The notes under the pieces were generated by a model. The model worked only from the letters and a program-made list of their open reading frames with translations. It was not told the origin of the DNA and did not search any database. From the NCBI RefSeq assembly GCF_002115805.1, contig NZ_JFKC01000017.1:1-64000 (forward strand): a DNA stretch of 64,000 nucleotides, in the 5' to 3' direction. Positions 1 to 64,000 of the stretch are shown piece by piece; position 1 is the first letter of the stretch, and each line of letters opens with the position of its first letter. The translations under genes and the position numbers were made by a program. Source of the stretch: Marivita geojedonensis. Lineage in GTDB: Bacteria > Pseudomonadota > Alphaproteobacteria > Rhodobacterales > Rhodobacteraceae.

Positions 1-271
1 TTGCTACGTCACCCTGATGAACGGCGTGGAGCCGAGCGACGAGCTGATGAAAGAGCTGCGCACCTGGGTCCGCACCGAAATCGGCCCGATCGCCTCTCCC
101 GACCTCATCCAGTGGGCCCCCGGCCTGCCGAAAACCCGCTCCGGCAAGATCATGCGCCGCATCCTGCGCAAGATCGCCGAAAACGACTACGGCGCCCTCG
201 GCGACACCTCAACACTCGCTGACCCATCCGTCGTCGATGACCTCATCGAAAACCGGATGAATAAGCGCTGA
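1..271 (+). CDS. acsA: Acetyl-CoA synthetase, C-terminal fragment
   Basis: The gene enters the window from the left, and only the last 89 codons are present (frame starting at base 2). Acetyl-CoA synthetase activates acetate with ATP and CoA in the cytoplasm. The visible tail carries the family's terminal motif [17 protein letters not shown]. Its GK lysine is the residue needed for adenylation and is the site of regulatory acetylation in known Acs enzymes. The fragment ends in the usual short acidic/basic tail ([11 protein letters not shown]), so the C-terminus is intact. A terminator-like hairpin follows about 20 bases after the stop. Confidence 0.93.
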
Positions 272-291
272 TTGTTCGGGTTTTCCAAAAA

Positions 292-318
292 AAGGGCGGT
301 CTACGGGCCGCCCTTATT
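292..318 (+). terminator. Rho-independent terminator after acsA
   Basis: An 8-bp inverted repeat, AAGGGCGG / CCGCCCTT, encloses an 8-base loop at 292-315. It is preceded by an A-run and followed by ATT. It sits 20 bases downstream of the acetyl-CoA synthetase stop codon. Confidence 0.75.
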
Positions 319-419
319 CGTTGCGCCGGTATTAACCAGTTCCCCAGTCTTCAGCAGAAATCGAACGCGGTCTGAGCTATGATGCACCATGTGGGGGCTC
401 CAGATCTTCGGAGCAGAAA

Positions 420-680
420 ATGTCATTGATCCAGTCAACCATGCCCAGCGCGGCATCGCACGTGATCCGAAAACCAGACGCGACAGCGCGCATTCAGCCG
501 GTTTTCATAACGGTTCCACCTGTGGCACAGGCCAGCCCGGACCACAGAACCACGAATGATCAGGTCGTGGCACCGGCGGCACCGCCCTCAGCGGTTCAGC
601 TTCAGATCAAGGCACTGATCAGCGAACAGGTTCAGACAGTGGTTAACGCACAGCAAGGCGTGCCCGCAGATCCGTCTTGA
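420..680 (+). CDS. Small hypothetical protein (86 aa)
   Basis: This is an unrecognised 86-residue protein rich in Ala, Pro, Gln and Val, with no membrane segment or signal peptide. A convincing GGAG Shine-Dalgarno at 410-413, six bases before the ATG, is the main support that it is expressed. The C-terminal part (QLQIKALISEQVQTVVNAQQ) looks helical. The gene runs convergently into the acyl-CoA synthetase, overlapping its last 38 bases. Alternatively it could be a chance reading frame in the acsA-ligase gap, but the start signal argues against that. No function is proposed. Confidence 0.45.
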   Translation: MSLIQSTMPSAASHVIRKPDATARIQPVFITVPPVAQASPDHRTTNDQVVAPAAPPSAVQLQIKALISEQVQTVVNAQQGVPADPS

Positions 681-2145
681 GCACCTTGCCATAGTTGTTC
701 TTGGGCAGGTCGCCGACGAAGTGATACTGCTTAGGCCGTTTGAAGCGCGCAATATGTTCAAGGCAGTGCGCCCCCAATGCCTCTGCATCGCACTGCGCGC
801 CGTCCCGAAACACCACGAAGGCGACAACTTCCTCGCCCCATTCGGGATGCGGCTGCCCCACCACGGACACTTCGGACACGGCGGGATGCTGCAGAAGAAC
901 GTCCTCTACCTCGCGCGGATAGATGTTCGACCCGCCGGAAATGATGACGTCTTTCGAGCGGTCCATCAGAGTCAGGTAACCCCTGTCATCCAACGCGCCC
1001 ATGTCCCCGGTCCGCAGCCAGCCGTCCCGAAGGGTCTTGGCCCTGGCGTCCGGAGCATTCCAGTAACCGGCCATGACCGTGTCGCCCTGCACCTCGATCT
1101 CGCCAATCTCGCCGGGCGCGGCGCTACTGCCGTCCTGCCGCCGGATGCGCAGATCGACCGCAGACTGCGCACGGCCAACCGAGTTCAACCGCGCACGCCA
1201 CCCTTCCGACTGCCGATCCGCAACCTCTGACTTGGTCAGCGCGGTGATCCCCATCGGGCATTCCCCCTGCCCGTAAATCTGCGCGAAGACAGGGCCGAAA
1301 TGCGTCACCGCGCGCAGAATGTCGGCCTCGTACATCGGGCCGCCGGCATAGACGACGGTTTCCAGCCCGGCCCCGTCCTGCCCGGTGGCAATGGCAAAAT
1401 CCGTCAGGCGCTTCACCATGGTCGGCGCAGCAAACATGTGGGCCTGTCCATGCACCCGGGCCAAGTCCAGCACCTCGGATGGATCGAAGCCACGCGACGG
1501 CGGAAACACGTGTCGCGCCCCATGCAGAACATGCATCAGGCTGTAGAGCCCCGCTCCATGGCTCATCGGCGCGGCATAGATGGCACAGTGATCCGCGCGC
1601 ACTGCATCGACATCACCCTGATAACAAAGGCTCATCGAGATCAGGTTGCGGTGGGTGATCTGCACCCCCTTGGGCCGTCCGGTGGTTCCGGAGGTATAGA
1701 ACAGCCAGGCGGTATCGGATGCCTCGCAGACCGCTGGGGCAACCTCAGCCGCTGGCAGCCCAGCGGTGTCCTGCTCGATCACCGCACAAGGCACATCGAT
1801 ATCGCAAAGCGCTTCCGCCAGCTTCCCCTGAGACAGACACAGGCGCGCGCCCGCGTTTTCGAGAATCCAGGCCACCTCTTTCGCGTGCAGCTTCGCATTG
1901 ACCGGAACGGCAATTCCTCCGGCATACCAGATACCGAAAAGATGGATCAGGTAATCGGGGCAGTTGGGCAGGACCAAAGCCACACGGTCCCCGCGTGAAA
2001 TGCCCTGCCCCATCAGCCAATGCGCCACCCGCTGTGCGCGGTCATGACACTCTGCATAGGTTCCTACCTGGATGGTCCCGTCGAAAAGCGCGGGGCGTTC
2101 TCCGTGCGCCAGTGCTGTTCTCTTGAGCCAGAATGCGATATTCAT
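643..2145 (-). CDS. AMP-dependent acyl-CoA synthetase/ligase
   Basis: This is a class I adenylate-forming enzyme of about 500 aa that makes acyl-CoA from a carboxylic acid, ATP and CoA. The P-loop YTSGTTGRPKGV lies in the middle, followed by the YGQGE motif, GWLRTGD, and the C-terminal hinge and catalytic lysine region (RFKRPKQYHF ... PKNNYGKVLK). The ATG at 2145 was chosen because AGGGGAAG lies just upstream and the protein then opens with a typical family N-terminus (MNIAFWLKRTA). Upstream in-frame codons add only low-complexity basic sequence. The substrate cannot be read from the sequence; long-chain or aromatic acids are possible. It is divergent from accBC, so it may act in fatty-acid turnover. 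Confidence 0.85.
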   Translation of the reverse strand: MNIAFWLKRTALAHGERPALFDGTIQVGTYAECHDRAQRVAHWLMGQGISRGDRVALVLPNCPDYLIHLFGIWYAGGIAVPVNAKLHAKEVAWILENAGARLCLSQGKLAEALCDIDVPCAVIEQDTAGLPAAEVAPAVCEASDTAWLFYTSGTTGRPKGVQITHRNLISMSLCYQGDVDAVRADHCAIYAAPMSHGAGLYSLMHVLHGARHVFPPSRGFDPSEVLDLARVHGQAHMFAAPTMVKRLTDFAIATGQDGAGLETVVYAGGPMYEADILRAVTHFGPVFAQIYGQGECPMGITALTKSEVADRQSEGWRARLNSVGRAQSAVDLRIRRQDGSSAAPGEIGEIEVQGDTVMAGYWNAPDARAKTLRDGWLRTGDMGALDDRGYLTLMDRSKDVIISGGSNIYPREVEDVLLQHPAVSEVSVVGQPHPEWGEEVVAFVVFRDGAQCDAEALGAHCLEHIARFKRPKQYHFVGDLPKNNYGKVLKTDLRARLAVR

Positions 2146-2291
2146 GATGCGCTTCCCCTTGCTCCTGCCATTTAATCGGTGCAAGGAAAGACGTGCAATG
2201 CGGGTGGTGCCCGTAGGTAAAGCGAGCCCTCGGCCCCTTACCCAGCGGGGCCGTTCCATGGGCCAAGACAAAGAACCGGGCGAGGAACAGC

Positions 2292-2783
2292 ATGACCAAG
2301 ACCAACCATGAAGCAGACGTGGCTTTTATCGAGGCTCTGGCGAAATTGCTTCGTGAAAACGATCTGACCGAGCTTCAGGTCAAGCGGGAATACGGGGAAG
2401 ATGACAGTCTGAACGTCCGGGTCAGCCGTGTGACCCAAGCCGCGCCGGTCGTCGCGTCTGCACCTGTCGCTGCGCCCGTTGCGCCGCAGCAAGCTGCGCC
2501 CGCCGCTGCGACAGCATCCGCCACCCCACCGGAAGACCCTGCAGCGCATCCCGGTGCCGTGACATCGCCGATGGTCGGCACGGTCTATATGCAGGCCGAG
2601 CCTGGCGCGCCCGCATTCATTTCCGTTGGACAGCAGATCAACGAAGGCGACACGCTTCTCATCGTCGAGGCGATGAAGACCATGAACCACATCCCTGCCC
2701 CGCGCAGCGGAACCGTGAAACGCATTCTTGTCGAGGACGGAGCCCCCGTCGAATACGGGGCACCTCTCGTGATCCTCGAATAA
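2292..2783 (+). CDS. accB: Biotin carboxyl carrier protein of acetyl-CoA carboxylase
   Basis: AccB carries biotin for acetyl-CoA carboxylase, the first committed step of fatty-acid synthesis. The 163-aa protein has the usual N-terminal helical segment (about 1-48), an Ala/Pro-rich linker (50-85) and a C-terminal biotinyl domain with the motif EAMKTMN. K129 is the expected biotinylated lysine. GAGGA lies just before the ATG. accC follows after 13 bases, the normal operon order. Length and architecture are typical. Confidence 0.96.
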
Positions 2784-2796
2784 CCGGGGCGCTGGC

Positions 2797-4155
2797 ATGT
2801 TTGACAAAATCCTGATTGCCAACCGGGGCGAGATTGCCCTCCGTGTCGTCCGCGCCTGCCGCGAGATGGGAGTGGCAAGTGTCGCAGTTCATTCGACCGC
2901 CGATTCGGACGCGATGCATGTGCGCATGGCAGACGAGGCCATCTGCATCGGACCGCCGTCTTCGGCGGACAGCTACCTGTCGATTCCCGCAATCATCTCC
3001 GCCTGCGAAGTCACCGGGGTACAGGCAATTCACCCGGGCTACGGTTTTCTGTCCGAGAACGCGCGCTTCGTTCAGATCGTTGAAGACCACGGCCTGACCT
3101 TCATCGGCCCGACCGCTGAACACATCAGGATCATGGGTGACAAGATCACCGCGAAGGACACGGTGAAAGCGCTCGGCGTGCCTTGCGTGCCCGGCTCCGA
3201 TGGTGGCGTGCCTGATCTGGCGACCGCAAAGGCCATCGGCGAAGACATCGGCTATCCGGTGATCGTCAAGGCGACCGCTGGCGGTGGCGGGCGCGGCATG
3301 AAGGTTGCGAAATCCGCAGCCGAGATGGAACGTGCCTTTCAGACCGCGCGCTCCGAGGCTAAGGCGGCGTTCGGCAATGACGAAGTCTATATCGAGAAAT
3401 ACCTGACCACGCCGCGCCATATCGAGGTGCAGGTGTTTGGCGATGGCAAAGGCAAAGCCGTTCACCTTGGAGAGCGTGACTGCTCTTTGCAGCGTCGCCA
3501 CCAGAAGGTGCTGGAAGAGGCCCCCGGCCCCCGCATCACACCGGAAGAGCGTGCCGAAATCGGGCGGATCTGCGCCGATGCCGTATCGAAGATCAACTAT
3601 GCAGGCGCGGGAACGATCGAGTTCCTGTACGAAAACGGCGAGTTTTATTTCATCGAGATGAACACCCGCCTGCAGGTCGAACATCCGGTCACTGAAGCGA
3701 TCTTTGGCGTAGACCTTGTCCGCGAGCAGATCCGCGTGGCTGCCGGCCTTCCCCTGTCGTTCGAACAGGACGACCTGACGATCAACGGCCATGCCATCGA
3801 GGCACGGATCAACGCAGAGAAACTTCCGAACTTTGCACCGTCGCCGGGCCGCATCACGCAGTATCACGTCCCCGGCGGTCTTGGTGTGCGGATGGACAGC
3901 GCGCTTTACGACGGCTACCGGATTCCGCCCTATTACGACAGCCTGATCGGAAAGCTGATCGTGCATGGCCGCGACCGGGATGAAGCGCTCGCCCGCATGT
4001 CGCGCGCGCTGGGAGAGTTGATCGTCGATGGCGTGGACAGCACCGTGCCCCTGTTCCGCGATCTGATGCAGGATCCGGACGTGCGCAGCGGCGATTACAA
4101 CATCCACTGGCTCGAACACTGGCTTGAGCGCACCTATGCGAACCCGCAAGGATAA
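2797..4155 (+). CDS. accC: Acetyl-CoA carboxylase, biotin carboxylase subunit
   Basis: AccC carboxylates the AccB-bound biotin using ATP and bicarbonate. At 452 aa it matches the family length. Visible features include the N-terminal [16 protein letters not shown], the ATP-grasp glycine loop [12 protein letters not shown], the [12 protein letters not shown] stretch and the metal/active-site region [16 protein letters not shown]. It follows accB by 13 bases and is followed 40 bases later by aat. The carboxyltransferase genes accA and accD are not in the window. Confidence 0.97.
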
Positions 4156-4195
4156 GGCCTGCGCCGCAACCCGCCGAGGCACCCGGCCATGACCC

Positions 4196-4831
4196 ATGAC
4201 CGTCACGCCTGACCTTCTACTCGAAGCCTATCGGGCGGGCGTATTTCCCATGGCCGAGCATCGGGACGACCCGGACTTGTTCTGGGTCGATCCGCGCAGA
4301 CGCGGCGTGTTTCCCCTGGATCGGTTCCACATCTCGCGCAGCCTGGCGAAAACCCTTCGGCGGGACGCATACCGCGTGACGCGCAACACGGCGTTTGCCG
4401 AGGTGATCGACGCCTGTGCGGATCGCAGCGAAACATGGATCAACCACGATATCCGCGTGCTCTATGAAGAGCTGCACAGAAGGGGCGACGCCCATTCGCT
4501 TGAGGTGTGGATGGGTGACCGTCTGGTGGGGGGCGTCTACGGCGTAACGGTTGGTGCGGCGTTCTGCGGGGAAAGCATGTTTTCACGCGAACGCGACGCG
4601 TCCAAGATCGCGCTCGCTTGGCTTGTCGATCTTCTGCGCAGAACCGGTTTTGTGTTGTTCGACACGCAGTTTCTGACCAATCACCTCGCCTCGCTGGGCG
4701 CGGTCGAGATCACGCGGACCGATTACCGCACGCAACTGGCCCGCGCGCTTACGCTGTCAGCCGATTTCAACGGCGAGCCTCTGGCTGCGTCGGGTCAGGA
4801 CGTCGTGCAGCGCAACACCCAGACGTCGTAG
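4196..4831 (+). CDS. aat: Leucyl/phenylalanyl-tRNA--protein transferase
   Basis: Aat adds Leu or Phe to proteins with N-terminal Arg or Lys, making them N-end-rule substrates for ClpAP. The 211-aa protein has the family signatures GVFPMAEHRDDPDLFWVDPRRRGVFPL near the start (read as separate conserved blocks), the GGVYGVTVGAAFCGESMFSRERDASKIAL core and FDTQFLTNHLASLGA. The ATG at 4196 has only a weak ribosome site; a nearby ATG at 4189 is out of frame. It probably forms a transcription unit with accBC. Its last 37 bases overlap the convergent DUF2155 gene. Confidence 0.95.
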   Translation: MTVTPDLLLEAYRAGVFPMAEHRDDPDLFWVDPRRRGVFPLDRFHISRSLAKTLRRDAYRVTRNTAFAEVIDACADRSETWINHDIRVLYEELHRRGDAHSLEVWMGDRLVGGVYGVTVGAAFCGESMFSRERDASKIALAWLVDLLRRTGFVLFDTQFLTNHLASLGAVEITRTDYRTQLARALTLSADFNGEPLAASGQDVVQRNTQTS

Positions 4832-5157
4832 CGCTGGTGATCCATGGGGTTCAGCGCCGGAGATGATGCGATCATCCATCCCTGAAACACAGGAGCCTCT
4901 TTCCCGACTTCGGTGATGACAAGCGACGCATAGGCTTCACCGGCGGGATTCCCCTCGGGATAGCGGCACTCATTCACCGTTACGGTGATGCGGCCATATG
5001 TTGAAGATTGCCGCGAGGCGATCTGAAGGTCCGCGACCTTGCCGGTGAGCTTGTCCAGAGCACGAACGGTGACGCCCGTGCCGGTCGATGTGGCCAGCTG
5101 CGCCATGCCGACACTGGCCAGCATAAGCGAAGTGACGAAAACAATCAGACGTGCCAT
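4795..5157 (-). CDS. DUF2155 domain-containing exported protein
   Basis: This is a small (120-aa) exported protein of the alphaproteobacterial DUF2155 family, whose function is not known. A signal peptide covers about residues 1-20 (cleavage after SVGMA). The mature part has the conserved pattern VRALDKLTGKV..LQIA.......YGRITVTVNECRYP...PAGEAYA and ends W.....LNP.DHQRYDVWVL.C. Two conserved cysteines could form a disulfide. It lies 42 bases downstream of the NDUFA12-like gene on the same strand, an order often seen in this group, and overlaps aat tail-to-tail. Confidence 0.85.
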   Translation of the reverse strand: MARLIVFVTSLMLASVGMAQLATSTGTGVTVRALDKLTGKVADLQIASRQSSTYGRITVTVNECRYPEGNPAGEAYASLVITEVGKEAPVFQGWMIASSPALNPMDHQRYDVWVLRCTTS

Positions 5158-5199
5158 CAGCGGTTCGCCTCTGATTCAGCCTGCCAAAACCGGGCGGGC

Positions 5200-5583
5200 T
5201 TATTCCGGGCTCCACGCCTCGTAGTCGCGGCGTTCCTGAGGTTCGGGGCGGCGGAGCGAGCCAGCGGGTGCATAGGCCAGCGCCGTACCCGTCAGGTTTT
5301 CCTGATGCGGCTTAACCCAGTCTTTCTTGGGCAAAGGCCGCTCGGTCGGCGGCTCCTTGAAGGTGTGGTGCAGCCAGCCATGCCAGTCCGCATCAACGCG
5401 GCTTGCCTCAGCCTCGCCATTGTAGATGACCCAGCGCTTCTTCCCGTCCCGCGTCTGGTAGAAGATGTTGCCCTGGGTGTCCTCACCCACCTTTTCGCCC
5501 TTACGCCACGTATAGAACTGTGTGCCAAGCGTCTGCCCGTTCCACCAGGTGACAGCGCGAAGAAGGGTATTGAGAATGCCCAT
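5200..5583 (-). CDS. NADH:ubiquinone oxidoreductase NDUFA12-type subunit
   Basis: This 127-aa protein resembles the supernumerary complex I subunit NDUFA12 (B17.2), present in mitochondria and in alphaproteobacteria related to their ancestor. Conserved features are [27 protein letters not shown] (several separate blocks), the [21 protein letters not shown] segment and the W..W.HH motif followed by PPTE. The charged C-terminus, rich in E and R, is typical. It would bind the matrix-side arm of complex I. As usual it is encoded away from the nuo operon, here with DUF2155. Confidence 0.93.
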
Positions 5584-5650
5584 GGAACGACTCCTCGGGG
5601 GTTGGTTTGGCGCCGTTATAGGGCGCTTTGCGGGGTGAGGTCCAGCGCAG

Positions 5651-6019
5651 CTATGACGCAGTCGGTGCCAGCGCCGTCACTTCAATTTCGATCCGGTATT
5701 TCGGGTCGATCAGCCCACATTCGATCATTGTCGCAGCTGGCGGGTTGTCGCCGAAGGTCCGGGCCAGGATTGCATGGCACGGTTCGAACTCGTGGCGGTC
5801 CGGCAGGTAGTAGGTGACACGGACAACATCGGCCATGCTTGCGCCCGCTTTCTCTAGCGCTGCCGAAATGGTCGCGAGCGCGCTTTCACATTGTTCGGCC
5901 ACGGTATCGCCCTGGCCGACTGTTCCTGCGACATGAACAAAGCCCCCGGCGACGACTGCCCGGCAATAGCCGATCTTGGCTTCGAATTCCCCGCCCGAGC
6001 GGATGCGTGTGATGGTCAT
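5651..6019 (-). CDS. RidA/YjgF family protein
   Basis: This is a predicted cytoplasmic trimer of the RidA family, some members of which hydrolyse reactive enamine/imine intermediates. At 122 aa it is of family length. Conserved stretches are the N-terminal [19 protein letters not shown], the mid region [22 protein letters not shown] and the C-terminal [24 protein letters not shown]. The C-terminal block resembles the signature but lacks the classic IPR(V/A)-type arginine arrangement. The ATG at 6019 was chosen over 6058 because a GGGAACA site precedes it and the family N-terminus begins there. Its substrate is unknown. Confidence 0.88.
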
Positions 6020-6037
6020 ATGTGTGTTCCCAAAAAG

Positions 6038-6063
6038 AAAGGCGGGCAAAAAGCCCACCTTTC
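6038..6063 (-). terminator. Terminator after clpX
   Basis: On the minus strand, AAAGGTGGGC and GCCCGCCTTT form a 10-bp stem (one G-T wobble) around a TTTTT loop. CTTTTTGGG follows. It lies 21 bases beyond the clpX stop and before the RidA gene start. Confidence 0.8.
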
Positions 6064-6084
6064 TCCATGTCTGCCGCGATGCCC

Positions 6085-7350
6085 TTAACCGGCTTCGGCG
6101 GGTTCCTTTTTCTGATCTGCGTAGATCATCAGAGGTTTGGCCTCGGAGGTGACCGCCTCTTCGTTGACGACCACTTCGACCACCTCGTCCATGCCCGGAA
6201 GTTCGAACATCGTGTCAAGGAGAATGTCTTCGAGGATGGAGCGCAGACCCCGCGCGCCCGTTTTGCGTTCAATCGCCCGCTTCGCAATAGCGCTCAGTGC
6301 GTCGTCGGTGAAGGTCAGGGTCGTGTCCTCCAGCTCGAACAGGCGCTGATACTGCTTGACCAGAGCGTTCTTCGGCTGTGTCAGGATGATCACCAGCGCG
6401 TCCTCATCGAGATCTTCGAGCGTGGCGATCACTGGCAGACGGCCGACGAATTCGGGGATCAGACCGAATTTCAGCAGATCTTCCGGCTCCAGCTCTTTGA
6501 AGGTCTCGCCCACGCCCGCGTCGCTTTCATCGCGCACATCGGCTCCAAAGCCCATGGCCGAGCCTTTGCCGCGCTGCTTGATGATCCGGTCGAGGCCGGC
6601 AAAGGCACCGCCGCAGATGAACAGGATGTTCGTGGTATCCACTTGCAGGAACTCCTGCTGCGGATGTTTGCGCCCACCCTGCGGCGGCACAGAGGCCACG
6701 GTGCCTTCCATCAGCTTCAGCAGCGCCTGCTGCACACCTTCGCCCGATACGTCACGGGTGATCGACGGATTTTCGGACTTCCGGGTGATCTTGTCGACCT
6801 CGTCGATATAGACGATGCCGCGCTGCGCACGTTCGACGTTGTATTCCGACGCCTGAAGCAGCTTGAGAATGATGTTCTCGACGTCCTCGCCGACATAACC
6901 CGCCTCGGTCAGGGTGGTGGCATCGGCCATGGTGAACGGCACATCCAGTATCCGCGCCAGTGTCTGCGCAAGAAGTGTCTTGCCGCACCCGGTCGGGCCG
7001 ATCAGCAGAATGTTCGACTTCGCCAGTTCGATATCCGAGGACTTCTGGGAATGATTCAGGCGTTTGTAGTGGTTGTGCACGGCAACGGACAGAACCCGCT
7101 TGGCCAGCGACTGACCGATCACGTAGTCATCAAGCACATCGCAGATCTCGCGCGGGGTCGGGACGCCATCGGTCGACTTCAGGCCACCGCCCTTGGTCTC
7201 TTCACGGATGATATCCATGCAAAGCTCGACGCATTCGTCGCAGATGAAGACGGTCGGCCCGGCGATCAGCTTTCGGACTTCATGTTGGCTTTTGCCACAG
7301 AAGCTACAGTAGAGGGTATTTTTGCTGTCGCCGCCAGAATTCGTCGCCAT
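6085..7350 (-). CDS. clpX: ATP-dependent Clp protease ATP-binding subunit ClpX
   Basis: ClpX is the AAA+ unfoldase that feeds substrates to ClpP. The 421-aa protein has the N-terminal four-cysteine zinc finger (C15, C18, C37, C40), Walker A GPTGCGKT (118-125), Walker [10 protein letters not shown], the RRRK-type pore/sensor region and IGF-containing C-terminal half typical of ClpX. It lies downstream of clpP with a 151-base gap, so it may have its own promoter. A good terminator follows. Confidence 0.98.
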
Positions 7351-7452
7351 GTCTTTACCTTTCCTGACACATTTTTAGGAGAGTCATCCGAAGAAATATC
7401 GCCCTAAACGTGCGTCATGTTTTCTTCCCAGAACCTTAGGACAGCACAGGAT

Positions 7453-7492
7453 GGGCCACAACGCCAAAAACACATCTGTGACGGCGTGGCCC
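7453..7492 (-). other. Hairpin between clpP and clpX
   Basis: GGGCCA-CAA-CGCC pairs with GGCG-TGGCCC across a 17-base loop, leaving a three-base bulge. It lies just past the clpP stop and about 100 bases before clpX. There is no strong T-tract, so it may be a weak terminator or a transcript-stabilising structure. Confidence 0.4.
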
Positions 7493-7501
7493 GATCACGA
7501 T

Positions 7502-8131
7502 TTACTCTCCGTCTGTTCCTTTGGCGCGGCTCTCCACGATTTCATCGATGAGACCCCAGTCCTTCGCCTCTTCCGGCGACATGAAGTTGTCGCGCTCCAG
7601 CGCCGCTTCGACCTTTTTCAGCGTCTGGCCGGTATGCTTCACATAGATCTCGTTGAGGCGCGTCTTGAGCTTCTGGGTTTCCTGCGCGTGGATCATGATA
7701 TCCGTCGCCTGCCCCTGATAGCCGCCCGAGGGCTGGTGCACCATGACCCGGCTGTTGGGCAGCGAGAAGCGCATCCCCGGCTCACCTGCCGTCAGCAGAA
7801 GCGACCCCATGGAGGCCGCCTGTCCGATGACCAGCGTGCTGACCTTGGGCTTGATGTACTGCATGGTGTCGTAGATCGACAGACCGCTGGTCACCACACC
7901 ACCGGGGCTGTTGATATACATGCTGATTTCCTTGGAGGGGTTCTCGGCCTCGAGGTGCAGAAGCTGCGCCACGATCAGCGAAGACATGCCGTCATGCACC
8001 GGTCCGCTCAGGAAAATGATCCGTTCCTTCAGCAGCCGCGAGAAAATGTCATAAGCCCGTTCGCCACGGCTTGTCTGCTCGACCACCATGGGAACGAGGG
8101 TATTCATATATGTCTCAAAGGGATCTTTCAT
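7502..8131 (-). CDS. clpP: ATP-dependent Clp protease proteolytic subunit
   Basis: ClpP is the serine peptidase that forms the two-ring chamber partnered by ClpX. With the ATG at 8131 the protein is 209 aa and starts [20 protein letters not shown], the usual N-terminus in this group; upstream codons are not family-like. The catalytic triad is S107 (GQAASMGS), H132 (VMVHQPSGG) and D181 (ERDNFMS). The ribosome site is weak. Gene order clpP-clpX is standard. The gene is divergent from the photolyase-like gene with 146 bases between the starts. Confidence 0.97.
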
Positions 8132-8277
8132 CTGTGCCTGCCATGATGATGCGCCCGCCGGATGCCGGGCTTGGTTGCGAGTTGCCCTGAGACTAGTGTC
8201 GGGTTCTGGGGGCTGCAAGGGGCAGCGGATCACCCCCGCGACTTGACCCTGCGACCAACGGATTTACCTCGCCCCGC

Positions 8278-9483
8278 ATGTCAGATCTCTTTCCCCCAAC
8301 CCGAACGGCTGCTCTTGAAAAGCTGTCGGCCTTCGTGCCCAAAGCCGGCCGTGACTACACGGCGCAGCGCAATTATGATCGTGGACTGGGACATCACGAC
8401 GCTGTCTCGACCCTGTCGCCCTATCTGCGTCACCGCCTCATCACCGAGGCCGAGGTCCTGGAGGCGGTGCTGGGTCGCTACTCCCTGAGCAGCGCCGAGA
8501 AATTCGTGCAGGAAGTGTTCTGGCGCACCTATTGGAAAGGCTGGCTGGAAATGCGGCCTGCGGTCTGGGGTGGCTATCAGCAGGGCCTTCTGCGGGCATG
8601 GGATCAGGTCCAGACACAGTCCGGACTGCGCAGCGAATGGGAAGCGGCGTGCAAAGGCGAGACCGGGATTGACTGCTTCAATCACTGGGCGCACGAATTG
8701 GTCGAAACCGGCTATCTGCACAATCACGCGCGCATGTGGTTTGCATCGATCTGGATCTTCACCCTGCGCCTGCCCTGGGAACTCGGCGCGGATTTCTTCC
8801 TTCGTCATCTCTACGACGGAGACCCGGCCTCCAACACGCTGAGCTGGCGATGGGTGGCCGGGTTGCAGACGCAGGGCAAGAATTATGTCGCCCGTGCCTC
8901 GAACATCTCGAAATACACCGAAGGGCGGTTCTCGCCGCTCTATCAGCTCGCCTCGAATCCCGAGCCGCTGCAAGGGCCGCCACATCCGCCACGCATGGAT
9001 GCCCCTGTGGGCGACACTCTCGACCCGTCAAAACCTTCGGTGCTTGTGCTGCACGAAGACGACCTCTGCCCCGGATGGCTGTTCGATCTGGGCCTGAAGC
9101 CGCTGGCCACCGCCACGCTGGATGCCACAGGCCAGATCAGCCCGCTGCACGTTGCACCTCGGGTCAAAGCGTTCAAAACCGCGATCATGGCCGACTGCGC
9201 AAGCCGTTGGTCGGCGTCGCTTGGCCCGATCACCTCGGGCATGTCCACGGCACAGGAGATTGAAGACTGGGCCCGCGCCGCCGGAGCTGACCAGATCGTC
9301 ACCTCCTACGCCCCCGTCGGGCCCGTCGCAACGCTACTGAACGACATCCGCGCGCTGCCGGTGATCCGGCCGCTGCGCGCCTATGATCGCCGCGCCTGGC
9401 ACCATGCCACAGCCGGCTTTTTCAAGTTCAAAGCCAAAATCCCGGAATTCGTGGGCGCGATGAAGGGGCTGCAACCCGTCTGA
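8278..9483 (+). CDS. Photolyase/cryptochrome-like FAD protein with reversed domain order
   Basis: This 401-aa protein carries the photolyase FAD-binding helical domain at the N-terminus (about 1-230), where ordinary photolyases have it at the C-terminus. Visible marks are RNYDRG.....VSTLSPYLRHRLI (31-55), FVQEVFWRTYWKGW (76-89), TGYLHNHARMWFAS (144-157) and the DGDPASNTLSWRWVAGLQ block (180-197). Residues 253-395 resemble the photolyase alpha/beta domain: a VLVLHEDDL strand, an ARAAGADQIVTSYAP segment and a terminal GFFKFKAKIPEF like the usual FTPF region. It could repair UV lesions or sense light. Whether it is catalytically competent cannot be judged here. Confidence 0.8.
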   Translation: MSDLFPPTRTAALEKLSAFVPKAGRDYTAQRNYDRGLGHHDAVSTLSPYLRHRLITEAEVLEAVLGRYSLSSAEKFVQEVFWRTYWKGWLEMRPAVWGGYQQGLLRAWDQVQTQSGLRSEWEAACKGETGIDCFNHWAHELVETGYLHNHARMWFASIWIFTLRLPWELGADFFLRHLYDGDPASNTLSWRWVAGLQTQGKNYVARASNISKYTEGRFSPLYQLASNPEPLQGPPHPPRMDAPVGDTLDPSKPSVLVLHEDDLCPGWLFDLGLKPLATATLDATGQISPLHVAPRVKAFKTAIMADCASRWSASLGPITSGMSTAQEIEDWARAAGADQIVTSYAPVGPVATLLNDIRALPVIRPLRAYDRRAWHHATAGFFKFKAKIPEFVGAMKGLQPV

Positions 9484-9512
9484 TCTTCATCTTGCCAATC
9501 AAACTCCGGGGG

Positions 9513-9559
9513 GTTTGGGGGGCTGGCCCCCCAAACGGATCGGATCGCGCCGCGATCCG
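9513..9559. repeat. Paired GC-rich palindromes (REP-like)
   Basis: An 11-bp perfect inverted repeat with a 2-base spacer (GTTTGGGGGGC TG GCCCCCCAAAC, 9513-9536) is followed at once by CGGATCGCG C CGCGATCCG (9541-9559). They lie between the convergent photolyase and soxF genes. The first probably terminates the photolyase transcript. The two-palindrome layout resembles repetitive extragenic elements. Confidence 0.6.
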
Positions 9560-9577
9560 AGACACCCCAAAAAGCGA

Positions 9578-9603
9578 AAGGCCGGGACATGAAGCCCGGC
9601 CTT
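9578..9603 (-). terminator. Terminator of the sox operon
   Basis: AAGGCCGGG and CCCGGCCTT form a 9-bp stem with an 8-base loop. On the minus strand it is followed by TCGCTTTTTGGGG. It sits 24 bases past the soxF stop and ends the soxXYZABCDEF unit. Confidence 0.8.
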
Positions 9604-9626
9604 CCCCAAATACCTGAATCAGAAGA

Positions 9627-10895
9627 TCACCCGAACATGTCGGTTGTGATCCCCTCATACCAGCCGATGCTTTCCTCGTAAGTCGCCTTGCGCAGCGCTG
9701 CGTCCTCGCCCGTCTGGCTGACAAAGCTCGACACGCTGGCGATCTTTTCGTCGTTCGGCTCGTAAGCCGCGCCGACTTTCACGCCATCATCGGTTGCAAT
9801 GAGCGACCAGCAGGTGTTCGAGAACTTCGCCAGGAACACGCGGCTGCCGGTGAGCGCACCGCGCACCGCCATCGCTGCGACCTTGGCCTGCGAATTCGCG
9901 GAATAGCCGGATTTCGGCATGTCGCCCTGATTGGTGGCGTCGCCCAGAATGTGGATGTTTTCATCCAGACGCGACACCATGCTGTGCCCATCGACAGGCG
10001 CCCAGTTGCCCTCGGTCAGACCGGCAGCGTCGCAGATCAGACCCGCCTTCTGCGCCGGGATCACGTTGACCACGTCAGCCTTCACCACTTCGCCGTCGAT
10101 GTTGACGGTCATGGCGGCTGGATCGACCGTCACGTTGCCGCCACCGAAATCCGGACCGATGCGTTCGACCATGCCGGTGTAATGCTTCTGCCAGCCTTCT
10201 TCGAACAGCGCCTGTTTCGAGAACTTTTCCTTCGGATCGGCAATGATGATCTTGGCCGTCGGATTGGTCTCTTTCAGGACATGCGCCACCATCGAGATCC
10301 GTTCATACGGTCCCGGCGGACAACGGTACGGATTGGGTGGTGCGACCATCACATAGGTGCCGCCTTCGGGCATCGCCATGATCTGTGCCTTGAGCAACTC
10401 GGTCTGGCTGCCAGCCTTGTAGGCGTGGGGCATCGCGTTCTGCGCCGAGAGGTCCCAACCGGGCACCGAGCCTTCGACGAAGTCGATACCGGGGCTGAGA
10501 ATCAGCCGGTCATAGGGAACCGATCCACCACCGGCCAGAGACACGGTCTTGGCATCGCGGTCCACCCCTGTGGCCCAGTCATGCACCACGTTGATTCCGT
10601 ATTCCGAGGCCAGTTTGCCGTAGGAATGCGCGATGCTGTTCAGATCCCGGAACCCGCCGATATAGAGGTTCGAAAAGAAGCAGGTGTAATAGGTGCGCGT
10701 CGGTTCGATCAGGGTCACGTCGATCTCGCCCGCGCTGTCCTTGGCGATGTAACGGGCGGCGGTCGCGCCCCCGGCACCGCCGCCGACAACCACCACCTTG
10801 GGTTTGCCGTGCGAGGCCGCATGCACCATGGGCGCGCTCAACGTCGATGCGGCCGCCATCCCGGTGCCGACAAAGACACGTCTGTTCAGTTTCAT
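9627..10895 (-). CDS. soxF: SoxF, flavoprotein of the sulfide dehydrogenase/flavocytochrome c type
   Basis: SoxF is a periplasmic FAD protein related to the flavoprotein subunit of flavocytochrome c sulfide dehydrogenase; in other Sox systems it raises the thiosulfate-oxidation rate. The 422-aa product has a Tat signal (NRRVFVGTG), the FAD dinucleotide loop VVVVGGGAGGATAARYI near residues 35-50, and paired cysteines (YTCFFSN and later RCPP) of the sulfide-quinone/FCSD redox centre. The ATG at 10895 was chosen for its GGAGGAGA site and the signal peptide. It follows soxE, its likely cytochrome partner, and is the last gene of the operon. Confidence 0.94.
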   Translation of the reverse strand: MKLNRRVFVGTGMAAASTLSAPMVHAASHGKPKVVVVGGGAGGATAARYIAKDSAGEIDVTLIEPTRTYYTCFFSNLYIGGFRDLNSIAHSYGKLASEYGINVVHDWATGVDRDAKTVSLAGGGSVPYDRLILSPGIDFVEGSVPGWDLSAQNAMPHAYKAGSQTELLKAQIMAMPEGGTYVMVAPPNPYRCPPGPYERISMVAHVLKETNPTAKIIIADPKEKFSKQALFEEGWQKHYTGMVERIGPDFGGGNVTVDPAAMTVNIDGEVVKADVVNVIPAQKAGLICDAAGLTEGNWAPVDGHSMVSRLDENIHILGDATNQGDMPKSGYSANSQAKVAAMAVRGALTGSRVFLAKFSNTCWSLIATDDGVKVGAAYEPNDEKIASVSSFVSQTGEDAALRKATYEESIGWYEGITTDMFG

Positions 10896-10947
10896 GTTTC
10901 TCCTCCCGTTCACAAAACAACCCTTACTCGGAGGCTTCTCGAGAGCC

Positions 10948-11910
10948 TTACTCGAGCTGGGCAAAATACGCCGCGAGCGCGGCGATCTCTTCGTCCGACA
11001 ACCGGGATGCCATCATCTGCATCACCGGATGTGGTCTGATCTGTCTTTTGTAAGCGTGCATGGCGACCACGAAATCTTCGGTCGGCCACTGAATGATCGA
11101 GGGAATCCCCTGATCAGATCCGTCCTGCTGGTGGCAGGTCTTGCACTCGCTGGCGAGGTATTCGCCGTAGTCCGTGTCGCCCACGATGGCCAGCACCTCA
11201 GGAGACAGCTCGACCTCGCGCGCCTGCGCGGTGGGCGCGGCTTCGGGAATGTTCTGCGGGCTGGCCGAGAACTGGCGCAGGTAGGCCAGGATGTCCGACC
11301 GGTCCTGGGGGTCTTTCAGACCGGCGAAATTCATCCGCGTCCGCGACACCAGCGCCTTGGGGTTTTCGAGATAGGCGTTGAGGGTTTCAAGCTCCCAGGT
11401 CAGACCGTCTGATCCCATCATCGCCATATCGTCGGAATAGCGGAAGCCGTCATGCGCGCCGGCGCGCCGTCCGAAAATTCCGTTAAGATGCGGTCCGATC
11501 CGGTCCGTCGCGCCCTGCCCGATCTGGTGGCAGGACCGACATTGCGCAAAAACCTCTTCGCCGCGAGACGGATCACCGAATTCGAGGCCGGTTGCATCGG
11601 CCACAATGGTGTCTGGTTCAGGTGCTGCAACAGGCGGCTCCGGGGCAGCAGCCGCAGTCTTCGCGGCTTCCACCGCTTCCAGCGCGGTTGCAAGCGATGC
11701 CTCAAGTTCCGATATTTTTTCTTTTAATTCCGCGCCTTGCGCAATCTGATCGACCAAGGCGGCATTGCTGGATTCGAGCTGTGACAGGCGATCCGTCAGC
11801 GCGGCAAGCTCCTGCGACCGGTAATCGCGTGCGGTCCACCCGTATGCAGCGCCAAGCACAAGCGCAGCACCGCCAAGAACCGATACGAAGATACCCGCAG
11901 TGTTTGCCAT
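10948..11910 (-). CDS. soxE: SoxE, dihaem c-type cytochrome with membrane anchor
   Basis: SoxE is the cytochrome partner of SoxF. The 320-aa protein has an uncleaved-looking hydrophobic N-terminus (about 5-25) and then a predicted coiled coil (about 30-85). After an Ala/Pro linker comes a cytochrome c2-like domain with haem site CRSCH (124-128), then a second small domain with CKTCH (256-260) like the FCSD cytochrome. The first haem domain closely resembles the C-terminal domain of SoxD (GFxYSxxM ... TRMNFAGLKD), suggesting duplication. The anchor and coiled coil suggest it is tethered to the inner membrane. A hairpin separates it from soxD. Confidence 0.9.
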   Translation of the reverse strand: MANTAGIFVSVLGGAALVLGAAYGWTARDYRSQELAALTDRLSQLESSNAALVDQIAQGAELKEKISELEASLATALEAVEAAKTAAAAPEPPVAAPEPDTIVADATGLEFGDPSRGEEVFAQCRSCHQIGQGATDRIGPHLNGIFGRRAGAHDGFRYSDDMAMMGSDGLTWELETLNAYLENPKALVSRTRMNFAGLKDPQDRSDILAYLRQFSASPQNIPEAAPTAQAREVELSPEVLAIVGDTDYGEYLASECKTCHQQDGSDQGIPSIIQWPTEDFVVAMHAYKRQIRPHPVMQMMASRLSDEEIAALAAYFAQLE

Positions 11911-11971
11911 GATCACTCGTCCCAGTGAGCCCGAACACGGGCAAGGCCTCAAATCATACTCGCACAAAAGC

Positions 11972-11995
11972 CGCGGCGGGGCAGTCCCCGCCGCG
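11972..11995 (-). terminator. Intra-operon terminator-like hairpin, soxD/soxE
   Basis: A perfect 10-bp stem (CGCGGCGGGG / CCCCGCCGCG) with a 4-base loop is followed on the minus strand by GCTTTTGTG. It lies within the 94-base soxD-soxE gap and could partly stop transcription into soxEF. Confidence 0.6.
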
Positions 11996-12004
11996 CTGGC
12001 AATT

Positions 12005-13189
12005 TTACTTGAAGGTCGACAGATACGCAGTCACGGCCGCGATATCTTCTTCGCTCTTCAGGCCCGCAAAGCTCATCTTGGTGCCCTTGGCGTACCCGCG
12101 CGGGTCCGCAAGGAAGGCTGCGAGCGTTTCCGGAGTCCATGTCCCGTCCATTTCAGACAGGGTCTTGGAATACTTGAACCCGTCAACCGCCGCGATGTCC
12201 GCGCCGACAACACCGTTCAGGACCGGACCGGAGCGGTTCTTCGCGCCGTCTCCAACCTGGTGACAGGCCTTGCACTTGCCAAAGACCTTTTCACCAGCGG
12301 CGACCAGTTCCGGGTCCGCGCCAGCGTCCGCTTCGGCAGCAACCTCGACAGGCGCAGCTTCGGCCGCTTCGGCAACAGGCTCTGCAGCTGCTTCCTGCAC
12401 GACGGGTGCCGCTTCGGTTGCGGCTGCCGCGCCTTCTTCCTCGGGCGTCACATCCAGCACGGTTGCGCGCATGGTGATCTCCACGCTGTCCTTGCAGTTT
12501 TCCATGCAAGGCTCGCTGCGCCAGATCGAATATTCTGTCTCGGCGCGGTCATCGATGATGAAGCCATTGGCATTCGGCATCTCGACTTCGAGGAAGTTCT
12601 CGTTGCTCAGAACGAAATCGTCATCGACGAGGAAGTTCGAATACAGGATGTAAGCCACGATGGCATAGACATCGTCATTGCTGAGCGTCTGAGCGTTGCC
12701 ATAGGGCATGGACCGGTGGACATAATCCCACGCAGTCGACAGATAGGGCCAGTAGCTGCCCACGGTCTTGACCGGGTCTTCATCTGCCAGCGTGCCTTCG
12801 CCGCCTGCCAGTTCGGGCCAGTTGTCCACACCTTCGGCAAACTCGCCGTGGCAGACCGCGCAGTTCTCCGAGAAAATCATCTCGCCGTCTGCAACGGAAC
12901 CCGATCCGACCGGAAGACCGGTGCCATCCGGGCTGACATCCACATCCCATGCGGCGATTTCTTCGGGCAGAGCCGGGCGGCCAAGACCGAGTTTGCCTTC
13001 GCCTGCGCCGGTCGAGGCATTCGCCGCACCGACCAGAGCGCTGGACACGACAACCGGTTCGATGGTCGTCATGACGGCGGGGTTCTCAGGAAAATCGGCA
13101 ATGTTGCGGTCGGCAAAGTTCACCGCCATCGTCAGCACAGCCAACGTGCCGAGGCCAGCGCCGCCGAATAGTTTAAGAGACTTCGACAT
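12005..13189 (-). CDS. soxD: SoxD, dihaem cytochrome c of sulfane dehydrogenase
   Basis: SoxD accepts electrons from the molybdenum protein SoxC in oxidation of SoxY-bound sulfane sulfur. The 394-aa protein has an N-terminal signal/anchor (about 5-25), a first cytochrome domain with CAVCH (110-114), an Ala/Glu-rich linker (about 250-292) and a second c2-type domain with CKACH (306-310). C228 and C232 (EPCMENC) lie between the domains. Its start overlaps the soxC stop region by 17 bases, indicating translational coupling. Confidence 0.96.
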
Positions 13190-14447
13190 TTTCGGCCTCC
13201 CCGTTTGGCATCACGTGCCAGGTCTGAATGCAGTTGTTGTGGTAGATGGAGTTCTCACCGCGCACTTCGCGCAGCTGTGCCTTGGTCGGCTGAACATATC
13301 CGGTTTCGTCAATGGCGCGGGATTGCAGCAGCATTTCTTCGCCGTTCCATTCGGTGTCGAGATAGAAGCGGGTCAGTGCCATTTTCTCGCCCGGCTTCGC
13401 CAGACGCGCGGTTTCCCATGTCTTGCCACCGTCCTTGGACACGTCCACGCGGGTGATCGCGCCGTGGCCGGACCATGCAAGGCCCGTGATAACCAGCGGT
13501 CCTGCGCCATGCGTGATGGGCGACTGCGGGCTGGGCGAGGTGATGACGGATTTCGCGTCCATCACCCATGTCCACTTGCGGCTGGTGCCGTCGGCCAGAG
13601 TGTCAGTGTATTTCGACGTTTCCTCGCGGCTTTCGACCGCGTTTGCCGTGACCTCAATGCGGCGGAGCCACTTGACCCACATGTTGCCTTCCCAGCCGGG
13701 AACGACAAGGCGGACAGGGTAGCCGTGCTCTTTGCGCAGCGCCTCACCGTTCGCCTTGAACGCGACCAGAACATCGTCCAAAGCCTTGTCCATCGGGATC
13801 GAGCGACCGTTTGAGGACGCATCCGCACCTTCGACATAGACCCACTTGTCGGCCAGATCGCCGGCGGCTTCGAGACCTGCTTCGTTCAGAAGGGTACGCA
13901 GGGACACGCCGGTATATTCCATGTTGTGGATCATACCGTGGGTGAACTGCGCGCCGTTCAGCTGAGCGCCTGCCCATTCCATGCCGGTGTTCGCGGCACA
14001 TTCACAGAAATAGACGTGGTTCTCGCGCGGGAAGCGTTCCAGATCGGCATAGCTGAACACCAGCGGTGTATCGACCAGACCGTTGATCATCAGGCGGTAG
14101 TCTTCCTTGCGCAGTTCGATCGCGCCCGAATGGTGGCGTTCAAACGCACAGCCCTGCGGCGTGATCGTGCCGTCCAGCGCGTGAATCGGGGTAAAGTTGA
14201 TCGAGCTTGTCGTATCAGCGGTCAGCCATTCCACGTTGCGGCGCACCACATCGCTTTCATACTGGATCGGCAGGCCGTATGGCGTGGCGTCCACGCCGTC
14301 GCCGAACACGGTGGCCCATTCCTGCACTTCGGTGATCAGCGGATCGGGACCATTTGCCCGCGCAGCGCCCGCAGCGGTCAGCCCCGCCGCAGCCGCAGCA
14401 GAGCCCCGCAGGAACGCGCGGCGGGAGGGTTTGAGCATATCAGACAT
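13173..14447 (-). CDS. soxC: SoxC, molybdenum subunit of sulfane dehydrogenase
   Basis: SoxC is a sulfite-oxidase-family molybdoprotein that oxidises the sulfane sulfur on SoxY, sparing the organism from depositing sulfur globules. The 424-aa product has a Tat signal (SRRAFLRGS, residues 8-16), the molybdenum-cofactor domain with likely Mo ligand C150 in FCECAANTG, and a C-terminal Mo-cofactor dimerisation domain ([19 protein letters not shown]). Export folded by Tat fits cofactor loading in the cytoplasm. It follows soxB by 20 bases and overlaps soxD. Confidence 0.97.
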
Positions 14448-14467
14448 ATCTCACACTCCGGTTGAAG

Positions 14468-16165
14468 TTACGCGCCCACGACCGTGACGCTGTCATTGGG
14501 TTGAACGGTGACGGTGCCGAGCTTCTTGATATGTGCTTCGACCACGTCCCAGATTTGCGGACCTTCAGTGCCCTCATTGACGGACGCCCAGCCAGCGACG
14601 ACATAATTCTTCGCTGGATCAATGGCTTCGCCTGTCTTGAGCAGGGTCATGTCGGTGATCCGTTCGCCCTGCGGCTTGGACACATCGATGCGGTAGCCCA
14701 TGCCACCGATGCGCACCATGTCGCCACCCTGCTGGTAGTAGGGATCGGGGTTGAAGATGTTGTCGGCCACGTCTTCGAGGATCACCTTGATGAACTCGCC
14801 GGTCATCTCGGTCCGGTACGCCTTGCCATAGGTCATGGACGTGACGTTCCAGATGTCTTCGCGGGTGATGTCGTCGCCCGGAATGAGGCTCGGACCCCAA
14901 CGCACGCCCGGCGACATGGCGATATCGGCCTCGCGTTCGCTCATCAGGGCGTCGCAGATCAGGTCGTCCCATGTGCCGTTGAAGTTGCCACGGCGGTACA
15001 GCAGGCTGTCGGTCTGCCCGATCACCTCTTCCAGCTCGGCCTTGAATGGCGCGCGCTGTTCGTCGATGAGCGCGGTCATTTCCGCATCGGGTTCGATCAC
15101 ATCCGAGAAAATCGGGATCAGCTTGTGACGGAAGCCCATCATGCGACCGTTCTGAATATCCAGATCGACACGGCTGACGAACTTGCCGTTGGAGCCGGAG
15201 GCCACGATGATCGTTTCGCCCACCAAAACCGGTTCCGGCAGCGCATCATGTGTGTGGCCCGACAGGATCACGTCGATCCCGGTGACCTTGCCCGCCATGC
15301 TCTTGTCCACGTCAAAGCCGTTGTGGCTGAGGCAGACGACACATTCGGCACCCTGGGCGCGTACTTCGTCGACCATGGCCTGCATGTTCTCGTCGCGGAT
15401 ACCGAAGGAGTATTCCGGGAACATCCAGCCGGGGTTCGCAATCGGCATGTACGGGAAGGCCTGACCGATGACTGCGATTTTGACGCCACCGCGTTCGAAG
15501 AACTGGTAGGGCGGGAACAGCTCGGCCGGTTCGTCCCATTCGGCGTCAAAGATGTTCTGTCCCAGCGCGGCAAAGGGAAGACCTTCGACAATCTCTGCCA
15601 CACGATCCGATCCAAGGGTGAATTCCCAGTGGAAGGTCATCGCGTCAGGGCGCAGCTGGTTCATCACGTTGACCATGTCCTGCCCCTCGGTGTGGTAGCA
15701 AGTGTAGGACCCGTGCCATGTATCACCACCATCCAGCAGCAGAGCGTCGGGACGGTCGGCCCGGATCGCGTTGACCACTGTGGCCACGCGATCCAGTCCC
15801 CCTACGCGCCCGTAAGCCTTGGCCAGGGAGGAGAAGTCGCCAGAGCTGAGCGCGTAATGCGATGGGCTGCCGTCATCGATGCCGTAAAGCTTGCGGAAAT
15901 CGGCCCCGGTCACGTGCGGTACCGCACCCCGGTTGTCGCCTACCCCGATGTTCACCGACGGTTCGCGGAAATAGATCGGCTTGAGCTGAGCGTGGATGTC
16001 CGTGACGTGGATCAGCGAGACATTACCAAAGGTGTCGAACTGCAAGAGCTGGTCTTGCGTCAGTGCCTGCTGTGCCGCCAGCCGGGACCAGTTGCCAAAG
16101 CCGGACGCGCCCACCAAAGCGGACGCGGCCATCGACACCTGAAGGAAATCGCGACGTGATATCAT
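14468..16165 (-). CDS. soxB: SoxB, thiosulfohydrolase
   Basis: SoxB is the periplasmic dimanganese enzyme that hydrolyses the terminal sulfate from SoxY-bound thiosulfate. At 565 aa it matches the family. The Tat signal starts ISRRDFLQ, and metal-site motifs are IHVTDIHAQL (D56, H58), LLLDGGDTWHGS and SGHTHDALPEP, typical of the 5'-nucleotidase superfamily. The ATG at 16165 was taken because the twin-arginine motif follows directly and AAGG lies upstream; an earlier in-frame ATG adds 10 residues without a signal-peptide character. Confidence 0.97.
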   Translation of the reverse strand: MISRRDFLQVSMAASALVGASGFGNWSRLAAQQALTQDQLLQFDTFGNVSLIHVTDIHAQLKPIYFREPSVNIGVGDNRGAVPHVTGADFRKLYGIDDGSPSHYALSSGDFSSLAKAYGRVGGLDRVATVVNAIRADRPDALLLDGGDTWHGSYTCYHTEGQDMVNVMNQLRPDAMTFHWEFTLGSDRVAEIVEGLPFAALGQNIFDAEWDEPAELFPPYQFFERGGVKIAVIGQAFPYMPIANPGWMFPEYSFGIRDENMQAMVDEVRAQGAECVVCLSHNGFDVDKSMAGKVTGIDVILSGHTHDALPEPVLVGETIIVASGSNGKFVSRVDLDIQNGRMMGFRHKLIPIFSDVIEPDAEMTALIDEQRAPFKAELEEVIGQTDSLLYRRGNFNGTWDDLICDALMSEREADIAMSPGVRWGPSLIPGDDITREDIWNVTSMTYGKAYRTEMTGEFIKVILEDVADNIFNPDPYYQQGGDMVRIGGMGYRIDVSKPQGERITDMTLLKTGEAIDPAKNYVVAGWASVNEGTEGPQIWDVVEAHIKKLGTVTVQPNDSVTVVGA

Positions 16166-16228
16166 GGGAGGGCCTTCTTGGATTTCCGAACACACATTCG
16201 CATGTGTGAATAGGTTGGGTGGAAGAAA

Positions 16229-16252
16229 GCCCGCGCCATCAATGACGCGGGC
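16229..16252 (-). terminator. Intra-operon terminator-like hairpin, soxA/soxB
   Basis: On the minus strand a 10-bp stem with one wobble (GCCCGCGTCA / TGGCGCGGGC) encloses a TTGA loop and is followed by TTTCTTCC. It starts 8 bases past the soxA stop, within the 94-base gap to soxB. A second small dyad, CACACAT TCGC ATGTGTG, lies between it and soxB. Confidence 0.6.
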
Positions 16253-16259
16253 CCTCAGG

Positions 16260-17111
16260 TTATTGACGGACCGACGGTCCTTCGACGCTCAGGCCGTTGC
16301 CGCGAGAGGCGACGTAGACTTCGAGCGCGACGAATTCAGGCGAACCGACGGCGAATGTCTCGGCACGGGTGTCGCGGATACAGCCGCGGAAGCGGTTGTG
16401 CACCTGAACGAGCCCAGCGTTCTTGAGACGGTAAGTCGGGAACCCGTTGATCTGGCCCTGAGACAGGTGGTCGGCACGGATGTAGTTGCCGTAGTTCTGC
16501 TCATGGCAGCTCGCACAGGACAGTTCGAGCTGGCCGTAACGGGTGTAGTAAATTTCCTTGCCTTTTTCGTAGTACTCGGCGGCGGGGCCGTCGATTGCCA
16601 CGTTCACCGGCATACCGCGCGACTGAACCGTGATGAGCGCTTCCATCGCGGTCATTTCGGCTTTGTCGTACTTGTAAGGCTCTGCGCCCATCTGTTCGGT
16701 GCGGCAATTGTTGATCTGCATCGCCAGGGTGCGCATTTCACCGGCTTCGGCATTCCACTTCGGATACACCGCGCGAACGCCCTTCATGCTTTCGGGGCCT
16801 TCGTGGCAAGACGCGCAGGACTTCTCAGCAGTGCCTTCGACAGTGTTCCAGGCGTCCATTGCCTGATCCACGGCGATCATGCCGGGGTTGTCGAACGTGT
16901 CGAGCTGCATCGCCTGAGTGTCATCCTCGCGGAAGTGCCAACCCGAGATGATCGTGTCGATCCCGGTTTCTGCCATGTGCGCAGGCGCTGCTGTCTTGGA
17001 GATCATCTCCTGACCGTCGATGACAAGCGCATCATCATCCGCGCCACCGGCGAAAACCATCGGAGCCGAAATCGCCAGCGCGGCCAACGCTGTCAGTGAC
17101 TTATATTTCAT
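16260..17111 (-). CDS. soxA: SoxA, dihaem c-type cytochrome
   Basis: SoxA with SoxX covalently attaches thiosulfate to the SoxY cysteine. The 283-aa protein has a Sec signal (cleavage near residue 21), haem motifs CASCH at 99-103 and 199-203, C136 in the segment between them, and C244 in FRGCIRDTRAE. In characterised SoxXA the cysteine of this last motif is the persulfidated axial ligand of the active-site haem. Two CxxCH motifs mark the dihaem type. The ATG at 17111 is supported by GGGAGGGAAC. A hairpin lies between soxZ and soxA. Confidence 0.96.
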   Translation of the reverse strand: MKYKSLTALAALAISAPMVFAGGADDDALVIDGQEMISKTAAPAHMAETGIDTIISGWHFREDDTQAMQLDTFDNPGMIAVDQAMDAWNTVEGTAEKSCASCHEGPESMKGVRAVYPKWNAEAGEMRTLAMQINNCRTEQMGAEPYKYDKAEMTAMEALITVQSRGMPVNVAIDGPAAEYYEKGKEIYYTRYGQLELSCASCHEQNYGNYIRADHLSQGQINGFPTYRLKNAGLVQVHNRFRGCIRDTRAETFAVGSPEFVALEVYVASRGNGLSVEGPSVRQ

Positions 17112-17132
17112 TCTGTTCCCTCCCAAAATTAC

Positions 17133-17158
17133 CCCTGCCCCGTGATATCGGGACAGGG
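17133..17158 (-). terminator. Intra-operon terminator-like hairpin, soxZ/soxA
   Basis: On the minus strand CCCTGTCCCG pairs with CGGGGCAGGG (one wobble) around a six-base loop and is followed by TAATTTTGGG. It occupies most of the 59-base soxZ-soxA gap and precedes the soxA ribosome site. Confidence 0.55.
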
Positions 17159-17170
17159 AGGAGCTTCTGC

Positions 17171-17497
17171 TCAGACCGTGATGGCTTTGTTGTCGTTGTA
17201 GACAGACCCGTCATCGTCATACCAGGTGAACGCGAATTCACCGGCTTCGGGCACTGTGGCCTCGAATTCGAAATACGGGTTGGTCGAAATCGCCGGTTCC
17301 ATTTTCACGTCGATGACGCTCTGGCCGTTGAACTCGCAGGTGAAGCGATTGATGATCGAGCGCGGGATCGGGTTGCCGTCGCCGTCCTTACGCTGGCCCG
17401 ATTCCATCGGGTGGCTGATCAGCGTCTTGATGGTGATCGCTTCACCAGCAGAGGCGGACTTGGGAACCTTGACGCGGGGTTTTACACCGGATGCCAT
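17171..17497 (-). CDS. soxZ: SoxZ, sulfur-carrier partner of SoxY
   Basis: SoxZ (108 aa) is the all-beta partner of SoxY in the heterodimeric carrier SoxYZ. It has no signal peptide; in known systems it is exported by riding with Tat-borne SoxY. Conserved segments are KPRVKVPKSASAGEAITIKTLISHPMESG near the N-terminus (several blocks), IPRSIINRFTCEFNG, and FEFEATVPEAGEFAFTWYDDDGS towards the end. It lies 31 bases after soxY. Confidence 0.96.
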   Translation of the reverse strand: MASGVKPRVKVPKSASAGEAITIKTLISHPMESGQRKDGDGNPIPRSIINRFTCEFNGQSVIDVKMEPAISTNPYFEFEATVPEAGEFAFTWYDDDGSVYNDNKAITV

Positions 17498-17528
17498 GTT
17501 TTCTCTCCTGAAATCTGAATGTTGACCG

Positions 17529-17945
17529 TTAGCCGCCGCAGCCGCCGATGGTGACCTTCACGGTCTTCGCGCTGCGTGCAAAGCTGCCATCTGCCAGTTT
17601 GGCAATGGCGACCACGTCCTGCGTGCCGGCAAGACGCATGCGCGTGCTTGCGGATTGGGACGCGGCCAGCGGGCCAAAGTTGAACGTCGCGACGCCCGGT
17701 GTCGGGTTGCCTGCGGCCAGAACCATGATTGCGGATGCACCCGGAGCCGAGACCGAAATCGGAACCGTGTTGCCGTTCTCGGCAATCTCGGGCGCGGTCA
17801 GTTCCACACCTGCGCCGCCGATTGCGGCACCGCCGGTGAATTCTGCGATTGCATCGTCAACCGCTGCGTTGGCGCGGAACGGCAGGACGAAGGTCAGCGC
17901 CGCTGCCCCACCCAGTGCCAAGGTTTCGCGTCTCGTGAAATCCAT
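17529..17945 (-). CDS. soxY: SoxY, covalent sulfur carrier
   Basis: SoxY binds sulfur intermediates on the cysteine of its flexible C-terminal arm. The 138-aa protein has a Tat signal (FTRRETLALGG), a compact beta domain and the diagnostic terminal GGCGG, making C136 the carrier cysteine. It lies between soxX and soxZ in the canonical order with short spacers, so XYZ are probably cotranslated in balanced amounts. Confidence 0.97.
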   Translation of the reverse strand: MDFTRRETLALGGAAALTFVLPFRANAAVDDAIAEFTGGAAIGGAGVELTAPEIAENGNTVPISVSAPGASAIMVLAAGNPTPGVATFNFGPLAASQSASTRMRLAGTQDVVAIAKLADGSFARSAKTVKVTIGGCGG

Positions 17946-17974
17946 GTCTTATCTCCTAATCCAGTGACAGCAGA

Positions 17975-18454
17975 TCAGCTGCCCTTAAGCGTCAGCAGGA
18001 ACGCCACCACATCTTCGATTTCCTGCGCCGTCAGAATGGGCGACAGGTCTTCTTCTTTTGCACCCTTGCCGGTGTAGCCATCACCGGGGCGGATGAATCC
18101 ACTGGTCTTGTAGAAGGCGGGCATGACGCTGCCTTCAAAGGTCATCTTGGCGTTGGCCACGATGCCGCGCAGTTCTTCGGCGCTGCGATAATCCGCGATG
18201 CCATCGAGGCTCGGACCCACTTCGCCATGGAACGGCGCATCGTTCAGCGCAGTCACGGCGTGGCACGCAACGCAGTTGCCCTTGCCGCGGTTGGTCATGA
18301 TCTTGGCACCATTGGCAGCGTCGCCGTCCGTGCCGGACAGCGATGCAGCGATCGCGCCGTATTCGTCGAATTGCACCTCACCCGGAGTGATCGGGTTGGC
18401 GATTGCTGCGGTCGCGCAAATCACGACTGCTGCGGAAATACCTGTTAGCTTCAT
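17975..18454 (-). CDS. soxX: SoxX, monohaem c-type cytochrome
   Basis: SoxX takes electrons from SoxA in thiosulfate attachment. The 159-aa precursor has a Sec signal (about 1-19), haem motif CVACH (61-65) and a likely axial methionine M111 in SVMPAFYK. It is the first gene of the soxXYZABCDEF unit. The 128-base gap upstream, before soxW, holds the near-perfect SoxR-type operator. Confidence 0.96.
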   Translation of the reverse strand: MKLTGISAAVVICATAAIANPITPGEVQFDEYGAIAASLSGTDGDAANGAKIMTNRGKGNCVACHAVTALNDAPFHGEVGPSLDGIADYRSAEELRGIVANAKMTFEGSVMPAFYKTSGFIRPGDGYTGKGAKEEDLSPILTAQEIEDVVAFLLTLKGS

Positions 18455-18543
18455 TGTCCCTCCCTTACCGCCCGGGTGTAGGCCCAGGCTGACATATGGC
18501 TTTGTATACCGTAGGCCACTGACCTTGATTCATGCAACATCAA

Positions 18544-18563
18544 ATTCACAAAAGTGAATAATT
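18544..18563 (-). promoter_or_regulatory. Putative SoxR operator before soxX
   Basis: The dyad ATTCAC AAAA GTGAAT (18544-18559) is perfect. Read towards soxX it begins AATTATTCAC, a 10-mer repeated exactly between soxV and soxS (19945-19954). Known SoxR repressors bind the soxW-X and soxS-V gaps, the same two places. Confidence 0.72.
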
Positions 18564-18582
18564 GAGTATGAATTTTTTTGTG

Positions 18583-19161
18583 TCAGTCCGTTTTGCCGTC
18601 GTTCCGTTCCTGGATTCTGCGGGCGTGATAGCGCTGAAAATCTTCATCGTTATCAAGAAGATACCGCTTCTCATTGACCCAGGTGAACATGTCGATCGTG
18701 GTGCCCTTGGCGAAAGCCCCCGGCATCACGGCAACCGATGCTTCGATCGCATTTTGCCCCTCGGGCACCTCTTCCGGAAGGAACACGATGTTCGGAGTGA
18801 ACAGCACGCGCCACTTCCGCGCCATGTCCTTTTCGGACAGAGTTTCCCCATCGAAATCGGTGACTTCGATGTCTCCGTGCAGGTTCAGCTGCACCACAAA
18901 GTAGTTCTCTGCGATGTAGTCACTGATTCCCGGATCCGAGAACACCTCTTCGTGCATCTTCGAGCAGTAGATGCACCCGCGCTGTTCAAAGAACAGAACC
19001 AGACGCTTGCCTTCGGCATTTGCCTCGCCAAGGTCCTCGCGCAGGTCTTTGAACGTGTCGCGCATCCATGGCTGCTTGTGCAGGCCGTCATCGCCCAGCT
19101 CTGCCGCCGCCACCGGAAACGCCATCAGAAGCGCCAGTGCACCACCCAAAACGTGTCTCAT
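18583..19161 (-). CDS. soxW: SoxW, periplasmic thioredoxin
   Basis: SoxW is a periplasmic thioredoxin-fold protein kept reduced by SoxV. The 192-aa product has a Sec signal (about 1-20), the redox motif GCIYC (C63, C66) and a following cis-proline region (VLFTPNIVFL). The ATG at 19161 was chosen for the strong GGAGGAGGAAGG site; the open frame runs far upstream but only as the antisense-like shadow of soxV. It follows soxV by 29 bases, and the two form a separate short unit ahead of soxX. Confidence 0.94.
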   Translation of the reverse strand: MRHVLGGALALLMAFPVAAAELGDDGLHKQPWMRDTFKDLREDLGEANAEGKRLVLFFEQRGCIYCSKMHEEVFSDPGISDYIAENYFVVQLNLHGDIEVTDFDGETLSEKDMARKWRVLFTPNIVFLPEEVPEGQNAIEASVAVMPGAFAKGTTIDMFTWVNEKRYLLDNDEDFQRYHARRIQERNDGKTD

Positions 19162-19190
19162 CTTCCTTCCTCCTCCTGAAAGGTTGGCGA

Positions 19191-19928
19191 TCATCCAAGC
19201 GATGACCAGTTCGGGAACCAGCGCAGCATCGCATCTGCAATCAGGTTCACAGTATCGGTTGCGATCAACAGCGCAAACAGGATCAGCATCGCGCCCATGA
19301 CCTTTTCGGCATAGCCCAAGAATGCCCGGTTGCGGGCCGTCCATCGCAGAAACGGTCCGGAAAACAGCGCCGCGATCACAAAGGGCGCCGTCATCCCGAC
19401 GCCATACACAAAGAGCAGCAGCCCGCCCTGCACGATATCGCCCATGCCACCGGCAATCATGAGAATTGACGCAAGTGCCGGACCGACGCAGGGTGTCCAG
19501 CCAAAGCCGAAGGCAAGGCCCATCACGTAGGCCCCTACAAGCGTGGTCGGTTCCGTTTTCGCCTCGACCCGCGCTTCGCGGTAGAGAATCGGGATACGTA
19601 CGATCCCAAGGAAATGCAGCCCGAACGCCGTCAGAACCGCTGCCGCGACATAGCGAAGGGGTTCGCGATAATCGGCAAAGGCCTGTCCCACTGCCGTGGC
19701 CCCCATGCCCAGAAGCACGAAGATCGTTGTGACGCCCAGTGCGAAGAGACAGGCAGACAGAACGAGGTTCCAGGCAATACCCTTGGGGACGTCTTCCTCG
19801 CCCTTCAACTCGTTCATTGAAATCCCGGCCATATAGCACAGGTAGAACGGAACCATGGGCAAGATGCAGGGGGTAAAAAAGCTCAGTATCCCCGCAAGTG
19901 CCGCGCCCGCGAACGAAATGTCGAACAT
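19191..19928 (-). CDS. soxV: SoxV, CcdA-type thiol-reductant transporter
   Basis: SoxV is a six-helix inner-membrane protein of the CcdA/DsbD family that passes electrons from cytoplasmic thioredoxin to periplasmic SoxW and so reactivates SoxYZ. At 245 aa it has the two signature cysteine motifs, FFTPCILPMVPFYL in the first helix and GWTPCVGPALASIL in the fourth. It is the first gene of the soxVW unit and diverges from soxS with a 69-base gap containing likely operator sites. Confidence 0.95.
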   Translation of the reverse strand: MFDISFAGAALAGILSFFTPCILPMVPFYLCYMAGISMNELKGEEDVPKGIAWNLVLSACLFALGVTTIFVLLGMGATAVGQAFADYREPLRYVAAAVLTAFGLHFLGIVRIPILYREARVEAKTEPTTLVGAYVMGLAFGFGWTPCVGPALASILMIAGGMGDIVQGGLLLFVYGVGMTAPFVIAALFSGPFLRWTARNRAFLGYAEKVMGAMLILFALLIATDTVNLIADAMLRWFPNWSSLG

Positions 19929-19944
19929 ATGCGGAGATTCCTTG

Positions 19945-19999
19945 AATTATTCACATATTCAGATTAAGTGTTTTGTTGTGATGTCGTCAATTGGTGAAT
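19945..19999. promoter_or_regulatory. Putative SoxR operator region between soxV and soxS
   Basis: AATTATTCAC (19945-19954), the same 10-mer as in the soxX operator, and GTGAAT (19994-19999) lie 39 bases apart in the divergent gap. The second half-site overlaps the soxS start codon. The region is AT-rich and would hold both promoters. Confidence 0.6.
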
Positions 20000-20402
20000 G
20001 ATGCGAGTCCTGAACGCCCTGGCAATCGCCGCCGCTTTTCTTGTCAGCCCGTCCTGGGGTTCTGTCGGTGCGGCCGAGCCATATCTCGTGATGGTTGAAC
20101 AGCACGGATGCGTCTATTGCGAACGCTGGGATGCCGAAATCGCACCTGCCTACCCAAAGACGGCCGAGGGCCGGTTTGCGCCACTTATTCGTGCAGATTT
20201 GCGTGAAGGCCCGCCAGAGGGTATGACATATGCGCGTCGCGTTGTTTTCACGCCGACTTTTGTTCTGATAAAAGACGGTACGGAACAGGCACGGATCGAA
20301 GGGTATCCGGGTGAAGACTTTTTTTGGCCGCTTCTGTCGAAGCTGCTTGAGGACCACACAGAGTTTTCGCCGACAGCAGAGATCGAAACGGTCCGGAATT
20401 AG
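19998..20402 (+). CDS. soxS: SoxS, periplasmic thioredoxin-like protein
   Basis: SoxS (134 aa) is an exported thioredoxin-fold protein; in Paracoccus it is needed for full Sox activity, apparently by reducing SoxY. A Sec signal covers about residues 1-26, followed by HGCVYCERWD (C38, C41) and the cis-proline region VFTPTFVLI. The start is ATGATG; either methionine is possible (19998 or 20001). It is divergent from soxV and nine bases upstream of soxR. Confidence 0.93.
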   Translation: MMRVLNALAIAAAFLVSPSWGSVGAAEPYLVMVEQHGCVYCERWDAEIAPAYPKTAEGRFAPLIRADLREGPPEGMTYARRVVFTPTFVLIKDGTEQARIEGYPGEDFFWPLLSKLLEDHTEFSPTAEIETVRN

Positions 20403-20411
20403 AGGCACGGC

Positions 20412-20747
20412 ATGGCACTTCCCCAGCTTAGTCCAGATCTGAACGAAGACGAACTTGACCGCATCGTGGACAAGGCGACCACCGCATCGAACTTTCTCAA
20501 AGCGATCAGCCATGAAGGTCGCCTGATGATCCTCTGTCATTTGGTTACCGGCGAGAAATCGGTGACCGAACTGGAAGAATTGCTTGCGGCTCGGCAGGCA
20601 GCCGTCTCGCAGCAACTGTCCCGGCTGCGCCTCGAAGGGCTGGTGATCCCACGCCGCGACGGCAAGACGATCTATTACCGTCTGGCGGACAACAGACCGC
20701 GCAAGATGCTGGAATGCGTCTACGATCTCTTCTGCAAAGACGACTGA
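20412..20747 (+). CDS. soxR: SoxR, ArsR-family transcriptional repressor
   Basis: SoxR (111 aa) is a winged-helix repressor of the sox genes. The HTH is visible as SVTELEELLAARQAAVSQQLSRLRLEGLV (about 50-78, separate blocks) and the wing as RRDGKTIYYRLAD. C42 and C108 match in place the two cysteines that form a polysulfide or disulfide bridge in the related sensors BigR and SqrR; C102 is extra. It would release DNA when persulfides build up. It lies nine bases after soxS. Confidence 0.94.
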   Translation: MALPQLSPDLNEDELDRIVDKATTASNFLKAISHEGRLMILCHLVTGEKSVTELEELLAARQAAVSQQLSRLRLEGLVIPRRDGKTIYYRLADNRPRKMLECVYDLFCKDD

Positions 20748-20827
20748 TCGCGCCCTACTCTCTCCTTGCTCTCACATCGCCCTGACCGCATACTTGCTGC
20801 GGGAGCCTGTCTTGGGAGGACAGCATC

Positions 20828-21889
20828 ATGCTGGAGAGCGTTCCGGAGCACATTCTTGTTGCAATCGTCGGTTTGTTCGGCGGCCTGCTGCTGGGCCTTG
20901 CCGCCCGTCTGGGCCGGTTTTGCACATTGGGGGCAATCGAGGACTACCTTTATGGCGGATCCGACACACGAATCCGGATGTGGGGCATCGCCATCGGCAC
21001 CGCTATTCTTGGCAGCTTCGGGCTGATGGCCACCGGCTTTGTCGAAGCCAGCAGCACCTATTACCTTTCAATCAGATGGCTGCCCTGGGCATCGGTCATT
21101 GGGGGATTGATGTTCGGCTACGGCATGGCGCTTGCCGGAAACTGTGGTTACGGCGCGGTCGCCCGGCTCGGCGGGGGCGACTTGCGCAGTTTCGTCATCG
21201 TTCTGGTCATGGGCGTCTCAACCTATGTGGTGCTAAGCGGACCGCTCGCACCGTTGCGCGATGCCCTTTTCCCGCAAAGTCCGGTTCTTCCCGGTGACAT
21301 TCCACCCGGCATTGCGCATGCCACCCAGCACTGGACCGGCATCCCGGCAACAGCGGTCGGCTTGGCCCTTGGTTTGGCCATTCTCGTCGCTTCGATTGCC
21401 TCGCGGGCGTTCCGCGACAACCCGAAATCCGCGATTTGGGCCGTGGTTGTCGGCATCGCGATCATCAGCGGCTGGGCAGGAACGAGCTGGGTCGCCAATA
21501 ACGGCTTCGAAGCCGTGCCCGTTGTCTCGCACAGCTTTGCGGCCCCGCTTGGGGAATCGATCCTGTGGTGGATGATCGGCTCTGCCCAACCGGTCAGCTT
21601 TGCCGTCGGATCAGTCGCCGGTGTCTGGGCCGGCGCCTTTATCGGCTCGCTCATCAAGGGCCATTTCCGCTGGGAAGCCTGCGAAGACCCGCGCGAACTG
21701 CGCCGTCAGATCTTTGGCGCGGCGCTCATGGGTGTGGGGGCGGTCATCGCTCTGGGATGCACCGTGGGTCAGGGGATCAGCGCGTTTTCGATGCTGGCCT
21801 TCAGCGCACCGGTCACATTCATCGCGATATTTGCCGGGGCGTCATTCGGATTGCGGCAGTTGATCGTCGGTTTCAACCCCGCCGAGTAG
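20828..21889 (+). CDS. soxT: YeeE/YedE-family sulfur-compound transporter (SoxT)
   Basis: This is a 353-aa polytopic membrane protein of the YeeE/YedE (TsuA-like) family, some members of which import thiosulfate. The cysteine-bearing repeats are visible: RLGRFCTLGA (C32), LAGNCGYG (C106) and ALGCTVGQG in the C-terminal half. GGGAGGACAGC precedes the ATG. It lies 80 bases after soxR, and a gene of this family next to soxR/soxS is called soxT in related loci. It probably brings thiosulfate or sulfide-level sulfur into the cell, perhaps for sensing or biosynthesis. Confidence 0.88.
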   Translation: MLESVPEHILVAIVGLFGGLLLGLAARLGRFCTLGAIEDYLYGGSDTRIRMWGIAIGTAILGSFGLMATGFVEASSTYYLSIRWLPWASVIGGLMFGYGMALAGNCGYGAVARLGGGDLRSFVIVLVMGVSTYVVLSGPLAPLRDALFPQSPVLPGDIPPGIAHATQHWTGIPATAVGLALGLAILVASIASRAFRDNPKSAIWAVVVGIAIISGWAGTSWVANNGFEAVPVVSHSFAAPLGESILWWMIGSAQPVSFAVGSVAGVWAGAFIGSLIKGHFRWEACEDPRELRRQIFGAALMGVGAVIALGCTVGQGISAFSMLAFSAPVTFIAIFAGASFGLRQLIVGFNPAE

Positions 21890-21955
21890 CAGAGGCTCCC
21901 AAGACCCGTTGCCAAAGAATCACGCTTGGCCGGAAAGTACCCACCCTGATTCGCT

Positions 21956-21973
21956 CAGGCGAAAATTCGCCTG
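21956..21973. other. Palindrome between soxT and the Hint gene
   Basis: CAGGCGAA AA TTCGCCTG is a perfect dyad of 8-bp arms with a 2-base spacer. It lies 67 bases after soxT and 61 before the next start. It may end the soxT transcript or be an operator; no T-tract follows. Confidence 0.45.
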
Positions 21974-22033
21974 CAATCGCGTTCGCGCTTGGATACGTTC
22001 AAGAAAAATAAAAATGATCGGGCAGGCGGTAAC

Positions 22034-23098
22034 ATGGGAACGGCGTACAAAGGCACGTTCGTCATCTCTTGGTCGCAGACAACCATCGACACACTCCAAT
22101 CGGCTCCGGTCGATTTTCTGAGAGTGGGTGTCGCGTGGAGTTGGACAGGTGACGCGGTTCGGGTGGATGGCCCGAACGATCTGGTGCGACTGGACGAGGC
22201 AGAGGGCGAGGCAGACCGACGCAGACGCGCGGCCCGGATGGTTCGGAGGCTGGTTGGCGCGGCGATGGAGGACATCCCTGATCCTGCGGCGCTTGCCGTC
22301 GATCACCCGATCGCTGACAAGAGCTTTGTCGTCACCGATGGGGGCACAACCTATACCGTGACCCTGATCGAAACCGGCCCACAGAAACAACCGCTTCTGA
22401 TGTTCCTCGATGGGGTTCCGCCGCGCGACCATGATCTCTGGGTGGTCCACGCCACGTTGGCGACGGTCGTCACCCAGACCGATGCCGAACATCAGGGAGC
22501 AGTGATCTGCTTTACGCCCGAAACGCGCATCCTGACCCCAGATGGGGTCAAACTCATTCACGAGCTGCGCGAAGGGGACTATGTCCAGACCAAGGACAAC
22601 GGCGCCCAGCCGATCCAGTGGATGGGCCAGCGCCGGATGAGCGGCGCGCGTCTGTTCGCGATGCCCAAGCTGCGCCCGATCCGGATCCGTGCCGGCGTGT
22701 TCGGGTTGGACGAGCCGGACGAAGACCTGTTGGTCTCACCGGAACACCGGATGCTGATCAAGGGTCGGGTCGCCATGGATCTGTTCAACACGCCCGAGGT
22801 TCTGGTGGCTGCACGCGATCTCGTGGACCACGAACGCGTGTCGGTCGATCTCAATGTCCGCGAGATCACCTATGTTCACATGCTGCTCCCTCAGCACGAA
22901 ATCCTGTTCGCCAACGGCGTTGAATCGGAAAGCTTCCACCCTGCCAACGCGGCTCTGTCGACGCTCGACCCGCAGGATCGCGACCGTCTGGGCCAGATGT
23001 TGCCCAACGTGGAATACAATCCGCAAAGCTACGGAAGTTACGCGCGGCGCAATCTGTCGGCGTCCGAGACAGCCATCCTGCTGCACGAAGCCGCCTGA
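22034..23098 (+). CDS. Hint-domain protein
   Basis: This 354-aa protein contains a Hedgehog/intein (Hint) autoprocessing fold at about 158-310. The fold starts at C159 in ICFTPETRILTPDGVKLIHEL and continues with the block-B-like SPEHRMLIKG. Residues 1-155 have no recognised domain or signal peptide, though they are acidic and then basic (DRRRRAARMVRR). Many Roseobacter genomes have such proteins with unknown roles, often linked to secreted calcium-binding proteins. The ATG at 22034 is preferred to a TTG at 21989 because of an AGGCGG site. It is a single gene after soxT. Confidence 0.85.
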   Translation: MGTAYKGTFVISWSQTTIDTLQSAPVDFLRVGVAWSWTGDAVRVDGPNDLVRLDEAEGEADRRRRAARMVRRLVGAAMEDIPDPAALAVDHPIADKSFVVTDGGTTYTVTLIETGPQKQPLLMFLDGVPPRDHDLWVVHATLATVVTQTDAEHQGAVICFTPETRILTPDGVKLIHELREGDYVQTKDNGAQPIQWMGQRRMSGARLFAMPKLRPIRIRAGVFGLDEPDEDLLVSPEHRMLIKGRVAMDLFNTPEVLVAARDLVDHERVSVDLNVREITYVHMLLPQHEILFANGVESESFHPANAALSTLDPQDRDRLGQMLPNVEYNPQSYGSYARRNLSASETAILLHEAA

Positions 23099-23113
23099 AC
23101 AAGGCTTTCGGGT

Positions 23114-23635
23114 CTACTCGAAAACCTCGTCGCGCTTGACGCCCCAATACGCGCCCTTGCGCGCCCAGCCCTTGTAGCCGCCGGCGGACAGTTCACACCA
23201 GTCCTGCTGGCACTGGCGCACCTCAGCCACGACCCCCAGCGACAGCTGTGCATTCACCTGAGTCGATGAATCGGGCCGCGCGTAGAGGTTCAGCATATCG
23301 ACCTCGACGATCGCCGTCCGGACACCGGACAGAAGCGCATAATGCACCCACCCTCCGGCACCGTCGCGGTCCTGCACGCGCCGCCAGTGACCGTGTTCTG
23401 CAGTGATCTGCAACGGCATGTTGCGGCGCTTGTAGACCCAGTCGATCCGGTGAGAAAGCGACGGTCCCCGCCGAACATTCCCTTCGCTCGCCTTCATCGA
23501 CACGAAACGCGGCAGGGGCAGATTCGTCACAGAGCCGCGCTCTGACGCGAAACCCGGTTGTGTGAAAATCGCCCCGGCAATCAAAACAACGGAGAACACT
23601 TTCCCAGACAACGCGCGGACGGAAAGCCAGCTCAT
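23114..23635 (-). CDS. Exported protein with two bacterial SH3 domains
   Basis: This 173-aa exported protein has a signal peptide (about 1-30, cleavage near GFASE) and two SH3b-like repeats. The first is about 45-105 (NVRRGPS...GGWVHYALLSG) and the second about 115-170 (LNLYARPDSS...GWARKGAYWGV). Such domains bind peptidoglycan or other wall components in the periplasm. It runs convergently to the Hint gene with 15 bases between the stops. The family is common in this group and usually annotated only as SH3 domain-containing. Confidence 0.85.
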   Translation of the reverse strand: MSWLSVRALSGKVFSVVLIAGAIFTQPGFASERGSVTNLPLPRFVSMKASEGNVRRGPSLSHRIDWVYKRRNMPLQITAEHGHWRRVQDRDGAGGWVHYALLSGVRTAIVEVDMLNLYARPDSSTQVNAQLSLGVVAEVRQCQQDWCELSAGGYKGWARKGAYWGVKRDEVFE

Positions 23636-23753
23636 GTGATGCGCCTCAATTTGCTCGGTTTTTTGGTTTTTGACGGCAGGTTCTTGTGCCTGCCGCGCCT
23701 TTGCGACACTCTGCCAAAACCTGACACGCCGGGAAAGTAGTGGGAGCGAACGC

Positions 23754-24740
23754 ATGTCATCAAAACGTCTGAGTGTTGTCGTGACGCGACGCTTGCCGGA
23801 CGCCGTCGAAACGCGCCTCAAGGAACTGTTCGACGTCCGTCTGAGGGACAGCGACACACCGATGACACAGGCCGAACTGACCGATGCGGTGAAGGAAGCC
23901 GATGTCCTGGTCCCGACACTCACAGACCGGATCGATGCCGGACTGATCGGCCAGGCCGGGGAGCGCCTGCGTCTGATCGCCAACTACGGCGCGGGCGTGG
24001 ATCATATCGATGTAGACACCGCACGCAGCAGGGGCATCCTTGTGTCGAACACCCCCGGCGTGGTGACCGAAGACACCGCCGATATGGTCATGGCGCTGAT
24101 GCTGAGTGTCACCCGCCGCATTCCCGAAGGTCTCAGCGTTATGCAGACCGGAGACTGGGACGGCTGGGCCCCGACCGCGTTCCTGGGTGGCCGCTTGGGT
24201 GGTCGCCGTCTGGGCATCCTTGGCATGGGCCGGATCGGCCAGGCTGTCGCGCGCCGCGCCAAGGCGTTTGGCATGCAGATCCACTACCACAATCGCCGCC
24301 GGCTGCGCTCCGAGATCGAGGATGCGCTAGAGGCGACCTATTGGGAAAGCCTCGACCAGATGGTCGCGCGCATGGACATCCTGTCCGTCAACTGCCCGCA
24401 CACGCCATCGACCTTCCACCTGCTCAACGCCCGCCGGTTGAAACTTCTCAAACCCAGCGCGGTGATCGTGAACACCTCGCGCGGGGAAGTGATCGACGAA
24501 AACGCCCTGACCCGCATGCTGAAGGCGGGCGAGTTGGCCGGCGCAGGCCTCGACGTCTATGAACACGGCCATCGCGGTAACCCCGAACTGCGCAACATGC
24601 CGAATGTTGTCATGCTCCCCCATATGGGATCGGCCACGCAGGAAGGCCGACTTGAGATGGGTGAGAAAGTCATCATCAACGTCAAAACATTCGCTGACGG
24701 CCACCGCCCGCCCGATCAGGTCGTGCCCGCCATGCTGTGA
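23754..24740 (+). CDS. D-2-hydroxyacid dehydrogenase (glyoxylate/hydroxypyruvate reductase type)
   Basis: This is a cytoplasmic NAD(P)H-dependent D-2-hydroxyacid dehydrogenase, 328 aa, likely reducing glyoxylate or hydroxypyruvate. The cofactor loop is GILGMGRIGQAVARR, and the catalytic Arg-Glu-His are seen in NTSRGEVID, GLDVYEHGHRGNP and LPHMGSAT. The ATG at 23754 follows GGGAGCG; longer frames lack family sequence. It resembles glyoxylate reductase GyaR of other Rhodobacterales, but substrate choice is inferred. Confidence 0.9.
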   Translation: MSSKRLSVVVTRRLPDAVETRLKELFDVRLRDSDTPMTQAELTDAVKEADVLVPTLTDRIDAGLIGQAGERLRLIANYGAGVDHIDVDTARSRGILVSNTPGVVTEDTADMVMALMLSVTRRIPEGLSVMQTGDWDGWAPTAFLGGRLGGRRLGILGMGRIGQAVARRAKAFGMQIHYHNRRRLRSEIEDALEATYWESLDQMVARMDILSVNCPHTPSTFHLLNARRLKLLKPSAVIVNTSRGEVIDENALTRMLKAGELAGAGLDVYEHGHRGNPELRNMPNVVMLPHMGSATQEGRLEMGEKVIINVKTFADGHRPPDQVVPAML

Positions 24741-24791
24741 CAGGGGCCATTGGCCCTTGCCATCAGGTTAAAGTCAGGCGATGAACAAATC

Positions 24792-25472
24792 ATGAACGCG
24801 CTTGAGTTTTCATTCCGCTCTGAAATCCTGCACGCCCTTCCCACGGGTGCGCTATTTTGGCCTGCGCAAAGGCTGCTTGTCGTGTCCGACCTGCATCTGG
24901 GCAAATCCGCCCGCGCCGCGCGGTTTGGCGGGGCGCAACTGCCTCCCTATGAGACCACCGAAACCCTGACGCGCCTCGCCACAGATCTCGACGCGACCAA
25001 GGCCCGGCGCGTGATCTGCCTTGGCGACAGCTTCGATGCGCCGACCCTGCAAACGGCCCTGCCCGAAGCCGATCTGCTCACGCTGACCACCCTGCAAGCC
25101 GGTCTCGATTGGACCTGGATCGAAGGCAATCACGATCCCGGCCCCGTGCAACTCGGCGGCACGCATCGGTACAGCCTGTCCATCGGCGCTCTGCACTTCC
25201 GCCATATCGCGGAGACGACACCGACGCCCGGCGAGGTCACCGGCCATTATCACCCCAAGGCAACGCTGTCCCTGCGCGGTCGTGCGCTGACACGTCCCTG
25301 TTTCCTGTTCGACGACACCCGCCTGATCCTGCCCGCTTACGGGGCCTTCACCGGCGGGTTGCACTGTAATGACCCTGCCCTCACCCGCCTGATGAGCCCC
25401 GGCGCACAGGCCATTCTGACCGGGACAAAGCCCTGCAAAATCCCGATGCCGGGCCTCGCCCCCTTGTCTTGA
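24792..25472 (+). CDS. PdeM-like metallophosphoesterase
   Basis: This 226-aa calcineurin-type phosphoesterase carries the metal motifs VSDLHLGKS, CLGDSFDA, EGNHDPG and GHYHPKA. It resembles PdeM, the endonuclease-like member of the ligase-associated DNA repair set, but none of the usual partners (LigD-like ligase, Lhr helicase, exonuclease) is nearby. The ATG at 24792 was chosen; the frame continues upstream to a TTG without conserved sequence. The PaaI-like gene follows after 26 bases. Nuclease activity is inferred from the family only. Confidence 0.8.
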   Translation: MNALEFSFRSEILHALPTGALFWPAQRLLVVSDLHLGKSARAARFGGAQLPPYETTETLTRLATDLDATKARRVICLGDSFDAPTLQTALPEADLLTLTTLQAGLDWTWIEGNHDPGPVQLGGTHRYSLSIGALHFRHIAETTPTPGEVTGHYHPKATLSLRGRALTRPCFLFDDTRLILPAYGAFTGGLHCNDPALTRLMSPGAQAILTGTKPCKIPMPGLAPLS

Positions 25473-25498
25473 CCCGCGCGGCATGCTCACTGTTTGGC

Positions 25499-25912
25499 AT
25501 GACCACGAACCCCCGCATTCAAGCCAGCTTCGACAGCCAGTCCATGATGGCCACCTTGGGCGCCAAACTTGTCGAAACCGGCAACGGCACCGCAACCATC
25601 GCCGCGCCGATCCTGCCCGGATCGCGCCAGCAGCAGGGCTTCGGCCATGCCGGGCTGACCTTCTCCATCGGTGACAGCGCTGCAGGTTATGCCGCCCTGA
25701 CGCTGATTCCCGACGACCAGGAAGTCGTGACCGCCGAGATCAAGATCAACCTGCTGGCCCCGGCCACAGGCGACCGTCTGATCGCACGTGGTCGCGTGAT
25801 CAAACCGGGTCGTCGTCTGATCGTCGTCGCCTCTGACGTCTATGCCGAAACCGATGGCAAAGAACGCCATATCGCCAGCCTGATGGGCACCATGATGCCT
25901 GTCGATCTCTGA
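25499..25912 (+). CDS. PaaI-family hotdog thioesterase
   Basis: This 137-aa hotdog-fold protein is probably an acyl-CoA or phenylacetyl-CoA thioesterase of the cytoplasm. Typical marks are the helix-flanking region QQQGFGHAGLTFSIGDSAAGYAAL, in which the histidine-glycine pair and an aspartate stand where PaaI enzymes bind substrate, and the strand VTAEIKINLLAPATGDRLIARG. The ATG at 25499 fits family length; a TTG at 25469 would add ten residues and overlap the previous stop. The native substrate is unknown. Confidence 0.85.
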   Translation: MTTNPRIQASFDSQSMMATLGAKLVETGNGTATIAAPILPGSRQQQGFGHAGLTFSIGDSAAGYAALTLIPDDQEVVTAEIKINLLAPATGDRLIARGRVIKPGRRLIVVASDVYAETDGKERHIASLMGTMMPVDL

Positions 25913-25924
25913 AGGAACCGCAAC

Positions 25925-26872
25925 ATGCCGACATTCAATCAGCCTTTGGGCGGCAACGACTCGCCCCGGTTTTCCGGCCCCAACACGATGATGCGCCTTC
26001 CCGCGCAGCCCACCGCCGAAGGGCTCGACGCCTGTTTCGTCGGCATCCCGATGGATCACGGCGCCTCAAACCGCCCCGGCACCCGGCTTGGCCCGCGCCA
26101 GATCCGGGAAGAAAGTCGTATGATGCGTCCCTACAACATGGCCACCGGCGCGGCGCCGTTCGAATGTATGCAGGTCGCCGATATTGGCGATGTGCCGATC
26201 AACACCTTCGATCTGAAGAAAACCATCGGCATCATCACTGACCATTACCGTGAGATCCTGAAGCACGGCACGATCCCCCTGACCCTCGGCGGCGACCATA
26301 CGCTGACATGGCCGATCCTGCGCGCGATCAAGGAAAAACACGGGCCTGTCGCGTTGATCCATGTCGACGCCCATGCCGACACCAGCGACGAAATGTTCGG
26401 CGAGAAAGAAGCCCACGGCACCCCGTTCCGCCGCGCGTGGGAAGAAGGCTGCCTGCAGAACGACAAGGTCTGGCAGATCGGCCTGCGCGGATCAGGCTAC
26501 TCCCCCGAGGATTGGGACTGGGCCAGAGACAAAGGTTGGACCGTGATCCCGGCGGAACAGTGCTGGTACAAGTCCCTCGCCCCGCTAATGACCGAGATCC
26601 GCGCCAAGATCGGGGATGCGCCGGTCTATCTGAGCTACGACATCGACAGCCTCGACCCGGCCTTCGCCCCCGGCACCGGCACGGTTGAAATGGGCGGTCT
26701 CAGCACATGGCAGGCGTTGGAAATCGTGCGCGGCTGCGCGGGGCTGAACCTTGTGGGGGCCGACCTCGTTGAAGTCTCCCCACCGTTCGACACCACCGGC
26801 ACCACAGCGCTGATCGCATCGAACCTGCTGTTCGAAATGCTCTGCGCGCTGCCCAAGGCGCAGAAAAAGTAA
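25925..26872 (+). CDS. speB: Agmatinase
   Basis: This ureohydrolase (315 aa) most likely splits agmatine to putrescine and urea in polyamine synthesis. The dimanganese motifs are present: TLGGDHTLTWP, HVDAHADTSDE and SYDIDSLDPAFAPGTG. An AAGGA site precedes the ATG. It follows the thioesterase by 12 bases. Guanidinobutyrase or another guanidino substrate cannot be excluded from sequence. It is convergent with folD, with 25 bases between the stops. Confidence 0.9.
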   Translation: MPTFNQPLGGNDSPRFSGPNTMMRLPAQPTAEGLDACFVGIPMDHGASNRPGTRLGPRQIREESRMMRPYNMATGAAPFECMQVADIGDVPINTFDLKKTIGIITDHYREILKHGTIPLTLGGDHTLTWPILRAIKEKHGPVALIHVDAHADTSDEMFGEKEAHGTPFRRAWEEGCLQNDKVWQIGLRGSGYSPEDWDWARDKGWTVIPAEQCWYKSLAPLMTEIRAKIGDAPVYLSYDIDSLDPAFAPGTGTVEMGGLSTWQALEIVRGCAGLNLVGADLVEVSPPFDTTGTTALIASNLLFEMLCALPKAQKK

Positions 26873-26897
26873 GGCCGGGCAACCGCTCGGCCTATCG

Positions 26898-27797
26898 TTA
26901 CGCTGTCAAACCTTCCGGCTCGGCCAAGCCATGCGCCCGGCAACAGGCGGTCAGGGTGTTGGCAAGCAGGCAGGCGATGGTCATCGGCCCCACACCACCC
27001 GGCACGGGCGTGATCGCCCCTGCCACCTCGGACACCTCTGCAAAATCCACATCGCCCAAAAGCTTGGTCTTCCCCGGTTTCTCGGGATGCGGGATCCGGG
27101 TGATACCCACGTCGATCACGGTTGCGCCCGGCTTGACCCAGTCGGCCTTGACCATCTCGGCCCGGCCCACTGCCGCAACAAGAATGTCCGCACGCCTGCA
27201 GACGCCCGCCAATTCCTTGGTCCGCGAATGCGCAATCGTAACCGTGCAGTTCTCCTGCAAAAGCAATTGCGCCATCGGCTTGCCGAACAGGTTTGACCGA
27301 CCAATGACAACCGCCTCCATGCCCGACATCGCGCCAACCTGATCGCGCAGCAGCATCAGGCAGCCCAGCGGCGTGCAGGACACCAGACCCTTTTCCCCGC
27401 TCGCCAACAGCCCCGCATTGACGACGCTCAACCCGTCCACATCCTTGGACGGATCAATCCGTGCGACGACCGAGCGTTCGTTCAGATGATCCGGAACCGG
27501 GAACTGGCACAGGATGCCATGCACATTCGGATCGGCATTCAACTGGTCGATCAGCGCAAAGAGATCCGCCTCAGACACATCCGCAGGCAGCTTGTGCTCG
27601 AACGACGCCATGCCGACCTCAACGGTCTGCCTGTGCTTGGCCGCGACATAGACCTCGCTCGCCGGATCTTCGCCCACCAGCACCACCGCAAGCCCGGGCG
27701 TGATGCCGTGATCGGCCTTGAGCCGTGCCACGTGGTCCGCGATCTGCCCGCGCAAATTTGCTGCAAAGGCTTTTCCGTCGATGATCTGAGCGGTCAT
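26898..27797 (-). CDS. folD: Methylenetetrahydrofolate dehydrogenase/cyclohydrolase
   Basis: FolD converts methylene-THF to formyl-THF through methenyl-THF. The 299-aa protein has the catalytic YVAAKHR (Tyr/Lys), [38 protein letters not shown] and the terminal [23 protein letters not shown] precedes the ATG at 27797, and the family N-terminus begins there. It is downstream of fhs with a 133-base gap, so the two enzymes of the formate/C1 interconversion lie together. Confidence 0.96.
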
Positions 27798-27882
27798 GAT
27801 CCGTCCTTCTTCTTTTCTCAAATACGCAAATGCACCCGATCACATCCCCGAGCAAGGGTCTGTCAGGTGCATATTGCGGGAT

Positions 27883-27924
27883 GGCGGGTGGGGCGATGGG
27901 CGATAGCCCGAGCGCCCACCTGCC
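27883..27924 (-). other. Extended hairpin between fhs and folD
   Basis: GGCGGGTGGG and CCCACCTGCC (one G-T pair) enclose an inner GGGC GATA GCCC stem. It starts six bases past the fhs stop. There is no T-tract, so partial termination or mRNA stabilisation is possible. Confidence 0.45.
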
Positions 27925-27930
27925 ATCAGT

Positions 27931-29607
<1,677 letters not shown>

Positions 29608-29755
29608 GAAAAGGCTCCCCTGTTCGGAACGTCATTTGCCCCACGCATACAGTTGCACACCAGAGCGGTGGCGCGGTGAAACCGACACTTCCAAGCAAAA
29701 CTGCGGCGGGATCGACTTCGGATCGTCGCCAATCGGAAACCTTTCCCGGATTCGC

Positions 29756-30352
29756 CTAACCGCGCGCCTCGTCGAGGTGCGGCCAGACTGGCTGATCCGG
29801 CACATGAAGACGAAGCGTGTCCCCTACGCCAAGACGCCCCGGGCGCTCCACCCAGGCTGTGACACCCCGTCGGTTCTTCGCCGCCGTCTTGAACGCTTTG
29901 CCTTTGCCGGGAAGCACGTTCTCGATCTCGCGCGCCGGCAGATGGCATGGGCGATTTTCCATGTCGATGACCAGCGTCACGCCGTCCGGTCCCTGCAGGC
30001 GTGACGATGGCGGAACCAGCGTAAAGTCGGGGATACCCTCGATCACCAATGTCGCGCCCAGCCAGACCGGGTTGATCCCATCCAGACCCATCGCATCGGC
30101 AATCCGGGCAAGTTCTTCCGCAGAAACGATGGACAACTGACGCACGTTGGCAATCTCGGTCCCGCGCGGGTATTGCGACACAAGGCGGCTGCAGGACGGA
30201 CGGGTGCGTCCGGAATGGCGTTCCCCAACCGGTCCGTCAAAGCTCAGTTCAAGCTCGTCCGCCGGGGACGACACGATCGACTCACCCTCTACAGGGACCC
30301 GCCCGATCCAGCGGATTGTTGCGGAAAACTCGGTAGGTTTAAGCGCGGGCAT
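29756..30352 (-). CDS. MOSC-domain protein
   Basis: This 198-aa cytoplasmic protein belongs to the MOSC superfamily, which binds sulfur or molybdenum cofactor. Recognisable parts are the opening strand ATIRWIGRVP, the cysteine-containing RPSCSRLVSQYPRGTEIAN, the helix EELARIADAMGLDGINPVWLGATLVIEGIPDFTLVPPSSRL (several blocks) and the end IENVLPGKGKAFKTAAKNRRGVTAWVERPG. GAAGGAAAC precedes the ATG at 30352. Known MOSC proteins detoxify N-hydroxylated bases or insert sulfur; none of these roles can be singled out here. Confidence 0.82.
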   Translation of the reverse strand: MPALKPTEFSATIRWIGRVPVEGESIVSSPADELELSFDGPVGERHSGRTRPSCSRLVSQYPRGTEIANVRQLSIVSAEELARIADAMGLDGINPVWLGATLVIEGIPDFTLVPPSSRLQGPDGVTLVIDMENRPCHLPAREIENVLPGKGKAFKTAAKNRRGVTAWVERPGRLGVGDTLRLHVPDQPVWPHLDEARG

Positions 30353-30511
30353 ATGCGTTTCCTTCGTGATCTCGCACGCACAAAACCCTGTGCATCGGGC
30401 CAGGGCAACCCGAAACCGGACAGATTGCAACGTCCATTTTTGCCCACGCGGGCGCCCCAGACTCGTCTCATTCCTGCGCTACACCGACAGCGACGCATTA
30501 GGAGAGACCCT

Positions 30512-30943
30512 ATGGAACTCCACACTTTTCCACGCCAGCGGCCGGAGGCCGGACACCGTCCGGGCCTGTCGGTGACCTTGCGATTCGATGCCGTGCATTT
30601 TCGCGAAGACTGCGCCGAACTCGCCCGACATGAGGACGGAACACCCTGCCCTATCGACGCGACCCGCGCGGATTTTCCGGGCATGTCCGATGGTGACTGG
30701 ATGTGTGTCCAACATGACCTGGATGTACGCAGTTGCCTGATGGCACATAAAGCTGACAGTTTCTGGGATCTGCCTGCGGCACACCAGGAGCGGTTGGATC
30801 TGATGGCTTCCGCATTTCTGTGTGAAGATGATGAGCTTTCCACGCTGCTGAGCCATGTCGCTGACGCGGATCTCGTTGCACGGGTCAAAGACCTGAACCG
30901 CAAATGGACCGCTGCGGCCACCGTCCCCGGATCAGCATCCTAG
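30512..30943 (+). CDS. Hypothetical protein (143 aa)
   Basis: This 143-residue soluble protein is not recognised. A clear AGGAGA Shine-Dalgarno lies seven bases before the ATG, so it is probably expressed. It is acidic, with several Asp/His/Cys residues: C120-type cysteine near LCEDDELSTLL, HREDCAELARHEDG-like acidic segments, and WMCVQHDLDVRSCLM. This might suggest metal binding, but no known motif is seen. It is divergent from the MOSC gene and followed by a terminator shared with ftsH. Confidence 0.6.
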   Translation: MELHTFPRQRPEAGHRPGLSVTLRFDAVHFREDCAELARHEDGTPCPIDATRADFPGMSDGDWMCVQHDLDVRSCLMAHKADSFWDLPAAHQERLDLMASAFLCEDDELSTLLSHVADADLVARVKDLNRKWTAAATVPGSAS

Positions 30944-31050
30944 AGCATGCTGCGCACACGCGGCTGAACTCCAATACCACCTCACCCGCGATCGATCCGC
31001 GGAGGTAGGTCACATCGGTACGGCCTCGCTCCCTGACCAACCCAAAGAAA

Positions 31051-31077
31051 AACGGCGCGAACCATGTCCGCGCCGTT
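31051..31077. terminator. Bidirectional terminator
   Basis: AACGGCGCG / CGCGCCGTT (9-bp stem, 9-base loop). ATTCATTATTTATT follows on the plus strand and TTTTCTTTGGG on the minus strand. It ends both the 143-aa gene and ftsH. Confidence 0.85.
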
Positions 31078-31098
31078 ATTCATTATTTATTGACCGGA

Positions 31099-33018
31099 TC
31101 AGGCGGTCGGTTCCGGCTCGAACCCGCCATCCTCGGAGCGCGGTTTGGATTTCGCCTTCGTTTTCGGGATCGCCGTGATGCTCGGTTTGTCCGACACCTC
31201 GCCCGAGGCGTCATCATCGCCGGAATGCGGCGGCTCGCCCCGGATCACACGCTTGATCTCGTCGCCGGTCAGGGTTTCGTATTCAAGCAGGCCCTGCGCC
31301 AGACGTTCCCATTCCTCGTTCTTGTCAGTGAGGATTTTGTAGGCACGCTCGTAGGCTTCCTGAATGAAACGCTTCACCTCTTCTTCGATCAGTTCTTTGG
31401 TGTGCGCCGAAACCGAGAAACCAGCGGTATTGCCGCTGTAGCCTTCGGCGGCTTCACGGTAATCGATATTGCCGACCTTGTCCGACATGCCCCACTGCAG
31501 CACCATCGCACGCGCCAGCGCAGACGCCTGCTGGATGTCGCCGGCCGGGCCATTCGAGACATTCTCGGGTCCGTACTTGATGATCTCGGCCGCCTTGCCC
31601 GCCATGGTCATGGCCAGCTTTTCCTCGCATTCGGACTTGTGCCAGTTCAGACGGTCTATCTCGGGCAGAGAGACCACCATCCCCAGCGCGCCGCCACGCG
31701 GAATGATCGTGGCTTTGTAGACCGGATCACATTGCGGCAGTTCGAGCCCGACAATGGCGTGACCGGCTTCGTGATAGGCGGTCTTTTCCTTCTGCTCGGT
31801 CGTGAGAACCATGGAGCGGCGCTCCGCCCCCATCATCACCTTGTCCTTCGCGTTCTCGAAGTCTTCCATCGTGACAAAGCGACGTCCAACTCGCGCCGCC
31901 ATCAACGCGGCTTCGTTCACGAGGTTCGCCAGATCTGCCCCCGAGAAACCCGGCGTTCCGCGCGCGATGATGCGCAGGTCCACGTCCGGACCAAGCGGTG
32001 TCTTGCGGGCATGGACGCCCAGGATTTTCTCGCGGCCCTTGATGTCGGGGTTCGGCACCGTCACCTGACGGTCAAAGCGGCCCGGGCGCAGAAGCGCGGG
32101 GTCAAGCACATCCCGACGGTTTGTGGCCGCCACGATGATCACACCCTCGTTGGCTTCAAAACCGTCCATCTCGACCAGAAGCTGGTTCAGCGTCTGTTCG
32201 CGTTCATCGTTGCCACCGCCATATCCGGCCCCACGGGCGCGACCCACGGCGTCGATTTCGTCGATGAACACGATGCACGGCGCGTTCTTCTTGGCCTGTT
32301 CGAACATGTCCCGGACACGGCTTGCACCGACGCCGACGAACATTTCCACGAAATCCGAACCCGAGATGGTGAAGAAGGGCACGCCTGCCTCGCCGGCAAT
32401 GGCCCGCGCCAGAAGCGTCTTACCGGTACCCGGAGGACCGACAAGAAGCGCGCCTTTCGGAATCTTGCCGCCCAGCCGCGAGAACCGCTGCGGATTGCGC
32501 AGGAATTCGACAATCTCTTCAAGCTCTTCCTTGGCTTCGTCGATGCCCGCGACGTCGTCGAAAGTCACGCGGCCATGCTTTTCCGTCAAAAGCTTTGCCT
32601 TTGACTTGCCAAACCCCATGGCACCACCGCGACCACCGCCCTGCATCCGGTTCATGAAGTAGATCCAGACGCCGATCAGCAGAAGGAAGGGCAGCAGGCT
32701 CAGCAGGAAGGACTGGAAGCCCGATTGCTGCTGCTGCTCTGCCCGGATCGGAACGTCATTTGCGATCAGCAGATCGGTGACTGTGGCGTCTTCCGGTTTG
32801 ATCGCGACATAGTCCTGACCGTCAGTGCTGCGGAACCTGACCTGTTCGCCGTCCAGTGTAACGGAACTGACCGTGTCGTTCTCAACCGATGCGACGAAAT
32901 CGGAATAGCTGATTTCGCGGCTCTGCAGGGTGTTTCCACCGCCCGAGAAGATGTTGAAAAGCGCAAGGATCAGAAGGAACAGAACGACCCAAAAGGCGAT
33001 ATTTCGTGCGTTGCCCAA
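31099..33018 (-). CDS. ftsH: ATP-dependent zinc metalloprotease FtsH
   Basis: FtsH is a membrane-anchored AAA+ protease that degrades regulators and faulty membrane proteins. The 639-aa product has two N-terminal membrane helices (about 5-22 and 103-123) around a periplasmic domain, Walker A GPPGTGKT, the second region of homology and the zinc site HEAGHA followed by a downstream Glu/Asp. The C-terminus is acidic then basic. It follows tilS with 78 bases between them. It is the last gene of the ruv-tol series, ending at the bidirectional terminator. Confidence 0.98.
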
Positions 33019-33096
33019 GGAAAATTCTCCTGAATCTGACAGGGGCGGAAAGGCCCGCGTCTCTTGGCCTATAACATAGACATGCGCGGCCCGTGT

Positions 33097-34446
33097 TCAA
33101 TGCGAAAGACAAAATGCCTCAAAACCGGTGTCGGGCCGGCCCAGCACGTATCGCTGCAACCCGAAATCCGGGCCAAATCCAAGCGCGGGACAGGCCAGAA
33201 GACTGTCCCCCGACCATACGGACGGCAGCGCGCGGGCAGCCCGGTACGGAACGCTGAACGCCGAGCGATCGGCAAAGCTCTGCCATCCGTCGTCACCGAG
33301 CGCGCGCATTTCGCTGCCCGTCGGCCACTCTGTGTCACGCTCTGTTATGGCCCATTGCCCATCCCAGAGCGCATCCAGCGCTGCCACGCTGTCTTTCACC
33401 GCAGCATATTCGCGGAATACCCGCAGATGCGCCGTGTCCACGACGATCTCAGCGCCATGCAGCGTGCCGCCACGCCCTGAGAGCACCTGCTCCAACAGCG
33501 CCTCGCTCGCTGCTGCGCGCGGCTTGTAGGGCGCGGATGAGACATAGCAGAGCGCCGCCGAAAGCATCCGCAACTGCGTTTCCGCCTCAAGCGCCGCAAA
33601 ACCGTCCCGGTCGATCCGCACCTGTCCCAAGGGTGCATCCCGCCCAACCCGCGCAACGGCTTCCGCAAGCCGGGCCTGCAACCCGTCACGCGCGCGCGCC
33701 ATACGCCGTGCCGTGTCAGCAAGACCCGAAGTCGTGATGCCTTCTTCGCGCAGAAGATTTAACAAATGGCGAACGCGAACCCGGTGATATCCGCGATCCT
33801 CGTTTGTCGGATCGTCGACCCAGCGCCCTTGCAGCACCCGGATATAGTGCCGCAATTCCTCGCGCCGCATGTCGAGACATGGGCGCACAACGTCAAACCC
33901 CGGAATAGCCGCGCCGCGCGGAGGGCACCGGCCCGACACCTGCTCTTCGGTCAGGTCCGGAATACGCGGCGCATGTGGAACCACCGGTCGCCGGGGGCGC
34001 ATTCCCGACAGACCATCGACACCCGAACCACGCGCCAGGCGCATCAGCACGGTTTCCGCCTGATCGTCCTGGGTATGCGCAAACAGAACGTGTCTCAGAG
34101 ATCCGCGCCACCGGTCGACAAGCGACAGACGCGCCTGCCGCGCTGCGTCCTGCACGTTGCCGGTGCCATCCCAGCGCCAGCGCAGTATCGCGTGGGGCCA
34201 ACCCAGCGCCGCACATTCCTCGGCCACCATACTGGCCTCGGCGGCACTCTCGGACCGCAATCCGTGATCCACCGTCACCACCCAAAGGCGCACACCATAG
34301 TCCCGGGTCCAATTGTGGGCGAGGCACAGCATCGCCATGCTGTCACCGCCCCCCGAGACGGCAAGACCGATGTCAGACGGAAATTCCGGGCCAAGCAACT
34401 GGCCCATCGCGTCGGCGAACCGCTGCCCGAGCGGTGCCTCGGTCAC
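33097..34446 (-). CDS. tilS: tRNA(Ile)-lysidine synthase
   Basis: TilS modifies cytidine 34 of the AUA-reading isoleucine tRNA to lysidine; it is essential for correct decoding. The 449-aa protein has the PP-loop AVSGGGDSMAMLCLAH and the HTQDDQAETVLMRLARGSGVDGLSGM region (separate blocks). The start is GTG at 34446, overlapping the cpoB stop by four bases (GTGA), which supports it and indicates translational coupling. Confidence 0.94.
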   Translation of the reverse strand: MTEAPLGQRFADAMGQLLGPEFPSDIGLAVSGGGDSMAMLCLAHNWTRDYGVRLWVVTVDHGLRSESAAEASMVAEECAALGWPHAILRWRWDGTGNVQDAARQARLSLVDRWRGSLRHVLFAHTQDDQAETVLMRLARGSGVDGLSGMRPRRPVVPHAPRIPDLTEEQVSGRCPPRGAAIPGFDVVRPCLDMRREELRHYIRVLQGRWVDDPTNEDRGYHRVRVRHLLNLLREEGITTSGLADTARRMARARDGLQARLAEAVARVGRDAPLGQVRIDRDGFAALEAETQLRMLSAALCYVSSAPYKPRAAASEALLEQVLSGRGGTLHGAEIVVDTAHLRVFREYAAVKDSVAALDALWDGQWAITERDTEWPTGSEMRALGDDGWQSFADRSAFSVPYRAARALPSVWSGDSLLACPALGFGPDFGLQRYVLGRPDTGFEAFCLSH

Positions 34447-35261
34447 TGGCAGTTGAAGCGGGCTTTGGCGGCGTCGGCCTGAGCAATGGCATCGCCACTG
34501 CCCGGATAGCGCCCCGCAACCTCACTCAGGGTCACGCAGGCTTCGGCCACATTGCCGAGATCCCCCAGCGCCGCCCCCAGACGCCAAAGCGCCTCTGGCC
34601 CGGCGGAATCGTCAGGATACCCTGCGTATGCCTCAAGATATCGCCGCGCCGCTTCCCGCGTGTCGCCCAGCCCTTCGAGCGCCCGGCCCTCGGCCACCAG
34701 CGCCTGGGCTTCTAGCGGTCCGCCCGGGTAGGTCTGGCGGAAGGCCGCAAACTGGTCTGCGGCGGATTGAAAGTCACCCTGGGCGAGCGCCTCCCCGGCT
34801 CGCCGAAAGTCTGTTTCCTCACCCACCGCCAGTTCCGTGCCCCCGGTCGCAGGCGCCGGTTGCGGCGTTGCCGGAGCGGGCGCGGACGCCGCGCCACCCA
34901 AGGTCGGGCTTTTGCCCAAGGCGCCGATATCGCAGCCTGCTTCGAGTTCGCACAGCCGGAATTCCAGATCGCCCAGCCGCCGCGCGCCATCCTCGGCGAC
35001 CTGGCTCACCCGGAAATCGAGTTCTTCTGTCTTGGCCGTCAGCCTTTGCAATTCTGCCTCGATCGCATTGATCCGGTCCAATGCGCCCGGTGGCAACGCG
35101 ACGGTGCTGGCCCCTGTCGTGCTCAACTCGCGTTTGAGTTTCTGCAATTCGACAAACAGCACAGACATGTCCTGCCGGATATCGGCAAGAGTCTGCTCTG
35201 TCTGGGCCGTCACCGGCGCTGCGGACAGCGCCAGCACAAGTGCAAGGGACATCAGGCGCAT
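34443..35261 (-). CDS. cpoB: Cell division coordinator CpoB / Tol-Pal protein YbgF
   Basis: CpoB is the periplasmic Tol-Pal partner that links outer-membrane constriction with peptidoglycan synthesis. The 272-aa precursor has a Sec signal (about 1-19), an N-terminal coiled-coil (about 20-90) rich in Leu, Glu and Gln, a low-complexity Pro/Ala linker (about 108-135) and C-terminal TPR repeats (FRQTYPGGPLEAQALVAEG, EAYAGYPDDSAGPEALWRLG). It stands between pal and tilS, as usual. Confidence 0.9.
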   Translation of the reverse strand: MRLMSLALVLALSAAPVTAQTEQTLADIRQDMSVLFVELQKLKRELSTTGASTVALPPGALDRINAIEAELQRLTAKTEELDFRVSQVAEDGARRLGDLEFRLCELEAGCDIGALGKSPTLGGAASAPAPATPQPAPATGGTELAVGEETDFRRAGEALAQGDFQSAADQFAAFRQTYPGGPLEAQALVAEGRALEGLGDTREAARRYLEAYAGYPDDSAGPEALWRLGAALGDLGNVAEACVTLSEVAGRYPGSGDAIAQADAAKARFNCQ

Positions 35262-35272
35262 TCAGGTCTCCG

Positions 35273-35791
35273 TCAGCTGCTCAGCCCGGCGGAGATGATC
35301 GTCACCGCCCGGCGGTTCTTGGCATAGCACGCCTCTTCCGAGCAGATTTCAATCGGACGCTCCTTGCCATAACTGACAAAGCGCAGTCGGCTCGCCGGGA
35401 TGCCCTGTGCGATGAGGTATTCCATCACGGCATTGGCCCGGCGTGCGCCCAGCGCGAGGTTGTAGGCACGGGTGCCCTGTTCGTCGGCGTGGCCCTCGAT
35501 CACGGCGTTGTAGTCGGCATTGGTCAGCAACCACTGAACCTGACCGTCCAGAGTGGCCCGTGCTTCCGGGCTCAGCGAAGACTGGTCCACGGCAAACAGC
35601 ACCCGGTCTCCGACCGTCTGCTGGAAATACGCGGGTGAGCTTGGGTCGCTCGCGCTGCCGGGCACAATACCGCCTGCGCTGCCTGTGGCTGCGTTGAGAT
35701 CGACCGCTCCGTTGTCGAACCGGTTTGCATTGGTGCATGCCGATACGGCCAGAACGGCCATCAGCATCGTGAGTTTCGCGGGTAGTCGCAT
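35273..35791 (-). CDS. pal: Peptidoglycan-associated lipoprotein Pal
   Basis: Pal anchors the outer membrane to peptidoglycan and interacts with TolB. The 172-aa precursor has a lipobox ending LAVSAC (modified cysteine near residue 19) and a C-terminal OmpA-like domain with NADYNAVIEGHADEQGTRAYNLALGARRAN (several conserved blocks, the Asp and Arg contacting diaminopimelate). The 134-base gap to tolB contains a small CAGCCA TG TGGCTG dyad (35831-35844). Confidence 0.96.
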   Translation of the reverse strand: MRLPAKLTMLMAVLAVSACTNANRFDNGAVDLNAATGSAGGIVPGSASDPSSPAYFQQTVGDRVLFAVDQSSLSPEARATLDGQVQWLLTNADYNAVIEGHADEQGTRAYNLALGARRANAVMEYLIAQGIPASRLRFVSYGKERPIEICSEEACYAKNRRAVTIISAGLSS

Positions 35792-35925
35792 AGGATGTCC
35801 TGCTCTTTTATGATTGGTCCGAAAGTACCACAGCCATGTGGCTGCGCCTAGTCATCTGCCGAGCGCCGGATTTTCGTCAGAAAACCCGGAACGCCCCGCA
35901 GTCATTTCTTGTGAACGCACAAAGA

Positions 35926-37251
35926 TCACTGAAGCGCCCCCCAGCTTGGGTCCGAAGCCCCTTCCGGCGTGCGAACACGCTTCAGATTCCGGCCCGAGAT
36001 ATCCACGGTATAAAGCGAGGACGACCCCTGCGCCCCCTGCGTTTCACGGGCGAACATGATCACGCGCCCGTTCGGTGCCCAGGTCGGTCCTTCGTCAAGG
36101 AAGGAGGCCGTCAGCAGACGCTCTTCGGATCCGTCGGTCCGCATCACCCCAATATGGAACCGACCCGCGTTCTGCTTGGTGAAGGCGATCATGTCGCCCC
36201 GGGGCGACCAGACAGGGGTTGAATACCGCCCCTGACCAAAGCTGATCCGCCGTGCTTCACCGCCGCTGGCGGACATCACATAGAGTTGCTGCGTGCCCGA
36301 CCGGTCGCTTTCGAATACGATCTGGCTGCCATCCGGCGAATAGCTCGGCGCGGTTTCGATCGACGGCGCGCTGGTCAGCTGGCGCACGCCGCCGCTGCCA
36401 ATGTCCATTGCCCAGATGTCGGTGTTCGACCCTTGGGTCAGCGAATAGACCACGGTTTGCCCGTTCGGCGCAAAGCGCGGCGCGAAACTCATCACACCGT
36501 CCTGTCCCTGCAGAATCCGGCTCTGCACGGTGCCGACTTCAAGCACATGCACGCGCGGCATACCTGTTTCATAACTGGTATACAGCACCCTCTGACCGTC
36601 ATCGGAAAACCGCGGTGCGAGCACAAGCGCGTTGCTGCCCGTCAGGAACTGCACATTGGCCCCGTCATAATCCATGACGGCGAGGCGCTTGACCCGCTGA
36701 TCCTTCGGTCCGCTTTCCGAAACAAAGACCACCCGGCTGTCGAAATACCCGCTTTCACCGGTGATCCGGCTGTAGACTTGGTCCGCCACCTTGTGCGCCA
36801 TCCGCCGCCAGCCGTCAGGCGTTCCTGCAAACTGCATACCCTGCCCCAGCTCGGTGCCGGCGAACACGTCCCAGACCCGGAATTTGACGATCACGCGATT
36901 GCCGTCGGAACTTACGGCTCCGGTCACAAGCGCCTGCGCGTTGATCGCCTTCCAGTCCGCAAACTGAACCGGGCTGCCAAAACTGGTGATCTGGCTGATA
37001 TGTGCCTCACGGGGCACCTCGCGGAACAGACCGGTTCCCGTCAGATCCTCGGCAACGACCCGCGCGATCTGCTGGGCCAGTTGCTGCGCACCTGCGCTTT
37101 CGGCGACGAAATCCGGCACCGCATAGGGCAGCGGTTCGACCACGCCCTCGGTGATCTCGATCCTGAGAGGCCCGCTTTGCGCCATGGCCACCATCGGCGC
37201 GCTGACCGCCATTCCCAAAACCGTCAACAGCATAGCGACGACCTGTTTCAT
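35926..37251 (-). CDS. tolB: Tol-Pal system beta-propeller protein TolB
   Basis: TolB is a periplasmic protein with an N-terminal alpha/beta domain and a C-terminal six-bladed propeller that binds Pal. The 441-aa precursor has a Sec signal (about 1-22) and repeated propeller motifs such as [19 protein letters not shown] and [16 protein letters not shown]. Its start overlaps the tolA stop by four bases. A small dyad follows in the gap before pal. Confidence 0.96.
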
Positions 37252-38393
37252 CGGATCCTCATACTCTCGGGGTTGAATGTCATCTCGACAGTCTTCCACT
37301 GATCAAATTTCTCTGGCGGCAGGTTATACCCGTCGCCCTGACAGCGCAAAATCGCGCGGCGCGCAGCCTGAAACGCAGTTTCCACGGCAGAACCGCTGCC
37401 GCCCTCTGCCGCCAGCATCCTCAGGCTTGAACTCACGACACGCCCGGATCGATCCATGTCGAACCCAACTGTGACCGTCACGTTGGCCGCCTGTGAGCCC
37501 ACATCGACCACCCAGCAATCCTGAACGGCAATGCGAAACCCGTCGGTTTCACCCTGTGTCAACGGGGGTCCGCTCGGGCCGTCCGTGGCTCCGCCGGACA
37601 GAGCTTCTTCCAGCGCGCCTGCAATCGCCGAGGCTGTCGCATCGGCTGCGGCTGTGTCTTCCTGTGCCGGGGGACTGGCCTCCGGCGCAGACGCCGGTTC
37701 CGACGGCGCTTCTGCCGTCTCCGTCTGCGGGGGTGTTGGCGCGGGTCGGTTCGGTCTCACCTGCGGACGTACAGATGCCGAGGGCGCACGCGCCGGTTCT
37801 TCCGCTTCCGTCACGATCTCGGTGGTCGCGGCCTCGGGCGCCGTGGCCTGCTGCTCTTCCGCGTCCGTCACATCCGGCGTCTCGGACCGTTCGACCGTTT
37901 CCTGCACCTCAGGCGCAACCTCTGCATCCGGTGCGGGCTCGGGCACGGCCTCGGGTGCCACACGCGGGGCGGGGCGCGGGATCGGTCGCAGGGCCACTTC
38001 GGGGGCCTCGACCTCGGGTACCGGTTCAGGGGCCGGGGGCTGCGGCAGCGTCTCGACCACTTCGGGTTCGGGTTGCGGCAACACTGGCTGCGGCGCCGGA
38101 TCGGGGTCCGACACCTCGGGTTCAGCCGGTTCCGGCGGCGGTGTTGGCTGCGCGTCCTGGACCGGTGGTTCAGGCGGTTGTTCTTCGATCTGGGGCTGAG
38201 GCAGCGCCGCCGGCTCGGCACCCAGTTGCGGAGCCGCCTGCGGCTGCATCATCGCGGCGAACTGCGCCTCGGAGATGACCGAAACCTCAGCCACCTGAAC
38301 CTCGGGCGGATCGCTGCGGAACATGCCGCCAAACAGCGCCCAGAGGATCAGAATCCCATGGGCACCACCAGAGATATAATGGCCCGTATGCAC
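37248..38393 (-). CDS. tolA: Cell envelope integrity protein TolA
   Basis: TolA spans the periplasm from the inner membrane to TolB/Pal. The 381-aa protein has an N-terminal membrane helix (about 8-24), a long low-complexity middle rich in Pro, Glu and Ala (about 45-270), and a C-terminal TonB/TolA-like domain with [27 protein letters not shown] and [25 protein letters not shown]. The start is GTG at 38393, eight bases after tolR. In place of the usual Lys/Ala helix the middle is Pro/Glu-rich, so it may be extended rather than helical. Confidence 0.92.
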
Positions 38394-38401
38394 CGCCCGC
38401 C

Positions 38402-38872
38402 TCAGCCATCCGACCCGTCAAGCACGGGACCCCCGGTATCGGTCACCAACCCGATGGAACTGAACCCACCCGCGTTCAGCGCGCCCATGATCTGCGCGAC
38501 GATCTCATAGGTCACCGCCCCATCGGCCCGCAGGAATACCCGGTCGTCCGAGCGTTCAGCGGCGATTGCCCGCAACCGCGACACGAGATCTTCGCGCGCC
38601 ACTTCTGTGTTCTGGATCGACACCGTGCCGTCTGCTGAAATCGTAATGGTCAGCGGCTCTTCAGTTTCCGAAGGCAAGGTCGAAGCTGCGGTTTTGGGCA
38701 ATTCGACCGGAACGCCGACCGTCAGCAGAGGGGCCGCCACCATGAAGATGATCAAGAGGACCATCATCACGTCGACAAAGGGCGTGACGTTGATTTCCGA
38801 CATGGGCACAGCGCGGCCCTTGCGCCGCCTGCGCCCGCCGCCACCACCGGATTTGACCACGCCTCCGCCCAT
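38402..38872 (-). CDS. tolR: Biopolymer transport protein TolR
   Basis: TolR (156 aa) is the single-span inner-membrane stator protein of the TolQR proton channel. A glycine/arginine-rich cytoplasmic tail (GGGGGRRRRKGRAVPMSEIN) is followed by VTPFVDVMMVLLIIFMVAAPLL, whose aspartate is the expected proton-carrying residue, and a periplasmic domain. It follows tolQ with three bases between. Confidence 0.95.
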   Translation of the reverse strand: MGGGVVKSGGGGGRRRRKGRAVPMSEINVTPFVDVMMVLLIIFMVAAPLLTVGVPVELPKTAASTLPSETEEPLTITISADGTVSIQNTEVAREDLVSRLRAIAAERSDDRVFLRADGAVTYEIVAQIMGALNAGGFSSIGLVTDTGGPVLDGSDG

Positions 38873-38875
38873 GGC

Positions 38876-39571
38876 TCAGCTGTCCAACTGACGGCTGAGG
38901 ATCGTGGAGAACTCGTCGGCAAAGGATTCGTAGCCCGCCAGGATACGGTCACTGTCCGCCGACAGCTTGTTGTAGAAAACAACCGCCGGAATCGCCGCCA
39001 GAAGGCCCAGACCGGTGGCCAGCAGCGCTTCGGCGATACCGGGGGCAACGACCACCAGCGACGTATTCTGCTGCTGCGCGATTTCGACAAAGGCGTGCAT
39101 GATGCCCCAAACGGTGCCGAACAGACCCACAAACGGCGCCACCGACCCGACGGTTGCAAGAACCGCGAGGTTCTTCTGCAGATCCTCGGCTTCTTTCTGA
39201 ATCGCCACATCCATCGACCGGTCGATCCGGGCATGCGCCCCGGCAATCAGCCCGCCATCGTCCCTGTGAGACCGTCGCCATTCGGTCATGCCGGCCGCAA
39301 AGACGCGCTTTGCCCGTCCCTGCGGCTCGGGTCCGATCTCGTCGAACAGCTCGTCCAACGGCTCGCCCGACCAGAACGCCCGGTCGAACTCCGCCGCCTC
39401 GGCCCGCGCCTTGCGATAGGCGATCAGCTTTTCGAAAATGATCGCCCACGCCCAGAACGACGCCAGCATGAGCATGATCATGACAATCTTCACCGTCAGT
39501 GTGGCGCGCGCGAAAAGGCCCCACATGGAGAAATCAATCTCCTGCGCCAGCGCAAGTGTTTCTGCTTCCAT
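38876..39571 (-). CDS. tolQ: Biopolymer transport protein TolQ
   Basis: TolQ (231 aa) is the three-helix channel partner of TolR. Helix 1 lies near residues 18-40 (VKIVMIMLMLASFWAWAIIF), and the pore helices carry LAVLATVGSVAPFVGLFGTVWGIMHAF and GLGLLAAIPAVVFYN. The ATG at 39571 was chosen because of GAGCAGG just upstream; an earlier in-frame start adds a basic stretch without counterpart. It lies 117 bases after ybgC. Confidence 0.95.
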   Translation of the reverse strand: MEAETLALAQEIDFSMWGLFARATLTVKIVMIMLMLASFWAWAIIFEKLIAYRKARAEAAEFDRAFWSGEPLDELFDEIGPEPQGRAKRVFAAGMTEWRRSHRDDGGLIAGAHARIDRSMDVAIQKEAEDLQKNLAVLATVGSVAPFVGLFGTVWGIMHAFVEIAQQQNTSLVVVAPGIAEALLATGLGLLAAIPAVVFYNKLSADSDRILAGYESFADEFSTILSRQLDS

Positions 39572-39688
39572 CTGCCTGCTCTTTAGCCGGTTGGCCCCAA
39601 TTCTCCGGGCTCTGATTACCAGCCTCAATACCGCAATTGCAGGGGAAACGCCAACACAATGGCGTCAGAACAGCCGCAAACGGTCCGT

Positions 39689-40078
39689 CTAGTGAATCTG
39701 ACGGCGGATATTTGCCGGAAGCCGTGCGGGCGCACCGCCCTCTCCGACGCAAACCACCGTCACTTCGGCCTGAAACAGCAGGTCATCGCCCCGAACCACC
39801 TCCTGCGACATGATCAACCGCACGCCGGTGACGGCTTTGACAACGGTGCGCACAAGAAGCTCGTCATCGAATTTCGCGGGCCTGAGGTAGTCGGCCTCAA
39901 CCCGGCGCACGACAAAGACAACGCCATCCTCTTCGCGCATCGCATTCTGGTCGACTCCCAGCGACCGCACCCAGTCTGACCGCGCCCGTTCGATATAGCG
40001 CAGGTAATTGGCGTAGTAGACGATCCCGCCCATGTCGGTGTCTTCGTAATACACCCGGATCGGCAGTTCATGCACCAT
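39689..40078 (-). CDS. ybgC: Tol-Pal-associated acyl-CoA thioesterase YbgC
   Basis: YbgC (129 aa) is a hotdog-fold thioesterase that starts most tol-pal operons and in E. coli acts on short or acyl-carrier-protein thioesters. The catalytic region YYEDTDMGGIVYYANYLRYIERARSDWV is intact, with the Asp and Tyr-Ala-Asn pattern of the family. Its start codon overlaps the upstream stop (TGATG), so the two are translationally coupled. Confidence 0.94.
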   Translation of the reverse strand: MVHELPIRVYYEDTDMGGIVYYANYLRYIERARSDWVRSLGVDQNAMREEDGVVFVVRRVEADYLRPAKFDDELLVRTVVKAVTGVRLIMSQEVVRGDDLLFQAEVTVVCVGEGGAPARLPANIRRQIH

Positions 40079-40719
40079 CAGTTCACCTCTCCCTGGGCCA
40101 CCTGCATCCGTGCGGCAAGGCGCAGCGCGTGGCTTGCATCATCCGCCTTCGCCGGCATCACCGGATCGTACCCAGCGCGGATCAGCGCACCGATCTCTGG
40201 CCGCAGCACCACCCGTCCATCCTCCAACTTTCCCAAAGGCGACCGGTCGGTGAACGCCACATCGGACCAGAGCAGCATCGACTGCACCACCTGGCTCAGC
40301 GCCAGTGTCTCGGCGGGTTGCGCCGACATCACCTCGTCCATCCGCAGGAATATGAAACAGGCCTTGATCGCGCCCGCCTCATCAAACCGGAACACGCGGT
40401 ACTGGTTCGCCTCCGCCTCCGCAAGCCGCTCCACAAGAGGGGCAAGACCGTCGATCAGCCGGTCCAGATCGGGAACCGCCAGCAATTCGTCCCATTCACG
40501 GAAGAAGAACACCATCACATTGGTGCCAAGCTCCGGATCCGTCTCGGCCATGTGATGGCCCGCCATGGCACAGACCGCTTCGAACGCGCCTTTGACAACG
40601 GACAGCGTGGCGTCCTCGACACCGAACACGATCGGCGCAATCGGACGTCCCCAGCGGGCAAACAGATAGCTCCCATCGGACCGGGTGAAAAACCGCTCGA
40701 CCTCGGCTGCGTCCATCAT
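40078..40719 (-). CDS. Hypothetical protein between ruvB and ybgC
   Basis: This is a soluble protein of about 213 aa with no recognised domain. It is largely alpha/beta in character, with segments such as RWGRPIAPIVFGVEDATL, GTNVMVFFFREWDEL and YRVFRFDEAGAIKACFIFLRMDE. The start is one of two adjacent ATGs (40719 or 40716). It is coupled to ybgC by a TGATG overlap and follows ruvB at 76 bases, a position conserved in relatives in my recollection. This suggests envelope or repair involvement but does not prove it. Confidence 0.7.
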   Translation of the reverse strand: MMDAAEVERFFTRSDGSYLFARWGRPIAPIVFGVEDATLSVVKGAFEAVCAMAGHHMAETDPELGTNVMVFFFREWDELLAVPDLDRLIDGLAPLVERLAEAEANQYRVFRFDEAGAIKACFIFLRMDEVMSAQPAETLALSQVVQSMLLWSDVAFTDRSPLGKLEDGRVVLRPEIGALIRAGYDPVMPAKADDASHALRLAARMQVAQGEVN

Positions 40720-40795
40720 GGGCACCGCCCCCTTGCTTCTTCTTTTTCCAAATATGCAGTCACGACCACTGGCACAGGGCGCTCCGCCGGGCAAG

Positions 40796-41824
40796 TCACG
40801 CCTGTCCGAACAAATCCGACTGCTGCGGTCCCTTCGGTGCCGCCAACCCCAGATGGCTCCAGCCCTTCTGAGCCAGCATCCGGCCGCGCGGCGTGCGCTG
40901 GATCAGACCCTGCTGCAACAGATAGGGCTCGATCACCTCTTCCAGCGCGTCCCGGCTTTCCGACAGCGCCGCCGACAGCGTTTCGATCCCGACAGGCCCA
41001 CCGGCATAGTTCTCGGCAATCAGCCGCAGATACCGGCGATCCGCCGCATCGAGGCCCAGCCCGTCGACCCCCAAACGGGTCAGCGCGCCATCGGCCAGTT
41101 CGCGCGTGACGACGCCATTCCCTTCGACCACCGCGAAATCGACCACCCGCCGCAAAAGACGCCCGGCAATCCGCGGCGTCCCCCGCGACCGCCGCGCAAT
41201 CTCGCGCGCGCCCTCAGGTGCGGCCTCGACTCCAAGCTTCACCGCGTTGCGCGACACAATCGTGTTCAGCTCGTCTTCGGTATAGAAATTGAGCCGCGTC
41301 GGAATGCCGAAGCGGTCCCGTAAGGGCGTTGTCAGCAGCCCCAACCGCGTCGTCGCCCCGACCAGTGTAAAGGGCTGCAATTCGATCCGCACCGTCCGCG
41401 CCGCCGGCCCTTCACCGATCACGAGGTCCAGCTCGTAATCCTCCAGCGCCGGATAGAGCACTTCTTCCACAGCCGGGTTAAGACGGTGGATTTCGTCGAT
41501 GAACAGAACATCCCGCGCTTCGAGGTTGGTCAGGATCGCCGCCAGATCGCCGGCCTTGGCCAGAACCGGCCCAGAGGTCATGCGGAACCCGACCCCCAAC
41601 TCGCGCGCCATGATCTGCGCGAGCGTCGTCTTGCCCAATCCCGGCGGGCCGTGGAACAGCGTGTGGTCCATCGCCTCGCCGCGCTGCCGCGCCGATTGGA
41701 TGAACACCCGCAGATTCGCCCGCGCCTCCGCCTGCCCGATGAAATCGTCGAGCATCTGCGGGCGCAACGCGCGGTCACGGTCTTCGGGCAGCGGGTCGGG
41801 CCGTACGATCGGATCAGAGGCCAT
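40796..41824 (-). CDS. ruvB: Holliday junction branch-migration helicase RuvB
   Basis: RuvB (342 aa) is the AAA+ motor that drives branch migration at Holliday junctions with RuvA. It shows Walker [13 protein letters not shown], Walker [11 protein letters not shown], the sensor region [18 protein letters not shown] and the C-terminal winged-helix domain with RTPRGRMLA. It follows ruvA by four bases. Confidence 0.98.
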
Positions 41825-41828
41825 GTCC

Positions 41829-42497
41829 CTACCCCTTCGGCGCCAACAGTTTCAACGCGGCGCGGATCAAAGCCGGTGTATCGGCCTCCGGGGCGTCCCC
41901 TGCCGCCTGCGCCACCGCGCTCGCCGCCTCGCCCGGCGCATAGCCCAGATTGCTGAGCGCTGACAGCGCCTCGGCCTGTGCAGAAGCACTCGGAGCGGGC
42001 GCAGGCACTACCGGGGCTGCGGCCGCAGGTTCGATCACCGCATCCTCATCCGAGGCGACAGCCGCCATCGAAGCAGACCCGCCCATCGCCATCACCGCAG
42101 GGGCCTTGTCCTTCAATTCATTGACCACCCGCTGCGCCGTCTTCGGACCGATCCCCTTGGCCGCCTTGACAGAGTTCCAGTCCCCCAGCGCAATTGCACG
42201 GCTGACCCCGTCCGGCCCGAGTGCTCCAAGAATGGACAGCGACGCCTTCGCGCCGACGCCCTGAACCGACATCAGCAACCGATGCCATTCCTTTTCCACG
42301 AGCGTCGGAAACCCGAAAAGCTGCAGGATGTCCTCGCGCACCAGCAGGTCGGTATAAAGCGCGGCCGCCTCACCGGGGCGTCCGATCTGCGACAGCACCC
42401 GGTCCGAGCAATAAACAACATACCCCACACCGCGCACGTCGATCAGAACATGATCATCGGCCTTGTATTCGATCCGCCCCGCTATCCGCCCGATCAT
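41829..42497 (-). CDS. ruvA: Holliday junction binding protein RuvA
   Basis: RuvA (222 aa) binds the junction as a tetramer and loads RuvB. The OB domain ([31 protein letters not shown], separate blocks) is followed by helix-hairpin-helix motifs ([35 protein letters not shown]), an Ala/Pro linker (about 148-175) and the RuvB-contacting C-terminus ([17 protein letters not shown]). The start overlaps the ruvC stop by four bases. Confidence 0.97.
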
Positions 42498-42982
42498 GCC
42501 CGCATCCTCATCCCCGGCCCCGTCATGTGATGCGCATGGCAGATCGCAATGGCCAGCGCATCCGCCGCGTCGGAACCGGCGATTTCAGCACCCGGCAACT
42601 GCATCTTCACCATGTGCTCCACCTGCCGCTTATCCGCGTGACCAACCCCGACAACCGTCTTCTTCACCGAGTTCGGTGAATACTCTCCGATCTCAAGCCC
42701 GAACTGCGCAGGCACCAGCAAGGCGACGCCCCGCGCCTGCCCCAGCTTAAGCGTCCCGACAGCGTCCTTGTTCACAAAGGTCTTTTCGATAGCCACCGTT
42801 TCCGGCTGGTAGCGGTGGAACACATCCGTCAGCGCGGTGTGCAAAGTGAGCAGGCGCATCGCCAATTCACCGTCCCCGGACAGGCAGACACCGTTCGCGA
42901 CATGGCGCAAGCGACTCCCCTCGGCTTCGATAACGCCCCATCCAAGGAAGCGCAGCCCCGGATCGATCCCCAAAACACGCAT
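42494..42982 (-). CDS. ruvC: Crossover junction endodeoxyribonuclease RuvC
   Basis: RuvC (162 aa) cleaves Holliday junctions. The RNase-H-like fold carries its acidic residues in [13 protein letters not shown] (Asp), [13 protein letters not shown] (Glu) and [16 protein letters not shown] (two Asp). It is the first gene of the ruvCAB-ybgC-tol series and shares the upstream 316-base gap with a DUF1127 gene on the other strand. Confidence 0.97.
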
Positions 42983-43298
42983 ACTGCTCGCGCCTTTGTT
43001 GCTTTTAAATCACGGCTAGCACGAAACGCGAACAAACGCCAAGCATTCAAAACAAATCCGAGGCACGAAAACGGGTGTCGAAAACGGACGCCGCCCTGTC
43101 GCCTCTGGATGCCACAGGCGAAATACGACATCGAAAATGTCGTATTTTTCCAACTTTTCCCAGTCACTTACCAAGCCCCGCAAGCTATGCACAAATCGCA
43201 TAAAAACTATGCAAAAAGGACAATTGAAGCCGCGAAATTCCACAACTAGATGCGCGTCAGACAAACAACTTCTCCCCCCTTTCTCAAGGAACATGGCA
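42983..43298. other. Structured AT-richer intergenic region
   Basis: This is the longest gene-free stretch in the window. It holds a 9-base direct repeat CGAAAACGG (43066-43074 and 43079-43087), a hairpin TCGCCT-c-TGG-ATG-CCA-c-AGGCGA (43099-43121) and then a perfect 11-bp inverted repeat AAATACGACAT CGAAA ATGTCGTATTT followed by TTCC (43121-43147). The rest, up to the DUF1127 start, is AT-rich and suits a promoter. No convincing ORF is present. A small RNA ending at the T-run, or an operator, are both possible. Confidence 0.55.
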
Positions 43299-43490
43299 AT
43301 GGCCGCTTTTGACACATCCCGTCCGACATATGCCGCAGGCCAACAAGGCTTCGGCGCTTTCGCAGCATCTCTGATCGCCGCATTCACCGCATGGAACGAT
43401 GCGCGTCAGACCCGTATCGCACTGAGCCAGCTCAGCGATCACGAGCTTGACGATATCGGTCTGACCCGGGGCGACATCAACTCGCTCTGA
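43299..43490 (+). CDS. DUF1127 small protein
   Basis: This 63-aa protein has the DUF1127 C-terminal motif in ARQTRIALSQLSDHELDDIGLTRGDI, a short helix-rich module widespread in alphaproteobacteria. In some relatives such proteins affect phosphate/carbon metabolism and RNA turnover. The AAGGA site at 43287 lies eight bases from the ATG at 43299 but only two from the ATG at 43293, so the later start is preferred. A very strong terminator follows, fitting a short independent transcript. Confidence 0.85.
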   Translation: MAAFDTSRPTYAAGQQGFGAFAASLIAAFTAWNDARQTRIALSQLSDHELDDIGLTRGDINSL

Positions 43491-43510
43491 GTTTCGTCCG
43501 GATCGACAGC

Positions 43511-43547
43511 AAAAAAGCCGTGTCAGGTTTCCTGACACGGCTTTTTT
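43511..43547. terminator. Strong bidirectional terminator
   Basis: AAAAAAGCCGTGTCAGG TTT CCTGACACGGCTTTTTT, a perfect 17-bp stem with A/T ends, lies 20 bases after the DUF1127 stop and 33 bases past the end of the opposite gene. Confidence 0.93.
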
Positions 43548-43580
43548 CATGTGTGAGCAAAAGAGAGACGGCCGGAGAGA

Positions 43581-43928
43581 TCAGCCGATGATGGCCCCCA
43601 GCAGCTTGGCCAGCGGCGCCGTGATCGGGTCGAGCTGCATGAAGATCGCACCGACCTGCTCAACAAAACCACCGTCGCGCAGAAGATCGACCTGTTGCAC
43701 ATAGGCTTCCTCACCCAGAATGGTGACGATACACGCCTTGAGGAAGAACAGGATCCCGAACGGCAAGAGCAGCGCCGAGAAGTTGAAGGACTCGCGGATG
43801 TGGTTCAGCGGAATGTGCGCAACGACCCCGTTCTTGTCCATCTTGGTGACATAGCCCCGGGACAGTTGGCGGTGGCGGCGAAGAACCTTGCGGTACCGTT
43901 CGTCGAACATGTCCTGCTGTTTGGTCAT
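43581..43928 (-). CDS. Hypothetical membrane protein (115 aa)
   Basis: This is an unrecognised 115-residue protein with a basic N-terminal part (RYRKVLRRHRQLSRG), one hydrophobic helix (NFSALLLPFGILFFLKACIVTILG, about 57-80) and a shorter apolar C-terminus that may re-enter the membrane (PITAPLAKLLGAIIG). The ATG at 43928 was chosen because longer frames only add shadow sequence of the opposite strand. It is convergent with the DUF1127 gene across the strong terminator. Confidence 0.7.
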   Translation of the reverse strand: MTKQQDMFDERYRKVLRRHRQLSRGYVTKMDKNGVVAHIPLNHIRESFNFSALLLPFGILFFLKACIVTILGEEAYVQQVDLLRDGGFVEQVGAIFMQLDPITAPLAKLLGAIIG

Positions 43929-44061
43929 TGTTAGCAGCCTTTTTTCCGGCCCCCACCGGATGTGTCCGAGATAGGGGCGGAATGTGGCAAGAATGGGGCA
44001 ATCAAGGCAGATTTTACGAAAATGCGGCAAAAACCTGCGGGAATTGGCAAATGCGGCGGAT

Positions 44062-44937
44062 TTATGATCCGCCTTTTTTGAGCGTCAGCGTCGTCCAGTC
44101 ACCAATCTCCTCGCGATGCCAGGTATTGATGCCATTTCGTGCATAAACCTCTGCCACTTCATCGCCTTGATCGTTCAGGATGCCCGACAGGATCGCGAAT
44201 CCCCCGTCCGCAAGGTGGCTCGCCATGTCCGGGGCAAGGTCGATCAGCGGCTGTTTGAGGATATTGGCAAAGACCAGATCGAAGGGCGCGGCAGCATGCA
44301 GCTGCGGATGTTCGAACCCCATCGCCTCCAGACAGGTGACGCGTCCGCTCAGGCCATTCGCGCTGACATTCGCCTCAGCGACATCAACCGCCACCTGATC
44401 CATATCGCTCGCCAGCACGGTTTCGGGCCAGACACGCGCCGCAGCCATCGCCAGAACTGCCGTGCCACAGCCGATATCCGCCACGTTGTGACAGACCACC
44501 CCCGCGTCAAGCAGTCGATCCAGAGCACGCAGGCAGCCCTGCGTCGTTCCGTGGTGCCCGGTGCCAAAGGCCATGGCCGCTTCGATCAGCAGCGGTTCAA
44601 CCCCTTCCGGCACGGTCTCGGCGTCGTGGCTGCCATAGACATAGAAGCGCCCGGCATGAACCGGCACCAGTTCGCGCCGCACCTTGGCGACCCAATCCGT
44701 ATCCGGCAGTTCCGACACCACGAACGGCTTGGCCTTATGTGCCGCCGCCAGCAGCGCGAGGGCCACCTCGTCCGGAGCTTCGAGGAAATAGCCGCCCACT
44801 TCCCACATGCCGCTGCCGTCCTCGATCTCGAACACGCCAACGCCGTAGGGTTCGGTCGTCAGATCCTCCAAGGCAGCGCCCAGCGCCTCGGCCGACTCTT
44901 TGTCAGACAGTGTGGTGAATGCTGTGAAGGTGGTCAT
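44062..44937 (-). CDS. prmA: Ribosomal protein L11 methyltransferase
   Basis: PrmA trimethylates L11 in the large ribosomal subunit, using S-adenosylmethionine. The 291-aa protein has AFGTGHHGTTQGCLRALD, the SAM loop DIGCGTAVLAMAAARV and LVFANILKQPLIDLA, the family's substrate-site motif NIL. An N-terminal substrate-binding domain occupies about residues 1-90. A coupled gene is not apparent, and the neighbouring membrane protein lies 133 bases away. Confidence 0.93.
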   Translation of the reverse strand: MTTFTAFTTLSDKESAEALGAALEDLTTEPYGVGVFEIEDGSGMWEVGGYFLEAPDEVALALLAAAHKAKPFVVSELPDTDWVAKVRRELVPVHAGRFYVYGSHDAETVPEGVEPLLIEAAMAFGTGHHGTTQGCLRALDRLLDAGVVCHNVADIGCGTAVLAMAAARVWPETVLASDMDQVAVDVAEANVSANGLSGRVTCLEAMGFEHPQLHAAAPFDLVFANILKQPLIDLAPDMASHLADGGFAILSGILNDQGDEVAEVYARNGINTWHREEIGDWTTLTLKKGGS

Positions 44938-45085
44938 GGATGCCCCCGTTTGTATTGAGCCGGGGCTTACTCGCCTTTGTCGCTGCTGACCAGCAGGAAA
45001 GGCCTGACCCACATGAGAATGGACAGATCGGCTTTGCCGAATTTATCCTCGACGCCACAACACTCGTTTATTGCTTGGGGCTCCC

Positions 45086-45475
45086 ATGAAAAAATTCCTG
45101 AAAATCGCCGCGATCATTGTCGGCGTATTGGTCCTACTGGGTGCGGTGGGGTATTCTGTCGTTATGTACGCATCTTCCGGCGCGCGCTCCACGGCTCGCG
45201 ACTTCATCATGCTCAGCAGCACCGGCAACCATGACGAGGCAAACGCGTTCCTGCATCAATCCCTGAGAACAGAGGAAAACATCCAGAAGATCGCTGCCAT
45301 CTTCGACGGGGTCGACCCTTACACCGAGGTTTCGTTTTCGGGCGTGAGCATGTCCGGAGGATCAACGTCGTTGGAAGGCACGGCCAAAACGGGGGAAGGC
45401 TGTGCTTCGAAAGTCGAGATGCAGATGGTCGAAGAACAGATCACCTATTTCAACATCTCGCCGCTCTGTCGCTGA
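45086..45475 (+). CDS. Hypothetical single-span exported protein (129 aa)
   Basis: This 129-aa protein has a short basic N-terminus and one membrane helix or signal anchor (FLKIAAIIVGVLVLLGAVGYSVVMYA), then a periplasmic domain of mixed alpha/beta type with two cysteines (GEGCASKVEM and SPLC at the end) that could form a disulfide. The periplasmic part resembles lumazine-like or DUF4878-type small folds in length, but no family is recognised with confidence. It is divergent from prmA and convergent with the MFS gene (3-base gap). Confidence 0.65.
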   Translation: MKKFLKIAAIIVGVLVLLGAVGYSVVMYASSGARSTARDFIMLSSTGNHDEANAFLHQSLRTEENIQKIAAIFDGVDPYTEVSFSGVSMSGGSTSLEGTAKTGEGCASKVEMQMVEEQITYFNISPLCR

Positions 45476-45478
45476 CCG

Positions 45479-46717
45479 TCACTCAGCAGGGGCCGCCGCC
45501 ACATAGCGAGAGAAGACAGTCTCGTTGCCCGGCTCGGGATGGCGCGGGATCAAAAGCGCCAGCATGAGCGAGACCAGCGCCATGCCCGCCGCCAGAGCAA
45601 AGACCGCGCCCGGAGAGATCAGCCAGAGATACCCCAGCAGTGCGGGCAGGAAGACCGCCGCGATATGGTTGATGGTGAACGCCACAGCCGCCGTCGGCGC
45701 GATGTCGCCCGGATCAGCGATCTTCTGGAAATAGGTTTTGATCGCCAGCGCCAAGGCGAAAAAGATGTTGTTCGCGATATACAGCACCGTGGCCAGCGTC
45801 ACCCCCCAGCCGAACCAGTATATTCCGCCGTACAGAACGAAGACGATCACCAGACCCACATACTCCACCGCCATCGCGTTGCGCTCACCGAACCGGTGCA
45901 CGATCCGTCCCAGCACCGGTGCCAGCACCATGTTCGCCACCAGTGTCACCAGCATCAGCTTGGTAATCTGGTCCACGTCCAGCCCGAACCGCTCCACCAT
46001 CATGAACGCGGCAAAGACGACAAAAATCTGCCGCCGCGCACCGGACATGAATTGCAGCGCGTAATAGAGCCAATAGCGTTTGCGCAGGATGAACTTCTTG
46101 ACCTGCGGGTTGGGTGCTTCAAACTGCGGCATCATCACAACGCAATAGGCGACGATGATCAGCGTCAGTGCGCCTGACACCATGTAAACGAAGTTGTAGC
46201 TCAGGTCATAGGCGCGCCAGGTGACCACGATCACCCCGTAGGCGACAAGCGTCGCTGCGGATGCCGCCGACACCAGCAAGCCCAGCATCTGCGGCGCGCG
46301 GTCCTTCGGCAGCCATTGCAGCTGCAACGACTGGTTCACCGTTTCATAGTAGTGAAACCCGATCGAGCTGATCAGCGTCACAAAGAGCAACCCGCCCATG
46401 GATGGGAAATAGGCCGTCAGCGCGGTCGCGATCCCCAGCATGGCAAGCGAGATCATCGCAAGCGTCTGTTCGCGGATGAAAATGATCACCGCGATCACCC
46501 CAACGGCAAGAAACCCCGGAATTTCCCGCACCGTGTGCAGCCACCCGATGTCGGCCCCATCGAACTGCGCCACCTCGATGACGAAGTTGTTGAGCAGCGC
46601 CGACCATGTCGAAAACGACAGGGGCATGGCAATCGCCATCAGGAACAGCAGCGTGATGGGCCGGCGATAAATCGGCAGGTCACGCGCATCTGCAAGGGGA
46701 ACAATGCGGTTCATCAT
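45479..46717 (-). CDS. Major facilitator superfamily transporter
   Basis: This 412-aa protein has about 12 membrane helices in the two-bundle pattern of the MFS. A cytoplasmic loop in the middle carries a basic stretch (KKFILRKRYW). Substrate-defining motifs are not evident; sequences such as IGFHYYETVNQSLQLQWL and SGARRQIFVVFAAFMMVERFG mark a less-studied branch. The start is an ATGATG with GGGAG immediately before it, so the second ATG (46714) may be the true start. Upstream is a divergent region with an FNR-like box. Confidence 0.85.
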   Translation of the reverse strand: MMNRIVPLADARDLPIYRRPITLLFLMAIAMPLSFSTWSALLNNFVIEVAQFDGADIGWLHTVREIPGFLAVGVIAVIIFIREQTLAMISLAMLGIATALTAYFPSMGGLLFVTLISSIGFHYYETVNQSLQLQWLPKDRAPQMLGLLVSAASAATLVAYGVIVVTWRAYDLSYNFVYMVSGALTLIIVAYCVVMMPQFEAPNPQVKKFILRKRYWLYYALQFMSGARRQIFVVFAAFMMVERFGLDVDQITKLMLVTLVANMVLAPVLGRIVHRFGERNAMAVEYVGLVIVFVLYGGIYWFGWGVTLATVLYIANNIFFALALAIKTYFQKIADPGDIAPTAAVAFTINHIAAVFLPALLGYLWLISPGAVFALAAGMALVSLMLALLIPRHPEPGNETVFSRYVAAAPAE

Positions 46718-46790
46718 CTCCCTTTACGCCTGCTCGCAGCCATTGGCGAGAGCCAAGCAGGCCGGGAACAGCCGGTGTGCATCGATTCAC

Positions 46791-46902
46791 ATCAAGCGCT
46801 TGATCCGTCCTGAATGGGCGCAACAGGAGATCCGAAACCCGAATTGGGCGCGAAACCCGGCGATTTGGGGCAAATCGGCATACGCCATCTGATCCAAATC
46901 AA
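46791..46902. promoter_or_regulatory. Palindrome and FNR-like box between MFS and YeeE genes
   Basis: ATCAAGCGCTTGAT (46791-46804) is a perfect 14-bp palindrome. CTGAT CCAA ATCAA (46889-46902) matches the FNR/FnrL consensus TTGAT-N4-ATCAA except for the first base, and lies 55 bases before the YeeE start. The gap serves two divergent genes. Confidence 0.45.
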
Positions 46903-46956
46903 GGCGAACACATTCACGCTCGCGCATGCATGGCCAACCCAAGACCGGAGACCGCC

Positions 46957-48018
46957 ATGGACCTTGTCACCCTTGTGGACCGCATCGGCGAAGCACCCAC
47001 CGCCGCCCTGTTCGGACTGATCACCGGCATCACCTTCGGGGTTGCCGCCCAGCGTTCGCGTTTCTGTCTGCGCGCGGCCACCGTCGAATTCGCCCGTGGC
47101 ATGATGCAGGACAAGGTCGCGGTGTGGCTGCTCACCTTCTCGACCGCCGTGGTCTGGGTACAGGCAGCGCAGATGTTCGGCCTGATCGACACAACAGAAG
47201 CGCGCATGATGGCCGTCCCCGGAAGCTGGTCCGGCGCCATCATCGGCGGGCTGATGTTCGGTGCTGGCATGGTTCTCGCACGCGGCTGTTCCGGGCGGCT
47301 TCTGGTTCTGGCCGCAACCGGCAACCTGCGATCTGTCGTGTCGGGCCTGATCTTTGCCGTGGTCGCACAGATGAGCCTCACTGGCTGGCTCGCTCCGATC
47401 CGCGACAGTCTTGCCGCCATGTGGATCACATCCGGCGGGCGCAATTTGGACCTTTTGACTGCGCTGCACCTTCCCGAGGGTTCGGGCCTTGTGTTCGGCC
47501 TCGCCACCGCGCTGCTGGCTCTTGAGCTGTCACGACGCAACCAGATCGGCTGGCAGCGTCTGGTCTTCGCCTCGGGCGTTGGTTTCGCCGTCGCGATGGG
47601 GTGGGCTTTCACCTATGCGCTCAGCCTCGTCGCGTTCGAACCTGTCCAGATCGAAAGCGCCACCTTCACCGGGCCGTCCGCCAACACGCTGATGTTCTTC
47701 CTCGACCGGTCGTCTGTTCTGGAATTCGACATCGGTCTGGTGCCCGGCGTGGTGATCGGCTCTTTCCTCGCGGCTCTGTTCACTGGCGAGTTGAAGTTCC
47801 AGGGCTTCGAAGGTCCGACCCCCATGCGCAACGCGATGATCGGCGCAGCGCTGATGGGCTTTGGCGGGATGCTTGCGGGCGGCTGTGCGATCGGCGCAGG
47901 CGTCACCGGCGGATCGATCTTTGCCGGCACAGCGTGGCTCGCCCTCTTCTGCATGTGGATCGGCGGGATGAGCATGGATCTGGTGATGGGCGGACGGGGG
48001 CAACCCGCCGCAGTCTGA
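46957..48018 (+). CDS. YeeE/YedE-family sulfur-compound transporter
   Basis: This is a 353-aa polytopic protein, a second member of the family represented by soxT. The cysteine motifs are RSRFCLRAA (C37), LARGCSGRLLVL (C111) and LAGGCAIGAG in the C-terminal half. An ATG at 46930 gives a longer frame, but GGAG at 46947-46950 favours 46957. In other bacteria such proteins import thiosulfate or take part in sulfur transfer with a TusA-like partner; no tusA gene is adjacent. Whether it has the same substrate as SoxT is unknown. Confidence 0.87.
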   Translation: MDLVTLVDRIGEAPTAALFGLITGITFGVAAQRSRFCLRAATVEFARGMMQDKVAVWLLTFSTAVVWVQAAQMFGLIDTTEARMMAVPGSWSGAIIGGLMFGAGMVLARGCSGRLLVLAATGNLRSVVSGLIFAVVAQMSLTGWLAPIRDSLAAMWITSGGRNLDLLTALHLPEGSGLVFGLATALLALELSRRNQIGWQRLVFASGVGFAVAMGWAFTYALSLVAFEPVQIESATFTGPSANTLMFFLDRSSVLEFDIGLVPGVVIGSFLAALFTGELKFQGFEGPTPMRNAMIGAALMGFGGMLAGGCAIGAGVTGGSIFAGTAWLALFCMWIGGMSMDLVMGGRGQPAAV

Positions 48019-48186
48019 CGCCAGCGGTCCGCGCAGGGCGGTCATTGTACAGCCTGACATGCACCCCTAGCGTATCGCTGAAATCGGCGTGAGGGACGGA
48101 TTTCCTGTCTACACAGGACCCCAAACCGTGCTATCCTGAATCATTAATTAATTTTTCGACCACCCTTTTTAACAAATGGTAATCCC

Positions 48187-48516
48187 ATGCTTGTTTTCGA
48201 TCTATTTTCGAACAAGGCCTTTTTGGTCATCACTGCCGGTGTCGGCTATGCTGTTGCAACAATCCTGATGAAGCTCGCGTCCCAGGACACGACAACGATC
48301 GTCGTCGGCGCAATCGCCCTCATGTTGGCGGCCGTCGTTACCGCTGAAATCCTCCTCTTGCGTCAGGTCGATCTGGGTCTCGCCTACATTGCCATCATGG
48401 CAACCGAGACGCTGCTTGTCCTCTGCGCAACCTACTTCGTGGGGCAACCGCTCAGCAGTCGCGAACTTGCCGGAGGTGCGTTGGTCGTGGCGGGCGTTAT
48501 CGTCGTCAGCATGTGA
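48187..48516 (+). CDS. Small four-helix transporter-like protein (SMR/half-EamA)
   Basis: This 109-aa protein is nearly all hydrophobic, with four helices as in the small multidrug-resistance family and the single halves of EamA transporters (AGVGYAVATILMKLAS at helix 1, LAYIAIMATETLLVLCATYFVG in the middle). The acidic residue usually found in SMR helix 1 (Glu14) is not obvious. The ribosome site is weak. It would need to dimerise to work. The upstream 168 bases are AT-rich, fitting a promoter; the protein is of uncertain substrate. Confidence 0.75.
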   Translation: MLVFDLFSNKAFLVITAGVGYAVATILMKLASQDTTTIVVGAIALMLAAVVTAEILLLRQVDLGLAYIAIMATETLLVLCATYFVGQPLSSRELAGGALVVAGVIVVSM

Positions 48517-48556
48517 CACGCAAAAACAGCCTGCGGGCTTTGACCCGCAGGCAGTG

Positions 48557-49318
48557 TCACTGACGGATGCGCCAGCCTGTCTTGAAGATCAGCCAGATGA
48601 TCGCAAGGCAGAGCAACGTAAAGCCCGCGATCGCCAGAAGGCTCAGACCGATGGGCACATCGGCCAGTCCGAAGAACGACCAGCGGAAGCCCGACACAAG
48701 GTACACCACCGGGTTGAAGAACGAGATCGTCTGCCACACCGGTGGCAGCATCGAGATCGAATAGAACGACCCGCCAAGGAACACCAAAGGTGTGACCACC
48801 AAGAGCGGGATCAGCTGCAGCTGTTCGAAATTACCGGCCCAGATGCCGATGATGAACCCGAACAGCGCAAAGCTGAGACAGGTCAGCACAAGGAAGGCCA
48901 GCATCGCAAGCGGGTGCTGGATGCTCAGATCAACGAAAAGCGCCGAGGTAGCAAGGATCACCACCCCGATGAACAGCGCCTTTGTCGCCGCCGCACCGAC
49001 ATAGCCCAGAACGATTTCCAGAAAGTTGATCGGCGCGGACAGCAGTTCGTAGATCGTGCCGATGAATTTCGGGAAGTAAATCCCGAAAGACGCGTTGGAA
49101 ATCGCCTGCGTCATCACCGACAGCATGATCAGCCCCGGCACGATGAACGCGCCGTAGGACACACCCTCGACCTGATCGATCTGGCTGCCGATGGCGGCAC
49201 CAAAGACCACGAAATACAGCGAGGTCGAAATCACCGGAGACACGAAGCTCTGCAACAGCGTTCGGAAAAAGCGCGACATCTCGAAGACATAGATCGCGCG
49301 GATGGCCTGCCAGTTCAT
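48557..49318 (-). CDS. ABC-2-type transporter permease
   Basis: This 253-aa membrane protein has about six helices and the ABC-2 permease pattern: [22 protein letters not shown] near the start, [15 protein letters not shown], and the terminal [28 protein letters not shown]. It overlaps its ATPase partner by four bases, so they form one exporter. The family includes exporters of drugs, polysaccharides and lipid-linked compounds; the substrate here is unknown. Confidence 0.9.
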
Positions 49319-50247
49319 GCCGCATCCTCCTGTTTGGACACCAGCCCGACGAAAATATCCTCAAGCGAGTTCTGCCGAGTCTGCAGGTCCCGCAGCACCA
49401 GACCCGCCTCGCTCACTTCGCGGATCAGCGTTGCGATCCCGGTGCGGTCCTGCGCGGTGTCGTAGCAATACACCAACACCTGCCCGTCCTCTTCGATCCG
49501 CAGACCCCGATCAGCCAAAGCCTCGGGCAACGCGTCAACCGGATCGTGCAATTCGATCCGCAATTCCTTCTGTCCCAACCGCGTCATCAGCGCGGTCTTT
49601 TCCTCGACCAGCAGAATTTCACCCTTGTTGATCACCCCAATCCGGTCGGCAATCGCCTCGGCCTCTTCGATGTAATGAGTGGTCAGGATGATCGTCACAC
49701 CGGCCTCTTTCAGCCCGGCCACGATCTCCCACATGTCGCGGCGCAACTCGACATCGACACCCGCTGTCGGCTCATCCAGAAACAGCACACGCGGCTCATG
49801 AGCGAGAGCCTTGGCAATCAGCACCCGCCGCTTCATCCCACCGGACAATTCCATGATCCGGTTGTCGCGTTTGTCCCAGAGCGAGAGTTCCCGCAGGATG
49901 CGCTCCAGCAGCGCATCATCCTTGGGTTTACCAAACAGCCCGCGCGAAAACCGAACCGTGTTCATCACCCGCTCGAACGGCTCCAGATTGATCTCCTGCG
50001 GCACCAGACCCACCAGCGACCGCGCGCCGCGATAGTCCGTGACAACGTCATGCCCGCCCACGATGATCGTGCCGGAGGTCGGCTGCGTGATCCCGCAGAT
50101 CGTCGAAATGAGCGTCGTCTTGCCCGCGCCGTTGGGGCCAAGCAGCGCCAGAATCTCGCCTTCGTGAATATCGAGCGATGCGCCTTTCAGGGCTTCGAAC
50201 CCATCTTTGTAGGCTTTGCGGACATTGCTGATCCGGACCATCGGCAT
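49315..50247 (-). CDS. ABC transporter ATP-binding protein (ABC-2 type)
   Basis: This 310-aa nucleotide-binding subunit pairs with the overlapping permease. Walker [11 protein letters not shown] (37-46), signature [15 protein letters not shown], Walker [14 protein letters not shown] and the switch-loop histidine in [12 protein letters not shown] are all present. A C-terminal extension of about 70 residues follows the ATPase core. The exporter is divergent from the EamA gene with 148 bases between the starts. Confidence 0.94.
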
Positions 50248-50395
50248 GACGCGGCCCTCCTTTTCAAACGGACAGAGGACTTACCTAATACAGCGCCCGC
50301 CAGACGCAATCCCGATTGCCGTGCATCAGAACGCAAGAGGTGTGCAGGTCGTTTTTGGACCTGACGTTTCTGCCCGCTGCGCCTATGGCTGGGTC

Positions 50396-51376
50396 ATGAC
50401 CTCCCAATCCGACTCGAACGTTGCGCGTGGCATCACGTTGATCTGCATCGGCGTCTTTGCCATTTCGATCAACGACATGCTGATCAAGGCGCTGTCCGGT
50501 GGCTACCCGCTGCACCAGATCGTGTTCACGCGCACGGCCATCGGGATCTTCTTCTCCGCTCTGATGCTGCATCTTGAAGGCGGGCTGTCGCTCCTGCGCA
50601 CCAGCCGCCCCGGCCTGCATGTTCTGCGCGGGCTGACACTGGTCGCTGCAAACATGACCTTCTTCGCCTCGCTGGCGGTCCTGCCGCTTGGCCTGACCAC
50701 CGCGCTATTCTTCGTCGGCCCGCTTTTCATCACGCTGTTCAGCTTTCTCTTCCTCGGGGAAAAGGTCGGCCCGCTGCGGCTCGGCGCGATCGTCTTCGGC
50801 TTTCTCGGCGTGATCGTCATGCAGGAACCGTGGGGCGACGGCTCTGTCTACGGGCCACCGTGGCTCTTTGCTCTGCCCATGATCGCCGCGTCGCTTTATG
50901 CCGCGATGGCCGTGATGACCCGAGCACTGGGGGTCAAGAGCACCGCCGCCGCACTGACCATCTACAACCAGCTGATGTTTCTCGCGGTCTCATCGCTGTT
51001 CTTCCTGATCGTCGGGGACGGCAAGGCCGATCCCGGCCCCGATGCACCCAGCCTGCACTTCCTGCTGCGCGCCTGGGTCTGGCCCGGCAATCAGGACTGG
51101 CCGCTCTTCATCCTGACGGGCATCTGCAACGGCATCATCGCCTATTGCGTCACTGCGGCGTACCGCATGGCCCCGTCGGCCAGCATCGCGCCCTTCGAAT
51201 ATATCGGCCTGCCACTGGCGATCTTCTGGGGTTGGCTGTTCTTTGCCGAATGGCCCACACCCGCGATCTGGGCAGGTTGCGCGATGATCCTCGGCGCGGG
51301 CCTTTTCGTATTCCTGCGCGAGCGTCAGAAGGGCAAGGTCATCGTCCCAAAACGCCCCGGCAGCCGCACGGGCTGA
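50396..51376 (+). CDS. EamA-family drug/metabolite transporter
   Basis: This 326-aa protein has ten membrane helices made of two EamA repeats, typical of drug/metabolite (RhaT-like) transporters. The repeats are visible in FTRTAIGIFFSALMLHLEGG...LGLTTALFFVGPLFITLFSFLFLGEKV and in AYRMAPSASIAPFEYIGLPLAIFWGWLFFAEWP, each ending in a helix pair with a conserved Glu/Pro. The ATG at 50396 was chosen because the family N-terminus begins there; the longer frame has no membrane character. The substrate is unknown. Its stop lies inside a perfect hairpin. Confidence 0.88.
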   Translation: MTSQSDSNVARGITLICIGVFAISINDMLIKALSGGYPLHQIVFTRTAIGIFFSALMLHLEGGLSLLRTSRPGLHVLRGLTLVAANMTFFASLAVLPLGLTTALFFVGPLFITLFSFLFLGEKVGPLRLGAIVFGFLGVIVMQEPWGDGSVYGPPWLFALPMIAASLYAAMAVMTRALGVKSTAAALTIYNQLMFLAVSSLFFLIVGDGKADPGPDAPSLHFLLRAWVWPGNQDWPLFILTGICNGIIAYCVTAAYRMAPSASIAPFEYIGLPLAIFWGWLFFAEWPTPAIWAGCAMILGAGLFVFLRERQKGKVIVPKRPGSRTG

Positions 51377-51399
51377 CACCTCCGGTATCGGAGGTGTCA
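51374..51399. terminator. Hairpin at the end of the EamA gene
   Basis: TGACACCTCCG GTAT CGGAGGTGTCA is a perfect 11-bp stem that includes the stop codon of the EamA gene. It lies between it and the convergent hemE. There is no T-tract, so it may act mainly by RNA stability. Confidence 0.6.
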
Positions 51400-51425
51400 A
51401 AACGCGTTCACGGGTTTTGGCGGGT

Positions 51426-52460
51426 TCAGGCGCCGCGCACCGTGTCGATCATAAGTTTCACGTTCTCGGGGTCTGCATCCGGCGTGATCCCGTGACCAAG
51501 ATTGAAGATATGCGGCCCGTTCTTGAGCGCATCCACAACCTTGCGGGTCTCATCGACCAACTCCTGCCCGCCTGTCACCATGTGGCGCGAGGCCAGATTG
51601 CCCTGCACACAGCCACCCGGCTGAACATGCTCGGCCACCCATTCCGGCGTCACGCTGTCATCGACGGCGACGCAGTCCGCGCCGGTTGCTGCGTGGAACC
51701 CGATATACCCGTCGCCCGCCTGACGCGGGAAGGCAATCACGGGAATCCCCGGATGACGGCGCTTGATCTCTTCGGTGATGACCTTGGCGGGGTACTTGGC
51801 GTAGCGCTCGAAATCGTCGCCCTTGAGCGATCCGGCCCAGCTGTCGAAAATCTTGACCACCTCGGCACCCGCGTCGATCTGCGCCGACAGGTAGTCGATT
51901 GTGCTTTCGGTCAGCCGTTCAAGAATGGCCTCGAACAGCGCGCGGTTTTCTTCCTTGAGCGCATGCGCCGGCCCCTGATCGGGCGTGCCGCGCCCTGCGA
52001 TCATATAGGTGGCCACCGTCCACGGCGCTCCGGCAAAGCCGATCAGCGTGGTTTCTTCCGGCAATTCGCGGCGCAGGATGCGCACGGTCTCGTAGACCGG
52101 GTTGAGCGTGTCGTGGATCATCTCGCCCTTGCCCAGCTTGTCGAACTCGGCCTGCGTGGTGATCGTCGACAGGCGCGGGCCTTCGCCCGTCACAAACCAA
52201 AGATCCGCGCCCAGCGCCTGCGGCAAGAGCAGAATGTCGGCAAACAGGATCGCCGCATCGAAGCCGTAGCGGCGGATCGGCTGCAAGGTGACCTCGGCGG
52301 CCAGCTCGGAATTGTAGCAGAGCGACAGGAAATCCCCGGCCTGCGCGCGGGTCGCGCGGTATTCGGGCAGGTAACGTCCGGCCTGACGCATCATCCAGAT
52401 CGGCGGGGTCGGAAGAGTTTCGCCCGCAAGGGCACGGAGGATGGTTTTTGTCTGGCTCAT
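51426..52460 (-). CDS. hemE: Uroporphyrinogen decarboxylase
   Basis: HemE decarboxylates the four acetate groups of uroporphyrinogen III to coproporphyrinogen III in haem (and, if present, chlorophyll) synthesis. The 344-aa protein has the active-site segments [17 protein letters not shown] and [13 protein letters not shown], plus the signature NLGHGI near the end. The ATG at 52460 was chosen; an earlier in-frame start only extends into the regulatory gap. It is divergent from hemC with a 101-base gap. Confidence 0.96.
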
Positions 52461-52508
52461 CAGGTCTTTCCTTGTCACTAGCCTTCGGATCAACCCTCTA
52501 AAGCCATA

Positions 52509-52538
52509 TGTCAAGACAAGCATGGTTGTCAGGACAAG
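52509..52538. promoter_or_regulatory. Tandem TGTCNNGACA palindromes between hemE and hemC
   Basis: TGTCAAGACAAG (52509-52520) and TGTCAGGACAAG (52527-52538) repeat 11 of 12 bases at 18-base spacing. Each contains the dyad TGTC-NN-GACA. They are 23 bases upstream of the hemC start and 49 upstream of hemE, suiting a shared operator. Confidence 0.5.
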
Positions 52539-52561
52539 TTTACACGCATAAAGATCGATTC

Positions 52562-53524
52562 ATGACGATAGACCTGCCCACACCCGACCAACCCCTGAAC
52601 ATCGGCACCCGCGGTTCCCCGCTGGCATTGGCTCAGGCCTACGAAACCCGCGAACGCCTGTCCAAGGCCTTCGATCTGCCGTTCGAGGCGTTCAACATCG
52701 TGGTCATCAAGACCACCGGTGACGACCGCACGCTGATCGATGCGGACCGCCCGCTCAAGGAGATCGGCAACAAGGGTCTCTTCACCAAGGAAATCGAAGA
52801 AGCGATGCTCGAAGGCCGGATCGATATTGCCGTGCATTCGATGAAGGACATGCCCGTGGCACAGCCCGAGGGTCTGATGCTCGACTGCTACCTGCCGCGT
52901 GAAGACGTGCGCGATGCGTTCATCTCACATAATGTCACGCGCATCGCCGACCTGCCCTCGGGCGCGATTGTCGGCACATCGTCGCTGCGTCGCCGGGCAC
53001 AGCTGATGAACCGCCGGCCCGACCTCAACGTGGTCGAATTCCGGGGCAACCTGCAGACGCGCCTGAAAAAGCTCGAAGACGGAGTGGCCTCCTGCACGTT
53101 CCTCGCCATGGCAGGTCTGAACCGGCTCAAGATGGACGACGTTCCCAAGACCGCCATCGAAACCGACGACATGCTGCCCGCCGTAGCCCAGGGCGCAATC
53201 GGCATCGAACGCCGGGTGAACGATGAGCGCGCCGCACAGATGCTGGCTGCGATCCACGACACGCCCACAGGCCAACGCCTCGCCGCCGAACGCGCGTTCC
53301 TTGAAGCGCTGGACGGCTCCTGTGAAACGCCGATTGCCGGTCTTGCCGAACTTGACGGCGACACGCTCCGCCTGCGCGGCGAGGTGCTGCGTCCGGACGG
53401 GTCAGAGGCACATGCGGACGAAATCAGCGGACCAATCGCAAACGGTGCCGAGATGGGCAAAACCCTCGCCCGCACGCTTCTCGACCGCGCGGGTCCGGGC
53501 TTCTTCGACTGGCACGGCGCATAA
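52562..53524 (+). CDS. hemC: Hydroxymethylbilane synthase (porphobilinogen deaminase)
   Basis: HemC links four porphobilinogens into hydroxymethylbilane in haem synthesis. The 320-aa protein has IGTRGSPLALAQ near the start, IKTTGDDR, the KDMP segment, IVGTSSLRRRAQL and the cofactor motif LDGSCETPI. C254 binds the dipyrromethane primer. The ATG at 52562 was chosen over 52508 because the family N-terminus starts here and the longer frame would cover the putative operator. hemC and hemE share the regulatory gap. Confidence 0.96.
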   Translation: MTIDLPTPDQPLNIGTRGSPLALAQAYETRERLSKAFDLPFEAFNIVVIKTTGDDRTLIDADRPLKEIGNKGLFTKEIEEAMLEGRIDIAVHSMKDMPVAQPEGLMLDCYLPREDVRDAFISHNVTRIADLPSGAIVGTSSLRRRAQLMNRRPDLNVVEFRGNLQTRLKKLEDGVASCTFLAMAGLNRLKMDDVPKTAIETDDMLPAVAQGAIGIERRVNDERAAQMLAAIHDTPTGQRLAAERAFLEALDGSCETPIAGLAELDGDTLRLRGEVLRPDGSEAHADEISGPIANGAEMGKTLARTLLDRAGPGFFDWHGA

Positions 53525-53536
53525 AGCCTGTGCCGG

Positions 53537-54343
53537 TCACTCCGGCACGGCAAAAGTCAGCGATGCCCAAAGGCTTTCCCAAACCGGGTCATTCTCGGCC
53601 TTCGCTTCAAGCGGTCGCAGAACCACCGCATCGGCCAGATAGGCATGGCCCGGCTGCACAGGCAGGCGCACACGTCCCTCGGCATCCGTTCGATGCAGGG
53701 TCACGTCGACCTCTCCTCCGGGTGCCATGTCAAAGAGTTCAACCTGCGCATCCGCGCGCGGTTCGCCATTATAGAGAACCCGGATCGGAAACCCGCTGCT
53801 CACATCGTCCGTATAGGGGTTCGCCTCTGCGATGATCTCGGTTTCCAGTCCAACCTCGGCGTCTGCCCCGGCCCCGTCACCCACCGCAATCAGGCTCTTG
53901 GCGTAGCGACTGTAGAGCTCTACGAACCCGGTCTCAGGCAACCCCCGCGCCGCGTGTTCGGCCAGCACACCCTCGAAATCCTTGTGCTCGACGAAATTCA
54001 CGAATTTCTGCCACTCGCGATAGGTCAGCGTATAGTCACGGGTCTGGTGAATGATCACACACAGCCCGTCGCGCGGTGCCTCGAAGTTCAAGGCAGGCCG
54101 GTCGCCGGCACGCCCGGGGACCGCAGCCACCTCATCGCCGCAGCGCGTATCGAAGCGTTCGAAATTGCGGGGCAGATAGGATTGCTCTGCCCCGCCAAAG
54201 TTCTCGCCCACCCGGAGTGTTGCCACGAGCGGTCCGCCCGGCGGCACCTGATAGGCTTCGGGCGCGATCCAGAATTCGTGCGCCACGACCGGCGCCGGAA
54301 GCAGCGCGACGGTCAGGGCCAGAAAGGTGTTGCGGACTGTCAT
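53537..54343 (-). CDS. DUF4198 exported protein
   Basis: This 268-aa exported protein has a signal peptide (about 1-20, cleavage after VVAHE) and a DUF4198 pattern beginning HEFWIAPEAYQVPPG. DUF4198 proteins are often encoded near cobalt/nickel or TonB transport genes and may bind metal with His and Glu residues; here H22 and E23 are at the mature N-terminus. A transporter is not adjacent. It is coupled to the SRPBCC gene by a four-base overlap and lies 12 bases from the convergent hemC. Confidence 0.82.
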   Translation of the reverse strand: MTVRNTFLALTVALLPAPVVAHEFWIAPEAYQVPPGGPLVATLRVGENFGGAEQSYLPRNFERFDTRCGDEVAAVPGRAGDRPALNFEAPRDGLCVIIHQTRDYTLTYREWQKFVNFVEHKDFEGVLAEHAARGLPETGFVELYSRYAKSLIAVGDGAGADAEVGLETEIIAEANPYTDDVSSGFPIRVLYNGEPRADAQVELFDMAPGGEVDVTLHRTDAEGRVRLPVQPGHAYLADAVVLRPLEAKAENDPVWESLWASLTFAVPE

Positions 54344-54807
54344 GCGGAACGTGCCACCTTGCTTTCGATATCACGCGCATAATCGGCCATACGCTTTTTA
54401 ACCTTCTTGTTGATGCCCGACCGCGCCAGCTTGAAGGACTGCACGAGAAGCCGCGCCGACAGGGTCTTTGGCGCCATCTTGAACACCAGATTCACCCGCG
54501 TCCGGTTTGGCGACAACGGCACCAGTTCGATTCGGGTATTGGTTTCCAGACCACCCGAGGCGCCCGAAAAGGCAAGCAGCTGTGGCGCATCAAGTTCTTC
54601 CAGAGCGATATTCGCCGTGCGCTCTTTGCCGCGAAACCGAAATTTTGCCTCCCAGCCCTCGCCCGGCTGAGGCATCGCTCCGCGATAGCTGCGCCGCACG
54701 TCGATTCCCCGCCGCATCGCCCGGCGTTCCAGAACGTCAAAAGCGGTCAATTCAGCGAAGACGTGCTCCATCGGGGCCTCGACATCTTCGGTTGCGGTCA
54801 CTTGCAT
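54340..54807 (-). CDS. SRPBCC (START/polyketide cyclase-like) family protein
   Basis: This 155-aa protein resembles the SRPBCC fold, a lipid or hydrophobic-ligand cavity, opening MQVTATEDVEAPMEHVFAELTAFDVLERRAMRRG and followed by strands such as TRIELVPLSPNRTRVNLVFKMAPKTLSARLL. The basic C-terminal helix (SFKLARSGINKKVKKRMADYARDIESK) is typical. It overlaps the DUF4198 gene by four bases. The ligand is unknown. Confidence 0.8.
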   Translation of the reverse strand: MQVTATEDVEAPMEHVFAELTAFDVLERRAMRRGIDVRRSYRGAMPQPGEGWEAKFRFRGKERTANIALEELDAPQLLAFSGASGGLETNTRIELVPLSPNRTRVNLVFKMAPKTLSARLLVQSFKLARSGINKKVKKRMADYARDIESKVARSA

Positions 54808-54846
54808 CGGATTGTCCCTGGTTACGCGGTTAAACCTAAACTTGCG

Positions 54847-55815
54847 TCAATCCAGCGTATCGGCAAGCCAATTGCGCAGCAAAAAATGTGCAATCGCACC
54901 TTTTCGCGCCGGCAAGAGCCCCTGTCTCAGACCTGCCAGCGCATCCATCACGTCCTCCCGACTGGCCCAAAGCGCGTCTTCGATCTCGACCGGATCGATA
55001 TTGATGTCATCCGACAGGGCAATACCCTGACAGCCGAACATCAAAGACGCGGGAAACGGCCACGGCTGGCTGGACAGATAACGCACCTCGCCCACCCGGA
55101 CACCCGCCTCTTCCCAGACCTCCCTGCGAACCGCAGCCTCAATGGTCTCACCCGGCTCGACGAACCCGGCGAGGCAGGAATACATGCCCTCGGGCCATCC
55201 GGGTGACCGGCCCAGAAGCACCTTGTTGCCATGGGTGATGAGCATGATCACGACCGGATCGGTCCTGGGGAAATGGCTTGCCCCGCAGGCCTGACATACC
55301 CTCTGCCACCCAGCCTGCGTGACATCGCTCTGCGCGCCGCACCGGGCACAGAACCCATGTGTCTCATGCCAGCCGAGAATCGCCTTGGCCGTTGCCGCAA
55401 GCTCTGCATCCCGCGGGGACAGAGCCGTCATCACGCTGCGCAATTCGGCAAAACCGTGATCGTCCGGCAAGGTCGGATGGCGCTGTTCGCTTCGATCGAT
55501 GAACGCCCCCACCTCGCTGATGTCCTCGTCCGGCACCCAGGCCGAAATGTCATGCGCAAACCGCGCCGCGCCGTCTTCACGGCCCAGAAGAATCGGGGAC
55601 TCGCGCGCTTCTTTCAGAATCGGGTGATCCAGCGGGAGCCGCACAAGACTGCGCTCCGATCCCTCTCCGGTCAGCAGCGGCTTGCCTTTCCACAGCACAA
55701 TGGTTCGGGTCGCCGGGTCCTGCAGAACCGCCGCAAGCGCCGGAACGTCGCCACGCAGCTCTGCCGCGCGATCAAGCGCCGATCCGCCAAAGGTCACCTG
55801 CTCTGCCGTGCGCAT
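54847..55815 (-). CDS. nudC: NAD(+)/NADH diphosphatase
   Basis: NudC cleaves NAD(H) and, in known cases, removes NAD caps from RNA. The 322-aa protein has an N-terminal domain, a zinc ribbon (CARCGA...CQACGASHFPR) and the Nudix box in GFVEPGETIEAAVRREVWEEAGV with the SQPWPFPASLM motif that marks NudC. The ATG at 55815 was chosen for AGGGGG upstream; a longer frame adds a basic stretch without counterpart. Confidence 0.94.
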   Translation of the reverse strand: MRTAEQVTFGGSALDRAAELRGDVPALAAVLQDPATRTIVLWKGKPLLTGEGSERSLVRLPLDHPILKEARESPILLGREDGAARFAHDISAWVPDEDISEVGAFIDRSEQRHPTLPDDHGFAELRSVMTALSPRDAELAATAKAILGWHETHGFCARCGAQSDVTQAGWQRVCQACGASHFPRTDPVVIMLITHGNKVLLGRSPGWPEGMYSCLAGFVEPGETIEAAVRREVWEEAGVRVGEVRYLSSQPWPFPASLMFGCQGIALSDDINIDPVEIEDALWASREDVMDALAGLRQGLLPARKGAIAHFLLRNWLADTLD

Positions 55816-55939
55816 TCCGTTCTGCCCCCTGCTGCTGCCCTTTCGCGATGCCACGTCCCACCGGAAAGAACAATCCACCCGACCGCTTTTGCCCCGCCGG
55901 ACGGCTTGCAATCCGATGGACCTTTGCCTATGTGACGGG

Positions 55940-56038
55940 GCGAGAGGTTGGCGCGGGCGAGCACCTCGCCAACCCGGTCAGGTCCGGAAGGAAGCAGCCG
56001 TAACGAGCCATGCTTGGGTCGTTGTCCAGCCTCTCACC
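55940..56038 (+). ncRNA. ffs: Signal recognition particle RNA (4.5S, small type)
   Basis: The conserved SRP domain core GTCCGGAAGGAAGCAGCC (55982-55999) is present. The ends pair as GAGAGGTTGG (near 55942) with CCAGCCTCTC (to about 56035), with one G-T pair, giving a single hairpin of about 100 nt, the usual small bacterial form. The RNA binds Ffh to target membrane proteins. It lies between nudC and the phosphatase on the plus strand; exact ends are estimated. Confidence 0.93.
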
Positions 56039-56047
56039 TTACCCCTC

Positions 56048-56557
56048 TCAATCCTCATGGCGCAGGAATGTCGCCGGTTCGCGTTTCGCAGCCTTGGCCC
56101 AGGCCATCTGCTCTGCGGTTTCCACGGCACAGGCGCGCACGGCGCGCAGCCGGTCCAGCGCATCTTCAGGCGCTTCTCCCAACTCGATCATCAGTCGCAG
56201 CGCCACCATGCCGGACCGGCCACAGCCGCCCCGGCAATGGACAAGGATTCGGCCTCCGCCCATCAGCGCCCGACGGGCATTTGCACTGATCTCGGGCCAG
56301 GCCTCTTCGAACTCGGCATCCGGCACACCAAAGTCATGAATCGGCAGATGCTCCCACCGGCATCCGGCATCCACCAGATGCCGCCAAAGGTCCGCCGCAC
56401 CGGCCGCGACAAGCTCGATCTCGCTCACAAGTGAGATCACGATGGCCGGCTTCCATTCGATCAGATGCTGCACGTCGCCGGCATAATCCCCGTCCGCACC
56501 CGGGATTGGGGAAATCGCAAGGATGCCCTGACCGGCGGAAACCGCGTAGACGATCAT
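56048..56557 (-). CDS. Protein-tyrosine/dual-specificity phosphatase-like protein
   Basis: This 169-aa cytoplasmic protein has the cysteine-phosphatase P-loop HCRGGCGRSG: nucleophile C108 and phosphate-binding R114 fit the HCx5R pattern. A general acid in HDFGVPD (D75 or D80) is a candidate. The substrate is unknown. The ATG at 56557 was chosen because the family N-terminus begins there and the longer frame is only the shadow of the next gene. The peptidase upstream ends one base before its start. Confidence 0.85.
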   Translation of the reverse strand: MIVYAVSAGQGILAISPIPGADGDYAGDVQHLIEWKPAIVISLVSEIELVAAGAADLWRHLVDAGCRWEHLPIHDFGVPDAEFEEAWPEISANARRALMGGGRILVHCRGGCGRSGMVALRLMIELGEAPEDALDRLRAVRACAVETAEQMAWAKAAKREPATFLRHED

Positions 56558-56558
56558 C

Positions 56559-57392
56559 TCAGAGCCTTTGTGCCCCGAACGTGTCGCAACTGCGGATATC
56601 GCCGCTCTGATAGCCGGTGGCAAACCAGCGCGACCGCTGTTCGGACGTGCCATGGGTAAAGGTGTGCGGCTGCGACACACGGCCCGCGCGTTCCTGAAGG
56701 TGATCGTCGCCGATCATCCGGGCCGCATTCAACGCCTCTTCCAGATCGCCGGGTTCAAGCAATCCGTCCACCGACCGCGCCCAGACACCGGAGAGGCAAT
56801 CGGCCTGCAATTCCAGCCGCACCGTCAGCGCATTGGCCTGCGTTTCACCCACGACCTGGCGGCGCTCGTTGACCTGCCCCAGAATCCCAAGCTCGTTCTG
56901 AACGTGATGCGCCACCTCATGGGCGATCACATAGGCAGCGGCAAAATCGCCGCGCGCGCCAAGCTGTCGGGACAGGGTCGCAAAGAACTGCGTATCCAGA
57001 TAGGCCTTTTCGTCCGCAGGACAGTAGAACGGACCTGTTGCCCCGCTGGCATTGCCACAGGGCGAGGCTGTGACGCTGGAAAACAGCACCAGCACCGGTG
57101 GCTCATAGGGGCGGCCGACCTGTGACGGGAAAATTTCGCCCCAAACCTGTTCCGTTGTTGCCAGCACCCGCGACGAAAACTCGGCCGCGCGTTGTTCCTC
57201 AGCGGTCAGTTCACGCGGGGTCGAGGACGCCTGCGTCGTCTGCTGCAGCAGAGGCGTGACATCGATTCCCGCAAAATAACCGATTGCCAGCACAACCAGC
57301 AGGCCAACGCCCCCCAGACCGGCCTTGCCGCCGCCACCGCTTCGGCGGCGATCCTCAATGTTGCGGCTGCCGCGAATGCCTCTCAGACGCAT
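56559..57392 (-). CDS. Neutral zinc metallopeptidase (YpfJ-like)
   Basis: This 277-aa inner-membrane or exported protein has one N-terminal helix (about 25-45) after a basic, glycine-rich leader, then a zinc peptidase domain with HEVAHH (H158, E159, H162). Its active site faces the periplasm. The C-terminal half carries the conserved SSVTASPCGNASGATGPFYCPADEKAYLD segment and HTFTHGTSEQR. The native substrate is not known. The phosphatase gene follows immediately. Confidence 0.9.
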   Translation of the reverse strand: MRLRGIRGSRNIEDRRRSGGGGKAGLGGVGLLVVLAIGYFAGIDVTPLLQQTTQASSTPRELTAEEQRAAEFSSRVLATTEQVWGEIFPSQVGRPYEPPVLVLFSSVTASPCGNASGATGPFYCPADEKAYLDTQFFATLSRQLGARGDFAAAYVIAHEVAHHVQNELGILGQVNERRQVVGETQANALTVRLELQADCLSGVWARSVDGLLEPGDLEEALNAARMIGDDHLQERAGRVSQPHTFTHGTSEQRSRWFATGYQSGDIRSCDTFGAQRL

Positions 57393-57454
57393 GTCATCCC
57401 CCAGATACGTTCCGGGACATGATACACAGGGATTTGACCGGGGATAGCCCCCTG

Positions 57455-58246
57455 TCAGTCAGCGCTGCGCAGGACCTTGGCAAGTGCGCCGAAGACCTGG
57501 TTGTTGGCACAGATCACCGCGCCATGCTCGAGCGGAACCTGCCCCTCGCGCACGCCTTCGATCAGGGCTCCGGCCTCGGCAGCAATGAGCAGGCCCGCCG
57601 CGAGGTCAATCAGCGATCCCTCGCGCTGCCAGAAGCCGTCGATGCGACCGGCAGCGATATAGGCCAGATCGAGCGCCGTCGACCCAGAGGCGCGCAGGCC
57701 CGAACATTCCGGCATCACCCGCGCCAGATCCTTGAGCGTCGCAGGCAGCGTCCGCTTCACACCGAAGGGCACCGCATGCCCGACCACCGCTTCCACAAGC
57801 CGGGTCCGGCTCGACACACGCACGCGCTTGTTGTCGTTGAGCCATGCGCCCTGCCCTTTTTCGGCATAGAACATCTCGTCCTTGGCGGGGTCGAACACCA
57901 CCGCTGAGACGATCTGGCCCTTGTGCTCCAGCGCAATCGTGACCGCGAAATGCGGCATACCGTGCAGGAAGTTCGAACCGCCTTCCAGCGCGCCGACGAT
58001 CCAGCGGCGTGTCGGGTCTTCGCCGTCGGTTTCGCCTGTCGCATCGACGTAGCCATATGTCCCGCGCGCACCGGTCAGTTCCCCCCGCAGCAGATCCGCC
58101 GCCGCCTTCGCAGAGCGGGCAAAGAATTCGTCTGCACTCGCGGCCGAGGTCTGCAGGTTTTCGACCTCGCGGAAATCCTTGTTGAGCGACCGACCCGCCT
58201 TGCGGGCGGCTTTGATCATGATGTTGAGATTGGCGCTGCCCTGCAT
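57455..58246 (-). CDS. Inositol monophosphatase-family protein with lost metal motifs (probable pseudoenzyme)
   Basis: This 263-aa protein has the inositol monophosphatase fold but lacks its catalytic residues. Where active enzymes have WIVDPLDGTTNF it has WIVGALEGGSNF (82-93), replacing both key aspartates and the threonine. The GEE-type glutamate site reads VDATG (67-71). Only D214 (LIDLAAG) of the third motif remains. The rest, including AARKAGRS, FLHGMPHFAVTIALEHKG and SGSTALDLAYIAAGRIDGFW, is well kept, so the frame is under constraint. It may bind ligand or a partner without catalysis. ATGs at 58246 and 58249 are both possible; the GGAGG spacing favours 58246. Confidence 0.85.
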   Translation of the reverse strand: MQGSANLNIMIKAARKAGRSLNKDFREVENLQTSAASADEFFARSAKAAADLLRGELTGARGTYGYVDATGETDGEDPTRRWIVGALEGGSNFLHGMPHFAVTIALEHKGQIVSAVVFDPAKDEMFYAEKGQGAWLNDNKRVRVSSRTRLVEAVVGHAVPFGVKRTLPATLKDLARVMPECSGLRASGSTALDLAYIAAGRIDGFWQREGSLIDLAAGLLIAAEAGALIEGVREGQVPLEHGAVICANNQVFGALAKVLRSAD

Positions 58247-58424
58247 CATGGGCCTCCGGCTGTTCGGGATCAGACCGGGCGTATAAGCGGGACACGCCGC
58301 AATGCCAAGAGGGCGCGGGCGATGACATCCCTTCACGAGGCGCGGATCAATGTATCAATCTCCTTCTTTCCGTTGCGTCGCTGACCAAGTCTGACCCAGA
58401 GTTGTTGAAAAAGGATGAACGCCG

Positions 58425-58871
58425 ATGCACCGCCGCACATTTTCCGCCCTTGCCCTCGCCACTCCCGCGCTCTGTCTTGCCCGCCCGGCGCTGGCCCGCG
58501 AACCCGAGATCTACCAGGAAGGCGGCATTGCCATCGACGGCTCAGACCCGGTTGGCTATTTCACCACGAACGGCCCGGTCGCGGGTGGCGACGTGACCCT
58601 CGATTACAAGGGCGCGACCTGGCGCTTTGCCGATCAGGCCTCCGCCGACGCCTTCGCCGCCAACCCCACGGCCTATGAACCCGCCTTCGGAGGCTACTGC
58701 GCCTTCGCCGCCTCCCGCGGCTACCTCGCGCCGACAACGCCCGAGGCCTGGACGATCTACGAGGACCGCCTCTACCTCAACGCCAACCTCCGCGCCCGCG
58801 AATTGTGGCTTCAGGATGTGCCCGGCAACATCGCCAAGGGCGAGGCAAACTGGCCGGGGATTTTGGGGTAA
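58425..58871 (+). CDS. Exported YHS-domain protein
   Basis: This 148-aa protein has a signal peptide with paired arginines (HRRTFSALALATPAL, perhaps Tat) and a YHS domain (IDGSDPVGYFTTNGPVAGG...WRFADQASADAFAANPTAYEPAFGGYCAFAASRGYL). YHS domains often bind copper or other metals, with the conserved Cys of GGYCAFA near the end. Such proteins occur with metal transporters; none is nearby. It is divergent from the phosphatase-like gene. Confidence 0.88.
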   Translation: MHRRTFSALALATPALCLARPALAREPEIYQEGGIAIDGSDPVGYFTTNGPVAGGDVTLDYKGATWRFADQASADAFAANPTAYEPAFGGYCAFAASRGYLAPTTPEAWTIYEDRLYLNANLRARELWLQDVPGNIAKGEANWPGILG

Positions 58872-58886
58872 CCGCCCAACCCGAGA

Positions 58887-59024
58887 GCGCGCTCGCCAGA
58901 CCGCGGGATGGCGAGCCGACCTTCGAACTAACGCGCTTTATAGGTGTCAAATCCTAACGAAAGCTGAACGACGCAGATCCGGCTGCCAAATCGCCAGCCC
59001 GTCCGGGCGGTCTGGCGATCGCGC
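58887..59024. repeat. Long-arm inverted repeat after the YHS gene
   Basis: An 18-base arm (58887-58904, GCGCGCTCGCCAGACCGC) recurs inverted at 59007-59024 with one mismatch, about 100 bases apart. It fills much of the 195-base gap between the YHS gene and thyX. It may be a remnant of a small mobile element or a structured RNA. Confidence 0.55.
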
Positions 59025-59048
59025 GGCACCTTCGGTGCTATTCGCGCG
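59020..59048 (-). terminator. Hairpin after thyX
   Basis: CGCGCG GCACC TTC GGTGC TATT CGCGCG forms a stacked hairpin with a four-base bulge, 19 bases past the thyX stop. No T-tract follows, but the position suits a terminator. Confidence 0.5.
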
Positions 59049-59066
59049 TGTCGCTTTCCGAATGAA

Positions 59067-59972
59067 TTATCCCAACAACCCTTCAAACTCCCGCCATTCC
59101 CCTTTGGACATACCGGAATTTTCCTGCGTCACGGTCTCGCCCTTGAGCATCCGCCGCACGCAGTCCAGCGCGGTAGAGGAGAGCGTCGCGCCGCCCATGC
59201 GGTAGTCCTCGAAGGCGCGGTAGGCGAAGGGGACCCAGTCGGCGACGACTTTGCAAATCTCTTCGGCATAAACCCTTATTTCATACTGCGCGTGCGAATC
59301 TGCTCTGAGTCGGAGGAAATGGAGCAGGTTGTGCAGATCGACCTTCCAGTACCATTGCGTGTAGATGTTCGCGGGCAGGTTCATCCGGGCCAGTTCGCGG
59401 GCCAGTCCCTGCTGGCCTTCCTGGCTGATCATCTCTTCGTAATGATCATAGCAGCGCATCGCGTCGTCACGCAGATAGCGCAGCACGCGGTCCGCTTCCT
59501 CGCCTTCCAGCGCTTCGCCGCGCCCCTGGTTGTTCACCACCGACTGCGCAGCAAGGTGTTCGGGCGCGGGAATATAAAACTCCCTGTCAAGGATCGAATA
59601 GCGGGCCGAGTATTCGTTCACGTTGGCGGTGCGGTGCCGGATCCACTGGCGTGCCACGAACACCGGCAGTTTGACGTGCAGCTTGATCTCGCACATCTCG
59701 AACGGGGTCGAATGCCAGTGCCGCATCAGGTAGCGGATCAGCCCTTCGTCATTCTGAACCGACTTGGTGCCCTTGCCGTACGACACACGCGCCGCCTGGC
59801 AGATCGCGGCATCGTCGCCCATGTAGTCCACCACCCGGATGAACCCGTGGTCCAGCACCGGGTAAGCGGTGTAAAGATGGCTCTCCATCCCCTCGCTGAC
59901 CGCACGCAACGTCTGCTGCGGCGCGCTGCGCTGTTCGGTGATTTCGGCCTCTTGTTCGGGCGACAGGGGCAT
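59067..59972 (-). CDS. thyX: FAD-dependent thymidylate synthase
   Basis: ThyX makes dTMP from dUMP using methylene-THF and NADPH with a flavin, and replaces ThyA. The 301-aa protein holds the signature [15 protein letters not shown] (112-126). The ATG at 59972 was chosen because of AAAGGA; an earlier in-frame ATG adds 11 residues. A dyad AGTCGG CA CCGACT lies 25 bases upstream. It depends on the same C1 pool as FolD/Fhs in this window. Confidence 0.96.
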
Positions 59973-59996
59973 GGCGAATCCTTTCCCACTAGGATG

Positions 59997-60010
59997 AGTC
60001 GGCACCGACT
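59997..60010. promoter_or_regulatory. Dyad before thyX
   Basis: AGTCGG CA CCGACT is an inverted repeat of 6-bp arms starting 25 bases upstream of the thyX ATG, in the divergent gap to the lipoprotein gene. It could be an operator; alone it is weak evidence. Confidence 0.3.
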
Positions 60011-60184
60011 ATATCTCGGGGGTATGCCTGTAGGAACCACCAAGGATGGTGTTATGCATCTGCGCCGCACTGGCCCGGTTTTTCGCCCCTGACATTCTGC
60101 TTTGCGTTGACTTTCAAACCCCGCTGCAAGACTTTCCCGCCAGAGGTCGCAGATAAGACCAGGGCAAATCGAGGCAGTATTTCC

Positions 60185-61363
60185 ATGACGCGCATTCTCT
60201 TTCTTATCCTATGCATGGGGTTCGTCGCAGCCTGTGACAGCGGCGGTGGCGACGTGCTGCAGGCGCCGACCACGGGCGAGGGCACGGACACGGACGGGGG
60301 AACCGGTGACGGCACCGATGACGAAACCCCGATCTCGAGCGACCGAGGCACGCCGGAACTGCCGCCCGGCACCACGACCCCGACGCCCGATACCCAGATC
60401 GTCCGCCGTGAAGCACTCGATTCGGATACAGGCGGTGGGTATGCGACCAATATCGAATACCGCAATGACGAAGGTCAGGACGAATTCTTCGTCGACAACA
60501 TCGCGTTCGATGGAAACAACGTCTACACGCGCGGCGACCCCGTTAACGGCGTGGCGCAGCTTGGTTCCTTTGCTGTCTACGAGGGCGCGGAGACCACCGA
60601 AGACCCGGTGACGGGCACCACCCTGCGCACGTTCACATACCGCGCCATCTACGGCCGGAGCACGTCCGGCGCGACGGAATTCGCCATCGTCCGGTCCGGA
60701 TCCTACGTGGATTACGGGTTCGGCGGGTTTGTCTATCAGCGCAATGGCTTTGACGATGACGGAAATGCCGTGCGGCTGGTCCTCCCATCCGAAGGCGACG
60801 CGCGTTTTCTGGGCGACTATGCCGGCATCCGCGTGTTCGAAGGCCGCAGCGGATTCGAATTCGTCGATGGCGAGGCCGAGATGTATGTCGACTTCAAGGA
60901 CTTCAACGATGGTCAGCGCGGCGTTGCGCTGTTTGTGAACGACCGTCGCATCTATGACAGCAACGGTAATGACGTCACCATCGCCTATCTCGAAGCGCTC
61001 AACGAAAGCGGCGGCGGGACAAGCGGCGGTCTGTTTGGAAACCTTGACAGCGGCGATGATGCGGATGCCCCGTCACTCATTTACGAGACGGATGCAGACG
61101 GCAACCCGGTGCTGCCGCGCATCCGGCCGGTCATTTCGCCGGACGACGCCGATGCCAACGGCGAGATTGCTGGCGAAATCCGCGAAGTAGCCAACTTTGA
61201 CGACGGTTCGTCCAACGAAACCGGTGAAGGCACGTTCTATGCGATCATGTCCGGCGAAAACGCCGATGAGGTCGTCGGCGTACTGGTGATGACAGGCGAT
61301 GACCCGCGCTTTGACGGGAACACCTATCAGGAAACCGGCGGATTCATCGTCTACCGACAGTGA
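60185..61363 (+). CDS. Surface-type lipoprotein, probable Slam cargo
   Basis: This 392-aa precursor has a lipobox (GFVAAC, cysteine C17 followed by Asp), a Gly/Thr/Asp-rich linker (about 18-65) and a domain of repeated short beta strands (about 80-392) with a terminal GTFYAIMSGENADEVVGVLV...GGFIVYRQ. That pattern resembles the eight-stranded C-terminal barrel of transferrin-binding-protein-B-like lipoproteins, which Slam proteins place on the cell surface. It is coupled to the next gene: the stop TGA overlaps the Slam-like ATG. No ligand is apparent; it could bind metal, haem or host/particle surfaces. The ATG at 60185 follows GAGGCAG. Confidence 0.72.
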   Translation: MTRILFLILCMGFVAACDSGGGDVLQAPTTGEGTDTDGGTGDGTDDETPISSDRGTPELPPGTTTPTPDTQIVRREALDSDTGGGYATNIEYRNDEGQDEFFVDNIAFDGNNVYTRGDPVNGVAQLGSFAVYEGAETTEDPVTGTTLRTFTYRAIYGRSTSGATEFAIVRSGSYVDYGFGGFVYQRNGFDDDGNAVRLVLPSEGDARFLGDYAGIRVFEGRSGFEFVDGEAEMYVDFKDFNDGQRGVALFVNDRRIYDSNGNDVTIAYLEALNESGGGTSGGLFGNLDSGDDADAPSLIYETDADGNPVLPRIRPVISPDDADANGEIAGEIREVANFDDGSSNETGEGTFYAIMSGENADEVVGVLVMTGDDPRFDGNTYQETGGFIVYRQ

Positions 61364-62727
61364 TGACACGCTGGTCCCGTCGAATTGCCCTGACCCTCGG
61401 CGCCGTCGCTTTTGCGGCGGCGCAGGCGTCTGCCCAAGCCATTCTCAACCCCGCGCAGATGCGCGAACTGGCCGGACAGGCGGTTCTGCAGGGTCAGGCA
61501 GGACTGGCCTATGACCTTTCAGGGGCACTGATCCAGCGCGACGATGCCGATCTCAACGCGCATCTTATTCGCTCGCGCGCGGCCCGGGACCTGGGCCGCT
61601 ACGACGACGCGCTGAGCCACGCGCGCAGCGCTTGGAAACTGGCCGAAGACGAGGATGCGAAATACGCCGCCGCGCTGGCCATGGCGCAGGCGCTGTCGTC
61701 CTCGGGCCGGCGCACGGCAGCACAGCTTTGGTTGCGGCGTGCGGTACAACTGGCTTCGACCGACGCACGCAAGGCCCGCGCGACCGAGGATTTTCGGTAT
61801 GTCCGACGGCAGAACCCCTGGGCCACTGCGCTGCGCTTTTCGGTGGCGCCCAGCTCGAACATCAACAACGGCAGCCGCAACGAAACATCGGAGCTGTTCG
61901 GCCTGCCGTTCGAATTCTCGCTTGAGGGAGAAGCCCGTGCCCTTTCGGGGGTCGAAATCTCGACCGGTTTGAGCACCCGCTATCGTCTGCGCGAATCCGC
62001 CATGCGTCGGACCGACCTTCTGTTCGGTCTGTCGCACAGAACCTATGTGCTGTCAGACGAAGCCAGGGACATCGCGCCTGACGCAGACGGCGCCGATTTC
62101 GCTACCAGTTCCGTGTTTGTCGGGGTGCAGGAAGATTATGCTCTGCCCGGCGGCAAAGCGCAGCTCGGGTGGAACGCCCGGATCGGACGCACGTGGTATG
62201 GCGGTGATCCCCTGCTGAGCTACAACCGGATCGGTGCGACCTATCGGCGGGCCGCTGGTGACACGGGTGTGTTGAACCTGTCCCTGAGCCGCGAAGGTCA
62301 GAAAGGCCATGACACTCGCGAGGACGCGACGATCTGGAGCGGACAGATCGGGTACGGGATGGCACTGGCAAACGGCAACCGGGTGTCGCTGTCCACCGGG
62401 TTCACCGAATCCCGGAGTGACGCCGACTACCTCGACTATTCGCAGCGCATGATCGCGGCGAGCTACGGTCTGGCCAAACCGGTGGGACCGGCGCAGCTCG
62501 AATTCGGGTTGTCGGTTTCACAGAAAATACATGACCGGTCGAGCCTCACCACCGATGGCCGGGATGAGCGCACAATCAAGGCCACGGTCACGGCAGTCCT
62601 TCCGGACATGGATTTCTACGGTTTCGTGCCCACGATCACCTTCAACGCGGAACGGACAGAGGCGAATATCGATCTTTACGAGACCGAGAATTTCGGCGTT
62701 CAGCTTGGCATCCGCTCGACCTTTTAG
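61363..62727 (+). CDS. Slam-like outer-membrane translocator (TPR plus DUF560-type barrel)
   Basis: This 454-aa precursor has a Sec signal (about 8-26), an N-terminal TPR-like helical part (about 30-165, e.g. LNAHLIRSRAARDLGRYDDALSHARSAW) and a C-terminal beta-barrel with alternating residues ending in RSTF, a Phe-terminal outer-membrane signal. This is the Slam architecture (surface lipoprotein assembly modulator; type XI secretion). The ATG at 61363 overlaps the lipoprotein stop (TGATG); a GTG at 61360 is the alternative. It would move the coupled lipoprotein to the cell surface. Assignment rests on architecture, not a database match. Confidence 0.75.
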   Translation: MTRWSRRIALTLGAVAFAAAQASAQAILNPAQMRELAGQAVLQGQAGLAYDLSGALIQRDDADLNAHLIRSRAARDLGRYDDALSHARSAWKLAEDEDAKYAAALAMAQALSSSGRRTAAQLWLRRAVQLASTDARKARATEDFRYVRRQNPWATALRFSVAPSSNINNGSRNETSELFGLPFEFSLEGEARALSGVEISTGLSTRYRLRESAMRRTDLLFGLSHRTYVLSDEARDIAPDADGADFATSSVFVGVQEDYALPGGKAQLGWNARIGRTWYGGDPLLSYNRIGATYRRAAGDTGVLNLSLSREGQKGHDTREDATIWSGQIGYGMALANGNRVSLSTGFTESRSDADYLDYSQRMIAASYGLAKPVGPAQLEFGLSVSQKIHDRSSLTTDGRDERTIKATVTAVLPDMDFYGFVPTITFNAERTEANIDLYETENFGVQLGIRSTF

Positions 62728-62796
62728 GGCGCGGATACCTCTCGACATCGCGGCGAATTGGCCTAGCCTCTTGGGGAACCAAACAAAGAGGACGCT

Positions 62797-63225
62797 ATGC
62801 CGCTTCGCTACCTTCATACCATGGTCCGCGTGAAGGACCTTGATGAATCGATCAAGTTCTACAGCCTTCTGGGTCTCAAGGAGACCCGCCGAATGGACAG
62901 CGAAAAGGGGCGCTTTACGCTCGTCTTCATGGCCCCCGAAGGTCAGGAAGAGTGCCCGGTCGAACTGACATACAACTGGGATGGGGACGACGGGTTGCCG
63001 TCCGACAGTCGGCACTTCGGACACCTGGCCTACCGCGTCGACAACATTTACGAGATGTGCCAGCACCTGATGGACAACGGTGTGACCATCAACCGGCCGC
63101 CGCGCGATGGGCACATGGCATTTGTCCGGTCGCCGGACAATGTCTCGATTGAACTGCTGCAGGAAGGCGATGACCTTCCCCCGCAGGAGCCATGGGCCAG
63201 CATGGAAAACACCGGACACTGGTGA
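62797..63225 (+). CDS. gloA: Lactoylglutathione lyase (glyoxalase I)
   Basis: GloA isomerises the hemithioacetal of methylglyoxal and glutathione to lactoylglutathione, detoxifying methylglyoxal. The 142-aa protein has candidate metal ligands H7 (YLHTMVRVKDLD), E56 (CPVELTYN), H76 (FGHLAYRVDN) and E119 (VSIELLQ). Length fits the nickel-type bacterial enzyme. It lies 70 bases after the Slam-like gene and four bases before the vWA gene. Confidence 0.94.
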   Translation: MPLRYLHTMVRVKDLDESIKFYSLLGLKETRRMDSEKGRFTLVFMAPEGQEECPVELTYNWDGDDGLPSDSRHFGHLAYRVDNIYEMCQHLMDNGVTINRPPRDGHMAFVRSPDNVSIELLQEGDDLPPQEPWASMENTGHW

Positions 63226-63229
63226 TGTG

Positions 63230-63940
63230 ATGCGGCGCTGGTGGGCAGGGATTGCAATGGCGCTGGGGCTGGGTCTGACCAGCCCGGCGCTTGCGCAGGA
63301 TCACTGCCGCCTCGCGCTTGTGCTTGCCCTCGATGTGTCGTCGTCGGTCGATGCCGAAGAATACATCCTTCAACGCGACGGTCTTGCTGCGGCTCTGGGC
63401 GATCCCCTGATCCGCGCAGCCATTCTGGAGGGCAACGGCCATGTGTCGGTGGCCATCTATGAATGGAGCGGACGTCGTCAGAGTGCGATGGTGAGCAACT
63501 GGGTTGCCCTGCACGACGACGCTGCGATCGACGGGCTGATCGACCGATTGATGTCGGCCCCGCGCAGTCACACGCGCTTTCCCACCGCGATGGGATATGC
63601 GCTGGGATATGGCGCGACCCTTTTGGCACGCGGGCCCGAGTGCGACCGCAGTGTGATAGACGTGTCCGGGGATGGCGAGAACAATGACGGGTTTCCGCCA
63701 CGCCTCGCCTACAAGAACTTTCCTTTTGCCAATGTCACCGTCAACGGGCTGGCTGTTCTGGGCGGGTCGGATGATGTGCTCGATTACTTCCACCGCGAAG
63801 TCCGCTACGGGTTCGGCGCGTTTGTGGAAACCTCTGAAGGCTATGCCGGATACCGCGAGGCCATGACGCGGAAGCTGTTCCGCGAATTGAACGACATGAT
63901 CCTGAGTGCCCGCCCGGTCACCGGTCCGCAGCCGGGCTAG
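63230..63940 (+). CDS. Exported von Willebrand factor A-type protein (DUF1194)
   Basis: This 236-aa exported protein has a signal peptide (about 1-22) and a vWA domain with the metal-ion-dependent adhesion site: DVSSS (D35, S37, S39), a threonine in HTRFPTAMGYALGYG and a later Asp in IDVSGDGENNDG. These proteins are exported and bind partners through Mg or Ca. DUF1194 members are common in Rhodobacterales without known function. It is four bases from gloA; the ATG at 63230 gives the typical signal peptide. Confidence 0.87.
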   Translation: MRRWWAGIAMALGLGLTSPALAQDHCRLALVLALDVSSSVDAEEYILQRDGLAAALGDPLIRAAILEGNGHVSVAIYEWSGRRQSAMVSNWVALHDDAAIDGLIDRLMSAPRSHTRFPTAMGYALGYGATLLARGPECDRSVIDVSGDGENNDGFPPRLAYKNFPFANVTVNGLAVLGGSDDVLDYFHREVRYGFGAFVETSEGYAGYREAMTRKLFRELNDMILSARPVTGPQPG

Positions 63941-64000
63941 TAGATGTAGCGAATCTGATCGGTCCAGTACCGCTCCATCCGGCGCAGCGTGCTGCCCATG
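63937..64000 (-). CDS. C-terminal fragment of an unidentified protein
   Basis: The last 20 codons of a minus-strand gene enter from the right (MGSTLRRMERYWTDQIRYIY, reading the codons present). They end at a TAG whose bases overlap the vWA stop. The aromatic, basic helix suggests a real gene tail, but the family is not recognised. Confidence 0.35.
   Translation of the reverse strand, partial: MGSTLRRMERYWTDQIRYIY

Follow-up and report, generated by a model that had tools for sequence, protein, structure and literature searches.

In work on Neisseria, surface lipoproteins pass from Sec through lipidation and Lol to Slam (PMC9090332), and TbpB and fHbp are established Slam cargos (PMC8406197). 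According to Grossman et al. 2025 (PMC12282271), every one of the seven verified type XI translocators belongs to the animal-associated cluster 1. The same source counts 145 cluster 3 outer-membrane proteins (OMPs), almost all from Rhodobacteraceae or Roseobacteraceae, with 0.21 cargo per OMP, and lists similarity below threshold among the possible explanations for so few cargos. It also annotates a syntenic locus in 11 strains of these families; in ten of them the lipoprotein is a predicted type 11 cargo with an SPII signal and an 8-strand barrel. In the literature that we covered (mostly open access, without bioRxiv preprints), we found no experiment and no surface or secretion data on any Rhodobacterales member.

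Here we describe a gene pair at positions 60185-62727 of the window, by which we mean the whole 64,000-nucleotide stretch of Marivita geojedonensis DNA that was analysed. Judged from sequence and structure models, the pair very probably constitutes a type XI (Slam/DUF560) secretion system of the Rhodobacterales cluster 3 kind, a class to which we assign it by host, neighbours and sequence kin rather than by similarity network. This reading draws on the gene overlap, both models, the fold of the cargo, SlipAM kinship, conserved linkage and the published neighbourhood (PMC12282271). Against it stand an OMP that falls under the SlipAM cut-off, a cargo without a Pfam family, low query-length TM-scores, best OMP folds of the BcsC/PelB kind, and six of 48 sampled loci without cargo by profile. 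The initial annotation took a Rhodobacterales pair to be new. The same locus had already been described in the 11 strains mentioned above (PMC12282271), and the window pair is a further example of a kind known from related marine bacteria, modestly extended. The additions made here are counts of upstream cargo, a diverged cargo body in two of 17 Marivita, and an orphan cargo in a genome with a single OMP.

The gene pair and its predicted structures

ORF calling gave a cargo lipoprotein gene at 60185-61363 (+; 392 aa) and a partner gene at 61363-62727 (+; 454 aa) for a TPR/beta-barrel protein, the OMP. The features of the locus are as follows.

58425-58871, + strand: small protein with a signal peptide and a weak YHS match (20.5 bits; cut-off 30.3)
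59067-60005, - strand: thyX, divergent neighbour (Pfam Thy1, 191 bits)
60185-60232, + strand: cargo signal peptide (aa 1-16), lipobox VAAC up to Cys17 (by motif)
60233-61363, + strand: mature cargo, 376 aa, stop included (model)
60236-60367, + strand: disordered Gly/Asp/Thr-rich cargo linker, mature 2-45 (low pLDDT)
60368-60712, + strand: N-terminal beta-strand (effector/handle/pedestal) region of the cargo, mature 46-160 (model; 84.6% mean identity among 15 type-A Marivita cargos)
60713-61360, + strand: predicted C-terminal 8-strand beta-barrel of the cargo, mature 161-376 (model, fold search)
60956-61120, + strand: helix-bearing loop of that barrel, mature 242-296 (lowest conservation among six parts compared)
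61325-61360, + strand: last cargo barrel strand, YQETGGFIVYRQ (89% mean identity among the 15 type-A Marivita cargos)
61363-61434, + strand: OMP signal peptide (type I), its start overlapping the cargo stop
61435-61812, + strand: predicted periplasmic TPR domain of the OMP, seven helices (model; Pfam TPR below cut-off)
61819-62727, + strand: predicted 14-strand OMP barrel (SlipAM/DUF560) ending in Phe, stop included (model; SlipAM relation)
62797-63225, + strand: glyoxalase/lactoylglutathione-lyase-like gene (Pfam Glyoxalase, 66.5 bits)
63230-63940, + strand: DUF1194 (vWA-like) protein with a signal peptide and a DxSxS motif (Pfam DUF1194, 210.7 bits)

The two genes meet in TGATG, in which one base is common to the cargo TGA and the OMP ATG; a GTG three bases upstream of the ATG is a possible alternative start. 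In 15 of 17 Marivita the cargo stop is overlapped by the nearest OMP start, by 1 or 4 bases. By motif, the cargo N-terminus, MTRILFLILCMGFVAAC followed by Asp, consists of a signal peptide and a lipobox, with VAAC and the Asp at aa 14-18. The type I signal peptide of the OMP ends in ASA before Gln, and the final OMP residue is Phe. A lipoprotein with a lipobox and a stop/start-overlapping partner with a signal peptide and terminal Phe had been proposed at the outset, and these sequence features bear out that description.

A contig scan for OMP kin yielded 202 stretches. A relative is encoded in 176 of them, and the best 80 of these were kept as nearest kin. The closest in this set are 16 other Marivita loci (L031-L046, from M. 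lacus, M. cryptomonadis, M. hallyeonensis and others). Of the 78 nearest-kin loci with room upstream, 77 have retained a lipobox-like Cys in the cargo; the exception is the truncated L060. Terminal Phe was found in 30/30 OMP rows of alignment A1, a count to be read with the fact that its ORFs were chosen with a preference for final F, and in at least 90% of the 73 rows of alignment A5.

In E. coli lipoproteins, Asp at position +2 signals retention in the inner membrane; its presence in the window cargo had been listed as a further point. It is not diagnostic. Alignment A4 (70 nearest-kin loci chosen for a lipobox after six awkward ones had been left out, plus the window) has 71 rows, with G at +2 in 30, D in 18, S in 14, E in 6, N in 2 and T in 1. 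The 18 rows with Asp, the window among them, would suit a lipoprotein that stays periplasmic as partner or plug of the barrel and is not translocated, and the near-constant linkage of the two genes also fits such a fixed complex. We regard this reading as very unlikely: Gly or Ser stands at +2 in 44 of the 71 rows, the fold is that of known surface lipoproteins, and a diverged allele replaces the cargo body while the OMP stays (see below).

The cargo model, predicted from 71 sequences, had a pLDDT of 88.1 and a pTM of 0.86. It contains eight barrel strands between mature residues 164 and 375 (counted from the DSSP list) and a helix in one loop, and is preceded by a disordered linker at about mature 1-45 (pLDDT 43-61 in ten-residue blocks over mature 1-40). 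A Foldseek search of the PDB returned TbpB or fHbp entries at all of ranks 1-16 (E 7e-7 to 1.3e-4), rank 8 being a TbpA-TbpB-transferrin complex; ranks 17-18 were two chains of a DUF3598 protein and rank 19 was NHBA. Normalised by query length, the TM-scores of ranks 1-16 were low, at 0.25-0.33. Normalisation by target length gave scores of up to 0.60 with fHbp variant 2 and 0.68 with NHBA-C3. The model and these ranks agree with the TbpB-like small barrel that the initial annotation had read from the sequence.

In HMM searches the window cargo alone matched nothing in Pfam or NCBIfam, and the proposed TbpB-type match was obtained for distant relatives: L024 (30.4 bits) and L029 (32.1 bits) exceeded the Pfam TbpB_B_D cut-off of 26, with L025 below it at 24.5 bits. 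At E <= 0.01, FHBP_C was found in 13 of the 71 cargo rows of A4, its best match having an E-value of 1.9e-4, and TbpB_B_D in two. A PDB sequence search with the window cargo as a single protein gave no match, and a 29-row cargo profile gave nine, at E 0.35-1 and mostly at the lipobox end. C-terminal ends resembling ETGGFI are common to many relatives. The subclass L025, L026 and L028 has, instead of this type of end, a short Cys-bearing extension after the barrel (two Cys each), and similar ends occur in several of L220-L246.

His is absent from the mature window cargo. Across the 71 cargo rows, none of His, Met, Trp or, apart from Cys1, Cys reaches 80% conservation at any position, which speaks against a conserved haem ligand. 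Our guess is that the cargo binds a carbohydrate, a protein or a particle.

The AlphaFold2 model of the OMP (pLDDT 91.9, pTM 0.80) has seven helices (mature 6-126) that form an N-terminal TPR domain, followed by 14 strands of 11-17 residues (DSSP count, leaving out two 3-residue strands). This is the TPR region and barrel expected at 61363-62727. The sequence relation to Pfam SlipAM (PF04575) was at the margin: 20.0 bits (E 5.6e-4) against a cut-off of 22, over aa 395-454 only, the last 60 residues; a SlipAM search of the window's own 4.3 Mb genome gave no match at E <= 0.001. The relatives were clearer. SlipAM was found in 57 of 73 aligned OMP rows at E <= 1e-3. In a 30-row set, 20 rows matched it at E <= 0.01 (best 3.6e-33) and two matched TPR_Slam; TPR families, below cut-off in the window OMP, were likewise matched in relatives. 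Ten divergent OMPs were scanned singly: five were above the SlipAM cut-off (L018, L020, L021, L022 and L024), L019, L023 and L025 matched below it, and L027 and L028 gave no match at E <= 0.01. Together with the cargo fold and the TPR plus 14-strand build, the 57 matching rows support a Slam-like translocator with its cargo.

PDB sequence searches with single proteins, including a SlipAM-positive relative of the OMP, gave no match. A 30-row OMP profile gave at least 60 matches; those listed are, by name, largely TPR or other repeat proteins, matched over the TPR part. The best folds for the OMP model were BcsC (E 3e-11) and PelBC (E 2e-8), both of TPR-plus-barrel build, and then porins. These folds would favour an exopolysaccharide exporter of the BcsC/PelB kind with the lipoprotein as an accessory periplasmic protein, a reading that is scarcely credible because of the partner lipoprotein, which has a Slam-cargo fold, and the SlipAM family of the relatives' barrels; the BcsC/PelB matches were, besides, low (TM by query 0.33-0.40) with no Slam structure competing among the 50 fold matches listed. 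The five neighbours scanned with Pfam (Thy1, Glyoxalase, DUF1194, weak YHS and Zn_peptidase) included neither polysaccharide genes nor a TonB-dependent receptor.

As part of a type XI pair, the window cargo would cross the inner membrane via Sec, be lipidated at Cys17 and reach the outer membrane via Lol. The unfolded cargo would then be held near the TPR domain of the OMP, which would recognise it through the C-terminal 8-strand barrel. It would pass through the 14-strand barrel and end outside, lipid-anchored, with its N-terminal region toward the medium. We infer this path for the window pair, with the order of steps taken from the work on Neisseria and from general background.

Linkage of cargo and OMP among relatives

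Using tblastn, we found a cargo homologue directly upstream of the OMP in all 78 loci with room among the best 80 of the 176. The other neighbours were also largely kept in nearest-kin loci with room (thyX 61/70, glyoxalase 78/80, DUF1194 68/79), and cargo, thyX, glyoxalase and DUF1194 were all present in 53 of 69. Given the 78 upstream cargos and the start/stop overlap in 15 of 17 Marivita, the pairing of cargo and OMP is not due to chance. A possible folate, nickel or aldehyde role, suggested by thyX/gloA linkage, is discussed in PMC12282271; the linkage by itself does not show one.

A first search for kin had found matches at 35 places in 32 of 61 genomes and led to 30 loci, the window among them; a lipobox-bearing ORF lay just upstream of the OMP in 29 of the 30, and the thirtieth is L020, with a cargo split over two frames. 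For a wider view, 48 OMP places were taken as a spread sample, about every third among the family-wide matches listed (218 of 394 genomes matched). Cargo was found in 42 of the 48 by any profile match in the upstream stretch and in 37 by a strict position rule, with E-values that are not independent, as the profiles may share species with the sample. At L217 an upstream lipoprotein is present that the cargo profiles missed; at L223, L226, L234, L242 and L244 the upstream stretch fetched contained no lipoprotein. Two of these, L226 and L244, are from one genome (G334), both of whose OMPs are without upstream cargo.

The reverse count started from the family of the orphan cargo described below, for which 102 of 394 genomes matched, with 104 cargo places. 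Where an OMP place was compared, 83 of 87 cargo places are adjacent to it; the non-adjacent ones are G000:C25, G199:C68, G205:C79 and one in G309. In G154, outside the 87, cargo and OMP are adjacent too.

These counts suggest that kin of the window OMP usually have a cargo, and they bear on a question from the literature, whether the marine type XI kind has cargo as a rule. Cargo at 78/78 and 42/48 supports below-threshold similarity as a reason for the ratio of 0.21, a comparison between loci sampled here by likeness to the window OMP and OMPs grouped by network cluster in PMC12282271.

Some loci deviate in detail. At L060:5786-5938 (+) the cargo is reduced to its last part, and at L086 (about 4815, +) an in-frame stop follows soon after the lipobox of the cargo; the OMP frame is open in both. 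Upstream of 1480 (+) in L020, cargo body and lipobox leader lie in different frames and the OMP is intact; this split cargo is either a broken gene or a sequencing error. In four loci the distance from the glyoxalase gene to the best DUF1194 match is about 0.7-0.8 kb, more than in most (L063 at 8585, L075 at 8903, L093 at 8628 and L096 at 4784). An extra copy of DUF1194, as described in the literature for some strains, may lie in the gap.

Cargo alleles in Marivita and a second cargo in the window's genome

In two of 17 Marivita loci (L032 and L045) the leader is Marivita-like and the OMP is that of Marivita, but the cargo body between them is diverged. We compared 36 hand-picked rows (17 Marivita and 19 others) in quick trees supported by SH-aLRT only. 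The 17 Marivita OMPs form one clade (support 100) in the OMP tree, whose long-branch warnings lie outside Marivita. In the matching cargo tree, the L032 and L045 cargos fall with those of Puniceibacterium, Roseivivax lentus/isoporae and Aquicoccus, and a 72-row cargo tree agrees. Forcing the Marivita cargos together cost 124 log-likelihood units (p-AU 5.4e-4), for a group that was named after the odd identities were already visible; forcing eight OMPs into the cargo grouping cost 218. Two Cys beyond Cys1 occur in nine of 71 cargo rows, L032 and L045 included.

Compared with four other Marivita, the L032 and L045 DNA is 70-77% identical over the first 150 bases, 39-65% over the cargo body and 57-83% over the OMP. 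From this profile we conclude that the cargo body was replaced and that leader and OMP were kept. Differential loss and retention of an old second cargo, combined with gene conversion, would leave the same pattern as import from another genus. Replacement of the body with the OMP kept is more in line with a passenger than with a fixed structural partner.

The window's genome carries a second member of the cargo family, at G000:C25:4026-5051 (-) (L115; 342 aa, 357 bits). It groups with the L032 and L045 cargos (support 97), which together form a second allele class. The same genome has one OMP of this family, the next match being at E 0.375, and the orphan cargo would presumably be exported in trans by the window's OMP. 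No second cargo copy was found in the 16 other Marivita, and a search of a plasmid collection with the orphan gave no match.

The orphan gene is flanked by a TadG-like gene on one side and an AAA gene on the other; the surrounding Tad/Flp pilus cluster also encodes two TadE-like proteins, two T2SSF proteins and one T2SSE protein. A conserved tie between orphan cargo and Tad was considered and rejected, since the five best relatives of the TadG neighbour (G110, G139, G201, G218 and G032) give none; in four of these genomes every cargo match lies on a different contig, and G218 yields no cargo match at E <= 0.001. Another genus has an unlinked cargo-like lipoprotein with extra Cys near its N-terminus (L172:3167-4297, +; G205:C79), and the 10 kb stretch around it gave no match to the Tad proteins or OMP queries used.

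A tentative but quite possible reading is that cargo is exchangeable in the Rhodobacterales type XI kind: OMP and leader would be kept per lineage, the exposed body swapped, and one OMP would serve several allele classes, including the unlinked Tad-cluster cargo in the window's genome. If so, the cargo would be a surface receptor or adhesin that diversifies, and the printed ratio of cargo to OMP would be low through a detection limit and not through loss of function. The natural swaps in Marivita, with two cargo allele classes in one OMP lineage, make the choice of cargo by the OMP testable.

Comparison with known systems

BcsC and PelB channels, the best PDB folds for the window OMP, share with it TPR helices and a C-terminal outer-membrane barrel. 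The window OMP differs from them in its Slam-cargo-like lipoprotein partner and in the lack of a polysaccharide gene among the five neighbours scanned.

Closer are Slam1 and Slam2 of Neisseria with TbpB, LbpB, HpuA and fHbp (Hooda et al. 2017, PMC5449769; Huynh et al. 2022, PMC9090332; Grossman et al. 2021, PMC8406197). As described in these sources, they have in common with the predicted window pair an N-terminal TPR domain, a 14-strand SlipAM barrel and, encoded next to it, a lipidated cargo that ends in an 8-strand barrel. The differences are a weak sequence relation of the window OMP (SlipAM 20 bits), one barrel in the cargo model where TbpB has two lobes, and the absence of a TonB-dependent receptor from the five neighbours scanned here.

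The closest described system is the cluster 3 locus of PMC12282271 (Fig. 8, with Ruegeria pomeroyi locus tags), which comprises the same thyX, SPII lipoprotein, T11SS OMP, glyoxalase and DUF1194 genes. Ruegeria pomeroyi carries it as well (L082). It is from the same host group, and five models there have a helix in a barrel loop, as does ours. Marivita does not appear in the main text of that study, and the cargo sizes differ: 392 aa here, signal peptide included, compared with 282-375 aa there.
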